Source of the DNA: Pontibacter indicus
GTDB lineage: Bacteria; Bacteroidota; Bacteroidia; Cytophagales; Hymenobacteraceae
Assembly (NCBI RefSeq): GCF_900156345.1
Contig: NZ_FTPP01000001.1
Location: forward strand, 1,550,001-1,614,000
DNA: 64,000 nt
Reading direction: 5' to 3'
Made by a program: the position numbers and the translations under genes. The notes beneath the pieces were generated by a model. It searched no databases, was not told the origin of the DNA, and worked only from the letters and a program-made list of their open reading frames with translations. Shown in pieces: positions 1 through 64,000 of this stretch. Each line of letters begins with the position of its first letter. Positions within the stretch are counted from its first letter, which is position 1.

Positions 1-1709
1 CTATCAGCCTTGAGCCTTCTGCCGATACATATGAAGCTGGTAGTGTAGTGACGCTAACGGCCACAGCGGCCTCAGGCTTCCGTTTTGCGGGCTGGACGGG
101 GGACGCCTCCGGCACGGCCAACCCGCTACAGCTGACCATGAACGCCGACAAGGCGGTCTCGGCCACGTTCGAGGCCATCCCCGCCAGCGGCCCGCAGGTG
201 ACCGGCTTCGTGCTGGTGAGCGCCCAGACAGAGCAGGACGTTCTCACCATCGCTGACGGGGCCGCCATCAGCTTCGCCTCCCTGCCCAACACCAAGCTCA
301 ACATCCGGGCCAACACCTCGCCCGGCGCGGTCGGAAGCGTCAGGTTCGAGCTGAGCGGCGCCCAGAGCAAGACCTTCGTCGACAACCAGGCCCCCTACGC
401 CCTGCACGGCGATGATGGGGCGGGCAACTACTACTACGGCAACTGGAATCCGCCCGCCACGGGCACCTACACCCTCACGGCCACCCCGTACTCGGGGCCC
501 AGGGCGACTGGAACCGCAGGGACGCCATTGACCATCACATTTACCCTTAACCGTGACGGAGGTACACCGCCAACCCAATATAGCTTGAATACAGGCACAA
601 TGGGTAACGGTACAGTAGCAAAGTCTCCTGATCAAAGCACTTATGCCAGCGGTAGCTTTGTAACGATAACAGCAACGGCAGCCTCCGGATCACGCTTTGT
701 AGGCTGGACTGGTGATGCCTCTGGTTCACAGAATCCGCTGTCCATTACGATGACAAGTAATAAATCCATTACAGCTGTGTTCGAAACGATACAAAGTAAC
801 ACTTATGTACTTTCTGTCAATTCCTCTAACGGCGGTTCAGTAACAAAGAGTCCAAATCAGAATAGCTATACGGCCGGCACCGTGGTCACTTTGACAGCAA
901 GCCCTGCGGCAGGTTTCCGTTTTGCGGGCTGGACGGGGGACGCCTCCGGCACGGCCAACCCGCTACAGCTGACCATGAACGCCGACAAGGCGGTCTCGGC
1001 CACGTTCGAGGCCATCCCCGCCAGCGGCCCGCAGGTGACCGGCTTCGTGCTGGTGAGCGCCCAGACAGAGCAGGACGTTCTCACCATCGCTGACGGGGCC
1101 GCCATCAGCTTCGCCTCCCTGCCCAACACCAAGCTCAACATCCGGGCCAACACCTCGCCCGGCGCGGTCGGAAGCGTCAGGTTCGAGCTGAGCGGCGCCC
1201 AGAGCAAGACCTTCGTCGACAACCAGGCCCCCTACGCCCTGCACGGCGATGATGGGGCGGGCAACTACTACTACGGCAACTGGAATCCGCCCGCCACGGG
1301 CACCTACACCCTCACGGCCACCCCGTACTCGGGGCCCAGGGCGACTGGAACCGCAGGGACGCCATTGACCATCACATTTACTTTCAACAGAGATGGAGCG
1401 CTTATAAATAATGCTACTTCATCTTTGAGCGCTGTGAATCCAGAAGCCTCAAAGCTCTATGTGTATCCAAATCCAACATCAGACGGTCGCATTAAATTAA
1501 TGTTGTCTGATGGAGAAACTGGAAAAGTCAGGTATAGCTTAGTGAACTCCATTGGTGAGAGACTTTACTCAGGTGAGTTGATAAGGGAAGAATCATCGAA
1601 GCAAGTAAATCTTGATTTTTCTGAGAAAATGAGGACACCAGGGGTTTACTTCCTAAGGGTAGAGTATCCTCAACAGACAAAAGTGTTTAAATTAATGAAA
1701 ACACTTTAA
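1..1709 (+). CDS. T9SS cargo protein with InlB-type repeats (5' end outside window)
   Basis: The reading frame is open from base 3 with no start, so only the C-terminal part is here. It alternates two modules: a beta-strand repeat of the InlB B-repeat/Flg_new type (TAGTVVTLTASPAAGFRFAGW, ending SATFE), seen three times, and an approximately 120-residue beta-rich module beginning VTGFVLVSAQTEQD, seen twice. The last 85 or so residues (VYPNPTSDG...GVYFLRVE...FKLMKTL) match the type IX secretion C-terminal sorting domain. Expected fate: export across the inner membrane, then through T9SS to the surface or medium. The two long modules are identical in DNA and use far more GC-ending codons than the segments around them. 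Probably an adhesin-like or surface structural protein; no catalytic motif is visible. Confidence 0.85.
   Translation, partial: ISLEPSADTYEAGSVVTLTATAASGFRFAGWTGDASGTANPLQLTMNADKAVSATFEAIPASGPQVTGFVLVSAQTEQDVLTIADGAAISFASLPNTKLNIRANTSPGAVGSVRFELSGAQSKTFVDNQAPYALHGDDGAGNYYYGNWNPPATGTYTLTATPYSGPRATGTAGTPLTITFTLNRDGGTPPTQYSLNTGTMGNGTVAKSPDQSTYASGSFVTITATAASGSRFVGWTGDASGSQNPLSITMTSNKSITAVFETIQSNTYVLSVNSSNGGSVTKSPNQNSYTAGTVVTLTASPAAGFRFAGWTGDASGTANPLQLTMNADKAVSATFEAIPASGPQVTGFVLVSAQTEQDVLTIADGAAISFASLPNTKLNIRANTSPGAVGSVRFELSGAQSKTFVDNQAPYALHGDDGAGNYYYGNWNPPATGTYTLTATPYSGPRATGTAGTPLTITFTFNRDGALINNATSSLSAVNPEASKLYVYPNPTSDGRIKLMLSDGETGKVRYSLVNSIGERLYSGELIREESSKQVNLDFSEKMRTPGVYFLRVEYPQQTKVFKLMKTL
78..544 (+). 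repeat. 467-bp perfect direct repeat, copy 1
   Basis: Bases 78-544 are identical by eye to 915-1381, an offset of 837 bp (279 codons, in frame). The repeat is strongly GC-rich at third codon positions, while 545-914 and 1382-1709 of the same gene are AT-richer. The identity stops abruptly at both ends, which suggests recent duplication or gene conversion rather than slow divergence of a tandem domain. Confidence 0.9.
915..1381 (+). repeat. 467-bp perfect direct repeat, copy 2
   Basis: Second copy of the unit at 78-544. It begins inside the InlB-type repeat at the codons for FRFAGW and ends just before the codons FNRDG, where copy 1 reads LNRDG. Both copies keep the reading frame. Confidence 0.9.
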
Positions 1710-1714
1710 GCATT

Positions 1715-1759
1715 AAAAAACTCAAAGCCCCTGCATATGTGCAGGGGCTTTGAGTTTTT
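1715..1759. terminator. Bidirectional terminator between convergent genes
   Basis: A perfect 14-bp stem (CTCAAAGCCCCTGC at 1721-1734, its complement at 1741-1754) with a 6-nt loop is flanked by six A's on the left and a T run on the right. It can end both the T9SS cargo gene and the facing DUF1543 gene. Confidence 0.85.
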
Positions 1760-1776
1760 AGTCATCTACAAAGAAT

Positions 1777-2340
1777 CTATAACTTGTGCAGCTGGAAATA
1801 ACCCAGGTGCATCTCATCCTCAAATCCGGCTATACTTGGTGTGATCATTAGGCTGTACTGCTGCTTGTCTTCGGCGGTGAGGATCTCCTTCACTTCTAAC
1901 ACCTCGTCCACATCCACGCCAAACTTATCATCGATATGAGAGGTGGCACCTTTAAAGCCGGTATGCTTATAAAAGGCTGTTTCTTTCGCCTGCTTCACGG
2001 CACCTGCCTGGTCGGGCGCTACGGCCAGCATTTTATAGTGAAACTCATCGAACTCCCCCTGTTTGTAGCCGCCCAGGTTCAAAAAGAAAAGTTTGTCGGC
2101 ACCAGCATCTGCAGGTATAGTTTCTTTGGAGACCACCTTTATTTGGAAGTCCTTTACCTGCGTCACTTCCCGCCAGGCATCAACGTGAATATTGCCTTTC
2201 GCCTCCGGCCAGAACGCCTTGATAGCCGGCACCAGGTCTTTCACCTGCTCGCCTATGGCAAAGAACATGTCGTGCTGCTCGGTGTTGCGCCCCGCCGGCC
2301 GGCAGCCCAGCATCAGCATGAAGAGTTTTGGGTTTTGCAT
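1777..2340 (-). CDS. DUF1543 domain-containing protein
   Basis: A 187-residue soluble protein whose N-terminus (KLFMLMLGCRPAGRNTEQHD) is the hallmark of the DUF1543 family. A second similar segment follows around residue 90 (KLFFLNLGGYKQGEFDEFH), so the protein seems to contain two related halves, as is usual for the family. No signal peptide or membrane segment. The biochemical role of DUF1543 is unknown. It stands alone, converging on the cargo gene through a shared terminator. The start at 2340 fits the family N-terminus, with few residues ahead of the conserved KLFML. Confidence 0.85.
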   Translation of the reverse strand: MQNPKLFMLMLGCRPAGRNTEQHDMFFAIGEQVKDLVPAIKAFWPEAKGNIHVDAWREVTQVKDFQIKVVSKETIPADAGADKLFFLNLGGYKQGEFDEFHYKMLAVAPDQAGAVKQAKETAFYKHTGFKGATSHIDDKFGVDVDEVLEVKEILTAEDKQQYSLMITPSIAGFEDEMHLGYFQLHKL

Positions 2341-2394
2341 TGGTAAGGTTATTTTGAAATTTCTTTTTGTATGTGTAGTTGTGTTAGCTTATTT

Positions 2395-3134
2395 GGTTTT
2401 TGTTGCACGATTATACCCACCCCTGCCCCTCCCGAGAGGGGATTTTTAGCCGCTTCCTTTTTCAAGGTATAGGCGCTGTAGGTAAGATATAACAGTTGAA
2501 AAATGACATCCCCTACCCCCTTCGAAGGGGGACTCTTCAGCTACTACTTAATCTACAGGTATAGCTTTGTAGTTGTTGTTTAGCTATACCGGGTCAAACC
2601 ACCCCTACCCCTCCTTGTCCAAGGAGGGGAGCCTGTTGCAGCCTCTTCTCAGGTATAACTTCGCTGCTTTTGTGGTTGCACAAACCACTGGCAGGTATAA
2701 CAAGACTTACTATCAGCAAGCTACAAAGCAAATAACTGTGCCCGGTGCACTAATTGACACTCCACTGTCTGAGCGTTCAGCGAGTTTGGAGGGTCTTGAC
2801 TTTTTTGCTTACTTTTTGTGTCAAGACAAAAAGTGAGTGCCCGCCGCACAGGCGAAACCCCAGCCCGCCTGGCAAGGCAAGCTATGAAACAAGTTGCTAT
2901 ACCTTCAACGGCTAAGCATCTACAGCAGGTATAAGTATACCGCCACTTTGCACCAGCGGCCAGAGTCCGCCCGATAACGCACACTCGCGGGACGCGAGCG
3001 AGGGCAAAGAGGTATACTAGAAGCTAGCTACACCTATAACTACGGCGCCAGAGGCCCCACTATAGTAGACACGAGCGTCGACGCTCGCGACATCACCCAC
3101 TGCCCAGCCGGCCAGGCGAAAACCCCAGCTCCCC
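2395..3134. repeat. Composite intergenic repeat region R1
   Basis: About 740 bp without a convincing gene. It is a mosaic of short hairpins: CCCCTTCGAAGGGG (2517-2530), a CTCCTT/AAGGAG stem (2611-2626), an imperfect inverted repeat around TTTTTTGCTTACTTTTT (about 2794-2840), a 51-bp block at 2955-3005, and the palindrome GAGCGTCGACGCTC (3073-3086). GGTATA boxes are scattered between. The same blocks recur in the same order at 28040-28770, and the 51-bp block recurs at 57216-57266 with one mismatch. It probably also contains the 3' ends and promoters of the flanking genes. Confidence 0.8.
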
Positions 3135-4259
3135 TTACCTATACCCAATAATCGAAGTAAACGACACCTTCCGCATCGGCTGCCGCGACACCGGATTGAT
3201 CGCCTCAACCACTCCCTCCGCTTTCAGCGCCTCCAACGCTTCTTTGTAATTTCCCCGGATGTAATTCGTGCCGATGTTGTGATGGCGGTAAATGCTGTCG
3301 ATGGGCAGGTTGTGGTAGAAGGAGCGCTTGCCGGCCAGATCGGTGATCAGGTTTTTGATGGAGTAGCGGTATTGCTCTTGAAACAGCGAGAGCTGGTGCT
3401 TGATATTGGCGCCGAAAAGCGGCACGCCGTCTTCCTGGTAGTCGCTGTACATGAGCATGAGCTCCTTCATCTTCATGTAAGGCGCATCGTTCTTCGACAC
3501 AAAAAACAGGTAATGGCTTGTCTGGTTCTTTTTCGGGAGACTGATCTTGAAGCGGAAGGACTTGTAATCCTTCTCCCGGAACACGTCCTCAAACTGATCC
3601 ACCATAAAGTCCTCACGCTGGCCGGCATCTTGGTAACGGTCACAGAACTCTCGGATCTTCTGCAGGCGCTCCTTGCCGAACACTTCGGCCATGATGCTGT
3701 CATCGGTAGCGCCCTGCACCGCGGCACGCAGTTTGGCCGGCGTGAAGAGCATAAACAAGTCGAGGCCCCAGCGGCGCACTGACTGCAAAAGCAGCTGCTG
3801 CGAAAACTCGTAGCCAAAAGGATCCAGGTATAGCAGCGTGGGTACATCGTTGCCGAGGAGCTTGGCGAGTGTGGCTAAACTGGCTTCTTCGTGCAAAAGC
3901 ACCGGCTTGTGCTGCAGGTCCTGGTAGTAGGGCAGCTGTTGCAGGTTCTCTTTCAGCCGGGTGGTGACGGTCTTCTTCTCATCATTGAAAAAAGTGCGCA
4001 CCACCTTGTTCAGGTTATACTTATCCGTAGCTCCGAAAATGCTGTTGAGCACGCGCACGGGCGTGGCCGGTTTGCCATCCTCCGGCTTGCCGTCGCCGGC
4101 GTAGAGGTCGATGAAGGCCAGCACGGGGTTGGACTTGTAGCGCTGCCCCTGCAGCTGGGCGCTGCACCAGGCCTTGAAAAATTCAACGAGCAGCTCTGAC
4201 TTGATCTCGGCGCTGCTGCGCTGTTCAATAAAAAAATCGTTTGTATCGGCAGTAGACAT
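3135..4259 (-). CDS. tcmP: Three-Cys-motif partner protein TcmP family
   Basis: The 374-residue product has a Rossmann methyltransferase-like N-terminal half: AFIDLYAGDG at 48-57 resembles the S-adenosylmethionine-binding motif I, and LYLDPFGY at 143-150 resembles motif IV. The last 80 or so residues look like a winged-helix region (IGTNYIRGNYKEALEALKAEGVV). This is the architecture of TcmP, named because it usually sits beside a three-cysteine-motif (Gp37/Gp68-like) protein. That partner is not adjacent here: the next gene is an unrelated 144-residue unknown on the other strand. Function is unproven; a nucleic-acid-modifying role is inference from the fold. Confidence 0.75.
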   Translation of the reverse strand: MSTADTNDFFIEQRSSAEIKSELLVEFFKAWCSAQLQGQRYKSNPVLAFIDLYAGDGKPEDGKPATPVRVLNSIFGATDKYNLNKVVRTFFNDEKKTVTTRLKENLQQLPYYQDLQHKPVLLHEEASLATLAKLLGNDVPTLLYLDPFGYEFSQQLLLQSVRRWGLDLFMLFTPAKLRAAVQGATDDSIMAEVFGKERLQKIREFCDRYQDAGQREDFMVDQFEDVFREKDYKSFRFKISLPKKNQTSHYLFFVSKNDAPYMKMKELMLMYSDYQEDGVPLFGANIKHQLSLFQEQYRYSIKNLITDLAGKRSFYHNLPIDSIYRHHNIGTNYIRGNYKEALEALKAEGVVEAINPVSRQPMRKVSFTSIIGYR

Positions 4260-4373
4260 GAACTATCGGTCTATTCTGCCCACATGACAGGTATAGCAGT
4301 ATAATTCCTGTACCTAGCAAGTGGGCCAATGTTTAAGGGAAGGTAAAGTTAGGGCTTGTTTCAATTATAACAG

Positions 4374-4381
4374 TAATTTTG
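4374..4381 (+). promoter_or_regulatory. Bacteroidota -7 element TAATTTTG
   Basis: TAATTTTG fits TAnnTTTG and lies only 4 bp before the ATG at 4386. If it is the real -7 box, transcription would begin at or next to the start codon, giving an almost leaderless mRNA. No TTTG is seen at the usual 19-bp spacing; the nearest TTG is at 4356-4358. Confidence 0.35.
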
Positions 4382-4385
4382 CAGC

Positions 4386-4820
4386 ATGAAACTGACGGGC
4401 AACATTCTCAACATAAAAAACAAGCGCGACGACCGCAATGCAGGTATAGCCATCGAGGTGGACAAGATCGAGTACGTGACCTACAAGAAGGATGGTAAGT
4501 ACTTTCAGCCCTTCAACCTGGAAGTGGAACTGGATGAGCCGCTCCTGATTACGGGCGACTGCCTGGCCCGCAAGCCGGACAAGCACCTGCAGGAAGGCGA
4601 GTACGATTTTGACGTGTACGATCAGGAAGACGGGGACTATGTGCTCAACGAGAGCAAGTTTCTGTCGGTGCTACTGGCCTACGACGAGTTTGAGCAGGAG
4701 CATGTGCTCTCGTCGGTAGAGTATACCGTCACAATTTCGAATGAAGAGTTTAAGGCCCTGAAAGAAGAGCAGCACAAGCTCCGGCAGGCCCGCAAGGGCA
4801 TGGGCAAAAAGAAAAAATAG
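4386..4820 (+). CDS. Hypothetical acidic protein with lysine-rich tail
   Basis: I do not recognise this 144-residue protein. It is soluble, with no signal peptide or membrane segment. The first 110 residues are rich in beta-type segments and acidic residues (for example VYDQEDGDYV around 78-87), and the last 25 are strongly basic, ending KGMGKKKK. The separation of an acidic body and a basic tail could serve nucleic-acid or ribosome contact, but that is speculation. It is divergent from the tcmP gene across 126 bp and is followed by a clear terminator, so it is monocistronic. The start is the first ATG, directly after a TAnnTTTG box. Confidence 0.75.
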   Translation: MKLTGNILNIKNKRDDRNAGIAIEVDKIEYVTYKKDGKYFQPFNLEVELDEPLLITGDCLARKPDKHLQEGEYDFDVYDQEDGDYVLNESKFLSVLLAYDEFEQEHVLSSVEYTVTISNEEFKALKEEQHKLRQARKGMGKKKK

Positions 4821-4847
4821 ACGCCTCTTCACCAGGTATAAAAACAG

Positions 4848-4890
4848 AAAGACCTGCTTCAAGCATCGCTTTAAGCAGGTCTTTCCTTTT
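4848..4890 (+). terminator. Rho-independent terminator
   Basis: A 12-bp perfect stem, AAAGACCTGCTT (4848-4859) with its complement at 4873-4884, followed by a T-rich run. It ends the 4386-4820 transcript. Confidence 0.85.
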
Positions 4891-5028
4891 CATGTTCCGT
4901 CAAACATGGAAGCAATTCTTCCAGAAGCTTCTACAAGCTTTAATTCAGGCTTTCGCCTGTCTGAACGATAACATAATGTCTATACCTTGGTATACGCAAG
5001 TTGGCATAGTAGGTTGATGTCCAAACAC

Positions 5029-5235
5029 TTACTTCTTGTTCATACCCAGGTAAATCCCATACCCGATCAGGCCGGCGCCCACCGCGAAAAGCACGTATTG
5101 CTTTTGTTTTGTGTCCAGGCCGTTGTAGGTGTCCAGTCCGAACTTGCCCGGGTTTTTCACCACGTTCATAATCTCTCCCGGATTTTCCAGCAGGTAGTTC
5201 AAAGGATTCGAAGATTTGGTTGTATTGGTTTTCAT
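5029..5235 (-). CDS. Small single-pass membrane protein, hypothetical
   Basis: A 68-residue protein. Residues 1-45 are polar (KSSNPLNYLLENPGEIMNVVKNPGK) and one hydrophobic helix lies at about 48-64 (YVLFAVGAGLIGYGIYLG), ending in a short basic tail NKK, which suggests a C-tail-anchored inner-membrane protein with its N-terminus in the cytoplasm. No family recognised. It lies about 85 bp upstream (in its own direction) of the end of the DUF4097 operon on the same strand but is separated from it, and may be transcribed alone. Codon use and start look normal; confidence that it is coding is moderate because of its size. Confidence 0.6.
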   Translation of the reverse strand: MKTNTTKSSNPLNYLLENPGEIMNVVKNPGKFGLDTYNGLDTKQKQYVLFAVGAGLIGYGIYLGMNKK

Positions 5236-5319
5236 GGTCTTTCTTTTTTCCCTTTGCTTACGGAAACATCAGCCGAATAGATAGGGAAATTTGAGAAAAG
5301 CCAAACATGCCGCCGGTTC

Positions 5320-6129
5320 CTATTTGGTGGCTTTGCGAAGGTAAATGTTACCGTTCATGTTCTTGATCAGGATCTCGGGACCACCCCCGTTAACCTTGCC
5401 GCTGATAAAGTCCGCAGTGCTCACCCGGTAAAGGCCTTTCTCGTTGCGGCTGCCGGCCTTTGTTTGCGCGGCTTCCTGGGTCATCTCAAAATCGGTGTAT
5501 ACCTCTCCCCTGTCGGATCGCAGCTTGGTGTTGAATTTGGAGTTAGCGGGCAGCGTCACGTCCACGTTACCGTTCAGGGTGGAAAAGGCCATAGGCGATT
5601 TACCGTCCCAGCGCAGGATGTTGGCCTTTACGTAGCCGTTGGTTGTGTTGGCCACCGCATTGCCCGACACATTTTCGAGCAGAATGCTGCCGTTTACATT
5701 GGAGAGTTCGAGGTTGCCGTTGACATTGCGCACGGCCAGCTCGCCGTTATTGACCGTGGAGAGCCGCAGGCTGAAGTTCTGAGGCACCTGTATCTCCAGG
5801 TTCACTCTCCTGGTCACTGCCTCGGTGCTGAGTTGCACTTTGTTGTTCTGCTCGGTCACCGTCAGGCCCAGGTTCGTGTTCGGGATGCGCTTCAGGCCAC
5901 CGGCTTCTTCGCGCTCCCTGGTCCGACTTTCGCCTGCACTCGCTTTGATGACCACTTCCTTGCCTTTGGTGCCAGTCACGCTAATAGAACCGGTGACCAG
6001 GCTGATTTCCAGGCTGCCGGCCTCGTTGGGTTTGGTAAGCGGCACTCTGATCTCTTCTCCGGCTGTACTCTGAGCCAATAAAGGTGTGCCCAGCATCAGA
6101 AATATCAAAAATAGGATGTTGCGTTTCAT
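5320..6129 (-). CDS. DUF4097 family beta-strand repeat protein (distal copy)
   Basis: A 269-residue exported protein: a signal peptide (residues 1-20, ending LLAQ) precedes a regular beta-solenoid-like body of short repeats with the pattern 'xVxNVNGNLELxNVNGSIxLxNVSG', typical of the DUF4097 family. No lipobox. It is the last gene of a same-strand operon (ECF sigma, anti-sigma, DUF4097, DUF4097), 49 bp after the previous gene. The family is commonly found with anti-sigma/sigma pairs in Bacteroidota; a cell-envelope sensing or scaffolding role is inferred from context only. It is about as long as its neighbour and clearly a paralogue. Confidence 0.85.
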   Translation of the reverse strand: MKRNILFLIFLMLGTPLLAQSTAGEEIRVPLTKPNEAGSLEISLVTGSISVTGTKGKEVVIKASAGESRTREREEAGGLKRIPNTNLGLTVTEQNNKVQLSTEAVTRRVNLEIQVPQNFSLRLSTVNNGELAVRNVNGNLELSNVNGSILLENVSGNAVANTTNGYVKANILRWDGKSPMAFSTLNGNVDVTLPANSKFNTKLRSDRGEVYTDFEMTQEAAQTKAGSRNEKGLYRVSTADFISGKVNGGGPEILIKNMNGNIYLRKATK

Positions 6130-6178
6130 GGATTCTATTTTTTGTGGTTCATGTATATGTGTGTCGAGGTATAGCCGC

Positions 6179-7048
6179 CTAGCTTTGCGCTTTTACAATT
6201 ACTTTTCCGTTGAAGGTTTTCAGTTGCAGCTGGGCCTCGCCTTTTCCTGTTTTGTAGACAGACTCCTTCCCGAGCTTGTAAGTGGTGGTGGCTCCCTTGA
6301 CGTTGCTTACTTTCTGCACCTTCGCCGCCTGGGGCTGCAGGTCTCTCAGGTCGGTGAAAAAGTCGCCGTTGAAGGCGCTGAAGCTGATGGTGGCTGAAAG
6401 CGGCTGACGGTACAACAACTCAACGTTGCCGTTCAGCGTTTCCAGCCTCGCCTGCTTTTTTGGGTTTTCGCGGTATTTGGCCACCACGCTCCCATTCACT
6501 GTTTTGGCGTCCACCTCTCCCGAAATATTATCCAGCAGAATGGGCCCGTTGACATTGGCCGCCTGAATGTAGCCGGCCGTGAGGTCCTTCACCTGCACGT
6601 CGCCGTTGTTGATGGTGGTTAGCGAAATGTTGGTGTTCTGCGGCACCTTGATCGTGAAATTGTGCGTGAAGGAATACCCGAGTTCACCTGTGATGTTCAC
6701 GCCCCGGTTGGAGGACCCCGTCCGGTGCGACTGGATATAGGGCGCTTTCAGAAAGCTGATGATGCTGTCGCCGCTCACCTCAAACTCCAGGCTCAGTTCT
6801 TTCGATTTCTCCAGGCCGTCTGCTGCTCTCGGTTCGATGATGCGCTCCACCTCGATCAGCACTTTATCGCCCTGATGAGGTTCCACATGCACGAAGCCGT
6901 TGATGTTCTCGATCTTCAGCACGTTGCCCGGCGACTGGCGGTTAAAGCGCAGTTCCTTCACAATCTTTTGGGTGTGGTCCTGCGCTACCAGCCCCGTGCT
7001 GAAACAGAGGAGTGCCACAATTAGAAACAGCGGTTGAATGATTTTCAT
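6179..7048 (-). CDS. DUF4097 family beta-strand repeat protein (proximal copy)
   Basis: The 289-residue product has a signal peptide (MKIIQPLFLIVALLCFSTGLVAQ region, cleavage after LVAQ) and a DUF4097 beta-repeat body with segments such as INGFVHVEP, INNGDVQVKDL, VNGPILLDNI and LNGNVELL. The gene begins 5 bp after the anti-sigma stop codon, so the two are almost certainly cotranscribed and perhaps translationally coupled. Pairing of two DUF4097 paralogues suggests they form a complex or partly share a function. Periplasmic location is inferred from the signal peptide and the absence of a lipobox or sorting domain. Confidence 0.85.
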   Translation of the reverse strand: MKIIQPLFLIVALLCFSTGLVAQDHTQKIVKELRFNRQSPGNVLKIENINGFVHVEPHQGDKVLIEVERIIEPRAADGLEKSKELSLEFEVSGDSIISFLKAPYIQSHRTGSSNRGVNITGELGYSFTHNFTIKVPQNTNISLTTINNGDVQVKDLTAGYIQAANVNGPILLDNISGEVDAKTVNGSVVAKYRENPKKQARLETLNGNVELLYRQPLSATISFSAFNGDFFTDLRDLQPQAAKVQKVSNVKGATTTYKLGKESVYKTGKGEAQLQLKTFNGKVIVKAQS

Positions 7049-7053
7049 AGTGA

Positions 7054-7866
7054 TTAGATTAAGACGTTTATGCTCTCCTTGATTTTGTCTTTCACCAACT
7101 CGTTGGTGCCTTCGTCCTGCAGGAGCTGTTTGAGCTGCGGCACGGCTTCTTTCTCCTGCAAGGCCTGCATGAGGTCAGCCAGGGCAATCTGCACCATGGG
7201 TGAGTCCTGCTGACCGATAGACCGGATCAGCCCGGCCCTTACTTCCGGCTTTGCCGTGTGGATTTTCAGGGCTTCCACTGCTGCCAGCCGCACGTTCACG
7301 TTTGGGTCGTTGTTGAGGGAGTTGAACAGGGCATCGATCACCCGGCTATCAGCCTCCGTCATTTCCTGCGAGATGTTCACGGCACGCAGCCGGTCCACGG
7401 CAAGCGGCTGTTCGATGAGCGTCGTAAAGAGCACCTTCTTCATCTGGCTCAGCTCCGTGGCCAGCATTTTCACGTCAGGGTCCTGCTGCTGTTGCTGCTT
7501 GGGCGAGAAGGCAAACCAGGCCACCAGAAAGCCAGCAAAAAAGATGACCAGGGTATACGCGAACTTTGCCGGGCTCAGAAAAATATTCAGTTGCTGCCAG
7601 AGGTCTCCCCAGGAAAATGTGGGACCCGCAGGTCGCGCTTTCCGCTTCTCGGCTGCCAGCAGTCGGTTGAATTTTGCATCCAGCCCCGGTCCCGGCTCTG
7701 GTTCCGGCAGGGTGTGGAAGGAGTTGTAGGCAGCCTGTGTTGCTTCCAGCTCGGCGGCGGGTATCACACCTGATTCCACCATGGACTCGAATTCGCGCCG
7801 TTGCGCTTCATCCAGGCTTCCTGTCAGGTAGTCCAGTATCAGTTCTTCGTGTCGCTCGCTGTTCAT
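7054..7866 (-). CDS. Anti-sigma factor-like membrane protein with HEAT repeats
   Basis: A 270-residue protein in three parts: an N-terminal cytoplasmic helical region (1-75) of the anti-sigma type (EELILDYLTGSLDEAQRREFE), one membrane helix at about 102-120 (FAYTLVIFFAGFLVAWFAF), a short poly-Gln stretch (124-128), then HEAT-like helical repeats from 150 to the end (VNVRLAAVEALK, SPMVQIALADLMQAL). No zinc ligand HxxxCxxC is present, so it is not a canonical ZAS anti-sigma. Its ATG overlaps the sigma factor stop as ATGA, implying translational coupling and near-equal synthesis. The HEAT domain should face the periplasm and may bind the signal or the DUF4097 products; this is inference. Confidence 0.8.
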   Translation of the reverse strand: MNSERHEELILDYLTGSLDEAQRREFESMVESGVIPAAELEATQAAYNSFHTLPEPEPGPGLDAKFNRLLAAEKRKARPAGPTFSWGDLWQQLNIFLSPAKFAYTLVIFFAGFLVAWFAFSPKQQQQQDPDVKMLATELSQMKKVLFTTLIEQPLAVDRLRAVNISQEMTEADSRVIDALFNSLNNDPNVNVRLAAVEALKIHTAKPEVRAGLIRSIGQQDSPMVQIALADLMQALQEKEAVPQLKQLLQDEGTNELVKDKIKESINVLI

Positions 7867-8498
7867 ACGTTTATTCCTTTTGCCTGTAATTTCAGAAAGA
7901 CCTCCCGGAGGTCGTTGATTGCCCGGAACACCCGGACCTTTACATTTGCCTCGGTGCAGTTGTGCAACTCTGCAATGTCTTTGTACTTCATGCCCTGCAG
8001 TTTGCTGAGCAGGAGCAGCTCCTTTTTGTCGTGGCTCAGCCGGTCGAGGGCACTTTCCATCAGTAGCAGGTACTCTTCTTTCTGCTTCGCCTCACCCGGC
8101 ACCGTCAGATCCGCCAGCACCTCCTGCTTTTCGTCGATGTCCGTCCGGATGCCGGCTCTCTTTGTTTTTTTGATGTGGTCGGCCAGCACGTTGCGGGCCA
8201 GGTGATAGAGCCAGGTGACAAACTTGCCATCGCCCCGAAAGGTATGGCGGTACCTGAGCACCCGCTCAAACACGTCCTGCACCAGGTCCTCGCTCAGCTC
8301 AGCGTTCTTGGTAAAGCGGAAATAGAACCCATACAGACTTCTGCCATACCGCTTAAAGAGCAGGCTGAGCTTGTCGAGGTCGCCAGACTTTACCTGGAGC
8401 ATCAAAGCATTGTCAGTCAGTATTTCCAAATGGGCAGCTTGTTTTGGTGTTCGTATATAGAAACTTCGGTTTATGGAAAAGTTACAGCCTTCCGGCAC
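7863..8498 (-). CDS. ECF-type RNA polymerase sigma factor
   Basis: The 211-residue product has sigma region 2 (LFKRYGRSLYGFYFRFTKNAELSEDLVQDVF..., with the FVTWLYHLARNVLADHIK segment) and region 4 helix-turn-helix (LSKLQGMKYKDIAELHNCTEANVKVRVFRAINDL). Region 3 is absent, as in ECF sigmas. Coding starts at the ATG at 8498, but an in-frame TTG before EILTDNALML would give a more typical ECF N-terminus, so the first 26 residues are uncertain. First gene of the operon with its anti-sigma partner, which overlaps by 4 bp, and two DUF4097 genes. Such operons are normally autoregulated; I did not find a convincing promoter. Confidence 0.9.
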   Translation of the reverse strand: MPEGCNFSINRSFYIRTPKQAAHLEILTDNALMLQVKSGDLDKLSLLFKRYGRSLYGFYFRFTKNAELSEDLVQDVFERVLRYRHTFRGDGKFVTWLYHLARNVLADHIKKTKRAGIRTDIDEKQEVLADLTVPGEAKQKEEYLLLMESALDRLSHDKKELLLLSKLQGMKYKDIAELHNCTEANVKVRVFRAINDLREVFLKLQAKGINV

Positions 8499-8539
8499 TT
8501 ATTTTTTGGGAAGGAATGGGAGAAAGCAGGATGCCTGAA

Positions 8540-8567
8540 AAAATAAGTGGGGCACAAAGCGCCCCAC
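8540..8567 (-). terminator. Terminator after the TonB-type receptor
   Basis: On the minus strand a 7-bp GC-rich stem (GTGGGGC / GCCCCAC at 8567-8561 and 8553-8547) with a 7-nt loop precedes a T-rich run. It lies just past the receptor stop at 8599 and upstream of the sigma operon. Confidence 0.75.
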
Positions 8568-8598
8568 CATAATTCCCAGTAAAACAAACAGTAGTTTC

Positions 8599-11049
8599 TT
8601 AGTTTCCGGTGCGGTTCAGCTCTTCCAGGGTGCTGCGTTTGCGCTCTTCGGGCTTATCGCCCTTGCTGAACTTGTAGCGCAGCGTAAACCCGACATTGCG
8701 CTGCCGGAAGTACTGGTCCCAATCGCTCACATTACCTTCGCCCACGTTGGCCGCAATAATCAGGTGCTGTGTCTTAAAGATGTCGTTGGCATTTAGGGTC
8801 AGGTCCAGTTTATCGTCCAGGAAGCTTTTCTTCAGGCCCAGGTTCACCCACCAGCGCGGATCTATCTCGTAGAGGGCGTACACGGCACGGCTCTGGTAGG
8901 TGCCGTTTACCTCCAGCTTAAATTTGAGCGGCAGTAGGAGGTTGTGGTTGGACTGCAGCATGTAGAACACCTGGTCGGTAAGCACCGGCTGCTGATTGAC
9001 CACTGTGTTGTACTCGTTGTAAGAAACGAGCAGCGTGTTGTTGGAGTCCCAGTTCTTCATGAACCTCACCGGTACGATCGCCGTGGCGCTCAGGCTTTGT
9101 GATTTGTCCACGTTGCCGATGGAATAAATGGTGGTGGACGTCTCCGGTATAATGGCCGGTATTTCAGCGATCACATCTTCGTTGCGCTGGTAGTTGAGCG
9201 CCAGGCTATACTGCTTTTTGAAGGTATGCGTCACACCGATCACGTGCGTGTACTGTGGCCGCAAGTAGGGGTTGCCCTGCCAGTAGGTATAGGGGTCGCG
9301 GTAGGCCAGGAATGGGTTGAGCATGCCGTAGTTGGGGCGCTGCAGGCGGCGGCTGTAACTGTAGTTGATGTCGTAGTCCTTGCTCACCGTCTGCTTCAGG
9401 AACAGGCTCGGGAACAGGTCCAGGTAATTGCGCTTGGTCACCTGCCCGGTCGTCAGCGACTCGCCCCGTGACTTTGTCCGCTCCGCGCGCAGACCGGCCT
9501 GCAGACTGAATTTCTCGCTCAATTTGCTGCTCCAGTTGGCGTAGGCGGCGTAGATGTCCTCGTCATAAACAAAGTGGTTGGTCCGGCTCAGGTCCAGCAC
9601 CGGCACCTCGCTGTTGTTAAAGTAAAAGCGGGAATCGTTGTCTGACTCTACGCGGCTGGCCTTTGCCCCTAGTTCCAGCTTACGGCCGCGGGAGAACATC
9701 TTGGTGAAGTCTGCTTTGGCGGAGTAGATGTTGAATTCGTTCGGGGTACTGGTATAGAGAAAGTCCTGGATGATGGGCTGGTCGACATTGAGGGAGTCAT
9801 AATAGTTGTAGAAGTTCGCCTCCCCCCTGTTGGTGATCCGCACAAAGTCCAGGTCAGCGGTAAGTTGGGTACCCAGCGTGTCGAACTTGCCCAAGTAGTG
9901 GAGGTTGGCGTTTCTGTTCGTGAAGGTGTTGGTGTTGAAGTTGTCGGCATCCACAAACAGATTGGGTTGGTTGGGGGCATTGCCAATGAAGGTCTCCGTC
10001 AGAAAGTCGCCTTCCAGGTCGTTGGTGAGGTAATAGCCCATGATACCGATGCTGTGCTTGTCGTTGAAGCTATAGTCCGTGCCCAGGCGAACGGACGGCG
10101 GCCCCTGCACTTCAAAATTGCCGTCGGCTACCTGGTCGAAATAAGTCGTGCGCTGCTCGCCCCGGAACACCCGGTTAAAGGTGGCATCGCGCCCTCCGGC
10201 CCGGCGCACCAGGTCCACCATGAGGAAAGAGTTCCAGGGACCGCGCTTGTGGTTGACCGTGCCGCCGGTGCTATACCCGTACTGCTTGAAATTATAGTTG
10301 CCGCTGGCGTATACGCTTCCGTTCATGCCCTGCTGCGTGTTCTTTTTCAGGTTGATGTTCAGAATGCCCGAAGAACCTTCCGCGTCGTACTTGGCCGATG
10401 GGTTGGTGATGATCTCGATGTTGCGGATGTTTTCGGCCGACATACCTTCGAGCAGGGAGCGCAGGTCGCGGGCTGAGAGGTAGGTCAGTTTCCCGTCCAG
10501 CATGATGGTTACCCCGGCCCGGCCGTTGAGCTGTATGTTGCCCTCCTGATCAATGAATACGCCCGGCGAAGTGGCCAGCACATCATAAGCCGTACGGCCT
10601 GCCGCCAGCGCTGTGCCTTCTATGCTCACCACCATGCGGTCTGCCTCCTGGGTGATGGTGGGACGGAGCGTCTCCACCTTCACTTCCTTTAGTTGCGTAG
10701 CGGCCGGTGTCAGTTTGATGTTGCCCACGCTTGCCTCCGGTTTTGCAGCGCTTACCCCGACTGAGCTGATAAACTTTTTCTGATAGCCCAGGAAACTGAT
10801 GGCCAGCTGATAGTTGCCGGGCGCCACACCTGCAAAGGCAAAGCGGCCATTGGTGTCGGTGAGCGCACTCTGCAAGGCCTGGGTATTGCCTGACCGGAGC
10901 AGTGCGACTGTGGCATACTCAACTGGCTTTCCTGTGAGGGAGTCGGTCAGTGTGCCGGAGATCGCACCTGCTTCCTGCGCCCGTGCGGCACCAGAAACGG
11001 ACAGGAAAAGGCATAGCATTCCCATCAAAAAAAGTACACTTTTTTTCAT
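8599..11049 (-). CDS. TonB-dependent outer-membrane beta-barrel receptor (OMP_b-brl_3 type)
   Basis: From the ATG at 11049 the protein has 816 residues with a clear signal peptide (MKKSVLFLMGMLCLFLS, cut after ARAQ). Then come a carboxypeptidase-regulatory/CNA-type beta-sandwich (ISGTLTDSLTGKPVEYATVALL), a TonB plug region (AYDVLATSPGVFIDQEGNIQLNGRAGVTIMLDGK; IRNIEIITNPSAKYDAEGSSGILNI) and an approximately 550-residue outer-membrane barrel ending in aromatic-rich strands (VGFTLRYKFSKG). Such proteins without a SusD partner are numerous in Bacteroidota and usually take up peptides, siderophores or similar ligands; the substrate cannot be told. An upstream in-frame start at 11112 would spoil the signal peptide, so 11049 is preferred. 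It precedes the ECF sigma operon on the same strand but is separated by a terminator. Confidence 0.9.
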   Translation of the reverse strand: MKKSVLFLMGMLCLFLSVSGAARAQEAGAISGTLTDSLTGKPVEYATVALLRSGNTQALQSALTDTNGRFAFAGVAPGNYQLAISFLGYQKKFISSVGVSAAKPEASVGNIKLTPAATQLKEVKVETLRPTITQEADRMVVSIEGTALAAGRTAYDVLATSPGVFIDQEGNIQLNGRAGVTIMLDGKLTYLSARDLRSLLEGMSAENIRNIEIITNPSAKYDAEGSSGILNINLKKNTQQGMNGSVYASGNYNFKQYGYSTGGTVNHKRGPWNSFLMVDLVRRAGGRDATFNRVFRGEQRTTYFDQVADGNFEVQGPPSVRLGTDYSFNDKHSIGIMGYYLTNDLEGDFLTETFIGNAPNQPNLFVDADNFNTNTFTNRNANLHYLGKFDTLGTQLTADLDFVRITNRGEANFYNYYDSLNVDQPIIQDFLYTSTPNEFNIYSAKADFTKMFSRGRKLELGAKASRVESDNDSRFYFNNSEVPVLDLSRTNHFVYDEDIYAAYANWSSKLSEKFSLQAGLRAERTKSRGESLTTGQVTKRNYLDLFPSLFLKQTVSKDYDINYSYSRRLQRPNYGMLNPFLAYRDPYTYWQGNPYLRPQYTHVIGVTHTFKKQYSLALNYQRNEDVIAEIPAIIPETSTTIYSIGNVDKSQSLSATAIVPVRFMKNWDSNNTLLVSYNEYNTVVNQQPVLTDQVFYMLQSNHNLLLPLKFKLEVNGTYQSRAVYALYEIDPRWWVNLGLKKSFLDDKLDLTLNANDIFKTQHLIIAANVGEGNVSDWDQYFRQRNVGFTLRYKFSKGDKPEERKRSTLEELNRTGN

Positions 11050-11413
11050 AGTCTGTAGAATTATGATTTTATTTTTCCGCTTTTGTACTCGTGGGGTGTA
11101 AGCTAAAGACACACATTCCCATGCATAGTTGCATCCCTACCAAAAAAATCTGTCCTCTGGAAGCGCCTTCTTTTCAAGGAGACGACCGGATCGCCTAAAC
11201 CTTACAGGTTTTTCAAATTATTTTTCACCATCGCTGCCAAGGGCCGGGCAGCACCAAGTTGATGTATACAAAGGGTAACTTCAGTTTTGGAGAAGGTTAC
11301 AGCATTTGGTGCTCTTTTTTTCAGGCACCAGGATAAGGTATAGGGTGCACGTCAGCCTACTGCACATACCGCTGATGTGCCCGACAGAGGTGCACCCATG
11401 ATTCAGAGCCAAA
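11050..11413. other. Intergenic region between receptor and permease genes
   Basis: No gene seen in these 364 bp. It should hold the receptor promoter and the end of the permease transcript. The only structure I can support is an inverted pair GGGTGCAC (11343-11350) and GTGCACCC (11390-11397) and one GGTATA box at 11337. Confidence 0.4.
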
Positions 11414-13840
11414 TCAGTCGAAGCGTAGGTTCGCTACCGGATTGGCCATGGCTGCCTTCAGTGCCTGGTAACTGATGGTGACAAAGGCCAGCGCGGCGGC
11501 AAACAAACCCGCGAACAGAAACACCCACGCTGGCATCTCGATCCGGTAGGCGAAGTCCTCCAGCCAGGTCTGCATGGCATACCAGGCCAGCGGGAAGGCG
11601 AGCAGCGCCGCCAACACAACCAGCAGCAGAAATTCCTTGGAAAGCAGCATCACGATATCGGAGTTTTCGGCACCCATCACCTTGCGTATACCTATCTCCT
11701 TTTTGCGGCGCTCGGCAGCATAGGCAGCCAGACCGAGCAGCCCCAGGCAAGCTACAAAAATGGCCATACCTGTAAAGATCCAGAGCAGGGTTTTGAGCTT
11801 GTCTTCGGCCTTATACATCTTCTCGAAGTTGTCGTCCATAAAGATGTACTCGATCGGGTAGTCGGGTGCAAATTTATTCCACACCTTCTCCACCTGTTCT
11901 ATCGTGCCGGCAATGTTCTGGGGATCTACTTTCACGGCTACTTTCCAGTTGGCCCCCGGAAAGATCTGCAGTACGGTCGGATCCACCTTGTCGTAGAGGC
12001 TCTTGAAGTGGAAGTCCTTTACCACGCCAATGATCTTTCCTTCCTTCAGAGTATCCTTGTCAGTGTCGTTCCATACATTCCAGCGCAGCGTCTGTCCCAG
12101 CGCCTTTTCAGGTGTGCCGTAGCCCAGCTCCCGCACCGCCGTTTCATTGATCATGAATGCGTGATCAGCATCGGTCTTATACGCCTTCGAGAAAGGCCTT
12201 CCGGCCAGCACCTTCACATCCAGTGTGTTGATGTAGTCATAGTCTACCATCAGATGCGTGACACCATGGTGTACCTGCTCTCCGTCTCTGGGCACAATGA
12301 TCCCATCGCCGGCCGTGGCATCGCCCGGAAAGCCGTAGCCAATGGAGACATTCCGGATGCCGGGCACCTGTCGCAGCTCGTTCTTAAACGTTTCGTAGTT
12401 GTTGAACATCCCCTCACCCCGCATCTGGAAGAACATGATCTGGTCCCTGTCAAAGCCCAGGTCTTTGTTGTGCAGGTAGGACACCTGGCGGTAAACAACA
12501 AAGGCGCAGATGATGAGGAAGATAGAGAGGGCAAACTGTACCACGATCAGCCCGTGTCGCAACCACTGGATGCGGCCTACCTTGCTGTCGACCACCACGG
12601 CGCTCTTCAGCACCTTTACTGGCTGAAAACCTGAGAGCACCAGCGCCGGATAGAACCCTGCCAGCAGGCCGACCACCAGTGTCAGCCCCAGCAGGAGCAG
12701 GAGCAAACCCGGGTTTGTAAAGAAATTGAAGCTCATCTCCTTGCCTGTAAAGGCATTGAGCGAAGGCAGCAGCAGGGAAGCGAGCGCAGCAGAGAAGATC
12801 ACACTGATGAGGGTGAGCAGCAGCGTCTCGCCCAGGAACTGCAGCACGAGCTGCCCCCGGCTGGCCCCTACGGATTTACGCACGCCTACCTCCCTGGCCC
12901 GCTGCATCGACTTGGCCGTGGCCAGGTTCACGAAGTTGAAACAGGCAATCAGCAGGATGAATACAGCAATAATGCTTAGCGCCCGCACGTAGGTGATATT
13001 ACCACGAATGGCCTGGTCGTGCTTGAAGCTCGCTGAGTGCAGGTATACCTCATCGAGTGGCTGCAGCACTGGTTTATAATCGTAAGGCTCATTGTTGTCC
13101 GGATTACGCTGCTTTGCCACAACCTCCCTGAAATTCGCCTGCAGGAACTGCGGGTTGGCCCCTTCCTTCAACTTAACATAGGTATAAAACTGTTGCCAGT
13201 TCCAGCTCTTCATGCGCTCGGCCGGAAGTTCGGCTGCCTCCAGTGCGTGTATGAAGTTGACAGGCAGATGGAAGCGCTCCTTGGTACTGAACACCCCCCG
13301 CACAATGTAAGGCAGGTGGTTCACCGCTACCTGCTTGCCCACAGGGTTGGCGTCACCAAACACCCGCTGCGAAAATTCATCTGAAATCACGATAGAAGAA
13401 GCATCTTCCAGGGCTTTTTCAGGGGAGCCATAGATAAACGGCAGCTGGAAAATCTCGAAAAAGCCGGGGTCGGCAAAGAAGCGGCCGGACTCGTAGATCC
13501 GCTTGTCTCCGGCCTCTACCAGGTTGTTGGCATCGAACTGCACCATCAGAATGCGCACCGTCTGCTCCACCTCCGGGAAATCCTGCTCCAGGGTAGTGGC
13601 AAACATAGGTGGTACCGGAGCCACCATCTCGCCAGCCTCTTTGGCCGACTTATCGCTATACACCCGGTATACCTGCTCCCCTTCCGGCAGGAACTTATCG
13701 TACTGCAACTCGTCGTGCACGAACAGGCCAATGAGCAAACAGGCCGTGATACCGAGGGCCAGGCCGGCAATGTTGATGAAGGAAAAGCCCTTGTGCCTTA
13801 ATAAATTCCGGTAGGCGGTTTTAAAGTAGTTTCTGAACAT
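11414..13840 (-). CDS. ABC transporter permease, MacB/FtsX-like
   Basis: The 808-residue protein has two MacB periplasmic-core/FtsX halves. Residue 1 onward reads MFRNYFKTAYRNLLRHKGFSF, the usual start of this Bacteroidota family; an ATG three codons earlier is possible. Membrane helices are seen near 20-40, 280-305, 335-365, 375-400, 425-445 and in three C-terminal helices (about 690-800), with large extracytoplasmic domains after the first and fifth. The conserved ARAREVGVRKSVGASRGQLV-like coupling segments (KSMQRAREVGVRKSVGA; ERRKKEIGIRKVMGA) precede the helices in both halves. Family members export peptides, lipids or drugs, or act as stress-sensing permeases, with a separate ATPase; none is adjacent. 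A candidate sigma-54 promoter lies upstream, facing the divergent NtrC-type gene. Confidence 0.9.
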   Translation of the reverse strand: MFRNYFKTAYRNLLRHKGFSFINIAGLALGITACLLIGLFVHDELQYDKFLPEGEQVYRVYSDKSAKEAGEMVAPVPPMFATTLEQDFPEVEQTVRILMVQFDANNLVEAGDKRIYESGRFFADPGFFEIFQLPFIYGSPEKALEDASSIVISDEFSQRVFGDANPVGKQVAVNHLPYIVRGVFSTKERFHLPVNFIHALEAAELPAERMKSWNWQQFYTYVKLKEGANPQFLQANFREVVAKQRNPDNNEPYDYKPVLQPLDEVYLHSASFKHDQAIRGNITYVRALSIIAVFILLIACFNFVNLATAKSMQRAREVGVRKSVGASRGQLVLQFLGETLLLTLISVIFSAALASLLLPSLNAFTGKEMSFNFFTNPGLLLLLLGLTLVVGLLAGFYPALVLSGFQPVKVLKSAVVVDSKVGRIQWLRHGLIVVQFALSIFLIICAFVVYRQVSYLHNKDLGFDRDQIMFFQMRGEGMFNNYETFKNELRQVPGIRNVSIGYGFPGDATAGDGIIVPRDGEQVHHGVTHLMVDYDYINTLDVKVLAGRPFSKAYKTDADHAFMINETAVRELGYGTPEKALGQTLRWNVWNDTDKDTLKEGKIIGVVKDFHFKSLYDKVDPTVLQIFPGANWKVAVKVDPQNIAGTIEQVEKVWNKFAPDYPIEYIFMDDNFEKMYKAEDKLKTLLWIFTGMAIFVACLGLLGLAAYAAERRKKEIGIRKVMGAENSDIVMLLSKEFLLLVVLAALLAFPLAWYAMQTWLEDFAYRIEMPAWVFLFAGLFAAALAFVTISYQALKAAMANPVANLRFD

Positions 13841-13950
13841 ACAGTGCATGAGTTAATTAGCGGATCATAGGCAGAGCGTGTGCCACAATCATAATTTATT
13901 GAACATCAATTATTTATGTCACATACCAGTATTCAATCCGTACATTTCCG

Positions 13951-13966
13951 TGCAACAGGTGTGCGA
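13951..13966 (-). promoter_or_regulatory. Candidate sigma-54 promoter of the permease gene
   Basis: The minus strand reads TCGCAC-ACCTG-TTGCA. This matches the -24/-12 consensus TGGCAC-N5-TTGCA at all but one position with exact spacing. It sits about 105 bp upstream of the permease start and is divergent from the gene for an NtrC-type activator. Confidence 0.6.
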
Positions 13967-14072
13967 ATTCGCCCGCCCTCGTTTCGGGAGATGCCTGTTT
14001 CAGCTTCGTAATCAACCAGTTGTATTAATGGCATAATTATAGTTAATTTATCTACAATTATGATTTGTGCTT

Positions 14073-15431
14073 ATGCTGCTAAAAAAGGCCTCCATACTGG
14101 TCGTTGATGACGATGCCGATGTACTCACGGCAGTCCGCTTGTTGCTTCGCCCGCATGTTGGGGAGATCGTGACGGAAAAGAACCCGGAGCAGCTTCCTGC
14201 GCTGCTCAAACAACAGGCTTTTGACGTTCTCCTGCTGGACATGAATTTCAAGAGCGCCATTCATACCGGCAATGAGGGCCTCTACTGGCTACAGAAAGTG
14301 AAGGAGCTCCGCCCCGAGATTGCGGTGATCATGATCACGGCCTATGGAGACATCGACCTGGCCATACGCTCCCTGAAAGATGGCGCCTTTGACTTTGTAG
14401 TCAAACCTTGGCACAACGAGAAGCTGCTGAGCACCATTAACAGTGCCGTCAGTCAGAAAGCGGGTGGCAGCAAAGCACCAGCTGCTACAGCAGGAATTCC
14501 CTCTCCCGGCACAACGTTTTTGGGCGAGTCGGATGTGATGCAGGACATTAAACTCAAGATCCGGAAGATAGCCCCCACCGATGCCAACATCCTGATACTG
14601 GGTGAGAACGGCACCGGCAAGGAACTGGTAGCCAAAGCCATCCATGAGCAGTCGCTGCGGGCGGCCAAGCCTTTCGTGAAGGTGGACGTGGGTGCGCTCA
14701 CCGACTCTCTCTTCGAAAGCGAGCTGTTCGGGCACAAGAAAGGGGCCTTTACCGATGCGCGCGAGGACCGCGCCGGGCGCTTTGAAGCAGCGCAGGGCGG
14801 TACGATCTTTCTGGATGAGATCGGCAACATTTCGCTCCACCAGCAGTCGAAGCTGCTGAGCGTGCTGCAAAACCGTCAGGTGATCCGCGTCGGGGCCAAC
14901 GAGCCGGTGGATATTGACGTGCGCCTGCTCTGCGCCACCAACGTGCCGCTGAGCGAACTGGCCAACGAAGCGCGCTTCCGGAAGGACCTGATCTACCGCA
15001 TCAATACCGTGGAGATTCTCATACCGCCGCTGCGCAAAAGGGGCCAGGACATTGTGCTGCTTGCCAGACATTTTGCCCAGGTATATGCCCACAAATACAT
15101 GAAGCCGGTGCCCGAGCTCAGCAAGTCCGCCCAGGACAAATTGCTGCACTACCTCTTTCCGGGCAATGTGCGGGAACTGCAGTACGCCATCGAGCGGGCC
15201 GTGATCATGGCCGACGGGGCATTGCTCGACGCTGCTGACATTCTCTTCTCCCCCATCGAGGCGGCGCCGGCAGGCGAAGAGCTGGAGCGCGGCACCAACC
15301 TGGAGGAGCTCGAGAAGCTGACCATCAACAAAGTGCTGCAACTGCACCAAGGCAACCTGACCCGAACCGCCAAAGAGCTCGGCATCACCCGAACGGCCCT
15401 TTACCGACGCATGAACAAGTATGGGCTTTAA
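14073..15431 (+). CDS. Sigma-54-dependent response regulator, NtrC family
   Basis: A 452-residue regulator with three domains. The receiver (1-120) has the acidic pocket DDD at 12-14 and phospho-acceptor Asp56 (LLLDMNF). The AAA+ domain (about 145-380) has Walker A GENGTGKE, the sigma-54 contact loop GAFTDA and Walker B GTIFLDEIG. The Fis-type helix-turn-helix at the C-terminus reads GNLTRTAKELGITRTALYRRM. The ATG at 14073 starts two codons from the receiver strand; an earlier GTG at 14067 is less likely. It overlaps its kinase gene by 11 bp and is divergent from the FtsX-like permease, whose promoter looks sigma-54-dependent and is the obvious target. Confidence 0.92.
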   Translation: MLLKKASILVVDDDADVLTAVRLLLRPHVGEIVTEKNPEQLPALLKQQAFDVLLLDMNFKSAIHTGNEGLYWLQKVKELRPEIAVIMITAYGDIDLAIRSLKDGAFDFVVKPWHNEKLLSTINSAVSQKAGGSKAPAATAGIPSPGTTFLGESDVMQDIKLKIRKIAPTDANILILGENGTGKELVAKAIHEQSLRAAKPFVKVDVGALTDSLFESELFGHKKGAFTDAREDRAGRFEAAQGGTIFLDEIGNISLHQQSKLLSVLQNRQVIRVGANEPVDIDVRLLCATNVPLSELANEARFRKDLIYRINTVEILIPPLRKRGQDIVLLARHFAQVYAHKYMKPVPELSKSAQDKLLHYLFPGNVRELQYAIERAVIMADGALLDAADILFSPIEAAPAGEELERGTNLEELEKLTINKVLQLHQGNLTRTAKELGITRTALYRRMNKYGL

Positions 15432-16776
15432 AAACCTGGAATGGGCGCTGCTTGCGCGGGTGGCCCTGCTGCTCGTTACGCTGAGCATTCCGGCTTTCGT
15501 CGTCATGCAGGGCTGGCCGGAGGCGCTGGTGTTCTGGCTGCCGGTGTTCATGTTTCAGGTGGTGGACCTGCTCCGCTTCCTGCGCAAGACCCAGACCGAG
15601 TTCAACCAGTTCATCGAGTCGGTGCACTACCGCGACTTCTCCCGGCACTTCGACGAACAGCACGTCTATACCCAGCTGCAGCCGCTCCGCAGGGGCTTTA
15701 ACGAGATTAACTCCACTTTCAAAACCATCACGCTCGAAAAAGAGACCCAGTACCATAACCTGCAGAAAGTGATGGAACTGGTGGAAACCGGCATTCTGTC
15801 CTACAACGTGGAAAACGGCGAGGTGGTGCTCATGAACGAGTCGCTGCGGAAGCTGCTGCACGTGCCCTTCATGAAAACGATCCATTACCTGTCTAAGCGG
15901 GACAAGGAATTGTACGAGGCCATTCTTGCCCTGGAGCCTGGCCACACCCGCATCGCGACGGCGCATACCACCCATTTCGAGAAGCACACCACCAAAGTGC
16001 TGCTCTCGGCCACCGCGTTACAGAATGAAGGAATCCGGTATAAGCTGGTGGCCTTTCAGAACGTGAACGAAGCCCTGGACGAGACCGAGTCGCAGGCCTG
16101 GCAGAAGCTGCTCAACGTACTCACGCACGAGATCATGAACTCGGTTGCTCCTATTTCTTCTTTGGCCGACACCCTGAAAAACCGCCTGCAGGAAACCCAG
16201 CCCACAGGTATAACCTCCGAAGACCTGGAGGACCTGGAAATAGGTATAAGCACGATCAAGCAGCGAAGCGAGGGGCTGCTGCGCTTTGCCGAAACCTACC
16301 GCAACCTGAACCGGATCACGAAGCTGAACCTGGACACGGTGCATGTAAAAGACCTCTTCGCGAACCTGCAACGCCTGATGCTGCCCACCCTGGCGCAAAA
16401 GTGTATAAAGTTGGAACTCCACCTGGCTAGCCCCTACCTCACGCTGCATGCCGACGCTGCCCTGCTGGATCAGGTGCTCATCAACCTGCTGGTGAATGCC
16501 ATGGAAGCGGTGAAAACGGTGCCGGTTCCTCAGATCACACTGTCTGCCTATACCTCGCCAGATGACAAAACAGTGATCCGGGTTGAGGATAATGGCATCG
16601 GCATGACGCAGGAAGTGCAGGAGAAAATCTTTATCCCATTTTTCAGCACGCGGAAGCAGGGAAGCGGCATCGGGCTGAGCCTTTGTAAACAAATTGTGCT
16701 GCTACACCGGGGCACTATACAGGTACAGTCAGCGCCCGGAGAGGGCACTACTTTTATGCTGCGTTTCGGGCAATGA
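15421..16776 (+). CDS. Sensor histidine kinase, NtrB-like
   Basis: The 451-residue kinase has two N-terminal membrane helices close together (about 8-28 and 35-53) with almost no periplasmic loop, so it probably senses membrane or cytoplasmic signals. A PAS-like region (about 115-215) precedes the dimerisation/phospho-acceptor motif LTHEIMNS with His236, then the ATPase boxes LINLLVNAMEA (N), VEDNGIGM (G1), FFSTRKQGSGIGLSL (F/G2). The ATG overlaps the end of the regulator gene, so the two proteins are coupled. Phosphotransfer to Asp56 of the preceding regulator is expected. Confidence 0.92.
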   Translation: MGFKNLEWALLARVALLLVTLSIPAFVVMQGWPEALVFWLPVFMFQVVDLLRFLRKTQTEFNQFIESVHYRDFSRHFDEQHVYTQLQPLRRGFNEINSTFKTITLEKETQYHNLQKVMELVETGILSYNVENGEVVLMNESLRKLLHVPFMKTIHYLSKRDKELYEAILALEPGHTRIATAHTTHFEKHTTKVLLSATALQNEGIRYKLVAFQNVNEALDETESQAWQKLLNVLTHEIMNSVAPISSLADTLKNRLQETQPTGITSEDLEDLEIGISTIKQRSEGLLRFAETYRNLNRITKLNLDTVHVKDLFANLQRLMLPTLAQKCIKLELHLASPYLTLHADAALLDQVLINLLVNAMEAVKTVPVPQITLSAYTSPDDKTVIRVEDNGIGMTQEVQEKIFIPFFSTRKQGSGIGLSLCKQIVLLHRGTIQVQSAPGEGTTFMLRFGQ

Positions 16777-16829
16777 AATCCGAAAAGCCCCGTATAGAAA
16801 GCAGGAATAATAAGAATTAACCCTTACCC

Positions 16830-17459
16830 ATGTTTTTGCCTTCTACGCTACTGCTCATACTGACGACTACCCTTTTCGAAACCCTCGCTCAACTGGATAT
16901 AGCCACGCTGGAGCTACTCAATAGCAGCCGGGCAACCGACCTGGATTATCTACTGCTTACCCTCACCGTATCGGCTTACGGACTAGGGGCCTGCGTGCCG
17001 CTATACCTATACTTGGCCGGGCATTTCAGAAAGATAGCTTCGCTGAAGTTGAAAGCCTATCAATATGTGTTTGCTATGGGGCTGAATATCCTGTTTATCG
17101 GTCTGCTGAAGTATACCGTTGACCGACCGCGCCCTTTTGTGACGCACGACACGATTGAGCAGATCGCGGAGGCCAGCAGTCCCTCCTTCCCTTCCGGCCA
17201 CACGGCTTATGCCTTTACAGCAGCTATCGTGCTGGTGCTGATGTTCCGGCACCCGGTCTTGCGCGGCCTCCTGCTGACCTGGGCCGTCCTCGTTGCCTAT
17301 TCCAGGCTGGCGCTGGGTGTGCACTACCCCAGCGATGTGCTCGGCTCCATGCTACTCGGCTCCGCTGCCGCTTTTCTCTCCACCTACGCCTTCCGGAAGC
17401 ACCGCGAGCAGTTTTATACCTTGCTCAGGCGGGGCCGGAGTTTGAGGATCATGCCGTAG
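16830..17459 (+). CDS. PAP2-family membrane phosphatase
   Basis: This 209-residue integral membrane protein carries all three PAP2 acid-phosphatase motifs: K94-x6-RP (KYTVDRPRP), PSGH at 121-124, and SR-x5-H-x3-D (SRLALGVHYPSD, Ser158-Asp169) with catalytic His124 and His165. Five to six hydrophobic helices surround them. Family members dephosphorylate phosphatidate, phosphatidylglycerophosphate or undecaprenyl pyrophosphate at the outer face of the inner membrane; which lipid is used here cannot be told. It starts 53 bp after the kinase gene and may be cotranscribed with the two-component system. Confidence 0.9.
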   Translation: MFLPSTLLLILTTTLFETLAQLDIATLELLNSSRATDLDYLLLTLTVSAYGLGACVPLYLYLAGHFRKIASLKLKAYQYVFAMGLNILFIGLLKYTVDRPRPFVTHDTIEQIAEASSPSFPSGHTAYAFTAAIVLVLMFRHPVLRGLLLTWAVLVAYSRLALGVHYPSDVLGSMLLGSAAAFLSTYAFRKHREQFYTLLRRGRSLRIMP

Positions 17460-17746
17460 GTATAGCGTTTTCTTAGAGGGGCAAGCAATCAGGCAAAAAC
17501 CAGCCAAGTACAGCGCTGATACGGGCGACATCCGTTTTCTGAAACGTATCATTGCGTTTATAAACGTTTAAATACTTTTCTGCTTTCATTGAACACCATG
17601 CTGGCTATACCTTGGCAAGAGAAATGGCTGCATTCATTTAGAAGAAAACTTTACACTTTAGTCTAATAGCTTGATTTACAGAGTATTTAATTGTGCGATT
17701 TGACACGTACTGCGAAAATATTGTGTCAGTTGGAGAGCTGCTGTAA

Positions 17747-18190
17747 AAGCACTATAATTACTTTAATAAAGCTAAAACTGAGAAGGATTTATTAAGAAGG
17801 TTAAATGAGGTTAGGTACTCAGAAGTAAGACCTAATTTAACTCTTATTGACTCCAACGTGAGAGAAGAGGAAATGCTAGAGTCTCTTATTCAAAACATAT
17901 TACTTACAAAAAGTAAGCACTGGGAGTACGAAGAGGAAGTTCGTTTCATGCAAACTTTAGAAGACTCTGATAAAGTAATAAAATCTAATGAGCAAGAAAT
18001 TCATCTGTTCCGGTTTGATTCTTCAGCTATTAAATGTGTCTTCTTAGGAGTAAATATTAGTCCTAGCTTCAAGAACAATTTACTGCAAATACTCAATGAG
18101 CATAGATACCTGCATGTAAATATCTACCAAGGGGTACTAAGTAAATCAGAATATAAAATAGAGCTTATTGAAGAAAGAGTAAACTCATAA
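17747..18190 (+). pseudogene. C-terminal remnant of a DUF2971 protein
   Basis: The frame is open from just after a stop at 17744-17746 and encodes about 147 residues with no good start; a GTG at 17858 gives 110 residues. The segment LNEVRYSEVRPNL followed by KSKHWEYEEEVRFM and a short C-terminal alpha/beta tail (IKCVFLGVNISPSF) is typical of the C-terminal half of DUF2971 proteins, which are normally over 230 residues and begin with 'LYKY...' segments not found here. I infer a 5'-truncated gene. The sequence is AT-rich compared with the genes before it and marks the start of the unusual patch at 17.7-22.8 kb. Confidence 0.65.
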
Positions 18191-18238
18191 CCACACCGAT
18201 AAGCCAGCTACGCCGCCTTATGCCCAAGTCCGTTGTAC
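18189..18238. repeat. Cassette-type spacer element A
   Basis: Starting AACCACACC at the stop of the DUF2971 remnant and ending GTTGTAC, it contains an imperfect hairpin (ATAAG...CTTAT) and aligns over about 50 bp with the element after the LRR gene at 19281-19335 (shared AACCACACC, AGCT and CCTTAT blocks). The terminal GTTGTAC is the reverse complement of GTACAAC in that element. The arrangement recalls integron attC sites but does not match their core consensus exactly. Confidence 0.4.
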
Positions 18239-18246
18239 AAAATTGA

Positions 18247-19272
18247 ATGATACTTTTTAACAGAATACATAATCCAGCCTATTTAGATACCAACTTAATA
18301 GAATCTGACTTGAGTGAAAGTAAAACTGTTGTCATTCAGTTTTCAGAAAAAGTCTATGATGACAAGATTCTTGCTGAGCTTAATGCGCTGTGCGCAAGGA
18401 ATAGTGAGCTACTCGAGATTAGGTTCTATGGGCATTATGAAGATAATAGATACTTTGACTCCCAAATTCTTGAAAAGCTGCCAGATGTGAAGTCCTTGTT
18501 TGTGGATTGCCTTTACCATGCAAAAAACCTGACTTTCCTGACAAAACTGAAGCATCTTCATACCCTTAGTCTTGGTTTCTTTGAGCTAAAAGAGACTGAA
18601 ATCTTAAATTCTGAAAACTTAAAGTCACTTCAAAAGCTGTTGCTTTCTGACACAAGGACTAAGGCCTTGAACTTAGAATACCTGAGAGAGTATCAGAACC
18701 TTAAGTACTTGATTTGTTGCAGTCACACCAAAAACATAGAAGCAATTGGTGAGCTTAAAAATTTGGAATACCTATCACTTAACTCAATAAGCAAAGCACC
18801 TATCGGCTTTGTAAATAACTTAAAAAAGTTAAAGACTCTGAAATTGATATTGGGAGGTAGAAGCGATATCTATGAAATAGAAGACAACGATATAGAAGAG
18901 CTTGAAATCATACGTGTGAGAGGCTTCAACGAATTAAAGAATATTACCCGCTTTAAAAAATTAAAGAAGCTCCAAATCGAAGACCAGATTCAGCTAACTG
19001 AACTGGTGTTTGATAAAACGCTTCATCATCTTGAAGAAGTAACTATTCTGAATTGTAAGTCCTTTTCTCTCCTTGACGGACTAGAAAACTTGGAAAGACT
19101 CAGCAGGCTATGGATTTACAAGACTGGGCTTGACTTTGATAACTTAGTCGAGAAGAGACTTCCGAAATCACTGAAAACATTCGGCTTTTATACCTCAAAA
19201 GTGAAAATAGATAAAGAAATACAAATCAAGATTAAGTCATTAGGTTATCAAAACAGACTAGCAGAAGTATAA
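18247..19272 (+). CDS. Leucine-rich repeat protein
   Basis: The 341-residue protein is built of about a dozen 20-24-residue leucine-rich repeats of the form LKxLxxLxLxxxx (for example LKHLHTLSLGF, LKNLEYLSLNS, LKKLKTLKLIL, LENLERLSRLWI). It has no signal peptide, membrane segment or sorting domain, so it is probably cytoplasmic and serves protein binding. It is strongly AT-rich and lysine-rich compared with most of the window and lies between two similar spacer elements, suggesting acquisition as a single-gene unit. No partner gene is evident. Confidence 0.8.
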   Translation: MILFNRIHNPAYLDTNLIESDLSESKTVVIQFSEKVYDDKILAELNALCARNSELLEIRFYGHYEDNRYFDSQILEKLPDVKSLFVDCLYHAKNLTFLTKLKHLHTLSLGFFELKETEILNSENLKSLQKLLLSDTRTKALNLEYLREYQNLKYLICCSHTKNIEAIGELKNLEYLSLNSISKAPIGFVNNLKKLKTLKLILGGRSDIYEIEDNDIEELEIIRVRGFNELKNITRFKKLKKLQIEDQIQLTELVFDKTLHHLEEVTILNCKSFSLLDGLENLERLSRLWIYKTGLDFDNLVEKRLPKSLKTFGFYTSKVKIDKEIQIKIKSLGYQNRLAEV

Positions 19273-19280
19273 GAACAAAT

Positions 19281-19335
19281 TTGTACAACCACACCTTTAC
19301 AGTAGCTTTGTCACCTTATATCCCAACCGGTACAA
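19281..19335. repeat. Cassette-type spacer element B
   Basis: It opens with TTGTACAACCACACC and closes with GTACAA (19330-19335), so the ends are inverted relative to each other. Internally it shares the AACCACACC, AGCT and CCTTAT blocks with element A at 18189-18238. The remaining spacer to 19573 holds no gene I can support, only a TAGTTTTG box at 19373-19380. Confidence 0.4.
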
Positions 19336-19573
19336 GTCATTTTAACCACTCCCTGCAACGAAAGCCAGATCCGTAGTTTTGATAAATGAATGATATTAAC
19401 ATAAAATGACCTTTACGGCTAACGCCAATGGTCAAAATGGCAAAGTAGCAATAGCGCACTTTTTAAGTTTGATTAGGGCAGTTAGAAAAATTATGTCAGC
19501 ATTGCTTGTCCTTTCCGACCGTCCGGACATACGACGAAAAAGCCATTCCTTTAGGACAAAACTGAAACCAGAA

Positions 19574-19581
19574 TAATTTTG
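19574..19581 (+). promoter_or_regulatory. -7 element TAATTTTG before the Crp/Fnr gene
   Basis: TAATTTTG fits TAnnTTTG and lies 12 bp before the preferred ATG at 19594. No TTTG is visible at the standard -33 distance, so the promoter may be weak or activated. Confidence 0.4.
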
Positions 19582-19593
19582 ATTAAGAAATCC

Positions 19594-20172
19594 ATGCAAG
19601 ATGCTGACCTTTCTATCAAAAAAGATGATATAGACCTGTTCGCAAGCCTTAGTGACAGCGAGTTTCTTGAGGTGAAAGACCTTTTTCATTATAAAAAATA
19701 CAAAAAAGGAGCTTTCATCATCGCAGAAAACGATCTGGTTAAGCATGTTTATTTCATTCGATCAGGCTTGGTGAAGCTCTCCTGTTTTGATGATGATCAT
19801 AAAGAATTTATTTTATCATTCGCTCACGAAAACTGGTGGGAAACAGACTTTCCAGCTTTCTATAATCAGACCAAATCAACATTAACACTTCAATGCCTAG
19901 AAGACACCGAGACTTACGGGTTGAGTTTTGATGATTACACGGCGATATTGGATAAACACAGCTTGTCAAAATATTTTCTTGAGAAATCTATAAAAGGGCA
20001 TATCGCCAATCAAAATAGAATTCTTTCCCTGCTGAAGCACAAGCCCAAAGAACAATATGAACAATTCCTGCAATTATATCCGTCTCTTTTACAGAGGATT
20101 CCAAAATCCGTGCTATGCTTATACCTTGGCATTTCGAGAGAAACTTTGAGCCGATTGTATAAAACACGTTAA
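19594..20172 (+). CDS. Crp/Fnr family transcriptional regulator
   Basis: From the ATG at 19594 the protein has 192 residues. A cyclic-nucleotide-binding-type beta-roll fills the first 120 residues (KKYKKGAFIIAENDLVKHVYFIRSGLVKL), with no arginine in the position that would bind cAMP phosphate, so cAMP binding is doubtful. No Fnr-type cysteine cluster is present. The C-terminus has a helix-turn-helix, LCLYLGISRETLSRLYK. In Bacteroidota, regulators of this group often sit next to the small enzyme they control; the next gene on the same strand is a RidA protein 87 bp downstream. Confidence 0.88.
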   Translation: MQDADLSIKKDDIDLFASLSDSEFLEVKDLFHYKKYKKGAFIIAENDLVKHVYFIRSGLVKLSCFDDDHKEFILSFAHENWWETDFPAFYNQTKSTLTLQCLEDTETYGLSFDDYTAILDKHSLSKYFLEKSIKGHIANQNRILSLLKHKPKEQYEQFLQLYPSLLQRIPKSVLCLYLGISRETLSRLYKTR

Positions 20173-20259
20173 GAAAGTGATTTCGGTCACACGTCCATGC
20201 CAATAGATAATGGGAATTTTGCATCAAGTAAAATATGTAAAATTTTAAATGAATCAGAA

Positions 20260-20649
20260 ATGGAAAAAAACATTATCAATCCCTGGACTTGGCAGGATGC
20301 GAGAAACTATGTGCAGGCAGTAGAAGTAAAAAATGCAGAAGGCACTTTGTATGTTTCAGGGCAAACAGCCATAAGCGATGAGGGCATCTCAAGTAATGAA
20401 GATATGCGTTCCCAATTAATACAGGCCATTCAAAATTTAGAAAGAGTTATTGGGGAGGCTGATTATGAGTTGAAAAACATTGTCAGACTAAATATCTATA
20501 CTACTTCAAACCATGAATTACTTGAAAACTTTGACATCATTCAAAATTGGATAACTGAGAACAAAATCAGACAAACATCGACCGTATTGGAAGTAAAAAG
20601 TCTTTTTGAAACCTTAAAGGTGGAGTTTGAAGCCACGGTAGTAAAATAA
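20260..20649 (+). CDS. RidA family protein (reactive imine/enamine deaminase type)
   Basis: The frame is open from 20197, but the family start is MEKNIINPWTWQDARNYVQAV at 20260, giving 129 residues, the usual RidA length. RidA proteins hydrolyse reactive enamine/imine intermediates from PLP enzymes. The characteristic segments are LYVSGQTAISDEG and VVRLNIY-like (NIVRLNIYTTS); the catalytic arginine of the active RidA type (IRxxxxP) is not obvious because the corresponding region reads RQTSTVLEVKSL, so this may be a non-deaminating subfamily member. It follows the Crp/Fnr gene on the same strand and is probably its target. Confidence 0.85.
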   Translation: MEKNIINPWTWQDARNYVQAVEVKNAEGTLYVSGQTAISDEGISSNEDMRSQLIQAIQNLERVIGEADYELKNIVRLNIYTTSNHELLENFDIIQNWITENKIRQTSTVLEVKSLFETLKVEFEATVVK

Positions 20650-20671
20650 AATTAAAAAAATCGGCTTATAA

Positions 20672-20786
20672 CAAGGTATTGCAAAAGCGGGGCTGGATGG
20701 ACTCGAGTCAACATTTGTGCAAATGTTCGACATTTTTTCTTCGATCGAACTTTTATGCTAAAAGTCCCCGCTTTTGCAATACCTTG
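20672..20786. repeat. Large inverted repeat with internal palindrome
   Basis: Two perfect 21-bp arms (20672-20692 and 20766-20786, containing GCAAAAGCGGGG and its complement) enclose 73 bp. Inside is the palindrome AACATTTG-TG-CAAATGTT (20710-20727). The structure lies directly between RidA and the amidohydrolase gene and is followed by another AACCACACC (20799-20807), the block that opens the two other spacer elements in this patch. Confidence 0.75.
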
Positions 20787-20833
20787 ACCCTTGCTTCGAA
20801 CCACACCAGTGTCCATCCTATTAGAATGAATAA

Positions 20834-21700
20834 ATGAAAACACGCTTAATTTTATTTGTCTTAATAGGATGGATGACGCTTTTGGATCGTTTTGAAGCTT
20901 CCGCGCAAAAGATTTTTGACGTACACCTGCATGGCACGGAGAACCCTTCGGCACAAGTACTTGCCTTACAAAAGGCTGGTGTTTACAAAGCCGCCATCAG
21001 CACTTCATGGAGCTTACAAAACAGCTACAGAGACTTTTCTAATATCAACTTCCTCCATGGACTGATGTTTCCCTGTGCCAATGGAAAAGTGCCCTACAGC
21101 TTGCAAACCTGTTTTACAGGCGAAGAGTGGCCTTCCGTCAGTTGGGTAGAACAGCAAATTAAGAAAAAGAGGATCGACTACTTTGGTGAGATTTTAAATC
21201 AATATTATGGCATTTCACCTTCTGACTCTTTACTGTTTCCTTATTATACCTTGGCACTGAAATACAACCTGCCTGTAGGAATTCATACAGGAGGTGCTGG
21301 TCCAGATCATGGCAGTCCAAATTTCAGAATGGAAATGGGAAATCCGTTGCTGTTGAAACCGCTTCTTTCCCGCTTTCCGAAGTTGAAAGTCTGGATTATG
21401 CACAGCGGCGATCAGTACTATCAAGAAACGATCAGCATCATGCAGGAAAATGAATTGGTCTACACGGATATCTCCGTTATTTCTAACCCGGATATTGTAC
21501 CAGCAGAGAGGTTTTCGACCATCATGAAAGCATTCCTGGACGCAGGGCTTGAAGACCGGATCATGTTCGGCACAGACAATGGGGATATACTGAAAGTGCT
21601 GAATGCGGTCGAGTCGCTTGATTTCTTATCAAACGCTCAAAAACGAAAGTTGTATTATCAGAACGCTGAACGATTCTTTAGCAAATCAGAAAAGCATTAA
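20834..21700 (+). CDS. Amidohydrolase-family (PF04909-like) metal-dependent hydrolase, exported
   Basis: The 288-residue protein has a signal peptide (residues 1-24, LILFVLIGWMTLL, cut near ASAQ) followed by a TIM-barrel amidohydrolase with metal-site motifs DVHLH (29-33), GIHTG (about 146-150), an HSGD segment (about 181-184) and a terminal GTDNG (about 238-242). This pattern matches amidohydrolase family 2 (decarboxylase/lactonase group). Substrate unknown. The gene is AT-rich and stands alone in the cassette-like patch, preceded by a large inverted repeat and followed by about 140 bp of spacer. Confidence 0.82.
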   Translation: MKTRLILFVLIGWMTLLDRFEASAQKIFDVHLHGTENPSAQVLALQKAGVYKAAISTSWSLQNSYRDFSNINFLHGLMFPCANGKVPYSLQTCFTGEEWPSVSWVEQQIKKKRIDYFGEILNQYYGISPSDSLLFPYYTLALKYNLPVGIHTGGAGPDHGSPNFRMEMGNPLLLKPLLSRFPKLKVWIMHSGDQYYQETISIMQENELVYTDISVISNPDIVPAERFSTIMKAFLDAGLEDRIMFGTDNGDILKVLNAVESLDFLSNAQKRKLYYQNAERFFSKSEKH

Positions 21701-21840
21701 ACCCTCGGAAGGCAGCAGAAAACAAGGTATATAGCTGATAGCAGGTGATTTCTAAATGATAGTTTCTCAGCTCTGAAAAAAAGTCCGGTTTGTGTAAGTA
21801 GAGAAGAGTTTCAAGACCGCCAAAATCCCTATTCAAATCC

Positions 21841-22170
21841 ATGATCAAACAGTCAACCAGCATGAAGCCATTCAAAACAGTAAGACTTATCTGGACCTTC
21901 TACAGAAGTTTCATGCTGGCATCGCTGGTGATCACATTGTGCTGCATCAAGTTACTTTGGGATTACGATTTCAAGATCTTCGGCATCCTGTTTTGGTTTA
22001 AGGTAGCTACCCTGAGCAGTATATTTTATTTCATCAACAGCTATAAAAGCAACCATTACTATTATTATCAAAACCTGGGTATATCGAGGGCGCTGCTCTG
22101 GACCACTACCCTGGTCTTTGACATCCTCTTATTCATATCGCTAATCGTTCTTGCTTACAATTTCAGATGA
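21841..22170 (+). CDS. Small membrane protein paired with an ABC ATPase
   Basis: The 109-residue protein has three hydrophobic helices (about 22-42, 46-66 and 85-107) and a short polar loop rich in Tyr (NHYYYYQNLG). The loop is reminiscent of the cytoplasmic segment preceding helix three in small ABC-2-type permease fragments. It ends in an ATGA overlap with the next gene, an ABC ATPase, so I infer a minimal membrane partner of that ATPase. No family recognised by sequence. A later ATG (MKPFKTVRL, 21862) is an alternative start. Confidence 0.65.
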   Translation: MIKQSTSMKPFKTVRLIWTFYRSFMLASLVITLCCIKLLWDYDFKIFGILFWFKVATLSSIFYFINSYKSNHYYYYQNLGISRALLWTTTLVFDILLFISLIVLAYNFR

Positions 22171-22820
22171 TGCACAAACTGGAAGCCGACAGTATTCAAT
22201 TGGCGTTTGATGGCAGAAGAATACTCTCCGACATCTACCTAAAATGCGAAACAGGAAATATAACGGGCCTGTTGGGCAGGAACGGGCAAGGCAAATCCTG
22301 TCTGATGAAAATCATTTACGGTAGCCTGAAGTGTGACAAGTCCATCCGGTTTGATAACAGAATTCAGTTCGAGGCTTTTAAGCGGCCCGACTTACTGCTA
22401 TACCTTCCGCAGTTCAACTTCATACCACCTCATATCCGTCTGAAAAGAATTTTCAGTGACTTTGACTTGGATTATCCGTCTTTCGTGGATCGATTTCCGG
22501 TATTCACGTCCAGGTATAGATCAACCATCGGCAGCCTGTCTGGCGGGGAAAGAAGGCTGGTAGAAATCTATTCCGTTGTGAAGTCGACCTCTCAGTTTGC
22601 CATGTTGGATGAACCCTTCACCCATCTGAATCCGATACAGATTGACAAGGTGAAGGACTTCATTTCAGAGGAAAAGCAAAACAAAGGCCTGATCATAACC
22701 GACCACATGTTTAGGCATGTGTTGGATATTTGCGATAATTTATACCTCCTGACAAATGGGAAGACACATCTGGTTAGGACTACCGAGGAGATAGAGGAAC
22801 TTGGTTATGCGAAGGTATAA
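22167..22820 (+). CDS. ABC transporter ATP-binding protein
   Basis: The 217-residue ATPase has Walker A GRNGQGKS (37-44), Q-loop LPQF (80-83), signature LSGGERR (124-130), Walker B FAMLDEPF (144-151) and switch His180 (IITDHM). It is a single cassette of ordinary length. It overlaps the preceding small membrane protein by 4 bp, and the pair forms a compact transporter-like module with an unusually small membrane subunit. Substrate unknown. The pair closes the AT-rich patch that begins near 17.7 kb. Confidence 0.88.
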   Translation: MMHKLEADSIQLAFDGRRILSDIYLKCETGNITGLLGRNGQGKSCLMKIIYGSLKCDKSIRFDNRIQFEAFKRPDLLLYLPQFNFIPPHIRLKRIFSDFDLDYPSFVDRFPVFTSRYRSTIGSLSGGERRLVEIYSVVKSTSQFAMLDEPFTHLNPIQIDKVKDFISEEKQNKGLIITDHMFRHVLDICDNLYLLTNGKTHLVRTTEEIEELGYAKV

Positions 22821-23019
22821 AGTATGACCTCAGGCTTTAAGTAAGCCAAGGTATAGGTTTTGCCGGGAAGACCACTTTACTACATTCAAAAAAATTGATA
22901 CCCCAACCAATTCTTTTCAACTCATTTTCACTAACTTAAAGCATGTTTTGGCACTTTGAATGTACCTTGCAGATATAGCAAACAATATCTCTCAAACCAA
23001 TCAGCAAAACCCAGCCCCT

Positions 23020-23907
23020 ATGGACGAGATCAAAAAAGAAGACATCAAGCAGGAAGTGTTCGACCTCTACGATGACTATGCCCATAACCGCATCAACCGG
23101 CGCGATTTCATGCAGAAGCTCTCGATCTATGCGGTGGGCGGACTCACGGTGGGTTCGCTGGCGAGTTTCCTGATGCCGGATTACCAGAACAAAGTGCAGG
23201 TGGCTCCCAATGATCCGCGCATTGTTTCGGAGTACATCACCTACCAGTCTCCCAAAGGCGGCGGACCGATCAAGGCGCTGCTGTCGATGCCGGCGAAAGG
23301 AAAGAAAAAGCTTGGGGGCATTGTGGTGGTGCACGAAAACCGGGGACTGAATTCGCACATCGAGGACGTGGCCCGCCGGGCGGCATTGGCCGGCTTTGTC
23401 TCCCTCGCACCCGATGCCCTCACGCCATTGGGCGGCTACCCGGGCACGGACGACGAAGGGCGTACCCTGCAGAGCCAGCGCGACCGCAACGAGATGCTCG
23501 AGGACTTTATAGCGGCGCACGATTATCTCAAAAACCACAAAAACTGCAATAGCAAAGCCGGCGTGGTGGGCTTCTGCTTTGGCGGCTGGATCTCGAACAT
23601 GATGGCCGTGCGTATACCTGATCTGGCCGCAGCTGTTCCGTTTTACGGTGGTCAGGCGCCCGTTGAAGACGTGCCCCAGATCAAGGCGCCCCTCCTGCTC
23701 CACTATGCCGAGCACGACGAGCGCGTCAACGAAGGCTGGCCTGCTTACGAAGCTGCCTTGAAAGCAAACAGCAAGGTATACGAAGCCCACTTTTACCCCG
23801 GCACCAACCACGGCTTCCACAACGACACCACGCCCCGCTACGACAAAGCAGCAGCCGAACTGGCCTGGCAACGCACCGTAGATTTTTTTAAGCAGCACTT
23901 GAAGTAA
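23020..23907 (+). CDS. Dienelactone hydrolase family protein with Tat-like signal
   Basis: From the ATG at 23020 (an upstream ATG at 22960 adds 20 unlikely residues) the 295-residue protein starts with a soluble helix, then NRINRRDFMQKLSIYAVGGL, a twin-arginine signal followed by a hydrophobic stretch, and then an alpha/beta-hydrolase. Catalytic Cys sits in GFCFGGW, His in GTNHGFH, and Asp in YAEHDERV, which is the dienelactone-hydrolase triad (Cys nucleophile). Likely periplasmic or membrane-anchored and acting on lactones or related esters; actual substrate unknown. Similar exported DLH proteins are frequent in Bacteroidota. Confidence 0.88.
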   Translation: MDEIKKEDIKQEVFDLYDDYAHNRINRRDFMQKLSIYAVGGLTVGSLASFLMPDYQNKVQVAPNDPRIVSEYITYQSPKGGGPIKALLSMPAKGKKKLGGIVVVHENRGLNSHIEDVARRAALAGFVSLAPDALTPLGGYPGTDDEGRTLQSQRDRNEMLEDFIAAHDYLKNHKNCNSKAGVVGFCFGGWISNMMAVRIPDLAAAVPFYGGQAPVEDVPQIKAPLLLHYAEHDERVNEGWPAYEAALKANSKVYEAHFYPGTNHGFHNDTTPRYDKAAAELAWQRTVDFFKQHLK

Positions 23908-23940
23908 GGGACTCGCAAAAGCTATACCTTAGGCAGACAT

Positions 23941-24447
23941 ATGAGCGATTTCAAACTGCGCCCCTGGACTCTGGCAGACCTCGACAGTCTGGTGAAGCAT
24001 GCGGACAATTTCAACATTGCCCGCAACATGGCAGATGTTTTTCCGCACCCCTATACCTACGAAAAAGGCCGGGCTTTTCTGGAGATGGTGACCCAGGGCA
24101 GGCCACCCAACATTCTGGCAATTGAGGTTGAAGGCGAAGCCGTGGGAGGTATAGGCATACACCCGCAGCAGGATATTTACCGGAAAAATGCGGAGATAGG
24201 CTATTGGCTGGGTCAGCCTTTCTGGGGCAAGGGGATCATGACCGAGGCTATCCGCCAGATGGTGGACTACGGCTTTGCGAACCGGGACATCACCCGCATC
24301 TATGCCCGCCCCTTTGGCTACAACATCGGCTCGCAGCGCGCCCTCGAGAAAGCGGGTTTTGTGCTGGAGACGAAACTGGAAAAGACCTTTTATAAGAATG
24401 GGGAGTACCAGGATGAATTGATCTATGCGGTGAGGAGGCCGGCGTAA
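23941..24447 (+). CDS. GNAT N-acetyltransferase, RimJ/RimL-like
   Basis: The 168-residue enzyme has the GNAT fold signatures of the RimJ/RimL group: LRPWTLADLDSLVKHA at the start, GGIGIH with the beta-bulge, the acetyl-CoA loop NAEIGYWLGQPFWGKGIMTEA and the C-terminal NIGSQRALEKAGFVLE. It should transfer acetyl from acetyl-CoA to an amine such as a protein N-terminus or small molecule; the acceptor cannot be told. It starts 33 bp after the dienelactone hydrolase on the same strand, so cotranscription is likely. A strong terminator follows. Confidence 0.9.
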   Translation: MSDFKLRPWTLADLDSLVKHADNFNIARNMADVFPHPYTYEKGRAFLEMVTQGRPPNILAIEVEGEAVGGIGIHPQQDIYRKNAEIGYWLGQPFWGKGIMTEAIRQMVDYGFANRDITRIYARPFGYNIGSQRALEKAGFVLETKLEKTFYKNGEYQDELIYAVRRPA

Positions 24448-24487
24448 TGGCAGACTAGCAGGTATAGATTAGCTCATTTACAAACAC

Positions 24488-24524
24488 AAAGGCCAGTTGC
24501 AGACTTCCGCAACTGGCCTTTACA
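24488..24524. terminator. Bidirectional terminator between convergent genes
   Basis: A perfect 13-bp stem (AAAGGCCAGTTGC at 24488-24500, complement at 24509-24521) with an 8-nt loop lies between the acetyltransferase and the facing VOC gene. Confidence 0.85.
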
Positions 24525-24547
24525 CTTAATAAAGGTATAGCAATGCG

Positions 24548-24961
24548 TTAGGAAGCAAACACTTCCTCCGGATTTTTGAAAGCCTTAAACTCCAGCGGGT
24601 TCTTGCTGTGGTCGAGGATGAACATGGTGCGCTGCTCCCCCACCTGACCCTCGAAGCGGGTATAGGGCTCCACTACGAAAGGTATCGCGTGCTGCACCAG
24701 GCGGTCGCGCACTTGGTCGAACTGCTCGTAGCTGAGCAGGCAGCCGAAGTGGGGCACGGGAACGCTGATGCCAGCCACCTGTCCGCAATAGTCCGGCTCG
24801 GGTATGTTGGCGCTCACGTGGGCCGAAAGCTGGTGTCCGAAAAAGTCAAAATCGATCCAGTGTTCTGTGCTGCGGCCTTCTTTGCAGCCTAAAATGTCCA
24901 CATAAAACTGGCGCGTCGATTCGATGTCCTTCACTTTGAAGGCATAGTGAAATGGGTTCAT
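24548..24961 (-). CDS. VOC-family (glyoxalase/dioxygenase-like) protein
   Basis: The 137-residue protein has the vicinal-oxygen-chelate fold: HYAFKVKDIESTRQFYVDILGC at the start supplies a likely metal-ligand His (His5), and the C-terminal half has the second module with FILDHSKNPLEFKAF providing Glu. It is of the length of single-domain VOC proteins that work as dimers. Reaction unknown (isomerase, dioxygenase or resistance). It directly follows the 2-hydroxyacid dehydrogenase on the same strand with no gap, so the two are very likely cotranscribed. Confidence 0.85.
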   Translation of the reverse strand: MNPFHYAFKVKDIESTRQFYVDILGCKEGRSTEHWIDFDFFGHQLSAHVSANIPEPDYCGQVAGISVPVPHFGCLLSYEQFDQVRDRLVQHAIPFVVEPYTRFEGQVGEQRTMFILDHSKNPLEFKAFKNPEEVFAS

Positions 24962-25894
24962 TTAATATCCTTTGGTTTTAGAAACAACATTGATGAGCGA
25001 CTCGCCGTGGCGCATGCGGTCGTAGTTTTCGAGGATCTGCGACACAGCCGAAGCCGGGTTGGTGATGCTGGCGATATGCGGCGTGACGTGGATGAGCGGA
25101 TGCTCCCAGAACGGATGCTCCTCCGGCAACGGCTCCTCCCGAAACACATCCAGGCTGGCGCCGGAAAGATGCCCATTGTCCAGCATATCGATCAAATCCT
25201 CATCTACCACATGTTCCCCCCGCGCCACATTGATGATGTAAGCGCCTTTGGGAAGTTTGCTGAAGGTGTCCTTGTTCAAAATATTAGCCGTGTCTTTGGT
25301 AAGCGGCAGCAGGCAGATCAGGATGTTGGCTTTTTCCAGAAAGGCGGTTAACTCCTCCGTCCCGGCGTAGGCGCCAATCCCTTCTATCAGTTTGGGAGAG
25401 CGGGACCAGCCGTTCACCTTAAAGCCGAGTTTGCTGAGTTGTTGTGCTGTATGAGCTCCCAATACACCCATGCCCATCACCCCGATCACCACCTCAGCGG
25501 TACGCTTGTAGCTGTGCTGTTTCCAGGTATGGCTGCGCTGCGCCTCCTTGTAGCGGTGCAGGCCACGCACGTGGTTCAGCACCTGAGCGGTTACAAAGGT
25601 GGCCATGTCCTGGGTCAGGTCTTCGTCCACGATGCGGGTGATTTGTATGCCCTCCGGCAGCTCCGGGTCGCGCAGTATGTGATCGACACCCGCGCCCGTG
25701 GAGGCAATGCATTTCAGATTCGGGAAACTAGTGAAAACACCCGGCGGATGATTCCAGGCCAGCGCAAATTCAACCTGATCAGCTGGAGGAGCGGTGTTTG
25801 GGTAAACGTATACTTCCAGACCCGGACGGCGTTCTTTCAGGGCGCTTTCCCAGCGGCTCGTGTTCCGGCCCTGGCTAAATATGGTAATTGACAT
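24962..25894 (-). CDS. D-2-hydroxyacid dehydrogenase (glyoxylate/hydroxypyruvate reductase A-like)
   Basis: The 310-residue NAD(P)-dependent dehydrogenase has the nucleotide-binding motif GVMGMGVLGAHTAQQL around 138-153, the substrate-site NVARGEHVVDEDL, and the catalytic Arg/Glu/His set of the D-isomer-specific family (ARG, the E of DVFREEPLP, and H of THPHIAS-like VTPHIAS). The N-terminal half with AWNHPPGVFTSFPNL and STGAGVDHIL matches the GhrA group that reduces glyoxylate and hydroxypyruvate. Head of a two-gene unit with the VOC protein. Confidence 0.88.
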   Translation of the reverse strand: MSITIFSQGRNTSRWESALKERRPGLEVYVYPNTAPPADQVEFALAWNHPPGVFTSFPNLKCIASTGAGVDHILRDPELPEGIQITRIVDEDLTQDMATFVTAQVLNHVRGLHRYKEAQRSHTWKQHSYKRTAEVVIGVMGMGVLGAHTAQQLSKLGFKVNGWSRSPKLIEGIGAYAGTEELTAFLEKANILICLLPLTKDTANILNKDTFSKLPKGAYIINVARGEHVVDEDLIDMLDNGHLSGASLDVFREEPLPEEHPFWEHPLIHVTPHIASITNPASAVSQILENYDRMRHGESLINVVSKTKGY

Positions 25895-26080
25895 AGTTGA
25901 TGTAAGTCTGTTCGGTGATGTTTGGCAAGGTGTAGCTATTCCCCGCTTACGGGTTAAGCGGGATAAGTCTGCTAAATTTAACTAATCTTGCACAAAGATT
26001 GTTAACGAGAGACCAAAAGGCTGGCATAAGGTTTAAAAGAACTACTTAAGCCAGCTACCTTATACTTAAAACTGAAAAAT

Positions 26081-27637
26081 ATGGAGCAACTGAGCTCAAA
26101 GATTTATAAGAAAGAATTTGTAGAGGCCTTTGCCGGCGACGATAGCGGCACCCTCACGCCCCGCCAGACACCGGGCGTGTTTTACAGCAAAGCAAAGCCC
26201 ACTCCAGTGGAGAAAGTAACGCTCCTGGCCTGGTCTGAGGAACTCGCAAAGGAGCTGGGCATCGCCCGCCCGACAGAGCAGCAGGACGTCGACATTCTGG
26301 GTGGCAACCGCGTGACCGACAGCATGTACCCCTATGCCGCCTGCTATGCCGGGCACCAGTTCGGCAACTGGGCTGGGCAACTGGGTGACGGCCGTGCCAT
26401 TACCCTGGGTGAGTGGGAAGCACCTGATGGCAAAACCTGGGAGCTGCAGCTAAAAGGCGCCGGGCTTACCCCCTACTCCCGCCGCGCCGACGGCCGTGCC
26501 GTGCTGCGCTCTTCGGTGCGCGAGTACCTGATGAGCGAAGCCATGCATTATTTAGGTATACCGACTACCCGTGCGCTCAGCCTGGTGAGTACCGGCGAGC
26601 CCGTGCTGCGCGACATGTTCTACAATGGCAACGCCGCCTACGAGCCGGGTGCCATCGTGATGCGGGTAGCCCCGAGTTTCCTGCGCTTCGGCAACTTCGA
26701 GATGCTCAACGCCCGCAAGGAAGTCGACAACCTGCGCCAACTGGTAGACTGGACCATCAGCCGCTATTATCCGCACATCACCGGCGAGAACAAGGTAATT
26801 GATTGGTTCAAGGAAGTGGTGGACCGCACCGCCCGTCTAATGGTAGAATGGATGCGGGTGGGTTTTGTGCATGGCGTAATGAATACCGACAACATGTCTA
26901 TCCTGGGGCTGACCATCGACTACGGCCCCTACTCCTTCGTCGACAATTACGACCCGAACTTCACGCCCAACACCACCGACCTGCCCGGCAGACGTTACGC
27001 CTTCGGCAAACAGCCTTCCATCGGCTACTGGAACCTGGGTGCCCTGGCGGGTGCTTTGCTCCCACTGGCCGACAAAGACCAACTGGTGGCTACACTCGAA
27101 ACCTTCAAAGACGTCTACTGGACGGAATACTACGCCATGATGGGCCGCAAACTGGGCCTCGACCAGGTATCACAACTCGACCGCGACCTGATCAGTCAGT
27201 TTGAGAAAACACTGGCCGACATCCAACCCGACATGACCATTTTCTACCAGCTGCTCATCGACCTGCCGCTGTCTGTAGAAAATGAAGATGAAGTGGCCGA
27301 GCATTTCCAGAAGGCTTTGTATGATGACCTGACACCGGAGCAGAAAACCGCGCTCTATACCTTGATCAGCCATTACCTGGAGCGACTGAACACGAACAAG
27401 ATCAAGCGCTCGGCCTCGCAGGATATGATGCGCAAAGCCAACCCACGCTTTGTGCTCCGCAACTACCTGCTGCACCAGGCCATTGAGGGGCTGGAGAAAG
27501 GCGATGATGCTTTATTAGTGAAGCTACAGGAAGCGATCAAAGAACCGTACTCAAATAAATTCGACGAGTTCTTTCAGACTCGTCCGGGCTGGGCGAGTGA
27601 GAAGGCGGGCTGCTCGATGCTGTCTTGTAGTTCGTAA
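26081..27637 (+). CDS. selO: Protein adenylyltransferase SelO
   Basis: This 518-residue protein is the pseudokinase SelO (YdiU/UPF0061), which transfers AMP from ATP to protein hydroxyl groups and is linked to redox stress. Visible signatures are YAACYAGHQFGNWAGQLGDGRA, the KGAGLTPYSRRADGRAVLRSS region, and the inverted-kinase catalytic segment VHGVMNTDNMSILGLTIDYGP. The C-terminus ends GCSMLSCSS: a Cys stands near the end in the place where eukaryotic SelO has selenocysteine. Length is typical. Monocistronic in appearance. Confidence 0.95.
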   Translation: MEQLSSKIYKKEFVEAFAGDDSGTLTPRQTPGVFYSKAKPTPVEKVTLLAWSEELAKELGIARPTEQQDVDILGGNRVTDSMYPYAACYAGHQFGNWAGQLGDGRAITLGEWEAPDGKTWELQLKGAGLTPYSRRADGRAVLRSSVREYLMSEAMHYLGIPTTRALSLVSTGEPVLRDMFYNGNAAYEPGAIVMRVAPSFLRFGNFEMLNARKEVDNLRQLVDWTISRYYPHITGENKVIDWFKEVVDRTARLMVEWMRVGFVHGVMNTDNMSILGLTIDYGPYSFVDNYDPNFTPNTTDLPGRRYAFGKQPSIGYWNLGALAGALLPLADKDQLVATLETFKDVYWTEYYAMMGRKLGLDQVSQLDRDLISQFEKTLADIQPDMTIFYQLLIDLPLSVENEDEVAEHFQKALYDDLTPEQKTALYTLISHYLERLNTNKIKRSASQDMMRKANPRFVLRNYLLHQAIEGLEKGDDALLVKLQEAIKEPYSNKFDEFFQTRPGWASEKAGCSMLSCSS

Positions 27638-27764
27638 GTATTTAATTTAGAATTTGTTAATTTTCGAAGGCTCCTGCTACTGCATTGGCCAGGAAATTGT
27701 CGTATTTTGAAGAAAGTATAGCATTGGGAAAATGAAGCTATACCTTCTTCTTTAAGAATGACTT

Positions 27765-28016
27765 ATGAAATGCAAGGCACTTGGTTTTATCATCCTAATG
27801 GCGGCTTCGCTTGGGTTAACCTCCTGTGATAAGGACTGTGAAACTACCATCGCAGCCTGCATGGAACGGCCACCGACCGATGAACTTTGCCAGGCTTCCT
27901 TTACAAGATGGTTTTACAACGAGGGTAAGAAAAAGTGCGAGGAAATCAGGTATAGCGGGTGCACACTGAAAGGCTTTGAAACGGTGCAGGAGTGTGAGCA
28001 GTGCAAGTGTGGGTGA
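27765..28016 (+). CDS. Lipoprotein with a Kunitz/BPTI-type inhibitor domain
   Basis: An 83-residue precursor: lipoprotein signal with lipobox LTSC (Cys21), then a single Kunitz-type domain. Its cysteines are at 32, 42, 58, 66, 77 and 80/82; the spacings 10-16-8-11-3 closely follow bovine trypsin inhibitor (9-16-8-13-4), and the hallmark RWFYN (48-52) and YSGC (63-66) are both present. The residue after the second Cys, the P1 position that sets specificity, is Gln43, not the Lys/Arg of trypsin inhibitors. Extra Cys25 and one of Cys80/82 are unassigned. Membrane-anchored protease inhibition is inferred. Kunitz domains are uncommon in bacteria. It stands 127 bp after selO. Confidence 0.85.
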   Translation: MKCKALGFIILMAASLGLTSCDKDCETTIAACMERPPTDELCQASFTRWFYNEGKKKCEEIRYSGCTLKGFETVQECEQCKCG

Positions 28017-28039
28017 GTAGAAATACTTTAGCTCAATGT

Positions 28040-28770
28040 AGTGGACCTGATTGCAAGTAAAGATTTCGCGCACTACTGTCATCCCGTGCCCCCTTCTTTA
28101 TCAAAGGTTCCTATCCCTAAGAGGGACTTTGCCTTCTACTACTATCCTATCTGTCATCCTGAAAGGATCTTGGTCGAAGGGAGGTCAGGCAGTTGCTATA
28201 ACACACCCTTTCCCCTCTCAAGAGGGGATTTCGATCACTGGAAATTCACAGGTATAAGCATTGTAGCAAAGGTATAGCTATACCGGGTCCACCCACCCCT
28301 GGCCCCTCCTTGTCTGAGGCGGGGAATTTGGAACTGCTATTTGTTAGGTATAAGCGCTATAGTATATGCATACCTGTGCACGATTAACATCCCCCTGCCC
28401 CCTTCGAAGGGGGACTTTCTGTAGCTGCCAATTTACAGGTATAAGTTCTGTAGCTTCCTGCACTGTCACACATCACTGGCAGGTATTGCAAGACTAACTT
28501 GCACGCTTACGATAAAATAATTAGCCGTGCCAGGTGCACAAACGACGATTTTGTGTTTGAGCGGTCAGCGAGTTTAAAATCGTCTTGATTTTTTTGCTTA
28601 CTTTTTTCATCAAGGAAAAAAGTGAGTGCCCGCCGCACAGGCGAAGCTATGAAACAATACTGGTTGCTATACCCAAAGCATTTACTACGCCAAGTATAGG
28701 TATACTAGGCAGGAGGCCGCACAATAGTAGTCACGAGCGTGAACGCTCGCGCCATATCTAACCCGTCAGG
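28040..28770. repeat. Composite intergenic repeat region R2
   Basis: About 730 bp without a gene, colinear with the region at 2395-3134. Shared blocks, in the same order, include CTCTCAAGAGGGGA-like stems (about 28213-28228), a CCTTGTCTGAGGCGGGG stem (28307-28323), the palindrome CCCCCTTCGAAGGGGG (28396-28411), the TTTTTTGCTTACTTTTTT inverted repeat (about 28584-28622), the GTGAGTGCCCGCCGCACAGG block (28622-28641) and GAGCGTGAACGCTC (28735-28748). GGTATA boxes are dense here. It appears to be a dispersed, multi-part repeat. Confidence 0.8.
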
Positions 28771-28771
28771 C

Positions 28772-28804
28772 AAAAAAAGAGCCTCTAACAAAACAGAGGC
28801 TCTT
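28772..28804 (-). terminator. Terminator of the TelA operon
   Basis: On the minus strand a perfect 10-bp stem (AAGAGCCTCT / AGAGGCTCTT) with an 8-nt loop is followed by seven T's. It lies 14 bp past the stop of the last gene of the TelA operon. Confidence 0.9.
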
Positions 28805-28818
28805 CCATAAATTAAAAC

Positions 28819-29751
28819 CTAAAAACTCTTCCGATGCATCCTGACCGGAAACAACCGGTAATCCATTAAACTCACCGCATATGGAAACCCACGCCAGTGT
28901 ACAATCGGCACATGGCGGGCTGGACTTGGGCCCTTGGTGTCAGGTATAGCCAGCATCGTATTGCCAATGTAACTCAGTTCCCCTTTTTCAATCGCTAATT
29001 TACTCGCGACATGCTGCAGAAAAACCTCTTTGTCGGCATCCGACGATGTAAAGGAAATCTCGCGTGACATGGTGCCCCCCCCTTCCAATTCCGGAGAATA
29101 AAACACGCGGGAATAGGTATCGATGGCGACAACCGGAACGGCCAGCGTGGGTACTTTGGCCTGCATCACGTCTGGTGGAGCAATGGGTGCCTGGTTGGCA
29201 ACGCGCTTCACCATTTCCGTTACTTTCTGGGCGGTATAGATGCCTTTGATCGTTTCGGACTCAATGCGCTTGAGCACCTGCTCCACCTTCGACTCGAAAG
29301 GCTGACCGGGGTTGACCGGCTGGGGCTGCGGTGCTGGCCGCTGGGGTGCCTGCCCAACCGGACGTGGTTTCTGCACCTGCGAAAGCGGCTTTGGCTTCTC
29401 ACGCTCCGGTATGTAGCTGTCTTTGATGTGCCGCTCGTGCACGTTGATCACCGTGGTAAAGGTATTAATGAAGTGTTCCGTGTTCTGCACATGAAACAGC
29501 TCCAGTTCCTGTATGCGCTTGCGCGTCACCAAGTAGTTGTGCACCAGTTTCGTCTTCTCGAAAACGGCCAGCAGCTTTTCGGCATGTGGTGTGTGCTGGT
29601 AGCGTTCGTAAAGTTTGTGCAGAGCGTTGAGCCTGGCATTGGAAGCCCGGATATACTGCATGGCACGGGCATCGGCGGCACCAGGGTGCGCCACTACCGT
29701 GCGGGTGTTCTCCTGCCCCATTCCGAAAAGTGATCGAAAAAAACCCATCAT
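28819..29751 (-). CDS. Hypothetical protein of the TelA operon (310 aa)
   Basis: I do not recognise this 310-residue protein. It has a helical N-terminal part (30-120, ASNARLNALHKLYERYQHTP), a Pro/Gln-rich linker of about 45 residues (125-168, many PQP and RP repeats), then a helix and an alpha/beta C-terminal part (AVPVVAIDTYSRVFYSP; AIPDTKGPSPARHVPIVHW). No signal peptide. It is the last gene of a four-gene operon, overlapping the previous 62-residue gene as ATGA, so it probably works with TelA in envelope or toxic-ion stress; this role is inferred from position only. Confidence 0.8.
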   Translation of the reverse strand: MMGFFRSLFGMGQENTRTVVAHPGAADARAMQYIRASNARLNALHKLYERYQHTPHAEKLLAVFEKTKLVHNYLVTRKRIQELELFHVQNTEHFINTFTTVINVHERHIKDSYIPEREKPKPLSQVQKPRPVGQAPQRPAPQPQPVNPGQPFESKVEQVLKRIESETIKGIYTAQKVTEMVKRVANQAPIAPPDVMQAKVPTLAVPVVAIDTYSRVFYSPELEGGGTMSREISFTSSDADKEVFLQHVASKLAIEKGELSYIGNTMLAIPDTKGPSPARHVPIVHWRGFPYAVSLMDYRLFPVRMHRKSF

Positions 29752-29936
29752 CTGGACAGGATACGTTTGAGGTGCTGCGTTTCGATTTCGACCTGCAGTT
29801 TTTCCGAGAGCTTCATCTCTTCAAATACGTTGTCGATATGCTGGATATAGAGGTCCAGCACCGCCTCCTGCTCATCGCTCAGGATGCGGTGCCGGACGGC
29901 TAGTTCTTCTGCTTTCTTATCCCCGTTGTATATCAT
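29748..29936 (-). CDS. Small helical protein of the TelA operon (62 aa)
   Basis: A 62-residue protein, almost wholly charged and helical (DEQEAVLDLYIQHIDNVFEEMKL), with a heptad-like spacing of hydrophobic residues that suggests a coiled coil or a partner-binding helix pair. No family recognised. It overlaps telA by one base at a TAATG stop/start and overlaps the following gene by four bases, which argues strongly that it is translated and belongs to the operon. Confidence 0.75.
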   Translation of the reverse strand: MIYNGDKKAEELAVRHRILSDEQEAVLDLYIQHIDNVFEEMKLSEKLQVEIETQHLKRILSR

Positions 29937-31030
29937 TATTCAATTTCAATCTGCTTCGACTTGCCGAAGGTGCCAATGATCTTGCTATTGAGCTCTTCCT
30001 GCACCTGGGCCAGTTCTCTTACGGCTTCTGCCCGCTTCTTGCTGCCTTCTTCCGAAATCTTGATCACCTGGTCAAGCGTTTCCACCATGTCCTTGTTCAC
30101 TTTCTTGAGCGTCTCCACGTCCACAATGCCGCGCTCGTTTTCCTGGGCCGCGATCACCACGTTTTTCTTCAGTAGCTCCGAGTTTTTGCGAAGCATTTCG
30201 TTGGTAGTGTCGGTCACTTTTTTCTGGATCTCGAGGGCCTTGCGCTGCTTCTCCAAACCCAGTGCAATGGCCACCTGCTGACGCCACACCGGTATCACGG
30301 TCACGATCGAGTTCTGGATCTTCTGGGCCAGCACATCGTTCGTGGTCTGGATCATGCGGATCTGCGGCATCGACTGCGTGGCAATGGTATGCGACAACTG
30401 GAAGTCGTGCACCTTTTTCTCCAGGCGTTCCTTAAAGGCGATCATGTCGCTCAGGCGCTGCACGGCCAGTTCGTCCTGTCCGCTGGTTTCCACTTCTTCC
30501 TGTAGTTTCGGGATGATGGTGTGCTCGATCTCGTCAATCTTCATCTTACCGGCCGCAATCACCGAACGGATCTCGTGAATGTACTCCACCGCCTGGTTAA
30601 ACATCACTTCAAGAGAAGTAGAGTCTTTCATAATGCTTTGGCGGGTGCGCTCCAGCTTCACAACCACATCGTCCACGTTGGCTGACACCGAGTTATACTG
30701 CGTAGCCAGCTGCTTCGACTTGTCCGAAATCTTCTTCACGAAGGGCAGGCGCGAAAAGAAACCACCCTTCTCCTGCTCCTCAATCTTGATCATGTTGATC
30801 TGGTTGAGGAGTTCGTTGATGGCCTCGCCTGCCTCGCCGGAGTCTTTGGCTTTTACTTTGGTGAGCAGCTCGTTGGAGTAGTGGCCCAGTTTGCGCTGCG
30901 TTTCCACCCCAAAATTGCTCAAACTTTCCGGGTTTGCCGGATCTATGGATTTGGAGATTGCCAGGGCTTTCTCTTGTATCTTCTGTTGATTCTCTACGAT
31001 CGTAATCTCTGTTTTCTCTGTTTTTTCCAT
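29936..31030 (-). CDS. telA: Toxic anion resistance protein TelA
   Basis: The 364-residue cytoplasmic protein belongs to the TelA/KlaA/YaaN family (PF05816): long alpha-helical, with the family core FFSRLPFVKKISDKSKQLATQYNSV around 88-112 and IVTVIPVWRQQVAIALGL near 244-261. Family members give resistance to tellurite and some antibiotics, though the mechanism is not known. It starts 15 bp after a 142-residue gene and overlaps the next gene by one base. No GGTATA box occurs between 29240 and 31610, an exception to the high density elsewhere. Confidence 0.92.
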   Translation of the reverse strand: MEKTEKTEITIVENQQKIQEKALAISKSIDPANPESLSNFGVETQRKLGHYSNELLTKVKAKDSGEAGEAINELLNQINMIKIEEQEKGGFFSRLPFVKKISDKSKQLATQYNSVSANVDDVVVKLERTRQSIMKDSTSLEVMFNQAVEYIHEIRSVIAAGKMKIDEIEHTIIPKLQEEVETSGQDELAVQRLSDMIAFKERLEKKVHDFQLSHTIATQSMPQIRMIQTTNDVLAQKIQNSIVTVIPVWRQQVAIALGLEKQRKALEIQKKVTDTTNEMLRKNSELLKKNVVIAAQENERGIVDVETLKKVNKDMVETLDQVIKISEEGSKKRAEAVRELAQVQEELNSKIIGTFGKSKQIEIE

Positions 31031-31045
31031 CTTGTTTTATTACCT

Positions 31046-31474
31046 CTAAAGGTTGCGGTTGATTAGGTCCAATGAGTTTAGGTACTTTTTAATTTTCTCA
31101 TGCCGGTCGGTGGTTTCGTACCACTCGATGTCGTTGAGGGGCAGGTACTCGCCCAGCAGGTCGCGCACTTCATTCAGCAGGGCCTCGCCCTTTTTTGTTC
31201 TAAAATCGGGGTTGCGGTACTGCGCGCTCACATATTCCACCTTCACCTGTCCGGTCTTGGTAACGGCCAGTTCGCGCACCTCCACCACCAGCTCCGACGA
31301 CTTCCCGTTATCGGTCACGATGGTCTTGTACACGCCCTTGTTGCCTTCCTCAAGTGCAGCGGCACATTGCGTGCGCACATCGTGCAAGGCCTTGCGCAGT
31401 TTGCGGTTCGGCATTACGTAGTGCCCCACAACATAACCCAATATAGCTGCTATTAAGAATGTCCAAAAAATCAC
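31046..31474 (-). CDS. Membrane-anchored hypothetical protein, first gene of the TelA operon
   Basis: The 142-residue product begins with one membrane helix (residues 2-20, IFWTFLIAAILGYVVGHYV) and continues as a soluble alpha/beta domain of about 110 residues (TKTGQVKVEYVSAQYRNPDF; NEVRDLLGEYLPLNDIEWYE). Topology should put the domain in the cytoplasm. I do not recognise a family. It starts the operon 31474-28819 and precedes telA by 15 bp, so it could anchor the complex at the membrane. No clear promoter was found in the 372 bp before it. Confidence 0.75.
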   Translation of the reverse strand: MIFWTFLIAAILGYVVGHYVMPNRKLRKALHDVRTQCAAALEEGNKGVYKTIVTDNGKSSELVVEVRELAVTKTGQVKVEYVSAQYRNPDFRTKKGEALLNEVRDLLGEYLPLNDIEWYETTDRHEKIKKYLNSLDLINRNL

Positions 31475-31846
31475 GTTTGTATTGCTAAAGTTAAACGCTC
31501 AATTACTATGTAATGAAGCAAAATAATTTGATGTAACCAAGTGCCGGCAGGACGGATGTGCTTCTGATGGTTCGACCCTGGCCGGAATTTTCCTCCCTTT
31601 GCTCATTGACGCCTATACCTGACCGGCTTTTTTTATCTTCTATACGCGGAAGCAGTTACGCGGGCTGTCGCCGGGGAGGGTATAGGGAGAACAAGGCAGG
31701 ACGTATGCCTGTTCCCAGGCCGGGGGTGTCTTATGTTTGTCCTATTACGCTAAACGGGTCGTTGCCTTTGCGATGTTTGCCGGTAAATTCGGGGGTTTTG
31801 TCTAATTTGCGGCCTGATCTATACCTGTTTTTATACCTTCGCTCAC
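31475..31846. other. Divergent intergenic region
   Basis: These 372 bp separate the TelA operon from the pseudouridine synthase gene. An open frame of 182 codons crosses it into the synthase but has no family match and is out of frame with the real gene; I treat it as chance. Two GGTATA boxes lie at 31614 and 31679 and two more (TATACC) at 31820 and 31832, just before the synthase start. Confidence 0.4.
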
Positions 31847-32413
31847 ATGCACCGGCATTTTATTCTGCAAAAACCCTTCGGCTACATCAGCCAGTTCGTG
31901 ACCGACGCCAAAAAGAAAAAGCTGCTCGGCGACCTGCACGACTTCCCCGCGGGCACCATGGCCATCGGGCGGCTCGACGAGGCCAGCGAGGGCCTGCTCC
32001 TGCTCACCACCGACGGCAAAACGAGCGAACAGGTGCGCGGACGGCACGTGGAAAAGGAATACTATGCGCAGGTAGACGGGCTGATCACCGACGAGGCCAT
32101 TGCTAAAATGCAGGAAGGTGTGGACATCTGTTTGTACGGCGAGCAGTACGGTACCCGCCCCTGCACCGTTTTCCGCCTGCAAAGCCCGCCCGATTTCCCG
32201 GAGCGCAGCCGCCGCATCCGCGACGACCGTCACGGTCCCACCAGTTGGGTGTCCATCACCATTTCAGAAGGCAAATACCGGCAGGTGCGCAAAATGACCG
32301 CTGCCGTTGGTTTCCCGACCCTGAGGCTGGTGCGCGTGCGGATCGGGAATATCCGGCTCACTGGGTTTGCGCCGGGCGCTGTTCAGGAAGTGGAGAACTT
32401 CGATCTGGGCTGA
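31847..32413 (+). CDS. 23S rRNA pseudouridine synthase, RluE/RsuA group
   Basis: The 188-residue enzyme converts a uridine in rRNA to pseudouridine. The catalytic motif is GRLDEASEGLLLL with Asp44; the second conserved segment is KEYYAQVDG and the third is ISEGKYRQVRKMTAAVG, which matches the RluE/RsuA branch. There is no N-terminal S4 domain, as in RluE, which modifies U2457 of 23S rRNA in Escherichia coli. The synthase lies alone, divergent from the TelA operon. Confidence 0.88.
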   Translation: MHRHFILQKPFGYISQFVTDAKKKKLLGDLHDFPAGTMAIGRLDEASEGLLLLTTDGKTSEQVRGRHVEKEYYAQVDGLITDEAIAKMQEGVDICLYGEQYGTRPCTVFRLQSPPDFPERSRRIRDDRHGPTSWVSITISEGKYRQVRKMTAAVGFPTLRLVRVRIGNIRLTGFAPGAVQEVENFDLG

Positions 32414-32571
32414 AGACGGTCGCCAATACCTGAAAATTTCACGGGCTGTTAAACCAAAGTCGCTTTCATCAGTCTATTGAGGGCTTTCGGGCATAAATAA
32501 CACAAATTGACTATATTGAGCGGGCATTCCCTTAACTTATCATACAAACAATCTATTCTTTAATCTTAACC

Positions 32572-34170
32572 ATGAAGAAAAACCCTATTCACGTTCTGGC
32601 GCTGGCCTTGATGCTGTCAGGTGGTGTGAGCAGCGTGGCTTTCGCGCAGCAGCCGCAGCAACAGCAGCAAACACAGAAACAGCAGGACCCTGTTATCCAG
32701 AACATCATCAAAATGGCCACCGAAAACTCGCAGCTCGAGAAACTGGGCCACGAACTGATGGACGGCATCGGACCGAGACTGGTAGGCACGCCGCAAATGC
32801 AGCAGGCCGGTGACTGGGCCGTGAACAAGTACAAGAGCTGGGGCATTGAGGCCCGCAACCAAAACTACGGCGAGTGGCGTGGCTGGGAGCGCGGCGTAAC
32901 GCACATCGACATGGTGCACCCACGCCTGAAAACGCTCGAAGGCATGCAACTGGCCTGGAGCCCTGCCACTCCATCCAAAGGGGTGACGGCTGAAGTGATC
33001 ACCATGCCGGAATTTGCTGATTCTGTGGCTTTCCAGCGTTGGTTGCCAAGCGTGAAAGGCAAAATGGTGATGGTATCCATGAACCAGGCAAGCGGCCGTC
33101 CGGAGTACAACTGGAAAGAGTTCGCCACACCGGAGTCGTTTGATAAGATGAAGAAAATGCGCGACGAACAAACTGCTGCCTGGAGCAAGCGCATTGCCGC
33201 CACCGGCAAAAACGCCCGCACACTGCCAGTGGCGCTTGAGAACGCCGGTGCTGCCGGTATCGTGATGTCGAACTGGTCGCAGGGTTTTGGCGTGAACAAA
33301 ATTTTCAGCGCCTACACGAAAAAAATCCCGACTGTGGACCTTGCCCTGGAAGACTATGGTATGTTGTATCGCCTGGCCGAGAACGGCAGCAAGCCGCGCA
33401 TTAAAGTAGTGGCTGAATCGAAGCACGCCAAGAAGCCGGTTCCTACGTTCAACACCATCGCCGAGATCAAAGGCTCTGAGAAGCCAGACGAGTACGTGAT
33501 CCTGTCTGCCCACTTCGACTCTTGGGACGGTGGCACAGGTGCTACGGACAACGGCACCGGCACGATCCTGATGATGGAAGTAATGCGCATCCTGAAGCAG
33601 GTATACCCGAACCCGAAGCGTACCATTCTGGTAGGCCATTGGGGTAGCGAAGAGCAGGGCCTGAACGGTTCGCGCGCTTTCGTGGAGGACAACCCTGAGA
33701 TCGTGAAGAAGACGCAGGCTGTCTTCAACCAGGACAACGGTACTGGTCGCGTGGCTAATATCTCGGGTCAGGGCTTCCTGAACGCCTACGACTACATGGG
33801 TCGCTGGCTGAGCGCCGTTCCGCGTGATATCACCAAAGACATCCAGACCTCATACCCTGGCTTCCCGGGCGGTGGCGGTTCTGACCATGCTTCTTTCATT
33901 CCGCACGACATTCCTGCCTTTATGCTGAGCTCCCTGAGCTGGTCTTATGGCAACTATACCTGGCACACCAACCGCGACACGTACGACAAGATCGTGTTCG
34001 ACGACGTGCGCAGCAACGTGATCCTGACGGCGATTCTGGCGTACATGGCCAGCGAAGAGCCGGAACTGGTATCGCGTGAGCGCAGTGTGTTGCCGCTTAA
34101 CCCACGCACAGGCGAAAAAATGAGCTGGCCAGAGCCAAGACCTGCCACACGCAAAGGTGGTCTTGACTAA
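32572..34170 (+). CDS. Exported M28-family zinc aminopeptidase
   Basis: A 532-residue exported peptidase. The signal peptide (1-25, cut near AFAQ) is followed by a Gln-rich low-complexity stretch (QQPQQQQQTQKQQ), a PA-type insert (about 150-290, VENAGAAGIVM region) and the M28 catalytic domain with zinc ligands His in SAHFDSW, Asp in GATDNGTG, the Glu pair in GSEEQGL, Asp in NQDNGTG and His in WHTNRDTYD. It should remove N-terminal residues from peptides in the periplasm or outside. No sorting domain. Followed by a strong terminator, so monocistronic. Confidence 0.92.
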   Translation: MKKNPIHVLALALMLSGGVSSVAFAQQPQQQQQTQKQQDPVIQNIIKMATENSQLEKLGHELMDGIGPRLVGTPQMQQAGDWAVNKYKSWGIEARNQNYGEWRGWERGVTHIDMVHPRLKTLEGMQLAWSPATPSKGVTAEVITMPEFADSVAFQRWLPSVKGKMVMVSMNQASGRPEYNWKEFATPESFDKMKKMRDEQTAAWSKRIAATGKNARTLPVALENAGAAGIVMSNWSQGFGVNKIFSAYTKKIPTVDLALEDYGMLYRLAENGSKPRIKVVAESKHAKKPVPTFNTIAEIKGSEKPDEYVILSAHFDSWDGGTGATDNGTGTILMMEVMRILKQVYPNPKRTILVGHWGSEEQGLNGSRAFVEDNPEIVKKTQAVFNQDNGTGRVANISGQGFLNAYDYMGRWLSAVPRDITKDIQTSYPGFPGGGGSDHASFIPHDIPAFMLSSLSWSYGNYTWHTNRDTYDKIVFDDVRSNVILTAILAYMASEEPELVSRERSVLPLNPRTGEKMSWPEPRPATRKGGLD

Positions 34171-34207
34171 ACCATAACCGTGCAGGTCGTATACCTGCCT
34201 GTTTACG

Positions 34208-34251
34208 AGCACAGCCGCTTCAGACCTTCTGGAGCGGCTGTGCTTTTTTTT
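34208..34251 (+). terminator. Rho-independent terminator of the M28 gene
   Basis: Perfect 12-bp stem (AGCACAGCCGCT at 34208-34219, complement at 34233-34244) with a 13-nt loop and a run of T's. Confidence 0.9.
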
Positions 34252-34385
34252 GCTATACCTGTTCTCTCCCCGTCTCTCTTTGGTAGGCATCTGCAGGTTT
34301 CGTGAAAAATGACGTATAGTAAGTTTTGGCGGTGTGCGATCAGCTTTGCCGTGCGCGCTGCCTGCTATACCTGAAAAGAGAACAC

Positions 34386-35522
34386 ATGATCGGCAAATCG
34401 ACATACAAGGCCGCGCGCGAAGTAGCCCAGATCGCAGAAGATCATTTCGCAACGCAGATTGAAGCTGCGAAAAAGGAAAACGGCGAAAACCTGGCTACGA
34501 TTCCACCTGCCCGCATCATCGAGGCCATGATCGACGCGGCTTTCTGGGCGAGTTTGCGGCGGGAAGAGGGGCAGTCGCCCAAAATATCGCTTGCCTTTTT
34601 GCCACCCGAACAGTCAGAGCAGCCGCTGCGCTTCGAGCACCACCTCACCCTCTCCCCCGCCGTGCTCACCAAGATCGGGCCGGGCGTGGAGCGGCCGGGC
34701 ATTCACCTGGGCGTGTGGTATGAGGGTGACTACCTGCACATCTGGGGCATGACGCGCAGCATCCCTGACTTTTGCTTTGTGCTCGATGTGTCGGAGCCTG
34801 GCCTGCTGGTGATCAAGCACCGCCGGCGGGACGGCTTCGGCAAATTTGTGAACGTGGTCGTGCTGACAGGTGACCAGATTAAGATCGTGGATGAGCAAAG
34901 CGTCCATACACCTGAGTGCCCTGATCTGCTGTACACGCTGCTGGGCTTCGACTCGCACCGGATATGGAATAAGTCGCTCAATGTGCTGGTGCAGCTGGCC
35001 GTGTCGATGCGCTCTCACCGAAAAGGGGGCATCCTGCTGGTAGTGCCTTCCGGTTCGGAAGCCTGGCGCAAGTCCATCCGACACCCGATGCGGTATGCGG
35101 TGGGACCCGCGTATTCGGAGTTGGCGAAACTGCTGCTGCAGCAAGACGACAAAGACCCGCTTTGGCAAGATGAAGTGAAGCGAGCGATTGAGGCGATGGC
35201 CGGTTTTACGGCGGTTGACGGGGCTACCATCATCAGCGACAAGTACGAGCTGTACGGCTTTGGCGCCAAGATTGACCGTAGGGCGGGGAGCGAGCCGGTA
35301 GAGAAGCTGATCATGACCGAACCTGTACTTGGCGGAGGGGCCACCATCGATCAGCCTGCACTGAGTGGCGGCACACGACATTTGTCGGCAGCCCAGTTCG
35401 TGCACGACCAGCGTGACGCCATTGCACTGGTTGCCTCCCAGGACGGTCGTTTCACGATCTTCAGCTGGTCTACCTGCGAGAACATGGTGCAGGCCAATCG
35501 TATCGATTCCCTGCTGCTTTAG
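34386..35522 (+). CDS. DACNV-sensor protein with diadenylate-cyclase-like domain
   Basis: The ATG at 34386 gives 378 residues. The first 280 or so residues resemble the DACNV sensor region, and the C-terminal 110 resemble the c-di-AMP synthase (DisA_N/DAC) fold: DGA in FTAVDGATIIS and GTRH in SGGTRHLSAAQFV line up with the catalytic DGA and RHR motifs, followed by ALVASQDGRFTIF as in DAC strands. The RHR motif is altered to RHL, losing the second arginine, so activity is uncertain. No membrane segment. It may be a c-di-AMP synthase, a degraded sensor or a different nucleotide enzyme. Upstream starts at 34326 add 20 unlikely residues. Confidence 0.75.
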   Translation: MIGKSTYKAAREVAQIAEDHFATQIEAAKKENGENLATIPPARIIEAMIDAAFWASLRREEGQSPKISLAFLPPEQSEQPLRFEHHLTLSPAVLTKIGPGVERPGIHLGVWYEGDYLHIWGMTRSIPDFCFVLDVSEPGLLVIKHRRRDGFGKFVNVVVLTGDQIKIVDEQSVHTPECPDLLYTLLGFDSHRIWNKSLNVLVQLAVSMRSHRKGGILLVVPSGSEAWRKSIRHPMRYAVGPAYSELAKLLLQQDDKDPLWQDEVKRAIEAMAGFTAVDGATIISDKYELYGFGAKIDRRAGSEPVEKLIMTEPVLGGGATIDQPALSGGTRHLSAAQFVHDQRDAIALVASQDGRFTIFSWSTCENMVQANRIDSLLL

Positions 35523-35630
35523 GGCTGTTCTGACACACCACAAAGGCATTCTGGTCATAGCATTTCCGGGAATGATTATTGCACTGGTTCTTGTTTCATT
35601 AGTAGGGAAGTTTAAGAAAGAGAGATAGCC

Positions 35631-38102
35631 ATGAATCAAGATAAATTAACCAAAAGGTGGGCTTATGCGCTGCCGATGCTGCTGCTACTGGCAGTAGTTT
35701 CGCTGGCGTTTGTGAGTCCGCAAAACGGTGTGCTCCAAACGCTGGAGCGCCACCTTGCCAACTGGCGCACCACTTACGCGCCCGAAAAGGTATACCTGCA
35801 CCTGGACAAGCCGCGCTATACGCCGGGCCAGCAGATCTGGCTGAAGGGCTATGTGGTAGACGCCGCTAGTTTGCAGCCGAGCACCAAGAGCGGCGTACTG
35901 TACGTGGACCTGCTCGATGCCAACAACAAAGCCGTGGAGCGCCTGACGCTGAAAACGGTGAATGGCAAGGCCAACGGCGACATCGTGCTGCCGGCCAACC
36001 TGCCCCTGGGCACCTATACCCTAACCGCCTATACCCAGTGGATGCGCAATTTCGGGGAAGAAAATTTCTTTAGAAGGGCGATCCACATCATCGGCGAAGA
36101 AACAGCTGAAGAGCAGCCTGCCAAAACCGCGCAGCAGATTGATTTGCAGTTTTTCCCGGAGGGCGGTGATCTGGTGCATGGGCTACTGAGCCGTGTAGCT
36201 TTTAAAGCCACTAAACCCGATGGAACAGGTATAGCCCTGACTGGTGAAGTCTATGATGCTCAGAACCAAAAAGTACTCGAGTTTAAAGACACGCACTTGG
36301 GTATGGGGGCCTTTGCGCTGCAGCCGCAGCAGGGCCAGCGCTATACCGCCCGGGTGGCGTTTGAGGATGGCAGCAAGGCGGAGTATACCTTGCCGGAAGC
36401 CAAGCAAACGGGCTTTGTGTTAAGCGTAGAAGAAACTTCCGACCCGAATCAAGTGCAGCTGAGTGTGAAAAGTAATGTAGCTGGCCGGCAGTCGCTGGTG
36501 CTAACTGGGATCAGTCGTGATGCCGTGCAGCATACCGAGCAATTTAATCTGGAGGCGGGACAATCCTTTAACAAGCAGATTTCCAAAGCAGACTTCCCCA
36601 CAGGTATAGCCTGTTTCAACCTGGCCACTGCCAGCGGGGAGCCCCTCGCCGAGCGTCTGGTGTTCATCGACAACAACGACAACCTGAACATCAGCCTGAC
36701 CACCGACAAGAAAACCTACGCAGGTCGTGAGCAGGTGACGATGCAGGTGCTGGCCCGCGACAAACAGGGCAAACCGGTGGCGGCAGACTTCTCACTAGCC
36801 ATCACCGACGATGAGCTGGTAACACCCGATCTGCAAGGCTTGAACATCAACGCTTACCTGTTGCTCACCTCTGACCTGCGCGGCTATGTGCAGAACCCGG
36901 GTTACTATTTTGAAAGCAATGATGCTGCTCGACAGAAGGCTCTCTCCTACCTGCTCATGACACAGGGCTGGCGTCGGTTTAGCTGGCAACAAATGGCCAA
37001 AGGTGAGTTTCCGGACTTGCAGTATAGTCCTGAAAAAGACCTTGCGGTGCGTGGCACTTTAGTAACCGATCGCGGCAAACCCGTGAAAGGCGGCGAGGCG
37101 CTCCTATACCTGAAAGGCCAGCACCTGGCTTTTATCACGACAGAAACCGACCAAAACGGCCGCTTTGCTTTCGAAGGCTTTGACTTCAGCGGACCCGTGG
37201 ACATGGTGGTGCAGGGTACGGATGCGCGCGGCCGGCGCAAGCACCTGCAAGTAAAGATCGACGAACAAACCTTTCAGCCAGAGCTGCCGGCTATACCTGC
37301 TCCGCAAAGTGAGGGACTTGTGGCCAGTGCCAGCCCCGAGCTGCTGACTGCCGGCAAAGTGGAACTGGCAGCGGCAGACGAGGTAAACCCGGAGCTGACA
37401 CTAAAGGGCATTTTGCTGAAAGATGTGGAGATACAGGGCGAAGCGGACATGGTACAGCCTTTTAAACTGCACCGCAGGGCCGATGCGATCATCAACGCGA
37501 AAGACCTTCCGGCTGCTCCCTCCGGCAATATCCTGGAATCCCTGCAGGGGCGTGTTGCCGGAGTGCAGGTATACCGTTCCGGCCCGAACGATTTCAGGGC
37601 CCGCATCCGAGGCAGCAGAACAGCCCCCTTATACCTGATCGATGGCGTGCCTGTGGAAGAGCGCTCGACCTCGATGCTCAACCAGTTCGACATCAGCCGC
37701 ATTGAGATTTTGAAAGATCCGGCCAGTGCCAGCCTGTACGGCGGCCGTGCTTCGGGTGGTGTGATTGCGCTCTATACCCGCCAGGGTAGTGAGGCCATGC
37801 AGGAAGTGGAGCCTGGCAAGTACATCATCATTCACCGGGCGCAGGGTTACAGCAAGGTGCGCGAGTTCTATAGTCCGCAATACGATGGCAAGACCCCGGC
37901 CAGCCGGGAGCCCGATCTGCGCACCACGCTGTACTGGAACCCGAGCGTGCAGACCAATGCCCAAGGCAAAGCGACGGTGACCTTTTATGCCGCCGATCGC
38001 AACACGACTTACCGCGCCATTATGGAAGGTATATCCGACGCTGGCAAGTCTGGCCGCGGCAGCACAACCTTTGATGTGAGCCTGGGAAGAGCCAATCCGT
38101 AA
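35631..38102 (+). CDS. MG2-domain and TonB-plug fusion protein
   Basis: This 823-residue exported protein has an N-terminal signal/anchor (11-29, LPMLLLLAVVSLAFV), then a macroglobulin MG2-type beta-sandwich (about 50-160: VYLHLDKPRYTPGQQIWLKG), further beta domains (to about 480), a carboxypeptidase-regulatory-like domain (about 475-560) and finally a TonB plug-like domain (about 630-720: ESLQGRVAGVQV, YLIDGVPVEE, IEILKDPASASLYGGRASGG). There is no outer-membrane barrel after the plug; the last 100 residues are another beta-sandwich. Similar fusions are known in Bacteroidota, but their role is not established. It does not carry the thioester motif of alpha-2-macroglobulins. Confidence 0.85.
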   Translation: MNQDKLTKRWAYALPMLLLLAVVSLAFVSPQNGVLQTLERHLANWRTTYAPEKVYLHLDKPRYTPGQQIWLKGYVVDAASLQPSTKSGVLYVDLLDANNKAVERLTLKTVNGKANGDIVLPANLPLGTYTLTAYTQWMRNFGEENFFRRAIHIIGEETAEEQPAKTAQQIDLQFFPEGGDLVHGLLSRVAFKATKPDGTGIALTGEVYDAQNQKVLEFKDTHLGMGAFALQPQQGQRYTARVAFEDGSKAEYTLPEAKQTGFVLSVEETSDPNQVQLSVKSNVAGRQSLVLTGISRDAVQHTEQFNLEAGQSFNKQISKADFPTGIACFNLATASGEPLAERLVFIDNNDNLNISLTTDKKTYAGREQVTMQVLARDKQGKPVAADFSLAITDDELVTPDLQGLNINAYLLLTSDLRGYVQNPGYYFESNDAARQKALSYLLMTQGWRRFSWQQMAKGEFPDLQYSPEKDLAVRGTLVTDRGKPVKGGEALLYLKGQHLAFITTETDQNGRFAFEGFDFSGPVDMVVQGTDARGRRKHLQVKIDEQTFQPELPAIPAPQSEGLVASASPELLTAGKVELAAADEVNPELTLKGILLKDVEIQGEADMVQPFKLHRRADAIINAKDLPAAPSGNILESLQGRVAGVQVYRSGPNDFRARIRGSRTAPLYLIDGVPVEERSTSMLNQFDISRIEILKDPASASLYGGRASGGVIALYTRQGSEAMQEVEPGKYIIIHRAQGYSKVREFYSPQYDGKTPASREPDLRTTLYWNPSVQTNAQGKATVTFYAADRNTTYRAIMEGISDAGKSGRGSTTFDVSLGRANP

Positions 38103-38114
38103 GAAGTTACTTCA

Positions 38115-38152
38115 AAAAAACCGCTGCTTATACCTGAGCAGCGGTTTTTTTG
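38115..38152 (+). terminator. Rho-independent terminator of the MG2-plug gene
   Basis: Nine-base stem ACCGCTGCT (38121-38129) with complement at 38138-38146, preceded by six A's and followed by seven T's, so it can also serve the facing DUF1501 gene. A TATACC box lies in the loop. Confidence 0.88.
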
Positions 38153-38162
38153 TTTCTATACC

Positions 38163-39374
38163 TTAGATAAGCCCGTTTATCAATTGGGTTTTACCACCGA
38201 TTATACCTGCCGCATTGCCGTTCAGCCAGTTATTAAGCAAGGTCGCGTAGATGTTCCGGAAGTCGATGCTATACCTTAGGTCGCCCTGGTCGAGGTCCTG
38301 CAGATTGGGGCCTTCGTTGTAAATGCCCGCCTGCTTCAGTTTCCCGCCGATCAGGAAGAGGTTATTGGCCGTACCGTGGTCGGTGCCGTTGCTGGCGTTC
38401 TGGGCCACGCGCCTCCCAAACTCCGAAAACACCATGATCAGGGTATTGTCGAACTCCTGTTGCTGTTTCAGATCTTCCACAAAACTGTAGAGTCCCTCCG
38501 ACAGCTCCCGCAACAAATTACCCTGCTGCCCCGCCTGCCGAACATGCGTGTCGAAACCAGTGAGCGACGCATAGTACACCCGCGACTCCACTCCGGAGGC
38601 GATCAGCTCGGCAATGGTTTTCAGATGGCGGGCAAACTCGCCGTTCGGGTAGTCTTTTTTGCTGCGGTATACCTTGGTCTTCTCCTGCAGGTATCCGGCT
38701 GATTGCTGCGTATCGATCAGGGTTTTGTAGAGGTAGTCGACCTGGTGGTGCGAATGCTCCTCTGCATGCAGTTGGGCCGCCTGCTTCAGGAACTGGTCGT
38801 TCGTGGCCTGGAAAAAGCGCTTCACATCCTGCACGGCTATACCTGTATAATGCTCCCCTTTCAGTGCCAGGCTGAGCGTATCGTCTACTTCAATGGCCGC
38901 GTAGTTGGCTGAGGGACCGGAAAGACTGTCGAGGTAGCGGCCTAGCCAGCCGGTGCTCAGGTACTCGTCGGAGGCGCTGGCCGAGTGCCAGATGTCCATG
39001 GAGCGGAAGTGTGAGCGGTCCGGATCGGGGTAGCCAACGCTGTTCAGCACTGACACATATCCTTGGTCATAGAGCAGGCGCATCTTTTCCATGGCCGGGT
39101 TCAGCCCGAGGCCATTTTGCAGCGTGAGCACCTCACGGGCAGGTATAGCCAGGGTGGGGCGTGCCTTGTAATACAGGTCGTTCTGGTAAGGCACCACGGT
39201 GTTGAGGCCGTCGTTGCCGCCGCTGAGCTGCACCACCACCAGCCTTTTGCCGTTGGAATTGGCCAGCAGCGACAGGCCGCCCCGGTCCAGGCCGTGCAGA
39301 AAATTGGGGACCAGCAGCATACCGGAGGCCAGCGCCGACTTCTTGATAAATTCTCTTCTGGAATTAGTTGCCAT
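38163..39374 (-). CDS. DUF1501 family protein with Tat signal
   Basis: The 403-residue protein starts with a twin-arginine signal (SRREFIKKSALASGMLL) and has the DUF1501 core (VVVQLSGGNDGLNTVVPY; MDIWHSAS; LTGFDTHVRQAGQQGNLL; FSEFGRRVAQNASNGTDHG). The fold resembles the alkaline phosphatase/sulfatase superfamily, and the conserved Asp/His residues in SGGNDG, FDTH and TDHG probably bind metal. Substrate unknown. It is 24 bp downstream of a DUF1800 gene on the same strand; the two families almost always travel together in Bacteroidota and Planctomycetota, and are thought to form an envelope unit. Confidence 0.92.
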   Translation of the reverse strand: MATNSRREFIKKSALASGMLLVPNFLHGLDRGGLSLLANSNGKRLVVVQLSGGNDGLNTVVPYQNDLYYKARPTLAIPAREVLTLQNGLGLNPAMEKMRLLYDQGYVSVLNSVGYPDPDRSHFRSMDIWHSASASDEYLSTGWLGRYLDSLSGPSANYAAIEVDDTLSLALKGEHYTGIAVQDVKRFFQATNDQFLKQAAQLHAEEHSHHQVDYLYKTLIDTQQSAGYLQEKTKVYRSKKDYPNGEFARHLKTIAELIASGVESRVYYASLTGFDTHVRQAGQQGNLLRELSEGLYSFVEDLKQQQEFDNTLIMVFSEFGRRVAQNASNGTDHGTANNLFLIGGKLKQAGIYNEGPNLQDLDQGDLRYSIDFRNIYATLLNNWLNGNAAGIIGGKTQLINGLI

Positions 39375-39398
39375 CGTGTGAAAGTGAGCGGTAGAAAA

Positions 39399-40811
39399 CT
39401 AGCATAACTGGTACTCAGGTAAAGAAAGTAGCCGCAGCGTGAGCAGGGTGACTTTATCGGCATGCGTGGCGCCTGCAGGTATATGCTGCGTGAGCAAGGC
39501 GGCTGTTTCCGGTCGCAAAGGCACCTGCAGCAGCTTTTGGCTTAAGGCTTCGATCATCTCCCGGTCCTTCACATCTTGCATTTGCTGCTGCAGTCCGCTC
39601 AGGTTGGCCTTGGCGCGTACGGTGCGTATGCCGTCCTGCCGGCGCTGGCGCGGTGCAGTGGGTTCGGTGTCGTCGTCGGGTTTCAGGTTGACTTCCAACG
39701 CCGCGTCCTGCAGCAGCGCCGGCCCGATGCGCAGCCGGAAAGCGAGCGTGGAACTGTCGATCCAGTTTCGGCCGCCGGCCCAGCCGCTTACGTTCGGGGG
39801 CCTGAACAGCTCCTGCCCCAGCGCCCGCTGCAACACCAGCGGACTGCGGCCATCGGCATAGCGCACCTCAAACTGCCGCTGCAAACCGGCCAGCAACTCG
39901 ATCGGCGATTTGATCTTGCTTCCCACTACATCCGGCCCGTAAAACCACTTCGCCGTGAAGATCTTCTCCAACAGCTTGGATATGTCGTAGCCTGTTTCGT
40001 AAAAGTAGCCGCTCAGGGCTTTAATGCGCTCCGGGTTGGGCACTTCGCTCACGAAAAAGGTATAGAGCTTTGATGTCATAAACTCGGCTGTGCTTGGGTT
40101 CTCCACGATCATCTGAAGGATTTCTTCCCCGCTGAAATTCCCCCGCTTCCCCATAAAAGTTTTCTGGCCACGGTCGTGCTGCCGCGCCCGGAACACGAAA
40201 TCTCCCTGCGGATTGTAGGTCCAGCCGGTAAAGGCGCGGGCGGCCTCTTTGATGTCCTGTTCGGTATAATGTCCCCGGCCCAGCGTGAAGAGCTCGAGCA
40301 GCTCGCGGGCAAAGTTCTCGTTAGGGCGCTGTTTGCGGTTTTGCTGGTTGTTGAGAAACTGTAGCATGCCGGGGTCTTTGGAGATGGCCTGCAGCAGGTC
40401 CGGGAATTTGCCTAATGCGTGCTCGCGAAGGGTATTGTGCTGCAGCAGCGCAAAGCGCGGTTCTCTTAGGCGACAGGCAAAGTGCCCGTGCCAGAAGAGG
40501 GTCATTTTCTCCCGCAGTTGGGCTTCGGAAGTGGCCATTTGCTGCAGCCAGGCATTGTTGAGCAACACAAAGCCTTGTTGCCGTTCCCGCTGCCGCTTTT
40601 GGCGCATGTCGGCATTTTGCGCATCGGCCTGTCCCGTTGTTTCGGAATGCGGCAGGGCCACCTGCAAAGGTGCTGCCTGGCCCGATGATTTGAGCAGTTC
40701 GCGAACAGCAGATTTAATACCGGACCTCGCCTGGTCAGGTCGGAAAGGGATGCCAAAGCCAGCCCGCCAGTAGAGGTGCTGTAGCTTTTGTTCGCGTGCC
40801 AAAGTTTTCAT
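39399..40811 (-). CDS. DUF1800 family protein
   Basis: From the ATG at 40811 the protein has 470 residues (an upstream in-frame ATG at 40847 is possible). DUF1800 segments are visible: HLYWRAGFGIPF, MTLFWHGHFACR, NENFARELLELFTLGRGHYTEQDIKEAARAFTGW, and LFRPPNVSGWAGGRNWI. No classical signal peptide was found. Function unknown; partner of the DUF1501 protein encoded next, which carries the Tat signal. The pair could be exported together, but that is inference. Confidence 0.9.
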   Translation of the reverse strand: MKTLAREQKLQHLYWRAGFGIPFRPDQARSGIKSAVRELLKSSGQAAPLQVALPHSETTGQADAQNADMRQKRQRERQQGFVLLNNAWLQQMATSEAQLREKMTLFWHGHFACRLREPRFALLQHNTLREHALGKFPDLLQAISKDPGMLQFLNNQQNRKQRPNENFARELLELFTLGRGHYTEQDIKEAARAFTGWTYNPQGDFVFRARQHDRGQKTFMGKRGNFSGEEILQMIVENPSTAEFMTSKLYTFFVSEVPNPERIKALSGYFYETGYDISKLLEKIFTAKWFYGPDVVGSKIKSPIELLAGLQRQFEVRYADGRSPLVLQRALGQELFRPPNVSGWAGGRNWIDSSTLAFRLRIGPALLQDAALEVNLKPDDDTEPTAPRQRRQDGIRTVRAKANLSGLQQQMQDVKDREMIEALSQKLLQVPLRPETAALLTQHIPAGATHADKVTLLTLRLLSLPEYQLC

Positions 40812-40924
40812 GCAGATGCCATTTAAACTTAGATGAAAAAGTATCATCCGAGTTTAAATATACCTGAAAATATATTTCTGCATGTAGGGTGTTCAATAAA
40901 CTTACAGTCAACCGGTTCGGGTCA

Positions 40925-41374
40925 TCAGGCCGGCAGCTCGGCGTGACCCGATTTTCCTTTCTGCGCATACCTTTCCCGCGCCTCCAGAATCTGGCCGATG
41001 TTGAGCTTGGCCCAGTCAGCGAGTTGCAGCAGTTGCAGCAGCAGCCCCTGCCCTAGCGGCGTGAGGCTGTACTCCACGCGGGGCGGAATTTCGGGGTATA
41101 CCGTGCGGCTCACCAGGCCATCCTCTTCCAGCGAGCGCAGCGTAACGGTAAGCATGCGCTGCGACACGCCGGTGATCTGGCTTTTCAGCTCGTTGAAGCG
41201 CACTTTCTCCTGCTTGCCGAGCGTGAGGATGGTATAGATGGACCATTTATCGCCGAAACGGGCCAGAATGTCCTTGATCGGACAGCAGGGTTCTGCCTCT
41301 GCCTTGCCGCACAAAACTTTATCGATCTTTTTCTGGATCTCAAGTCGCTGATTTTCAACTATAGTTACCTCCAT
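40925..41374 (-). CDS. HxlR-family winged-helix regulator
   Basis: The 149-residue regulator has the HxlR signature CPIKDILARFGDKWSIYTILTLG with Cys31 (conserved, redox- or ligand-sensing in some members), the winged helix VRFNELKSQITGVSQRMLTVTLRSLEEDGL, and YSLTPLGQGLL. A second Cys (Cys30) and Cys22 are nearby. HxlR proteins often respond to electrophiles or quinones and control nearby oxidoreductases. The gene faces a nitroreductase gene through a region with overlapping promoters and a central dyad, so it very likely controls both. Confidence 0.9.
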   Translation of the reverse strand: MEVTIVENQRLEIQKKIDKVLCGKAEAEPCCPIKDILARFGDKWSIYTILTLGKQEKVRFNELKSQITGVSQRMLTVTLRSLEEDGLVSRTVYPEIPPRVEYSLTPLGQGLLLQLLQLADWAKLNIGQILEARERYAQKGKSGHAELPA

Positions 41375-41401
41375 GTTACCTGGTGCGGCTAAAGTGCCTG
41401 C

Positions 41402-41432
41402 TTGACAGGTACAAATTTAAGAAATACCTTTG
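41402..41432 (+). promoter_or_regulatory. Promoter of the nitroreductase gene
   Basis: TTG at 41402-41404 and TACCTTTG at 41425-41432 (TAnnTTTG) separated by 20 bp fit the Bacteroidota promoter. The start of transcription is expected near 41438, inside the dyad at 41433-41449. Confidence 0.65.
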
Positions 41433-41442
41433 AGTTACCAAA
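41412..41442 (-). promoter_or_regulatory. Promoter of the HxlR gene
   Basis: On the minus strand TTTG (41442-41439), 19 bp, then TAAATTTG (41419-41412): an exact match to TTTG-N19-TAnnTTTG. It overlaps the nitroreductase promoter, and its -33 box sits within the dyad. Confidence 0.7.
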
Positions 41443-41449
41443 AGTAACC
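41433..41449. promoter_or_regulatory. Candidate HxlR operator
   Basis: The dyad GTTAC-CAAAA-GTAAC covers the -33 box of hxlR and the expected transcription start of the nitroreductase. A second dyad, AACCTAGT (41446-41453) and ACTAGGTT (41465-41472), abuts it downstream. Confidence 0.6.
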
Positions 41450-41490
41450 TAGTTATGAAACAATACTAGGTTTTTAACTGTTGTATAGAC

Positions 41491-42120
41491 ATGAATTTAC
41501 TTGAAAATCTGAACTGGCGCTACGCCACCAAACGCATGAACGGCCAGCGTGTGCCGTCTGATAAAGTAGAACGCATTCTGGAGGCCATCCGCCTGGCTCC
41601 GTCTTCCATGGGCCTGCAGCCTTACACGGTGCTGCTGATCGAGGACGAGGAACTGAAAAAGCAGATCAGGTCGGTTGCCTACAACCAGCCGCAGATTGAG
41701 GAGGGCTCTCACCTGCTGGTGTTTGCCGCCTGGGACGACGTGACTCCTGCGCATATAGATGAATTTATTTCGCATACCGCTTCGGAGCGCAGCATACCTG
41801 TCGAGAACCTGCAGGACTTTAAGAACACACTACTGAGCACCGCTGAGCGTAACACGCAGGAACAGAACTTCAACTGGACCGCCCGCCAGGCTTACATTGC
41901 CTTTGGGGTGGGACTGGTAGCTGCCGCCGCCGAGAAAGTGGACGCCACGCCGATGGAGGGTTTCGACGCCGCCGCGCTGGACAAACTGCTCGATTTGCCT
42001 GCCAAAGGTCTGCGCAGCGTTACCCTGATGCCGCTCGGCTACCGCGATGCCGATAACGACTGGCTGGCCAAGCTGCCGAAAGTAAGACGCCAGAAGGAAA
42101 AATTCGTACTGGAAGCATAA
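41491..42120 (+). CDS. Nitroreductase-family NAD(P)H-dependent oxidoreductase
   Basis: The 209-residue flavoenzyme matches the NfsB-type nitroreductase group: WRYATKRMNGQRV at the start, APSSMGLQPYTVLLI in the FMN pocket, and VTLMPLGYRDADNDWLAK near the C-terminus. It should reduce nitro compounds or quinones with NAD(P)H and FMN as a homodimer. It is divergent from the HxlR gene, a common pairing for electrophile response. A hairpin with 10-12-bp arms follows the stop. Confidence 0.9.
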   Translation: MNLLENLNWRYATKRMNGQRVPSDKVERILEAIRLAPSSMGLQPYTVLLIEDEELKKQIRSVAYNQPQIEEGSHLLVFAAWDDVTPAHIDEFISHTASERSIPVENLQDFKNTLLSTAERNTQEQNFNWTARQAYIAFGVGLVAAAAEKVDATPMEGFDAAALDKLLDLPAKGLRSVTLMPLGYRDADNDWLAKLPKVRRQKEKFVLEA

Positions 42121-42140
42121 GCTTCAGTCTACCATGTTTT

Positions 42141-42174
42141 AGCCGACGGCTGCCTCTAGTAGGTAGCTGTCGGC
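42141..42174. terminator. Hairpin after the nitroreductase gene
   Basis: AGCCGAC (42141-42147) pairs with GTCGGCT (42168-42174), with further imperfect pairing inside. No T run follows, so it may be an mRNA-end stabiliser rather than a true terminator. Confidence 0.5.
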
Positions 42175-42197
42175 TTACGCATTTAAACAATAGGACC

Positions 42198-42899
42198 ATG
42201 ACAAAGCAGAAAATCAAAATAGACATCTTCTCCGACATCAACTGCCCCTGGTGCTACGTGGGCGAACGCCGCCTTCACAAGGCGCTGGAGCAGGTGAGAA
42301 ATCAATACGAGGCTGAGATCACGTTCAAAGCCTATGAACTAAACCCTAACCTTCCACAGGAGGGCCTGGCCCGCCTTGACTATTTCAAAGGCAATTATGG
42401 CGAGCAGATCGTGGCCCAGTTGCCGGCCATGGATCAGCGCATGACGGAAGCCGGTGCCGGAGAAGGCATCGAGTTCAACTTCTCGGACAGCATGCCAGTG
42501 AACAACACCTTCAATGGACATCGCCTGATCTGGCTGGCAGAGCAGTACGGGGTGCAACACGAGGTTGCCAGTGCCCTGTTCAAAGCCTACTTCACGGATA
42601 ACCGCCCCATGAATGACACCGAGGTGCTGAAGGAGATAGGCATCGCTCAAGGTATACCGGCCGAGCGACTGGAAAACTTTTTTGAAGGCGAAGAAGGCAA
42701 GAAAGAGGTGCGCGAGATGGAAGCCTTTGCGCAGTCCGCAGGTATAACCGGAGTGCCCGCCTTTGTGATCAACGACCAGTACCTGGTGAGCGGCGCGCAG
42801 CCCGCCGAGACTTTCCTGAACGTGTTCCAGCAGGTAGCTCCGGCTATCCAAAAACTTGACCTGGAAGGCAACAGCTGCGAAATAGGCGGGGTTTGCTAG
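42198..42899 (+). CDS. DsbA-family oxidoreductase, FrnE-like
   Basis: The 233-residue thioredoxin-fold protein has the redox motif CPWC at 16-19 in FSDINCPWCYVGERRL, a helical insert (about 75-165) and the cis-Pro region GVPAFVINDQYLVSGAQP. It lacks a signal peptide, so it is a cytoplasmic FrnE/2-hydroxychromene-isomerase-type protein rather than a periplasmic DsbA. Two more cysteines lie at the very C-terminus (SCEIGGVC). Likely part of the same redox group as the nitroreductase before it, with which it may share a transcript. Confidence 0.88.
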   Translation: MTKQKIKIDIFSDINCPWCYVGERRLHKALEQVRNQYEAEITFKAYELNPNLPQEGLARLDYFKGNYGEQIVAQLPAMDQRMTEAGAGEGIEFNFSDSMPVNNTFNGHRLIWLAEQYGVQHEVASALFKAYFTDNRPMNDTEVLKEIGIAQGIPAERLENFFEGEEGKKEVREMEAFAQSAGITGVPAFVINDQYLVSGAQPAETFLNVFQQVAPAIQKLDLEGNSCEIGGVC

Positions 42900-43043
42900 C
42901 CTCGAGCAAGCACTAAGACAAAAGAAATTAGACAAAGGACAAAAGACTTTTGAGACACAAAGCAATCTTAAAAAGCTGCCTAACCTATTCAGCGTGCTTC
43001 TGTAAAATCAAATGACTATTGTCCGGCATATGAACCAAGAACG

Positions 43044-44066
<1,023 letters not shown>

Positions 44067-44127
44067 GCTTACAGCTAATCAATAAAACAACAGCGATGCA
44101 GGTGCTATACCAGATCCACTACACCGA

Positions 44128-44163
44128 AACAGACCCGAAGCACATTCGGGTCTGTTTTTTTAT
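44128..44163 (+). terminator. Rho-independent terminator of the LLM gene
   Basis: Perfect 12-bp stem AACAGACCCGAA (44128-44139) with complement at 44145-44156, 5-nt loop and seven T's. Confidence 0.9.
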
Positions 44164-44283
44164 ACCTATACCTTCCCGCTGGCGATGCTCACCCTGCAAA
44201 TGCTGCTACTCTCTTGCTTTTCCGGAACGATCGGATTTCGTCACGTACAACCATAGATCAGCAGTACTAAAACAGATGAAGGT

Positions 44284-44646
44284 ATGGAAGAGACAGCAAA
44301 AAGAGAGCAGAACAGTTTTATTGAGCGCCTGGCCCAGCGGCTGGGTGTATCAGCCAATGCCAGCACCATTTATGGCGAGCCCGTGGAGCGAGACGGCGTG
44401 ACGGTTATACCTGCCGCCAAGGCCATGTACGGTTTCGGTGGCGGCAGTGGCTCCAAAGCAGGCGAAGAAGGGACCGGCGGCGGGGGCGGCGTGGGCATCA
44501 AGCCAGTTGGCTATATCGAAATTAAGGACGGTGTCACCAAGTTCAGATCCATCCCCGATCCGGAGCGGGTGGTCAAAATAATTGCGGTGAGCGGTGTAAT
44601 GTCGTTGCTGATTCTGAGAGCCGTAACCAAACTGCTGAATCGCTAA
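44284..44646 (+). CDS. GerW/YtfJ-family protein
   Basis: The 120-residue protein matches the GerW (spore protein YtfJ) family: YGEPVERDGVTVIPAAKAMYGFGGGSGS, a glycine-rich loop (51-71), VGIKPVGYIEIKDG and a hydrophobic C-terminal helix (about 96-115, VVKIIAVSGVMSLLIL). In Bacillus the family is linked to germination, but members occur in many non-spore-formers, where the role is unknown. The hydrophobic tail suggests membrane association. It stands alone between two terminators/spacers. Confidence 0.88.
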   Translation: MEETAKREQNSFIERLAQRLGVSANASTIYGEPVERDGVTVIPAAKAMYGFGGGSGSKAGEEGTGGGGGVGIKPVGYIEIKDGVTKFRSIPDPERVVKIIAVSGVMSLLILRAVTKLLNR

Positions 44647-44678
44647 GCCCGCGGACCTGATTTCGTTTTGTCAACTCC

Positions 44679-45290
44679 CTACTGCCCTGCTTTGGCTCTC
44701 GGTGGGTTGATCATGATGTGCGCCCCGTGTGTGCCCGGATGCATGATCCAGGGCATGGCCACTGAGCCCTGTTCGGGTTTGAGCGGTAGGCCGGTGCTCT
44801 CGGCGGTGGCCCATGGTATGTAGACCACGTAGCGCAAATAGCCATCCACTACTTCCCCGGTGCGCGCATTCACCTGCTCATCCGTCGCACTGTACACGAA
44901 GAGCGTTGTAGGTTGTTTGGGGAGGGTCAGCTTTCCGCTTTTGGCCTCTTTTTCGCGGGTATCGAAAATGTCGTTGGCGCTCATACCTTGCTTGCGCAGC
45001 TCGCGGCCACGGGCCATAAAGGGCTCCAGGTCGCGGTGGTAGCACGACACCGAAAAGCCAGGCTGGGTCGGATCGTCGGCCAGGCAGATGAGTTCATTGG
45101 TGCCTTTGCGCAATGTGACTATTTCACCCTTTTGGTTATAACCCAGCACGGTGGCTCCTTCCCGTTTGTCGGCAGGTGCGGCCAGCACGGCGGTCTTTAG
45201 CTGGATCTCAACACTAGGTATAGCGGTGCTCTGGGAATAGGCGCTATATCCTATCAACAGGGCGAAAACAAAAGGGAAAAGCTGTTTCAT
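44679..45290 (-). CDS. Exported hypothetical protein
   Basis: This 203-residue protein has a signal peptide (1-19, LFPFVFALLIGYSAYS) and a compact body with no family I recognise. Two cysteines (in ICLADD and SCYHRD, about 69 and 82) could form a disulfide, and the C-terminal MPWIMHPGTHGAHIMI contains three histidines that might bind metal. Predicted periplasmic. It converges on the GerW-like gene with about 30 bp between stops and no strong terminator. Confidence 0.75.
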   Translation of the reverse strand: MKQLFPFVFALLIGYSAYSQSTAIPSVEIQLKTAVLAAPADKREGATVLGYNQKGEIVTLRKGTNELICLADDPTQPGFSVSCYHRDLEPFMARGRELRKQGMSANDIFDTREKEAKSGKLTLPKQPTTLFVYSATDEQVNARTGEVVDGYLRYVVYIPWATAESTGLPLKPEQGSVAMPWIMHPGTHGAHIMINPPRAKAGQ

Positions 45291-45516
45291 GTCGGTCTGG
45301 AGTTAAGTGAAAATATCAAAAACAGAAGTGCCGGATGGCTTTTACCCTGTACGAAGAAAGCCTGTAAAAAGCTTTCTCTTCCCCTACCCTGCTTTTCATT
45401 GCATTGCTATACCTACATAATTACCCGCCTGAACCCAGCAGTTATACCTATTAAAACATCAAAATATTAAGATATTTTAGTTATCTTAACGCTACCAACT
45501 AATTGATGTACCGCCC

Positions 45517-46500
45517 ATGGCCGAGCCGAATTACCGACTCCAGTATTATTTGTTTCTGCTCAGCAAGCATTTCCGCAAAATTCTGCTCGGACTGTTTTTG
45601 CTGATCGTCCTGCTCACTTCCGTCAAGACAGTAGGCCCTGAGGAAGAGGGTGTGGTGATGTACGTGGGCCACTACGACCGCACTGTGCAGCCCGGTTTGA
45701 ACTTCATTCTGCCCTTCGGGATAGAGGAAATGCAGAAGATTCCGGTGCAGCGTCAGCTCAAGCAGGAGTTTGGTTTCAGAACGGCGAATACCGACAGAAC
45801 CACGCAGTACTCCAAAGCAGATTTCAACGACGAGTCGCTCATGCTGACCGGCGACCTGAACCTGGCCAATGTGGAGTGGGTGGTGCAGTACCGCATTGTG
45901 AACTCATACAACTACCTGTTCAAGGTACGCGACGCTGAGAAAGCCCTGCGCGATATGTCCGAGTCGGCGATGCGCAAAATCGTGGGCGACCGCACCGTGA
46001 ACGAAGTGCTCACGGTGGGCCGTCAGGAAGTGGCCACCAGCATGGAGGTGCTGCTGCAGCGCATGTGCGACGAATACGAAAACGGCATCCGCATCGACCA
46101 GGTGGTGCTGCAGGACGTGAATCCGCCGGAGCCTGTGAAGCCGAGCTTCAATGCCGTGAACCAGGCCCAGCAGGAGCGCGAAACACTCATCAACCAGGCC
46201 GAGTCGGAGTATAACCGCATCATTCCGCGTGCCCGTGGCGAGGCCGACGAGACCATTCAGCTGGCCGAAGCCTACGCCCTGACCCGCGTGAACGTGGCAA
46301 CTGGTGAAGCCGCCCGTTTCAACGCGCTATTCGAAGAGTATGTGAAAGCGCCGGAGGTGACTAAGAAGCGCCTGTACCTGGAAACGATGGAACGCCTGCT
46401 GCCGAAAATAGGCGAAAAAGTGATTGTAGACGAGCGTGGCAACAACGTGCTGCCCCTCCTGAACCTTGGCCAGAAACAGCCGCAAACCCAACAGAAATAA
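45517..46500 (+). CDS. hflK: HflK, FtsH protease modulator subunit
   Basis: The 327-residue protein has an N-terminal membrane helix (about 18-34, KILLGLFLLIVLLTSV) and an SPFH/band-7 domain (VGPEEEGVVMYVGHYDRTVQPGLNFILPFG) followed by a long helical region. With HflC it forms the cage that surrounds and restrains the membrane protease FtsH, acting on the periplasmic side. HflC follows with a 3-bp gap, so the subunits are made together. The start at 45517 leaves 16 residues before the helix, as usual. Confidence 0.9.
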   Translation: MAEPNYRLQYYLFLLSKHFRKILLGLFLLIVLLTSVKTVGPEEEGVVMYVGHYDRTVQPGLNFILPFGIEEMQKIPVQRQLKQEFGFRTANTDRTTQYSKADFNDESLMLTGDLNLANVEWVVQYRIVNSYNYLFKVRDAEKALRDMSESAMRKIVGDRTVNEVLTVGRQEVATSMEVLLQRMCDEYENGIRIDQVVLQDVNPPEPVKPSFNAVNQAQQERETLINQAESEYNRIIPRARGEADETIQLAEAYALTRVNVATGEAARFNALFEEYVKAPEVTKKRLYLETMERLLPKIGEKVIVDERGNNVLPLLNLGQKQPQTQQK

Positions 46501-46503
46501 GCC

Positions 46504-47442
46504 ATGAACACCCGTAACATACTTTCGCTCCTGGCCGCTGTGCTGCTGCTCACCCTGCTTTTCTCGAGCGTGTTTGTGCTCGACGAAACGAAGCAGGCCA
46601 TTGTCACCCAGTTTGGTAAGCCGGTGGGCGAACCACTCACCCAACCTGGTTTGCACTTCAAGATTCCGATCGTGCAGAAGGTGCAGTTCTTCGACAAGCG
46701 CTACCTCGAGTGGGACGGCGACGCCAACCAGGTGCCGACCAAGGACAAGAAATTCATCTTTGTAGACTCGTACGCTCGCTGGCAGATCACCAATCCGCTG
46801 CAGTTCTTCATTCGTCTGCGCGATGAGCGCTCCGGCCAATCCCGCCTCGACGACATCCTGGACGGCGAGACCCGCAATGCCATCGCCAGCCACGACCTGC
46901 TCGACATTGTGCGCTCCACCAACCGCGAACCGGAGGTATCGGACGAGGTGATGGAAGATCTGGAAAACTTGGATAAGATATCGGTTGGCCGCGACAAAAT
47001 TGAAGCCCTGATCCTAAAACGTGCCAACGAACGCACCGCCGACCTGGGCGTGCAGATCCTGGATTTCCGCTTCAAGCGCATGAACTACGTGGACGAAGTG
47101 CGCAACCGGGTATACGACCGCATGGTCAGTGAGCGCAACCGCATCGCCGACCAGTTCCGCTCTGAAGGGCAGGGCGAGGCCCGCAAGATACAGGGTAACA
47201 AAGAGCGTGACCTGGCCCAGATCACCTCCCAGGCCACCCGCGAAGCCGAAGTAATCCGCGGTAAAGCCGACGCGCAGGCCACTTCTATTTACGCCAGCGC
47301 CTACAACCGCAACGCCCAGGCCCGTAAACTCTACTCCTTCCTCCGCTCCATGGAAACGCTGGAGAAGTCGTTTGACGAGAAGACAAACGTGGTGCTGTCT
47401 ACGGACTCGGAATTGTACAAGTATCTGAAGAAAGCGAACTGA
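46504..47442 (+). CDS. hflC: HflC, FtsH protease modulator subunit
   Basis: The 312-residue partner of HflK has a membrane helix at about 6-23 (ILSLLAAVLLLTLLFSSV), an SPFH domain (VLDETKQAIVTQFGKPVGEPLTQPGLHFKIP) and helical C-terminal half (MVSERNRIADQFRSEGQGEARKI; EVIRGKADAQATSIYASAY), all characteristic of HflC. It begins three bases after hflK. The two genes should give an equimolar membrane complex. Confidence 0.92.
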   Translation: MNTRNILSLLAAVLLLTLLFSSVFVLDETKQAIVTQFGKPVGEPLTQPGLHFKIPIVQKVQFFDKRYLEWDGDANQVPTKDKKFIFVDSYARWQITNPLQFFIRLRDERSGQSRLDDILDGETRNAIASHDLLDIVRSTNREPEVSDEVMEDLENLDKISVGRDKIEALILKRANERTADLGVQILDFRFKRMNYVDEVRNRVYDRMVSERNRIADQFRSEGQGEARKIQGNKERDLAQITSQATREAEVIRGKADAQATSIYASAYNRNAQARKLYSFLRSMETLEKSFDEKTNVVLSTDSELYKYLKKAN

Positions 47443-47443
47443 G

Positions 47444-47534
47444 GAGAGTTTAGGAGTTTGAGAGTTGAGGAAGTAAGAGTTAAGAGTTAAGAGTCTCGAG
47501 TTGTGAGGTATGGTAGGAACAGGTCGAGACCTGT
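47444..47534. repeat. Purine-rich low-complexity tract and REP-like hairpin
   Basis: 47444-47497 is a degenerate GAGTT/AAGAGTTAAGAG purine tract. It is followed by a perfect inverted repeat ACAGGTC-GA-GACCTGT at 47519-47534. I have the impression of similar hairpins in related genomes but cannot confirm here. The rest of 47443-47655 holds no gene. Confidence 0.6.
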
Positions 47535-47655
47535 CCGTATCGTGCTTGAGGATTTTTTGCTGACGTTCGTGGGTATAGACTGGTATGATATATCTGATCA
47601 TTGGCAGCACAGGTATACTACACAACTTAGTAGGCAAGTCTTGGAGGCTCTTATC

Positions 47656-47916
47656 TCACTTCTTTTTTCTTCTTCTATTACCTTCAAAAAACCGCCTTAT
47701 TTTGCTGAAAGGAGAAAGGCAGTGATAGGCAACGTAGAAGAAAATCAAACTCACTAAGATTAGCAGATGCCCGCCATAGCCTGATGCAGAAAGTGTTCTG
47801 CTATGGACACCAACTGCCACCAAATCATTTACTATCATCCATATACCACTTCCTAGTAAGAAAATGGCAGCGATTAAAGTATTGATAAGGTCGCTTTTAT
47901 TTGTCTTGAATTTCAT
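47656..47916 (-). CDS. Two-helix membrane protein, hypothetical
   Basis: The 86-residue product has two hydrophobic helices (about 11-33, LINTLIAAIFLLGSGIWMIV, and 48-66, HLLILVSLIFFYVAYHCL) and a strongly basic C-terminus (FFEGNRRRKKK) which should remain in the cytoplasm. No family recognised. It converges on nothing nearby and lies 23 bp upstream, on the same strand, of the end of the MBL-fold gene; it could be its downstream operon partner. Moderate confidence only, because the gene is short and AT-richer than its neighbours. Confidence 0.6.
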   Translation of the reverse strand: MKFKTNKSDLINTLIAAIFLLGSGIWMIVNDLVAVGVHSRTLSASGYGGHLLILVSLIFFYVAYHCLSPFSKIRRFFEGNRRRKKK

Positions 47917-47939
47917 TGTACAGGCATGTAAAGCGGAGG

Positions 47940-48779
47940 CTAAAACAACGACAACTGCTCCCCTGCCGATGTGATATCCTCCACCGTCAAAGTGCGGCCG
48001 AAGATGTCGCCTTGGTGGCTGATCTGGTACACGGCGGTTTCCACATACCTAGAGGCCAAGACTATTTCAGTGCCATCGGCACAGACATCGAACAGGCTTT
48101 TGGCGTGCTTCGGGCAGTTGTTGTCTTTGGAGAGGTGCGACAGGAACAGGTGACTCATGAAAGCGGGTTTGTGCGCTACAAATAGCTCCAGTGCCTGTCG
48201 GTTGGACAAGTGCCCGTGATCGCCCCGAATGCGGCGCTTCAAGTGGTAGGGGTAGTAACTACGGTCGAGCATGCCGTCGTCGTAGTTCGTTTCCAGGAAA
48301 GCGGCATGACATTGCTCAAAGTGCCGGATCACATGTTCGCAAGGCGAACCGATGTCGGTAAACACACCAATCTTCACACCGTTGCCTTCCACCAAAAAAC
48401 TGTGCGGGTCGGCCGCGTCATGAAACTTCGGGAATCCTGTCACGCTTAGTCCTCCTACCTGCACGGGCTCGTATCCTGTGAAGGATACCACCTCTACCCC
48501 ACTCAAATCCATGCGGGAGCGGCACAGGGTGTCTGGTGTGATGTAAACGGGTAGCTTGTACTTTCTAGCCAGCACAGGTATACCGCGGATGTGATCGGAA
48601 TGCTCATGCGACACGAAAATTGCCTTCACCTTATGCATGCTCAGCCCAAGGCGGCGCATACGCATCTCCGTCTCGCGGCACGAGATACCGGCATCTACCA
48701 GCACCGCTTCGTGCTCGTTGCCGATGTAGTAACAGTTCCCGTTGCTTCCGGAGTTTATTGAGGTGACAGACAATTGCAT
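47940..48779 (-). CDS. MBL-fold metallohydrolase, YycJ/WalJ-like
   Basis: From the ATG at 48779 the protein has 279 residues (an in-frame ATG at 48881 adds 34 residues that do not fit the family). It has the metallo-beta-lactamase metal motif HEHSDH (58-63), further ligands in KFHDAADP and GDHGHLS, and the starting segment SINSGSNGNCYYIG typical of YycJ/WalJ. Family members are linked to DNA repair or cell-wall control in Firmicutes and are near-universal in Bacteroidota. Likely two zinc or manganese ions and a phosphodiesterase reaction. Confidence 0.9.
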   Translation of the reverse strand: MQLSVTSINSGSNGNCYYIGNEHEAVLVDAGISCRETEMRMRRLGLSMHKVKAIFVSHEHSDHIRGIPVLARKYKLPVYITPDTLCRSRMDLSGVEVVSFTGYEPVQVGGLSVTGFPKFHDAADPHSFLVEGNGVKIGVFTDIGSPCEHVIRHFEQCHAAFLETNYDDGMLDRSYYPYHLKRRIRGDHGHLSNRQALELFVAHKPAFMSHLFLSHLSKDNNCPKHAKSLFDVCADGTEIVLASRYVETAVYQISHQGDIFGRTLTVEDITSAGEQLSLF

Positions 48780-49254
48780 AGAGTTACAAAGTTCGTGCTT
48801 TTTAGAAGATTTATCAACTTGTAATAATTCAAAATAATGCTTATCTCTAAGGAGCGGAATCAGGCGGCTACGATAGTACATCGCGCTTACTTTAATGCGC
48901 TGCCTATCGATCTTTCACTGCATCAAGCCGTGCAACAGGTATACCTACTGGTGAGCTGGAATTGACAGCCTTGCCCTCAGCTTTTTCTACCCTGCTGCTG
49001 TATGCTTAGACACTGCTTTAGCCTCGTATAAATTTCCAGCTTCCGCCTCCGGCAAAGTCTGATTAGCAGACGAAAGTCAGTAATATGACTCCAGGTTGTT
49101 TCACCTCATCGTCTTGGTTTTTATACCTCCCCGGCTCTTTTTGAGAGATCTTGAGAAGAGCAAACAAGCTCCCGCCTCAATTGGTGCAACGCGTGTGACA
49201 AAAGTTTCTGATCAATTTTTAGTAGCTTTAACCTTCCTATAGAACAACATCCCC
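48780..49254. other. Divergent intergenic region
   Basis: Nothing gene-like is visible in these 475 bp. They contain GGTATA boxes near 48939 and 49123 and the promoters of the MBL gene and the efflux response regulator. A weak -7 candidate TAGCTTTA (one mismatch to TAnnTTTG) lies about 25 bp before the regulator ATG. Confidence 0.4.
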
Positions 49255-49947
49255 ATGATTAAGTGCCTCTTAGTAGAAGATGACAGTAGCGTAGCCTCTT
49301 TTATACAGGAGGGGCTGACGGAGAAAGGGTACCAGGTAGAGCTTGTATCAGATGGCTTTAAGGCGGCTGAACTCATCAGCCAGCATGAGTACGACGTGGT
49401 GATCCTGGATGTGATGCTGCCAGGTATAGACGGCTTCGAAATATGCAAGATCACCCGCAAGCGTAACATCGCCTCCATCATCATCATCCTGAGTGCGCTG
49501 GGCAACCCGGAGGAAAAGATCAAAGGACTGGAGGCCGGTGCCGATGATTTCATGTCGAAGCCCTTTCACTTCCGGGAGCTGCTGGCCCGCATCAATGCGC
49601 ACCTGAGGAGAAAACAGCTGGAGCAGGGCGTGTTTGAGGCCGACCGCTATGCTGACCTGGAGGTGAACGTGGAGCAGAATTCGGTGAAGCGAGCCGGGAA
49701 AGAAATTATGCTGACGCCCCGGGAGTATAATCTGCTGCTCTTCCTGTTGAGGAACCGGGAAAAGGTCGTCTCCAGGGTAGAGATCGCACAGGCCGTCTGG
49801 GACATTCATTTCAGCTCCAACACCAACGTGGTGGACGTGTACATCAACTACCTTCGCAACAAAATTGACAAGAACTTTTCAACCAAGCTGATCCATACCA
49901 TCAAAGGGCGTGGCTATCAGCTGGCGCAGAAATCAGATGAATCTTAA
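49255..49947 (+). CDS. OmpR/PhoB-family response regulator of an efflux operon
   Basis: The 230-residue regulator has a receiver domain with acidic residues EDD (8-10), the phospho-acceptor Asp51 or so in VVILDVMLPG and Lys in MSKPF, followed by a winged-helix domain (ENSVKRAGKEIMLTPREYNLLLFLLRNR; TNVVDVYINYLRNKID). Its group is CusR/CopR-like. It overlaps the kinase gene by 11 bp. Downstream, the efflux operon promoter carries three TAATC sites spaced 11 bp, the expected form of binding sites for tandem OmpR-type dimers. Confidence 0.92.
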   Translation: MIKCLLVEDDSSVASFIQEGLTEKGYQVELVSDGFKAAELISQHEYDVVILDVMLPGIDGFEICKITRKRNIASIIIILSALGNPEEKIKGLEAGADDFMSKPFHFRELLARINAHLRRKQLEQGVFEADRYADLEVNVEQNSVKRAGKEIMLTPREYNLLLFLLRNREKVVSRVEIAQAVWDIHFSSNTNVVDVYINYLRNKIDKNFSTKLIHTIKGRGYQLAQKSDES

Positions 49948-51304
49948 ACAAAAGCTTGCCCTCCGCTCTACCCTCGTCTGCGCCATCACACTGCTGCTTG
50001 TTTTTGGCAGCATTTTCTATTTAGCTAAGAGCTTTACGACCAACACGTTTTACAGCAGGCTGGAGAACCGCGCCCTGCTGTCGGCCATTATCTTCCTGGA
50101 GAAAGACGAACTGCACAAGAAGAAGTACCAGGAGTATGAAAAGAGGTACCTGAACACGCTCGAACAGGAGACCCTTCAGATTTACGATGCCCACAACAAC
50201 GTGGCTTTCGTACCCGAGATCCCCTCCCATCCAGTCGACGCCCAGATCCTGGACCAGATTCGCAAGAAAGGCAAACTCAATTTTCAGGCTGATGGGATGC
50301 AGCATGCCGGGTTATTTTATCAAGACAACCAGGGCGATTTCGTGATCGTCAGTTCCGGGGTGTATGTGACCGGGCAGGAGCGGCTATACCTGCTGAAGAT
50401 CATCCTGGTCATTCTATTCCTCGTGGGTGTGCTGATCAACTATATTTTCAGTGTGCTTGTCGCCAACAAAACTTTTAAGCCCTTTTCCTCTATTCTCCGG
50501 CAGGTAAACACCATTTCTACCGAGAACCTCAATTCCCGGCTCCCTCAACTAAACAAACCGGGTAATGAATTGGGCGACCTGACGCTGACGTTGAACACAC
50601 TGCTCGAAAGGCTGGAGGCGGGTGTGAATCATCAGAAACACTTCCTCCGGAATGTGTCGCATGAGCTGAAGACGCCGCTGGCTGCCATCATGGGCGAGGC
50701 CGAGCTGAACCTGGAAAAAGAAAGAAGCCCGGAAGAGTACCGGCAGGTACTGCAGAAGATCGTAAAGAACACGGCAGAGCTGAATTCAGTAATTGAAGGG
50801 CTGCTCCTGATAAGCGGGCTGGCCAATAAGACCTCCCATGTGAAGGCCCGCCCCTTCCGCCTCGACGAGCTGCTTTGGGAGGTGCTTGAAAAGCTTCATT
50901 TTAAGTATCCAGATGCGGAAGTGGAGACGATCATGGAGGTGGAAGACAGTGAGGTGCTGCAGCTGCATTCCTACCCTGAGCTGATCGCCACAGCCATCAC
51001 CAACATCATCGACAATGCGCTCAAGTTTACCGACGACCAGAAGGTCACCCTAAGAATTGCCCTGAACGAACAAGGGCGGGTCGCTTTACTGGTGCAGGAT
51101 TATGGTCCAGGGATACCGGAGCAGGAACAGGAAAAAGTGTTTGACCTGTTCTACCGCGGCAGCAACACCCAGTACCTGAAACCGGGCCACGGTGTAGGCC
51201 TGTCGCTGACGAAACACATCACCCACTTTTGTCACATCGACCTCTCTATTTCCTCTGTTCCGCACCAGGGAACCGAGGTGAAGCTGGTATTTCCCGGCGC
51301 TTAA
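49937..51304 (+). CDS. Sensor histidine kinase, CusS-like
   Basis: The true start is the ATG at 49937 (455 residues). Membrane helices near 13-33 and 160-180 flank a periplasmic sensor of about 125 residues. A HAMP domain (NKTFKPFSSILRQVNTIS) leads to the phospho-acceptor motif FLRNVSHELKTPLAAIMGE, the N box (TNIIDNALKFTDD), G1 (QDYGPGIPEQE) and G2 (GHGVGLSL). The loop has few His or Cys residues, so metal sensing is not obvious. It should phosphorylate the preceding regulator. 105 bp separate it from the efflux operon. Confidence 0.92.
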   Translation: MNLKQKLALRSTLVCAITLLLVFGSIFYLAKSFTTNTFYSRLENRALLSAIIFLEKDELHKKKYQEYEKRYLNTLEQETLQIYDAHNNVAFVPEIPSHPVDAQILDQIRKKGKLNFQADGMQHAGLFYQDNQGDFVIVSSGVYVTGQERLYLLKIILVILFLVGVLINYIFSVLVANKTFKPFSSILRQVNTISTENLNSRLPQLNKPGNELGDLTLTLNTLLERLEAGVNHQKHFLRNVSHELKTPLAAIMGEAELNLEKERSPEEYRQVLQKIVKNTAELNSVIEGLLLISGLANKTSHVKARPFRLDELLWEVLEKLHFKYPDAEVETIMEVEDSEVLQLHSYPELIATAITNIIDNALKFTDDQKVTLRIALNEQGRVALLVQDYGPGIPEQEQEKVFDLFYRGSNTQYLKPGHGVGLSLTKHITHFCHIDLSISSVPHQGTEVKLVFPGA

Positions 51305-51312
51305 CCGAAATA

Positions 51313-51339
51313 TAATCCTCTTCTAATCTAAGTCTAATC
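51313..51339 (+). promoter_or_regulatory. Triple TAATC direct repeat, response-regulator sites
   Basis: TAATC occurs at 51313-51317, 51324-51328 and 51335-51339, exactly 11 bp apart, on one face of the helix. It lies directly upstream of the promoter for tolC-adaptor-pump. Spacing of one turn is typical of OmpR/PhoB-class binding sites. Confidence 0.65.
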
Positions 51340-51370
51340 CGGGTCAAAGAAGCCTTTAATGTTGTGACTG

Positions 51371-51378
51371 TAGTTTTG
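51371..51378 (+). promoter_or_regulatory. -7 element of the efflux operon
   Basis: TAGTTTTG matches TAnnTTTG, 31 bp before the ATG at 51410. No TTTG exists at the -33 distance; the TAATC sites lie just upstream instead, as expected of an activator-dependent promoter. Confidence 0.6.
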
Positions 51379-51409
51379 TAGCGCACTATTTTATAGCTAC
51401 AAACACAAC

Positions 51410-52720
51410 ATGACAATTAAGTTTCTGAAGCATGTTATCTGGCTTTTGCTGCTTGTCCCCTTCTGCCTTACACAGGCACAGGCACAAACACCCGATACAT
51501 TGGCGCTTTCAAGAGTCGAGGCCGAGGCCCTTTTCCTGGAAAAGAACCTGGCCCAGATTGCCGAAAGACTAAGCATTGACCAGGCAGAGGCGCTGATTCT
51601 GCAGGCAAAGGCCTGGCCGAACCCCGAGCTGGAAATCAGCGAAGTCAACTTCTGGGCCACGCCGCACCAGATTGCCAACGGCGACGGCAACCCTCCCCTC
51701 TTCCGGAACGGCTTTGGCGAGAACAGGCAGTTTGCCGTGCAGCTGGAGCAACTGGTATTTACCGCCCGCAAACGCAAAAAGAACATTTCCCTGCAGGTGG
51801 CGAACCGGGAACTGGCCCAGACAGCGTACACCGAAATGCTCCTCTCGCTCAAGGCGGAATTCAGGACCATGCTATCGGAACTGCATTACCAGCAGCGGCA
51901 CCTGCAACTGCTGCAACGGCAACAGCAGGTGGTCTCACAGCTTGTCCGGGCACAGGAGGCGCAGCTTCGCAACGGCAATATTTCCAAAGCCGATTTCTAC
52001 CGCATTCGGGCGCTGGACCTGTCCCTGCGCGCAGAGCTGAACGAGGCGCTGCAGGAAAGCAGCCGCGCGCAAAAAGAGCTGAAGACCCTCATGCTGCTGC
52101 CCCCTGCCACAACACTATACCTGACCGACTCGGAGCCACTGCCGCATCAGTCCCTGCTCCAGGACCAGTCACTGGATAGCCTGCTGACGCTGGCTGCACG
52201 CCTTAACCCGGCTGTAAGGGTGGCAGAGACCGACATCAGAGTGAGCGAGGCAGCCCATACCCTGGAGCGTGCCCTGCGCGTGCCGGACCTGCGATTCAAC
52301 GCCAACTACGACCGCGGTGGTAACATCCTGCTCAACTTCGTTGGCTTCGGCGTGGCCATGGACTTGCCCTTTTTTGACCGGAACAAAGGCAACATCAAGG
52401 CAGCTGAAATGCAGGTACAGCAAAGCAGGCACCTCCACACGCTCCGGGTAAATGAGGCCCAGAACGAGGTGGTGAAGACCTTCCAGGACTACCGGCAGCT
52501 GTCAGAGCTGTACCAGTCCATCGACGCGACCTACATCAATGAGCTGGACGAGGTGCTGGCCGGCGTCAGCCGCAACTTTCAGCGCAAGAACATCAGCCTG
52601 CTGGAGTTTCTGGACTTCTTTGAGGCCTTCAAAGAAAACAAGCTCCTCTACTTTGACACCCTCCGCAGCCTGGAATCCAAAAAAGAAGAACTCAACCTAT
52701 TAACCGGAACCGATTTATGA
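51410..52720 (+). CDS. TolC-family outer-membrane efflux protein
   Basis: The 436-residue protein has a signal peptide (1-25, cut near AQAQ) and the two long coiled-coil hairpins of the TolC/CusC family: residues 30-230 (ALFLEKNLAQIAERLSI; LQLLQRQQQVVSQLV) and 250-436 (NPAVRVAETDIRVSEA; AEMQVQQSRHLHTLRVNEAQNEV). It forms the trimeric outer-membrane duct of the pump. The gene ends in an ATGA overlap with the adaptor gene. Substrate is suggested by the RND pump to be a metal cation. Confidence 0.9.
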   Translation: MTIKFLKHVIWLLLLVPFCLTQAQAQTPDTLALSRVEAEALFLEKNLAQIAERLSIDQAEALILQAKAWPNPELEISEVNFWATPHQIANGDGNPPLFRNGFGENRQFAVQLEQLVFTARKRKKNISLQVANRELAQTAYTEMLLSLKAEFRTMLSELHYQQRHLQLLQRQQQVVSQLVRAQEAQLRNGNISKADFYRIRALDLSLRAELNEALQESSRAQKELKTLMLLPPATTLYLTDSEPLPHQSLLQDQSLDSLLTLAARLNPAVRVAETDIRVSEAAHTLERALRVPDLRFNANYDRGGNILLNFVGFGVAMDLPFFDRNKGNIKAAEMQVQQSRHLHTLRVNEAQNEVVKTFQDYRQLSELYQSIDATYINELDEVLAGVSRNFQRKNISLLEFLDFFEAFKENKLLYFDTLRSLESKKEELNLLTGTDL

Positions 52721-53865
52721 TACCCGTGTCCTACCTCAACTATTTCAACAGGATCGCCGCCACCGCTGGTCTGGCTGTGCTTCTAACAGCCTGCCAGCAG
52801 CCGGATGAGCTTGTAGCGGAGCGTGATGCTGTTGCCGATGGGTACTGCCTGCCGGCCCAGCTAGCCAAAAACATGAAGCTGGCCGATGTAAGGTCCGCGA
52901 CCGAACTGAACCACATCCAGCTGACGGGCAGGGTGATGAGCAACCCGGAAAAGTACTACCGCTTTGTGCCCCTGCTCGATGGCGTGGTGTCGAAGGTAAA
53001 TTTCTCGCTGGGGGATTACGCGAAGGCTGGCACCGTGCTGCTGGAGGTGCGCAGTCCGGAGCTGAGCAGCCTGAACGTTGAACTGCGCACCGCCCAGGCC
53101 CAGCTGAAACTGGCCCAGCGCCAGCTCTCGGCCACACAGGAGATGTTCGATGACGGCGTGGCCTCGGAACGTGAGCTTATCGGGGCGCAACAGGATGTGG
53201 AGATGGCCCGGCTCGAGATCACGAAGGTGCAGGAAAACCTGGGGATTTACGGGGGCAGCCTGGAAAGAGGCGTGCTCATCATCAAGGCTCCGTTCAGCGG
53301 CTATGTTGTCTCCAAAAACATTGTGAGCGGACAGCAGATTGAGGCCGGCGATGATCCCCTGTTCTCGATCTCGGACCTGGAAGAGGTGTGGGTGATGGCC
53401 AATGTCTACGCCGGCAACCTGCGCAGCGTGAAGCAGGGCATGGAAGTGGAAGTAAGAGCCTCCTCCTACCCCGATCAGGTATTCAAAGGGAAAATTGACC
53501 GGCTGGCCAACACCTTCGATACCGAAGAGCGGGTGCTGAAGGCCCGCATCAAACTCCAGAACCCGGACCTGCTCCTCAAGCCCGAGATGTTTGTGAACGT
53601 TTCGGTCACACAGGCTACAGATGATCAGGATATGAAGGAAAAGCGCCTGCTTTCTCTCCCTTCCAAAGCCATGATCTTCTCAAACTCCAAACACCAGGTG
53701 GTGGTCTACCGCGACAGCTGCAACTTCGAAATTATGCATTTGGTCCCTGTGTACCAGACCTCGGATGCCGTGGTCGTGCAGGAAAGTCTGACGGAAGGAC
53801 TGATGGAGGGAGACAAGGTAGTGACCGAGAATCACCTGCTCATATACAACCAGCTAAAGAACTAA
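52717..53865 (+). CDS. Efflux RND periplasmic adaptor, lipoprotein
   Basis: The 382-residue adaptor begins with a lipoprotein signal (LAVLLTAC, Cys about 25) and has the membrane-fusion arrangement: barrel-sandwich/lipoyl halves (VVSKVNFSLGDYAKAGTVLLEV; VLIIKAPFSGYVVSKNIVSGQQIEAGD) around a helical hairpin (ELRTAQAQLKLAQRQLSATQEMFDDG) and a beta-barrel (VEVRASSYPDQVFKGKIDRL). It bridges pump and TolC-like duct. No His/Met-rich metal-binding tail is seen. It overlaps the duct gene by 4 bp and lies 24 bp before the pump gene. Confidence 0.9.
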   Translation: MIPVSYLNYFNRIAATAGLAVLLTACQQPDELVAERDAVADGYCLPAQLAKNMKLADVRSATELNHIQLTGRVMSNPEKYYRFVPLLDGVVSKVNFSLGDYAKAGTVLLEVRSPELSSLNVELRTAQAQLKLAQRQLSATQEMFDDGVASERELIGAQQDVEMARLEITKVQENLGIYGGSLERGVLIIKAPFSGYVVSKNIVSGQQIEAGDDPLFSISDLEEVWVMANVYAGNLRSVKQGMEVEVRASSYPDQVFKGKIDRLANTFDTEERVLKARIKLQNPDLLLKPEMFVNVSVTQATDDQDMKEKRLLSLPSKAMIFSNSKHQVVVYRDSCNFEIMHLVPVYQTSDAVVVQESLTEGLMEGDKVVTENHLLIYNQLKN

Positions 53866-53889
53866 GAGGGGGAGGCATAGACACACAAC

Positions 53890-56800
53890 ATGGATAAATT
53901 TGTTCAAAGTTTAGTATCGTTCTCGCTCAAGAACCACATCATCGTCTTTTTCATGACGGCGCTGTTGGTGGCAGCGGGAATCATCAGTTACATCAACACC
54001 CCCATCGAGGCCTTTCCGGATGTCACCAATACCCGGGCCCGCATCATCACGCAGTGGCCCGGCCGCAGCGCCGAGGAAGTGGAGAAGTTCATCACCCTGC
54101 CCATCACGCGCCAGATGAATACCATCCCGAAGAAGGCCGAGGTACGCTCTACCTCCCTCTTCGGCCTGTCGGTGGTGACGGTGCTGTTCGACGAAAACGT
54201 AGATGACTTCTACGCGCAGCAGTATGCCTCCAACCGCATGCAGGGCATCGAACTGCCGGAAGGAGCAGAAGCAGAAATCGAACCGCCTTCAGGAGCAACA
54301 GGCGAGATCTTCCGCTATGTGCTCAAAAGCAAGTCCAGGCCGATCAGCGACCTGACTGCCATCCATGAGTGGGTGGTAGAGCGCGAACTGGTGGGCGTAA
54401 CCGGTATAGCCGAAGTGATCAGCTTTGGCGGGGAGGAGAAGATCTATGAGGTGCAGGTCAACCCGGTGGAGCTGGCCAACTACAACCTCTCCCCGCTCGA
54501 TGTGTTTGAGGCGGTGGAGAAAAGCAACATCAACGTGGGGGGCGATGTGATCAACAAAGGCGATCAGGCTTATGTGGTGCGCGGCGTGGGCCTGCTGGAA
54601 AGTATAGCCGATATCGAGAACATCCTCATCGAAAACGTGAACGGCACACCGGTGCTGGTGAAGCATGTGGCGGAGGTGAAGATCTCGGCCAAGCCGCGCC
54701 TGGGCCAGGTGGGGCTCGACGAGGAAGATGACCTGGTACAGGGTGTAGTGATCATGCTGCGCGGGGAGAACCCGAGTGAGGTAATCGCCAGGCTGAAAGA
54801 TAAAATTGAGGAGCTTAACACCCGGATACTGCCGGCAGATGTAAAGATCGAGGCCTTCCATGACAGGACCATACTGGTCGATAAGACCGTCAGCACGGTA
54901 ACGAAGAATCTGGTGGAGGGGATCATCCTGGTGTCGGTGCTGGTGTTTATCTTCCTCTTCAACTGGCGCACCACAGTCATCGTGGCCTCTGTAATTCCGC
55001 TGGCCTTCCTGTTTGCCATCATCATGCTGCGCATCCAAGGCCTACCTGCCAACCTGATCTCGATCGGGGCGGTGGACTTCGGCCTCTTGCTGGAAGGGAC
55101 CATGGTGGTAGTGGAGCATGTGTTTGTGGGACTCGATAAACGGGCTAAGGAACTGGGCATGCCGCGCTTTAACCAGATCTCCAAGCTGGGCATCATCAAA
55201 AAGCAGACACGTGGGGTGGCCAAGTCTATCTTCTTTGCCCAGATCATCCTGATCGTGGCCCTGATGCCGATCTTCACTTTCCAAAAAGTAGAAGGTAAGA
55301 TGTTCTCTCCACTGGCCTTTACCCTGGGCTATGCCCTGATCGGTGCCGTACTGCTGAGCCTGACTTATGTGCCGGCCATGTGCAAGGTACTGCTCAACAA
55401 GAACGTGGTCGACCGCGAAAACCCGATCACCAATTTCATCCGGGGCGCCATGTTCAAGCTCTACGAGCTGGGTGCCTATAACAAAAAGCTGACCCTAACC
55501 CTCTTCGCCGCGCTTCTGATTGCCTGTGGGTTTGGCTTCAGCAGATTGGGGACCGAGTTTATCCCGCAGCTCAACGAAGGAGCGCTCTATATCCGGGCCA
55601 CCCTGCCCAACAGTGTGAGTCTGGACGAATCGGTGAAGCTGACCAAGGAAATGAAAGCCAAATTCCGGGAGTTTGAGGAGGTGAAATTCGTGCTTACGCA
55701 AACCGGACGGCCAAATGACGGCACCGACCCGACCGGCTTCTTCAACATCGAGTTTCATGTGCAGCTCGAGGACGAAAGCGACTGGCCCCGCAAGATCTCC
55801 AAACAGCACCTGCTCTCGGAGATGGAGCAGTCCCTGGCGGTATACCCGGGGGTGACCTTCGGCTTCAGCCAGCCGATTATGGACAACGTGGAGGAGTATG
55901 TGTCCGGGGTGAAAAGCTCGCTGGTGGTCAAGATCTTCGGGGATGACCTGTTTGCGCTGGAGAACTCCGCCGAACAGGTAGCAGCAGCCATCAAAGACGT
56001 GGAGGGTGTGGAAGACCTCAACATCTACCGCAACATCGGGCTGCCGGAGCTGCGCATCAAGCTGGACGAAGCGCGCATGGCCCGCTACGGTGTGAACATG
56101 GCCGACGCACAGGCTGTGATCGAAATGGCCATAGGCGGTAAAGCAGCCACTTCATTCTATGAAGGCGAACGCATTTTTGATGTGCGGGTGCGCTACGCGG
56201 AGCCCTTCCGCAAGTCAGAAGCGGAGATCAGCAACATCCTGGTGCCCGCCAACAGCGGCTCCATGATTCCGCTTCACGAGATCGCTGAAGTAGGCTTCTT
56301 CACTGGGCCTGCCTTTATTTACCGCGAAGGAAGCAGCCGCTACATTGCCGTTGGCTTCTCGGTGCGCGGGCGCGACCTGGGCAGCACCGTGGAAGAGGCG
56401 CAGCAGCGGGTGGCAGAGCAGGTGCAGTTGCAGGACAGCTACCGGCTGACCTGGGCAGGCGAGTTTGAGAACAAGGAGCGGGCCACGCAACGGCTGAGCT
56501 ATATTGTGCCGATCTCACTGCTGATGATCTTCTTCCTGCTCTACGTCAACTTCGGCAACCTGAAAGACACGGTCATCTCCCTTATCACCATTCCCTTTGC
56601 CTTTATCGGCGGCTTCCTGTCGCTGTGGCTCACCGGCACCACGTTTGGCATATCGGCAGGTATAGGCTTCATCATATTGTTCGGGGTGGGCACCATCGAC
56701 GGGATAATTCTCATCGCCGTGATGAAGGAATATCTGCGAAAAGGCTTACCGCTTCAGAAGGCCATCTCGGAAGGGGTGTACAGCCGCATCCGGCCGGTGT

Positions 56801-56982
56801 TCATGATCGCCATCATGGGTTCGGCGGGTTTGCTGCCAGCGGCCTTATCCACAGGTATGGGTTCTGAGATCCAGAAGCCGCTGGCCATTATGATCGTGGG
56901 CGGCCTGATGGTGTGTATGATCCTGTCGCTGATCGTGTTGCCGCAGGTATACTACCTGGCCTATAGCCGGAGAAAGAAATAA
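53890..56982 (+). CDS. Heavy-metal-type RND efflux pump (CzcA/CusA family)
   Basis: The 1030-residue pump has the twelve-helix RND layout and two periplasmic porter regions. Start FKNHIIVFFMTALLV and SLKNHI are typical. In the fourth helix GAVDFGLLLEGTMVVVEH places Asp396, Glu402 and Glu409 with the same 6- and 7-residue spacing as the proton-relay Asp402-Asp408-Glu415 of CzcA; the middle Asp is replaced by Glu here. This helix identifies the heavy-metal (HME) class rather than the drug class, but which metal cannot be read from the sequence. Third gene of the operon with duct and adaptor; a strong terminator follows. Confidence 0.92.
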   Translation: MDKFVQSLVSFSLKNHIIVFFMTALLVAAGIISYINTPIEAFPDVTNTRARIITQWPGRSAEEVEKFITLPITRQMNTIPKKAEVRSTSLFGLSVVTVLFDENVDDFYAQQYASNRMQGIELPEGAEAEIEPPSGATGEIFRYVLKSKSRPISDLTAIHEWVVERELVGVTGIAEVISFGGEEKIYEVQVNPVELANYNLSPLDVFEAVEKSNINVGGDVINKGDQAYVVRGVGLLESIADIENILIENVNGTPVLVKHVAEVKISAKPRLGQVGLDEEDDLVQGVVIMLRGENPSEVIARLKDKIEELNTRILPADVKIEAFHDRTILVDKTVSTVTKNLVEGIILVSVLVFIFLFNWRTTVIVASVIPLAFLFAIIMLRIQGLPANLISIGAVDFGLLLEGTMVVVEHVFVGLDKRAKELGMPRFNQISKLGIIKKQTRGVAKSIFFAQIILIVALMPIFTFQKVEGKMFSPLAFTLGYALIGAVLLSLTYVPAMCKVLLNKNVVDRENPITNFIRGAMFKLYELGAYNKKLTLTLFAALLIACGFGFSRLGTEFIPQLNEGALYIRATLPNSVSLDESVKLTKEMKAKFREFEEVKFVLTQTGRPNDGTDPTGFFNIEFHVQLEDESDWPRKISKQHLLSEMEQSLAVYPGVTFGFSQPIMDNVEEYVSGVKSSLVVKIFGDDLFALENSAEQVAAAIKDVEGVEDLNIYRNIGLPELRIKLDEARMARYGVNMADAQAVIEMAIGGKAATSFYEGERIFDVRVRYAEPFRKSEAEISNILVPANSGSMIPLHEIAEVGFFTGPAFIYREGSSRYIAVGFSVRGRDLGSTVEEAQQRVAEQVQLQDSYRLTWAGEFENKERATQRLSYIVPISLLMIFFLLYVNFGNLKDTVISLITIPFAFIGGFLSLWLTGTTFGISAGIGFIILFGVGTIDGIILIAVMKEYLRKGLPLQKAISEGVYSRIRPVFMIAIMGSAGLLPAALSTGMGSEIQKPLAIMIVGGLMVCMILSLIVLPQVYYLAYSRRKK

Positions 56983-57021
56983 TGTATTTGAGTGTTTATT
57001 GTTAGGTTAGTTTGTTTGCAG

Positions 57022-57054
57022 AAGCGTGCCCGGAGTTTCCGGGCACGCTTTTTT
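57022..57054 (+). terminator. Terminator of the efflux operon
   Basis: Perfect 12-bp stem AAGCGTGCCCGG (57022-57033) with complement at 57039-57050 and a T run. Confidence 0.9.
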
Positions 57055-57135
57055 ATGGGGTCTTCACAGACTTGTGTTGAAAGTCTTAGGGTTAAATTAA
57101 ACCAGGTGCACTACACCTAGACAATGTAAAAAATG

Positions 57136-57266
57136 GCCACATTGCCTTCGCTCGCGTCCCGCGAATGTAAGAAATTCAGTGGCGTCCCACCATTTGTGCC
57201 TATAGCATAGGCTTTAGCGGCCAGAGTCCGCCCGATAACTCACACTCGCGGGACGCGAGCGAGGGC
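57136..57266. repeat. Intergenic repeat R3, shares a 51-bp block with R1
   Basis: 57216-57266 equals 2955-3005 in 50 of 51 positions (AGCGGCCAGAGTCCGCCCGA and onward). CGCTCGCGTCCCGCGA at 57149-57164 is the reverse complement of 57245-57260, so the block also has an inverted partner 80 bp upstream. No gene is present between the two terminators at 57022 and 57283. Confidence 0.85.
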
Positions 57267-57282
57267 CTGGTATTTTGCCTGA

Positions 57283-57326
57283 TCATTAAAAAAGCCCCTG
57301 CAGTTTATACCTACAGGGGCTTTTCT
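57283..57326 (-). terminator. Terminator facing the large ATPase gene
   Basis: On the minus strand AAAAGCCCCTGTAGG-like stem pairs with CTGCAGGGGCTTTTT around a TATACC-bearing loop; the T run lies at 57283-57290. It follows the stop of the ATPase gene by about 17 bp. Confidence 0.8.
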
Positions 57327-57342
57327 ATATCTAGGCTATACC

Positions 57343-60300
57343 TTAAAATTCCTCCGCTTCGAGCTTACTCGGTTTAAACTGACTCAGCACATCGCGTATA
57401 CCTGCCAGTCCGCCCGAGATTTTTTCCATTTCGGTGAGCACTTGCCCGACCTGGTTGCCGCCGCCGAAGCCTTTGAGCTTGTTGTTGCGCACAAAGGTGG
57501 CTTTGATATCTTCCCAGCGCTGCGCCTCAGCCTCGGTCATGATACCAATCAGCTGCCTGAACTTGAGCATGTTGGCTTCGGCACCGGAAGTGAGCGTCTG
57601 TGACTCGGCTTCGTAGTGCGACAAAATCAGAGTCTGCAGTTCCTGGTCGTTCATGATCGGCATCACCTTTTCGGCCAGCTTGTTCATGTTGCGGTACGAG
57701 CCCTGTAGCTTGAAGGCGGGCTCGATGCGGTACTCGTCTGCCTGCGCTGCCGAACGGATGTACTCGAGGTTTACCTTCAGGATCACATCCTGAATCTTGA
57801 GCAGCTTTTTGAGCACCAGCACATACTCGTTCAGCTCGGCAGCCGAGTAGTTGCCCTCGAACTCCAGCCCTTCGCTGTTGCCCGTTTCGGCCAGTTGCAG
57901 CAAGGTATAGATGTCTTTCTGGCTCTTTGCCGCCAGCTTCGCCAGCACGGTGTTGGAGGTCAGGGAGTTTTCGATGTAGCTCAGTTTGAACACGTCCTCC
58001 GTATCGCCGATGATGTCGCCGAGGTTGTAGATGTCGGCGCGGTTGGCGAGCATGTCCGGGATGCGGAACTTCTCCCCTGTCTCCGTGTAAGGGTTACCCG
58101 CCATCACCACGCATACCTTTTTGCCCCGGAAATCATAGGTTTTGCTGCGGCCTTTGTACACGCCTTCGATCTTGCGCTGGGCGTCGCAAAGCGAGATGAA
58201 CTTCTGCAGAAACTCCGGGTTACAGTGCTGGATGTCGTCAAGGTAGATCATCACGTTGTCGCCCATCTCAAAGGACAGGTTAAGCTTCTCCAGCTCTTCG
58301 CGGGCAGCGGCATTGGGCGCCTCTTTCGGGTCCAGCGCCGTGACCTGGTGCCCGATGGCGGGACCGTTGATCTTCATAAAGATAATGCCCAGTCGGTTGG
58401 CGATGTACTCCATGATGGTGGTCTTACCGTAGCCTGGCGGCGAGATCAGCAAGAGCATGCCCATCAGGTCAGTGCGCTTGGTCTCCCCTGCCGCACCGAT
58501 CTGCTTGGCCAGGTTCGCGCCGATCAGCGGCAGGTATACCTGGTCGATGAGTTTGTTGCGCACAAAAGAAGACAGTACCCGTGGCTTGAATTCGTTCAGC
58601 CGCAATGCCTGCTCGGCCTGTTGGGTCAGGTGCTTTTTGAGCTCCGTGAATTGTGTAAAGGCCGTGGCCGTGCTGCTGTAGTCGCGGAGACGGCGCATGA
58701 AGCCGTGGTAATGCAACTGGTATTGCTGGCCCTGTACCTGCTGGTGGGCGCCCTGCATACCTGCTATGTTTTCGTTCAGAACGGTGTGCACCACTTGCAA
58801 TGGACTGTAGCTGTCGGTGAGCAAGAGCGTCGCTACTTCGGCCACAAACTCGGCTTTGTCATGCTGACCAGCCTGCGCAATGTAAGCTTTCAGCCAGTGC
58901 TGGATCAGCTCAAACTGGTGTGCCACGTTCTCCTCCAGCGCCTTCACCGATTCCTCGAACCGGTCCAGCACACGCCGCTCCGTCAGGAAATGTTTGAAGC
59001 CGTCGTAGAGCACATCGGCCTGACTGTCGATGACAAAATGGTTGCCGCGGGTGAGTTCGTAAAATAGGTAGTCCCCTGCCTCGGCAGCATTGGCTTCTTT
59101 GCAAAGCCCTGTCTCCTGCTGAAAGGTATAGAGCTCCTGTTGCAGATCAGCTTTTACGTCGTCGAACTCGTGCGTGTCGGGGAAGACCTGCAGGATGGCG
59201 CTTATACCTTGGAGCTGGTGGGTAAGCGATTTCTTTTTCGACTCGGGCGCAAACACCTGCCAGTACAGTTGCGCACAGGCTCTGTCGATGGAGGTATAGC
59301 GCAATAGGTCGGCTGTTTTGATCAGGCGGATCAGGGCGGCCAGAATCAGGGCCGCGTCGTGGTCGTGCACGCCTTTCAGGTAGCCCTCGTTGAAGCGAAC
59401 GGCCATGAATTTGTTCACGTAGTCTGTCAGCTCCGAGGCGGTGAGTTTGTGCAGTTCGTCGATGCTCAGGTAGCGCAGGCTGTTCTCGTTTTGCGGCCTG
59501 TTTATACCTGTGTCCTGCGCCGCTTGCAGCACTTTAAAGGCGAGGTACTCGGCGCGGTATACCTGCTGGTTCTCCGATACCAGCGATTGCTCCCACACGG
59601 GGCGGTAACTCAGGAAAGATTCGTCGGTGATCTTCTCGAAAAAATTGGTGCCTGTGAGGTGGTAGTACATGGCGTCGTCGCGGTGCACCACGCTCAGCTC
59701 CAGCGGCTGGGTATTCACGGTAAACTGGTGCTTGCCAAACTTCAGGATGTTGGCGCCGTCCACGAACAGCTCCTGCTTGTCTTTCAGCTGCCGAATAGCG
59801 TCTTCTTTCAGCGTTTTGAGGCGGCTCTGGATGGTGTCGGCCTTTACCGTATCGCCTATACCTAGGAGTTCCTCCACCGTGCTCCGCACCTTTTCGATCA
59901 TCAGGTCGGAAGCGAAGTAGCCGTTGATCTCGCTCACCGAAGTCAGCTTGCCCGCTCGATTCTGCACCGCTTTCAGAATGCGGTCGGCGGCTTGTTGCAG
60001 ACTGTTGGCCCGCTTGTTCTGCGCCTCCTGCAGCTGTACCTTCTTCGACTCGAAAGCGCTGTAAATCTCTTCGCGCTTCACGGTGAGCTGTTCAATGAAC
60101 TCGTCAAAATCAGGGAAGCGACCCTCAAGCTCCTCCAGTTGTACCATCAGCTTGGCCAGGTACTCTTCGCACTTCTGCGGCGAGTCCGACACCTCGAGGT
60201 AGTTCACCACGCTCTGGCTGATCAGCTTGATCTGGGAGTTGAACTCGGCCTTGCCCTCCTGACTCAGCAAGTCCTTGCGCTTGCGGCGCAGGGCGGCCCG

Positions 60301-62304
60301 GGTCTGGTTGAACGTGGCGTAAATGGCCGAAATGGTATCAATAATGCGGGTGGTCTGGGTGGCGTCTTCGATCTTGAGGTTGCTCACCACATCAATGAGC
60401 ATTTCCAGCTCCGCCGATACGGCCGCGATTTCCTTGTCGGTCGCGTCGGCCTCCACTACCTTGCCTATACCTTCTATGGCGGTATTGATCTCCCTGACCT
60501 GCTTCTCGTAAGGCGCCAGCGCATTGGGCTGCAACAGAAAATCAACGGCTGCGTTGGCCGTGTCCTGCGCAAATTGCTGCAGTTGCGCCTCGTATTTTTC
60601 GATGGTTGGCAGGTCGGCATAGCGGAGTTCTTTCAACGAGATTACCTCGCCGCGTATACCCCGCAGGTCGGCCAGGTAGCGAACATAATCGTTGATGCTC
60701 TCGGCCTTCTTGTGCTTCAGCGTCTGGATCAGCGCGTCGGCCTGCCCCAGCACCTGACTGATCTGCGCCTGCGTGTTTTTCTTGATGCTGAGTACCTTTT
60801 CGTACTCCTCCACCGCCGCCGTGGCCGTCTGCCGCGCAGCCGAAAGCGGAGCCGCCAGATTGTAAGTTTCTTCCCTGCTGAGCCAGTGGTAAGAGTCCAG
60901 TACATCGGTGGTTTTCTTGATCAGGTCCAGGTATAGGTTGGCGTAGGAATTCTCCTTATTCAACAGAGTCAGCACTTCGTTGCTTTCGGCCATGGCCCGC
61001 ACAATGTCCTTATTGCCGATCTTGTACAGGTACGACTCCTGCGTAACAGGTATGGTAAAGTTCGGCCCGATGTAAGGCGTCTGCCAGATCTGGATGGAGT
61101 GGTGTTTTTGCGCTTCTTCGTCGGCTCGGAAATAGCACAGCTCCCCGTTCTCGTAAATGGCGTAGCCGTGGCAGACAATGGGCACTTCAATCTGCTGCGT
61201 GATCAGGTTATAAGACAGCAACAGGTATACGCTCGTCTCCTTGTTGTAGAACACATACAGGAAATCCTCGCCGTTGGGGGACGCAATGCGCTTCTCAAAC
61301 AGCATGTCCTGCAGGTTGTTGTCGAATTGCTTGAACTCGCCCGTCTGCAGGTAGTAGCCATAAGCGTAAATGATCCCCTGCCCGTCGGGCAACAGCACAC
61401 AACTATGCTCCAGTGCGTCAATGCGACGTGCCTCTTTCAGCTTGGAGTTGAAGACAATATAGCGGTAATTGTTCTCGCGGTAGGGTCGGATCTTCAGGAG
61501 AATGATGTTTCCCAGAGTGGCGTAGTAGATCTCCGAGTCGTCGAGCGTCTGGTCCTTGTCCTCCACCTCCTCCGAGTAAATGCCACGGCCCGAGTCAGTG
61601 TTGTCTTCTACCTTGATGGTGAGGTCGCCGCCGACGGTCTCCACAAACACCTTGTCCTCGATGGACACATGCGGGTGTTTGCCTTTGCGCTGCGCCTCGC
61701 GGGTAGTGCGTTTCCAGCTGAAGTCGTGCTGGTTGGGGAACACATACTCGTGGTCGCTGCGGTTGTCGATGTAAGTGATCGTGTCGCCTTTGAGCAACCA
61801 CTTAAAGGTCTTGATATCGTTGACGCCCTTGCCCACCCGAAACACCATGTACAGGTAGTTGCCGATGTGCGCAAATTTGACAAACTGAGTGTTCTTGTAG
61901 TATTTGTAAAGCTTCTGAAAGTCGTCCTGAAAGGTCTTGTCCTGCAGCAAGTCGAGCGGCTGCTGGTGGAAGCTGTGGCCCTCGTAGGTATAGACGCCAA
62001 ACACATCCGACAGCTCCACCTCCGACTTCAGGCCAAGGTATACGTTGTAGCCAAAAAGCAAGGTATAGCCCACGGGCACCATGTCCGAGGGCACACAGTT
62101 GTTCTCGGTGGTAATGCGCTCGGTCGTGATCAGCTTCGTCTCAATCGCCCCGAACACGCTCTTCCGCTCCTGGTTCAGCTGCTCCAATTGCGCGCGAAGT
62201 TCGGCCCCGCTTTTCTGCAGACGGTTACGCAGGATTTCATAAGTGCCCCCTTCGAGTTGTACATTTTCGGCAGAAGTGGTAGCGGCGGTATTGGTATCTT
62301 CCAT
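57343..62304 (-). CDS. Large AAA+ 'DNA repair ATPase' (DUF3686 type)
   Basis: A 1653-residue cytoplasmic protein. Residues 1-450 are a beta-rich DUF3686 region with propeller-like repeats (VFGVYTYEGHSFHQQP; YATLGNIILLKIRPY); 500-900 is long coiled coil with many A/Q/E/K heptads; 900-1230 is helical; 1280-1460 is an AAA+ module of MoxR-like form with Walker A PPGYGKTT (about 1286-1293) and Walker B MIYLDDIQH (about 1346-1354), then a sensor Asn in VVMAGNPY. NCBI-style annotation calls this family 'DNA repair ATPase', but experimental support is scarce. In Bacteroidota such genes are often near telA-type genes; here telA is 26 kb away. Confidence 0.85.
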   Translation of the reverse strand: MEDTNTAATTSAENVQLEGGTYEILRNRLQKSGAELRAQLEQLNQERKSVFGAIETKLITTERITTENNCVPSDMVPVGYTLLFGYNVYLGLKSEVELSDVFGVYTYEGHSFHQQPLDLLQDKTFQDDFQKLYKYYKNTQFVKFAHIGNYLYMVFRVGKGVNDIKTFKWLLKGDTITYIDNRSDHEYVFPNQHDFSWKRTTREAQRKGKHPHVSIEDKVFVETVGGDLTIKVEDNTDSGRGIYSEEVEDKDQTLDDSEIYYATLGNIILLKIRPYRENNYRYIVFNSKLKEARRIDALEHSCVLLPDGQGIIYAYGYYLQTGEFKQFDNNLQDMLFEKRIASPNGEDFLYVFYNKETSVYLLLSYNLITQQIEVPIVCHGYAIYENGELCYFRADEEAQKHHSIQIWQTPYIGPNFTIPVTQESYLYKIGNKDIVRAMAESNEVLTLLNKENSYANLYLDLIKKTTDVLDSYHWLSREETYNLAAPLSAARQTATAAVEEYEKVLSIKKNTQAQISQVLGQADALIQTLKHKKAESINDYVRYLADLRGIRGEVISLKELRYADLPTIEKYEAQLQQFAQDTANAAVDFLLQPNALAPYEKQVREINTAIEGIGKVVEADATDKEIAAVSAELEMLIDVVSNLKIEDATQTTRIIDTISAIYATFNQTRAALRRKRKDLLSQEGKAEFNSQIKLISQSVVNYLEVSDSPQKCEEYLAKLMVQLEELEGRFPDFDEFIEQLTVKREEIYSAFESKKVQLQEAQNKRANSLQQAADRILKAVQNRAGKLTSVSEINGYFASDLMIEKVRSTVEELLGIGDTVKADTIQSRLKTLKEDAIRQLKDKQELFVDGANILKFGKHQFTVNTQPLELSVVHRDDAMYYHLTGTNFFEKITDESFLSYRPVWEQSLVSENQQVYRAEYLAFKVLQAAQDTGINRPQNENSLRYLSIDELHKLTASELTDYVNKFMAVRFNEGYLKGVHDHDAALILAALIRLIKTADLLRYTSIDRACAQLYWQVFAPESKKKSLTHQLQGISAILQVFPDTHEFDDVKADLQQELYTFQQETGLCKEANAAEAGDYLFYELTRGNHFVIDSQADVLYDGFKHFLTERRVLDRFEESVKALEENVAHQFELIQHWLKAYIAQAGQHDKAEFVAEVATLLLTDSYSPLQVVHTVLNENIAGMQGAHQQVQGQQYQLHYHGFMRRLRDYSSTATAFTQFTELKKHLTQQAEQALRLNEFKPRVLSSFVRNKLIDQVYLPLIGANLAKQIGAAGETKRTDLMGMLLLISPPGYGKTTIMEYIANRLGIIFMKINGPAIGHQVTALDPKEAPNAAAREELEKLNLSFEMGDNVMIYLDDIQHCNPEFLQKFISLCDAQRKIEGVYKGRSKTYDFRGKKVCVVMAGNPYTETGEKFRIPDMLANRADIYNLGDIIGDTEDVFKLSYIENSLTSNTVLAKLAAKSQKDIYTLLQLAETGNSEGLEFEGNYSAAELNEYVLVLKKLLKIQDVILKVNLEYIRSAAQADEYRIEPAFKLQGSYRNMNKLAEKVMPIMNDQELQTLILSHYEAESQTLTSGAEANMLKFRQLIGIMTEAEAQRWEDIKATFVRNNKLKGFGGGNQVGQVLTEMEKISGGLAGIRDVLSQFKPSKLEAEEF

Positions 62305-62474
62305 GTGGGTGGAGGATTAAATTTTAAATGGTGGTAAGTATTTGGCTCTGGTGAAAGCCAATTGTTTTCACGGCTTATTTTGTACTAGTGGCTTGTTTAA
62401 CTTTTGGTATTGGCTGTGGACAAGGTATAAGCTTGCCTAGCTGCTATTCGTTTTGGGAGCTTCACTTTCTATTT

Positions 62475-63176
62475 TTAGAAAGTATATTTAATAGGGTTTT
62501 GGCTCCCTTTTTTCATATAATTGGATAAAGATTGATTTATATATTTATCCCTGATTTCTGGTTCAGCTACACTTCCAGTAAACTCCCAGCGCCTGCCCCC
62601 AACATGGTGCCATTCATGTATATTGTAAACTTCTCTAACAAGACCACGATATGCAGCAAAGGCATATTTCGCCAAATTTCTTTTAGGCCCAACAACCCAA
62701 GAAGAGCGAGTAGCATTGTATAGTTTTTCATCATCCATGAATCTTTCATAAAGACGATTAATGTTGATGATAATTGAGGGTTCCTCCTTATCTACAGTTA
62801 TGACTTGCGCGTCATAATGCTGAATTACTTCAGCTATAGATTTTAATCCCCGCACCCACGAATGATGTCCGTTTACTTCGTTTTTTAAATTCTCCAGTCC
62901 TAGTAAGTCGATACAAGCACTTTCAATTTCCAAAGCTTGCTCTTCAGTCAAGCCATGTCTTAAGATATAGTGTTGAACATTGCCAGCTCCAATCTTTCTT
63001 ATTTCATCTAATTTATCAGAGAGTAATTCTGTATCTAAAGCACATTGAACATGATTAAAAATTCGATTGTTTTTGCCTTTGCCTACATAAAATATTTGCT
63101 GCGAAACAGGTTCTTTTAGAATGTAGACATAGTATCCTATTCGTTCACAGACTGCTTGAGTAAATTCTTTTATCAT
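62475..63176 (-). CDS. LEM-3-like GIY-YIG nuclease with unknown C-terminal domain
   Basis: The 233-residue protein has an N-terminal GIY-YIG nuclease (YYVYIL at 15-20, IFYVGKGKNNRIFNHV at 28-43 with Arg38, and catalytic Glu near 84) of the LEM-3/ANKLE1 type. Residues 140-233 form a second domain (SWVVGPKRNLAKYAFAAYRGLVREV; GGRRWEFTGSVAEPEIRDKYI; GSQNPIKY) shared with other small nucleases and possibly PUA-like. Together this suggests cleavage of structured or modified DNA; target unknown. It is AT-rich relative to the ATPase gene beside it and, with the next gene, looks like an insert. Confidence 0.82.
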   Translation of the reverse strand: MIKEFTQAVCERIGYYVYILKEPVSQQIFYVGKGKNNRIFNHVQCALDTELLSDKLDEIRKIGAGNVQHYILRHGLTEEQALEIESACIDLLGLENLKNEVNGHHSWVRGLKSIAEVIQHYDAQVITVDKEEPSIIININRLYERFMDDEKLYNATRSSWVVGPKRNLAKYAFAAYRGLVREVYNIHEWHHVGGRRWEFTGSVAEPEIRDKYINQSLSNYMKKGSQNPIKYTF

Positions 63177-63334
63177 ATTTTCTAATTGTAACCGATACTT
63201 ATTTATAAAATGAGCATTTAGCTGATAATTTATTAAAGAGGTTTCATAATACTCAAGAATCGGAAAAAGTTACATCTGATAATGCTTGTTTCGAATTCTT
63301 AGCTGGGAGTAAAGAACTATCTTCACAAGCAACA

Positions 63335-63676
63335 CTACTCTCTATTGTCTTTTAGATAGTTTATATAATTTGTCAAAAGACCATTTATTTGCTGTGCCGC
63401 TACAGGATTAGCCGAATGAACATTGAATTTTAATTCAATTAAATCAAGACCTGAATGATAAACTAGCCACTTGGCAGCGGCGTATCCATCAGGAGCTAAT
63501 TCTCCATTTTCTTCCAACCCTAAATCATTATCAAAGCTGATAAAATCAGGTAGTCCATTAATATTAATGTAGTCTACAAATTCATAATAGCTTCTTACAA
63601 CAACAAATTCATCTTCCATAGCCTTACTGTAAACCATGTCGACTGTTCTTATATCATCGAGAAAAAGCTTTTTCAT
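63335..63676 (-). CDS. Cyclic-phosphate-processing receiver-domain protein (cREC type)
   Basis: This 113-residue single domain has a receiver-like fold: KKLFLDDIRTVDMVYSKAM at the start with Asp7/Asp8, VVVRSYYEFVDYININGLPDFISFDNDLG in the middle, and VHSANPVAAQQINGLL at the end. The conserved D-D, FDxDLG and HSxNP motifs identify the family proposed to act on nucleic-acid cyclic phosphates (cREC), found in RNA repair and conflict systems, rather than a two-component receiver. AT-rich, next to the GIY-YIG gene. Confidence 0.8.
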   Translation of the reverse strand: MKKLFLDDIRTVDMVYSKAMEDEFVVVRSYYEFVDYININGLPDFISFDNDLGLEENGELAPDGYAAAKWLVYHSGLDLIELKFNVHSANPVAAQQINGLLTNYINYLKDNRE

Positions 63677-63692
63677 TGTTAAAATTATACCT

Positions 63693-63746
63693 AACCTCAG
63701 CCCAAACCCCTCTCCTGTTCTCAGAAGAGGGGTTTGGGGTGAGGTT
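63693..63746. terminator. Long hairpin terminator-like element
   Basis: Two 21-bp arms (63693-63713 and 63726-63746, around CCCAAACCCCTCT / AGAGGGGTTTGGG) differ at one position and enclose 12 bp. The right arm touches the stop codon of the last gene. It resembles the CCCCTC/GAGGGG hairpins of R1 and R2. Confidence 0.75.
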
Positions 63747-64000
63747 AATTCAGTGAAATAAACGGCTTATCCGCTATACCCATCGCCGTGGCCGTCGTGG
63801 TCAGCTGCTTCAACGTGTTCAGCGTACTTTCGTCGGCGCTGCTCTGCATCATCTTGAGTAAAAGGGCCGATACGCTTAGGTTGCGCACATCCTCCGAGTT
63901 CATGCCGAACTGACTCACAAAGCGCTGCAGGTTCTCGCGGAAGTCCACATGCCCGTCCGAGTTTGGCTGGAAGAAGGTTTCCTTCACGGTGTTGAGCACT
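63745..64000 (-). CDS. C-terminal end of an unidentified protein (cut by window edge)
   Basis: The frame remains open to the window edge (VLNTVKETFFQPNSDG...), so only the last 85 or so residues are here: helical, polar, ending TATAMGIADKPFISLN. I do not recognise it from this fragment. Because the large ATPase gene is often accompanied in Bacteroidota by an SPFH/flotillin-like or other stress gene, that is one possibility, but nothing in the fragment proves it. The hairpin at 63693-63746 marks its end. Confidence 0.6.
   Translation of the reverse strand, partial: VLNTVKETFFQPNSDGHVDFRENLQRFVSQFGMNSEDVRNLSVSALLLKMMQSSADESTLNTLKQLTTTATAMGIADKPFISLN

Follow-up and report, generated by a model that had tools for sequence, protein, structure and literature searches.

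A predicted envelope lipoprotein of Pontibacter indicus belongs to a distinct Bacteroidota subfamily of Kunitz-type domains

The window analyzed here, a stretch of 64,000 nucleotides from the Pontibacter indicus genome, contains an intact open reading frame on the plus strand (27765–28016, stop included; ATG to TGA) that encodes a precursor of 83 residues. The gene is located between a SelO-like gene (26081–27637, plus strand; a tentative name) and a convergent gene, p310 (28819–29751, minus strand), whose 310-residue product has no Pfam match at E 0.01. The precursor is composed of a 20-residue signal peptide ending in the lipobox residues L-T-S (27765–27824), Cys21, the predicted site of lipidation, followed by D-K-D at positions +2 to +4 (27825–27836), a short linker with an additional cysteine, Cys25 (27837–27839), and a Kunitz domain that starts at Cys32 and closes at Cys80 or Cys82 (residues 32–82; 27858–28010). 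Cysteines occupy positions 21, 25, 32, 42, 58, 66, 77, 80, and 82, and the RWFYN and YSGC motifs correspond to residues 48–52 and 63–66, respectively.

Kunitz domains (PF00014; MEROPS inhibitor family I2) are generally regarded as a family of animal proteins. The original prediction had assigned the protein to this family, and PF00014 was the sole Pfam match, with a score of 31.8 bits (gathering cut-off, 21; E = 1.7e-7) over residues 32–79 and profile positions 2–50 of 53. An NCBIfam search of the 83-residue protein gave no match, and the PF00014 profile hit one site only in the whole genome. Among solved structures, in which eukaryotic relatives were sought, the best sequence match was tissue factor pathway inhibitor (TFPI; E = 3.2e-10), with SmCI and boophilin next in rank. 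An AlphaFold2 model calculated from a 67-row alignment (66 homologs from named contigs) had a pLDDT of 82.1 and a pTM of 0.65, and its elements (H10–13, E25–32, E37–44, and H54–60) follow the Kunitz order of helix, hairpin, and helix. The 50 Foldseek matches listed, out of 202, were Kunitz proteins with a probability of 1.00 and weak E values (best, 2.8e-3; none below 0.001). The 50 entries listed by a second structural aligner were also Kunitz proteins; the best, a BPTI variant, gave a Z of 6.1 (2.6 Å over 55 residues), a value that agrees with the sequence evidence for the fold, although a Z below 8 can reflect a common arrangement and is weak alone. The Kunitz proteins in these listings include a few venom proteins. 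By its profile score and predicted fold, the protein is a member of the Kunitz/BPTI family.

The six core cysteines of the family (5, 14, 30, 38, 51, and 55 in BPTI), which pair as 5–55, 14–38, and 30–51 in Kunitz domains, are present as Cys32, Cys42, Cys58, Cys66, Cys77, and Cys80 (or Cys82). The close fit to the Kunitz cysteine spacing that had been noted earlier holds for the central part, where C14-x15-C30-x7-C38 is exact, but not for the flanking loops or the C-terminal end: nine residues separate C5 from C14 (eight in BPTI), ten separate C38 from C51 (twelve in BPTI), and the domain ends in C-x2-C-x-C rather than C-x3-C. The second loop is shortened to Cys66-T-L-K-G ahead of Phe71 (27960–27974), which leaves four residues between the equivalents of Cys38 and Phe45, compared with six in BPTI. 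Because the Pfam cut-off is passed, we read the divergent loop spacing as a variant of the Kunitz framework.

This variant recurs in other bacteria. Named bacterial and archaeal contigs were scanned once for sequence patterns, with an alignment of this kind of domain (termed type B in this analysis) as the query. The scan found 72 loci, 70 of type B and two from Myxococcota that encode several domains. Nearly all of the 70 are labeled Bacteroidota, as are all of the best 20. One type-B locus (L084) is labeled Sphingomonadales, possibly through a binning error, since the protein it encodes is very similar to the one from L092, a Bacteroidetes metagenome-assembled genome. Anatomical features were counted in 68 domains, namely, those of the window and of 67 loci, leaving out the two Myxococcota loci (L133 and L134), two loci with a broken frame (L076 and L127), and one at a contig edge (L123). 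The spacings C14-x15-C30, C30-x7-C38, and C38-x10-C51 were found in 68 of 68 domains, C5-x9-C14 in 60, and the CxxCxC end in 61. The consensus resembles P-P-T-x-E-x-C-Q-A-Y-F-x-R-W-F-Y and Y-S-G-C-S-x-K-G-F. In the 67 alignment rows, the first five core cysteines, Cys14 among them, and the equivalent of Cys80 are invariant, some of these having belonged to the search patterns; a tryptophan replacing Tyr21 and a Gly-Phe pair ahead of the last strand also occur in every row, partly through the choice of pattern. The column that most likely corresponds to Gly12 holds Asp in 24 rows, Gly in 19, and Asn in 18. Cys25 and Cys82 occur together in 59 rows (Cys25 alone in five, Cys82 alone in one, and neither in two), and this co-occurrence makes a fourth disulfide between them plausible, though not general. 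Type B shares with BPTI, TFPI domain 2, SmCI, and boophilin the six core cysteines, the C14-x15-C30-x7-C38 framework, the R-W/Y-F-Y-N core, the alanine at P1′, and Gly37, in addition to the profile score and predicted fold. In contrast to BPTI-type domains, it has C5-x9-C14, C38-x10-C51, a C-x2-C-x-C end, and a lipoprotein signal, its commonest P1 residue is glutamine, and it lacks a fixed Gly12 and the Asn-Asn ahead of the Phe45 equivalent. On its spacing, type B is a distinct subfamily of Kunitz domains.

The lipobox rule places the lipidated cysteine of the window protein at position 21, within LTSC (residues 18–21), and the same sequence or LASC is found in the two Pontibacter orthologs described below. 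The signal peptide and lipobox support the earlier assignment of the protein as a bacterial lipoprotein, with predicted lipidation at Cys21. By a crude rule, a lipobox is found in 64 of the 68 type-B domains, the rule misplacing the cysteine in several of the 64 rows. The surface-export signal of Capnocytophaga lipoproteins is described as C-X-K-(D/E)2 (PMC5080379). The N-terminus of the predicted mature protein, C-D-K-D-C-E, agrees with this consensus, which is that of Capnocytophaga and may not be that of Pontibacter, at Lys +3 and Asp +4 and fits it only in part because +5 is Cys. On the basis of this partial fit, an outward-facing display of the lipoprotein is possible.

Orthologs with 78% and 81% identity to the window protein are encoded in Pontibacter sp. 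FD36 (L064) and Pontibacter virosus (L063) at the same site between the SelO-like gene and the convergent p310 gene. In the three pairwise comparisons among the three species, dN/dS of the mature region was 0.05–0.07 at a dS of 1.1–2.0, and that of the signal peptide was 0.10–0.52. The 83-residue protein is under purifying selection. One might suspect a chance or decaying frame from the facts that type B occurs in only three of 50 Pontibacter genomes and that SelO and p310 are adjacent without the inhibitor gene in four relatives, but the low dN/dS of the mature region, the frame kept intact in three species, and the conservation across the whole type-B family refute this explanation, which retains virtually no probability.

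The gene is patchily distributed. PF00014 matches were found in four of 50 Pontibacter genomes (three type B and one type A, the second Bacteroidota kind, described below), in 23 of 291 genomes at the level of the order (threshold, E 0.01; 20 exceeded the cut-off), in 31 of 395 genomes of the class at E 0.001, and in six of 395 genomes drawn from the phylum at E 0.001; these samples overlap. A type-B profile applied to 200 genomes of the family scored above 100 bits in the three Pontibacter genomes only and below 55 bits in 15 others, of which the five that were read (L008, L009, L011, L012, and L018) were all type A. Pontibacter is therefore most likely a recipient of type B from another Bacteroidota lineage. 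In a tree of 30 of the 50 SelO matches, which came from 49 of the 50 Pontibacter genomes, the three type-B carriers are scattered within one group of 11 species, and, among the same 30 loci, in four genomes (G051, G016, G010, and G009) SelO and p310 lie side by side with no Kunitz match above chance between them. This distribution would result either from a single gain followed by recurrent losses or from several gains at the same place.

The DNA around the gene has a peculiarity of its own. The word CAGGTATAGC is massively over-represented in this 4.57 Mb genome, with 768 forward and 704 reverse copies, compared with 2 and 2 copies of the same word read backwards. Its count on both strands is 559–1472 in eight of 25 Pontibacter genomes, 25–105 in the other 17, and at most 35 in 14 genomes of other genera. 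Related words occur throughout the window (e.g., 28249–28258 and 2926–2935), where GGTATA has 86 copies on one strand and 87 on the other, and CAGGTATAAG has 29 near-copies, 16 of them inside open reading frames of at least 200 residues. The non-coding stretch past the gene (28206–28454) contains direct repeats of 62 nucleotides (two copies, 71%) and 34 nucleotides (three copies, 62–71%), and these repeats hold the variants CAGGTATAAG and TAGGTATAAG. The word looks like an uptake signal or a HIP1-like iterated word and merits a study of its own.

Two origins had been offered for the domain: transfer from a eukaryote and an ancient bacterial lineage. The phylogenetic tree (62 rows and 51 columns, including 19 type-A and 31 of the 68 type-B sequences, the window among them; L014 and L109 were dropped because the domain pattern failed) is weakly resolved and its bootstrap had not settled. 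In this tree, the type-B sequences form a single long-stemmed clade (100/99) and the type-A sequences a separate one (98/95), and the window protein clusters with the two other Pontibacter sequences (100/95). The data neither favor nor reject the grouping of types A and B in a single clade (p-AU, 0.216). Of the two origins, an ancient bacterial lineage is the better fit for type B, since its members cluster together on a long branch and have loop lengths of their own. That this lineage recently acquired the domain horizontally from a eukaryote is not supported by the comparison, whose eukaryotic side consisted of solved structures, leaving room for a close eukaryotic relative, and we regard it as very improbable. 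The Kunitz family is mostly animal. Such a transfer has also been proposed for an Acinetobacter protein by its authors (PMC11511053). The capture is nevertheless hard to reconcile with the long-stemmed type-B clade, with the exclusively Bacteroidota labels of the best 20 loci, with the bacterial lipobox in most members (64/68), and with the observation that none of the ten animal domains compared has the type-B spacing. A viral origin was also considered and rejected: the one match on a viral contig (L006) consisted of ten residues within an unrelated longer frame and was taken as chance. A tblastn search of phage and plasmid collections with the mature protein of the window gave no match at E 0.01.

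Other bacterial Kunitz domains differ from type B. Type A, likewise a label coined here, comprises small Bacteroidota lipoproteins (e.g., L002, L004, L009, and L017) that resemble the window protein in their lipobox-like start, single Kunitz domain, and often a CxC end. They are unlike it in having C5-x8-C14 with Gly12 kept, a spacing nearer to that of animal domains, a GGVVPF-like second loop, and a P1 residue that is mostly F, Y, L, M, or N among those read. In the Pontibacter genome G002, the type-A frame (L003, minus strand, 1432–1668) diverges past GVVPF, with a profile match reaching position 37 of 53, and the gene is probably truncated or frame-shifted. The two Myxococcota loci (L133:448–1773 and L134:4053–5513) encode a multi-domain protein in which a single Kunitz domain with animal-type spacing accompanies repeats that appear Kazal-like by eye. 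In three further loci (L104:4575–5165, L111:4677–5222, and L059 on the minus strand), the Kunitz domain follows other N-terminal lipoprotein regions, and in L111 and L059 it is the only part that Pfam names. Our literature search on Kunitz proteins, mostly outside subscription journals, found no title or abstract describing such lipoproteins in Bacteroidota and, as the only paper on a bacterial Kunitz protein, the report on Acinetobacter baumannii F6W77, which states that bacteria have yielded few Kunitz peptides so far (PMC11511053). Like the window protein, the F6W77 protein is reported from a bacterium, and some of its domains are reported to be anticoagulant; unlike the window protein, it has five domains, a classical framework, and a 15-residue signal peptide (PMC11511053). 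The passages on this protein mention no lipid anchor and name one accession, which may be bacterial or a contaminant.

In the reactive loop, Gln43 (27891–27893) immediately follows Cys42, the equivalent of Cys14 of BPTI, and is therefore P1 by alignment, as the original prediction had it, with Ala44 at P1′. Glutamine is also the commonest P1 residue of type B, at 27 of 68, at a position that is otherwise variable (Ala, 12; Leu, 9; Met, 9; then D, E, T, N, S, R, and H). The P1′ residue is alanine in 67 of the 68 domains. Because the first search pattern of the scan demanded this alanine, we also counted it in the 42 loci bearing the second pattern, which does not contain it, and found it in 41; correspondingly, the Gly-Cys pair at positions 37–38 is present in all 47 loci bearing the first pattern, which lacks that pair. 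The two Myxococcota loci are included here. Canonical Kunitz inhibition depends on the P1′ alanine, Gly37, and the 14–38 disulfide. The retention of these three elements, combined with a varying P1 residue and a lipid anchor, leads us to favor, with some confidence, an inhibitor that is anchored in the envelope and blocks a trypsin-fold protease in the canonical manner. In this proposal, the general secretory pathway would export the precursor, Cys21 would be lipidated, and the protein would sit on the outer membrane, possibly facing outward, and present its single Kunitz domain there. Upon contact with a trypsin-fold (S1) protease, the loop around Cys42-Gln43-Ala44 would occupy the active site, where Gln43 would serve as P1, and would remain bound. 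A protease of foreign origin, released by competitors or predators or present in the surroundings, would be a more likely target than a dedicated partner of the cell itself. The variable P1 may be compared with that of inhibitors that follow different targets, and the patchy presence in Pontibacter suits an accessory role.

The loop may not have the canonical shape, since the first loop is longer by one residue than in BPTI, Gly12 is not fixed, and two residues are missing from the second loop. These altered loop lengths, together with the unconstrained P1, would also be expected of a Kunitz scaffold that is no longer inhibitory and binds another envelope or extracellular ligand, and animal Kunitz proteins that have lost inhibition and acquired new functions have been described (PMC5107962). 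A scaffold of this kind would have no obvious need for the P1′ alanine (41/42) and Gly37 (47/47), and we consider this explanation possible but rather doubtful.

Kunitz inhibitors classically target S1 serine proteases, and a search for a cognate protease of the proposed inhibitor, with PF00089 and PF13365 and with neighboring genes judged mostly by eye, found none. No protease was recognized beside the window gene between the SelO-like gene and p310. The putative M28 enzyme that had been suggested as a cognate partner is located a few genes away in a block conserved in the three Pontibacter species. This block includes p310, which keeps its place next to SelO in the four genomes that lack the inhibitor gene. 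The enzyme would be a metallopeptidase, provided that its first naming was right, and was rejected as a target on this mismatch of mechanism. Trypsin-fold matches in the genome number three, all HtrA-like by size and by a match to Trypsin_2 only. Such matches are present in all 50 Pontibacter genomes with or without the inhibitor, and a dedicated trypsin-fold target of the cell's own was rejected on these grounds. The neighborhoods of the 70 type-B loci were clustered (592 open reading frames of at least 80 residues), and the listing was judged by eye; no protease was recognized among the recurrent neighbor clusters listed, many of which are common to close relatives only.

Two kinds of neighbor did recur. 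DUF6970 (PF22311) lipoprotein genes, three of them checked with Pfam, are located 9–322 bp from type-B genes in eight of the 70 loci, from two lineages, downstream in L121, L122, L129, L130, and L131 and upstream in L078, L086, and L087. An ECF sigma factor gene is found downstream on the same strand in eight of the 70 loci, in five of which it is the next open reading frame at a distance of 31–148 bp; none was found upstream or on the opposite strand among the 592 flanking frames. One of these sigma genes was checked with Pfam, and the gene following it has only a below-cut-off match to a beta-barrel. In Taibaiella sp. KBW10 (L078:4696–5524), three tandem type-B Kunitz lipoprotein genes directly precede the ECF sigma gene and its follower. 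Both kinds of neighbor are leads for regulation, though they are missing at most loci. The constant orientation of the sigma genes, and the fact that the trypsin-fold matches of this genome are three HtrA-like proteins, would accord with a lipoprotein that restrains an endogenous HtrA-family protease and thereby acts on envelope signaling through ECF sigma and anti-sigma factors. We consider this unlikely for the following reasons. At 62 of the 70 loci, no sigma gene was seen in the flanks (up to 5 kb, some ended by the contig), with the reservation that distant sigmas can be missed by a sigma model derived from these same eight loci. The eight loci represent about five lineages, and their number is a raw count, uncorrected for the genomic background. 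The window copy lies behind the SelO-like gene with no sigma gene seen alongside, and the trypsin-fold matches occur in 50 of 50 Pontibacter genomes, type B in three. A bolder version, to which we give a still smaller chance, is that type B arose in bacteria as a Kunitz branch whose remodeled binding surface holds in check the envelope proteases that govern ECF sigma signaling, and that it spread independently as an accessory inhibitor in lineages such as Pontibacter. If this were true, a Kunitz inhibitor would be part of regulated proteolysis in bacteria.

A widespread Bacteroidota branch of the Kunitz family, with loop lengths of its own and glutamine as the commonest P1 residue, provides a natural set of variants for the specificity of these inhibitors and an opportunity to examine how foreign proteases are dealt with at the bacterial envelope.
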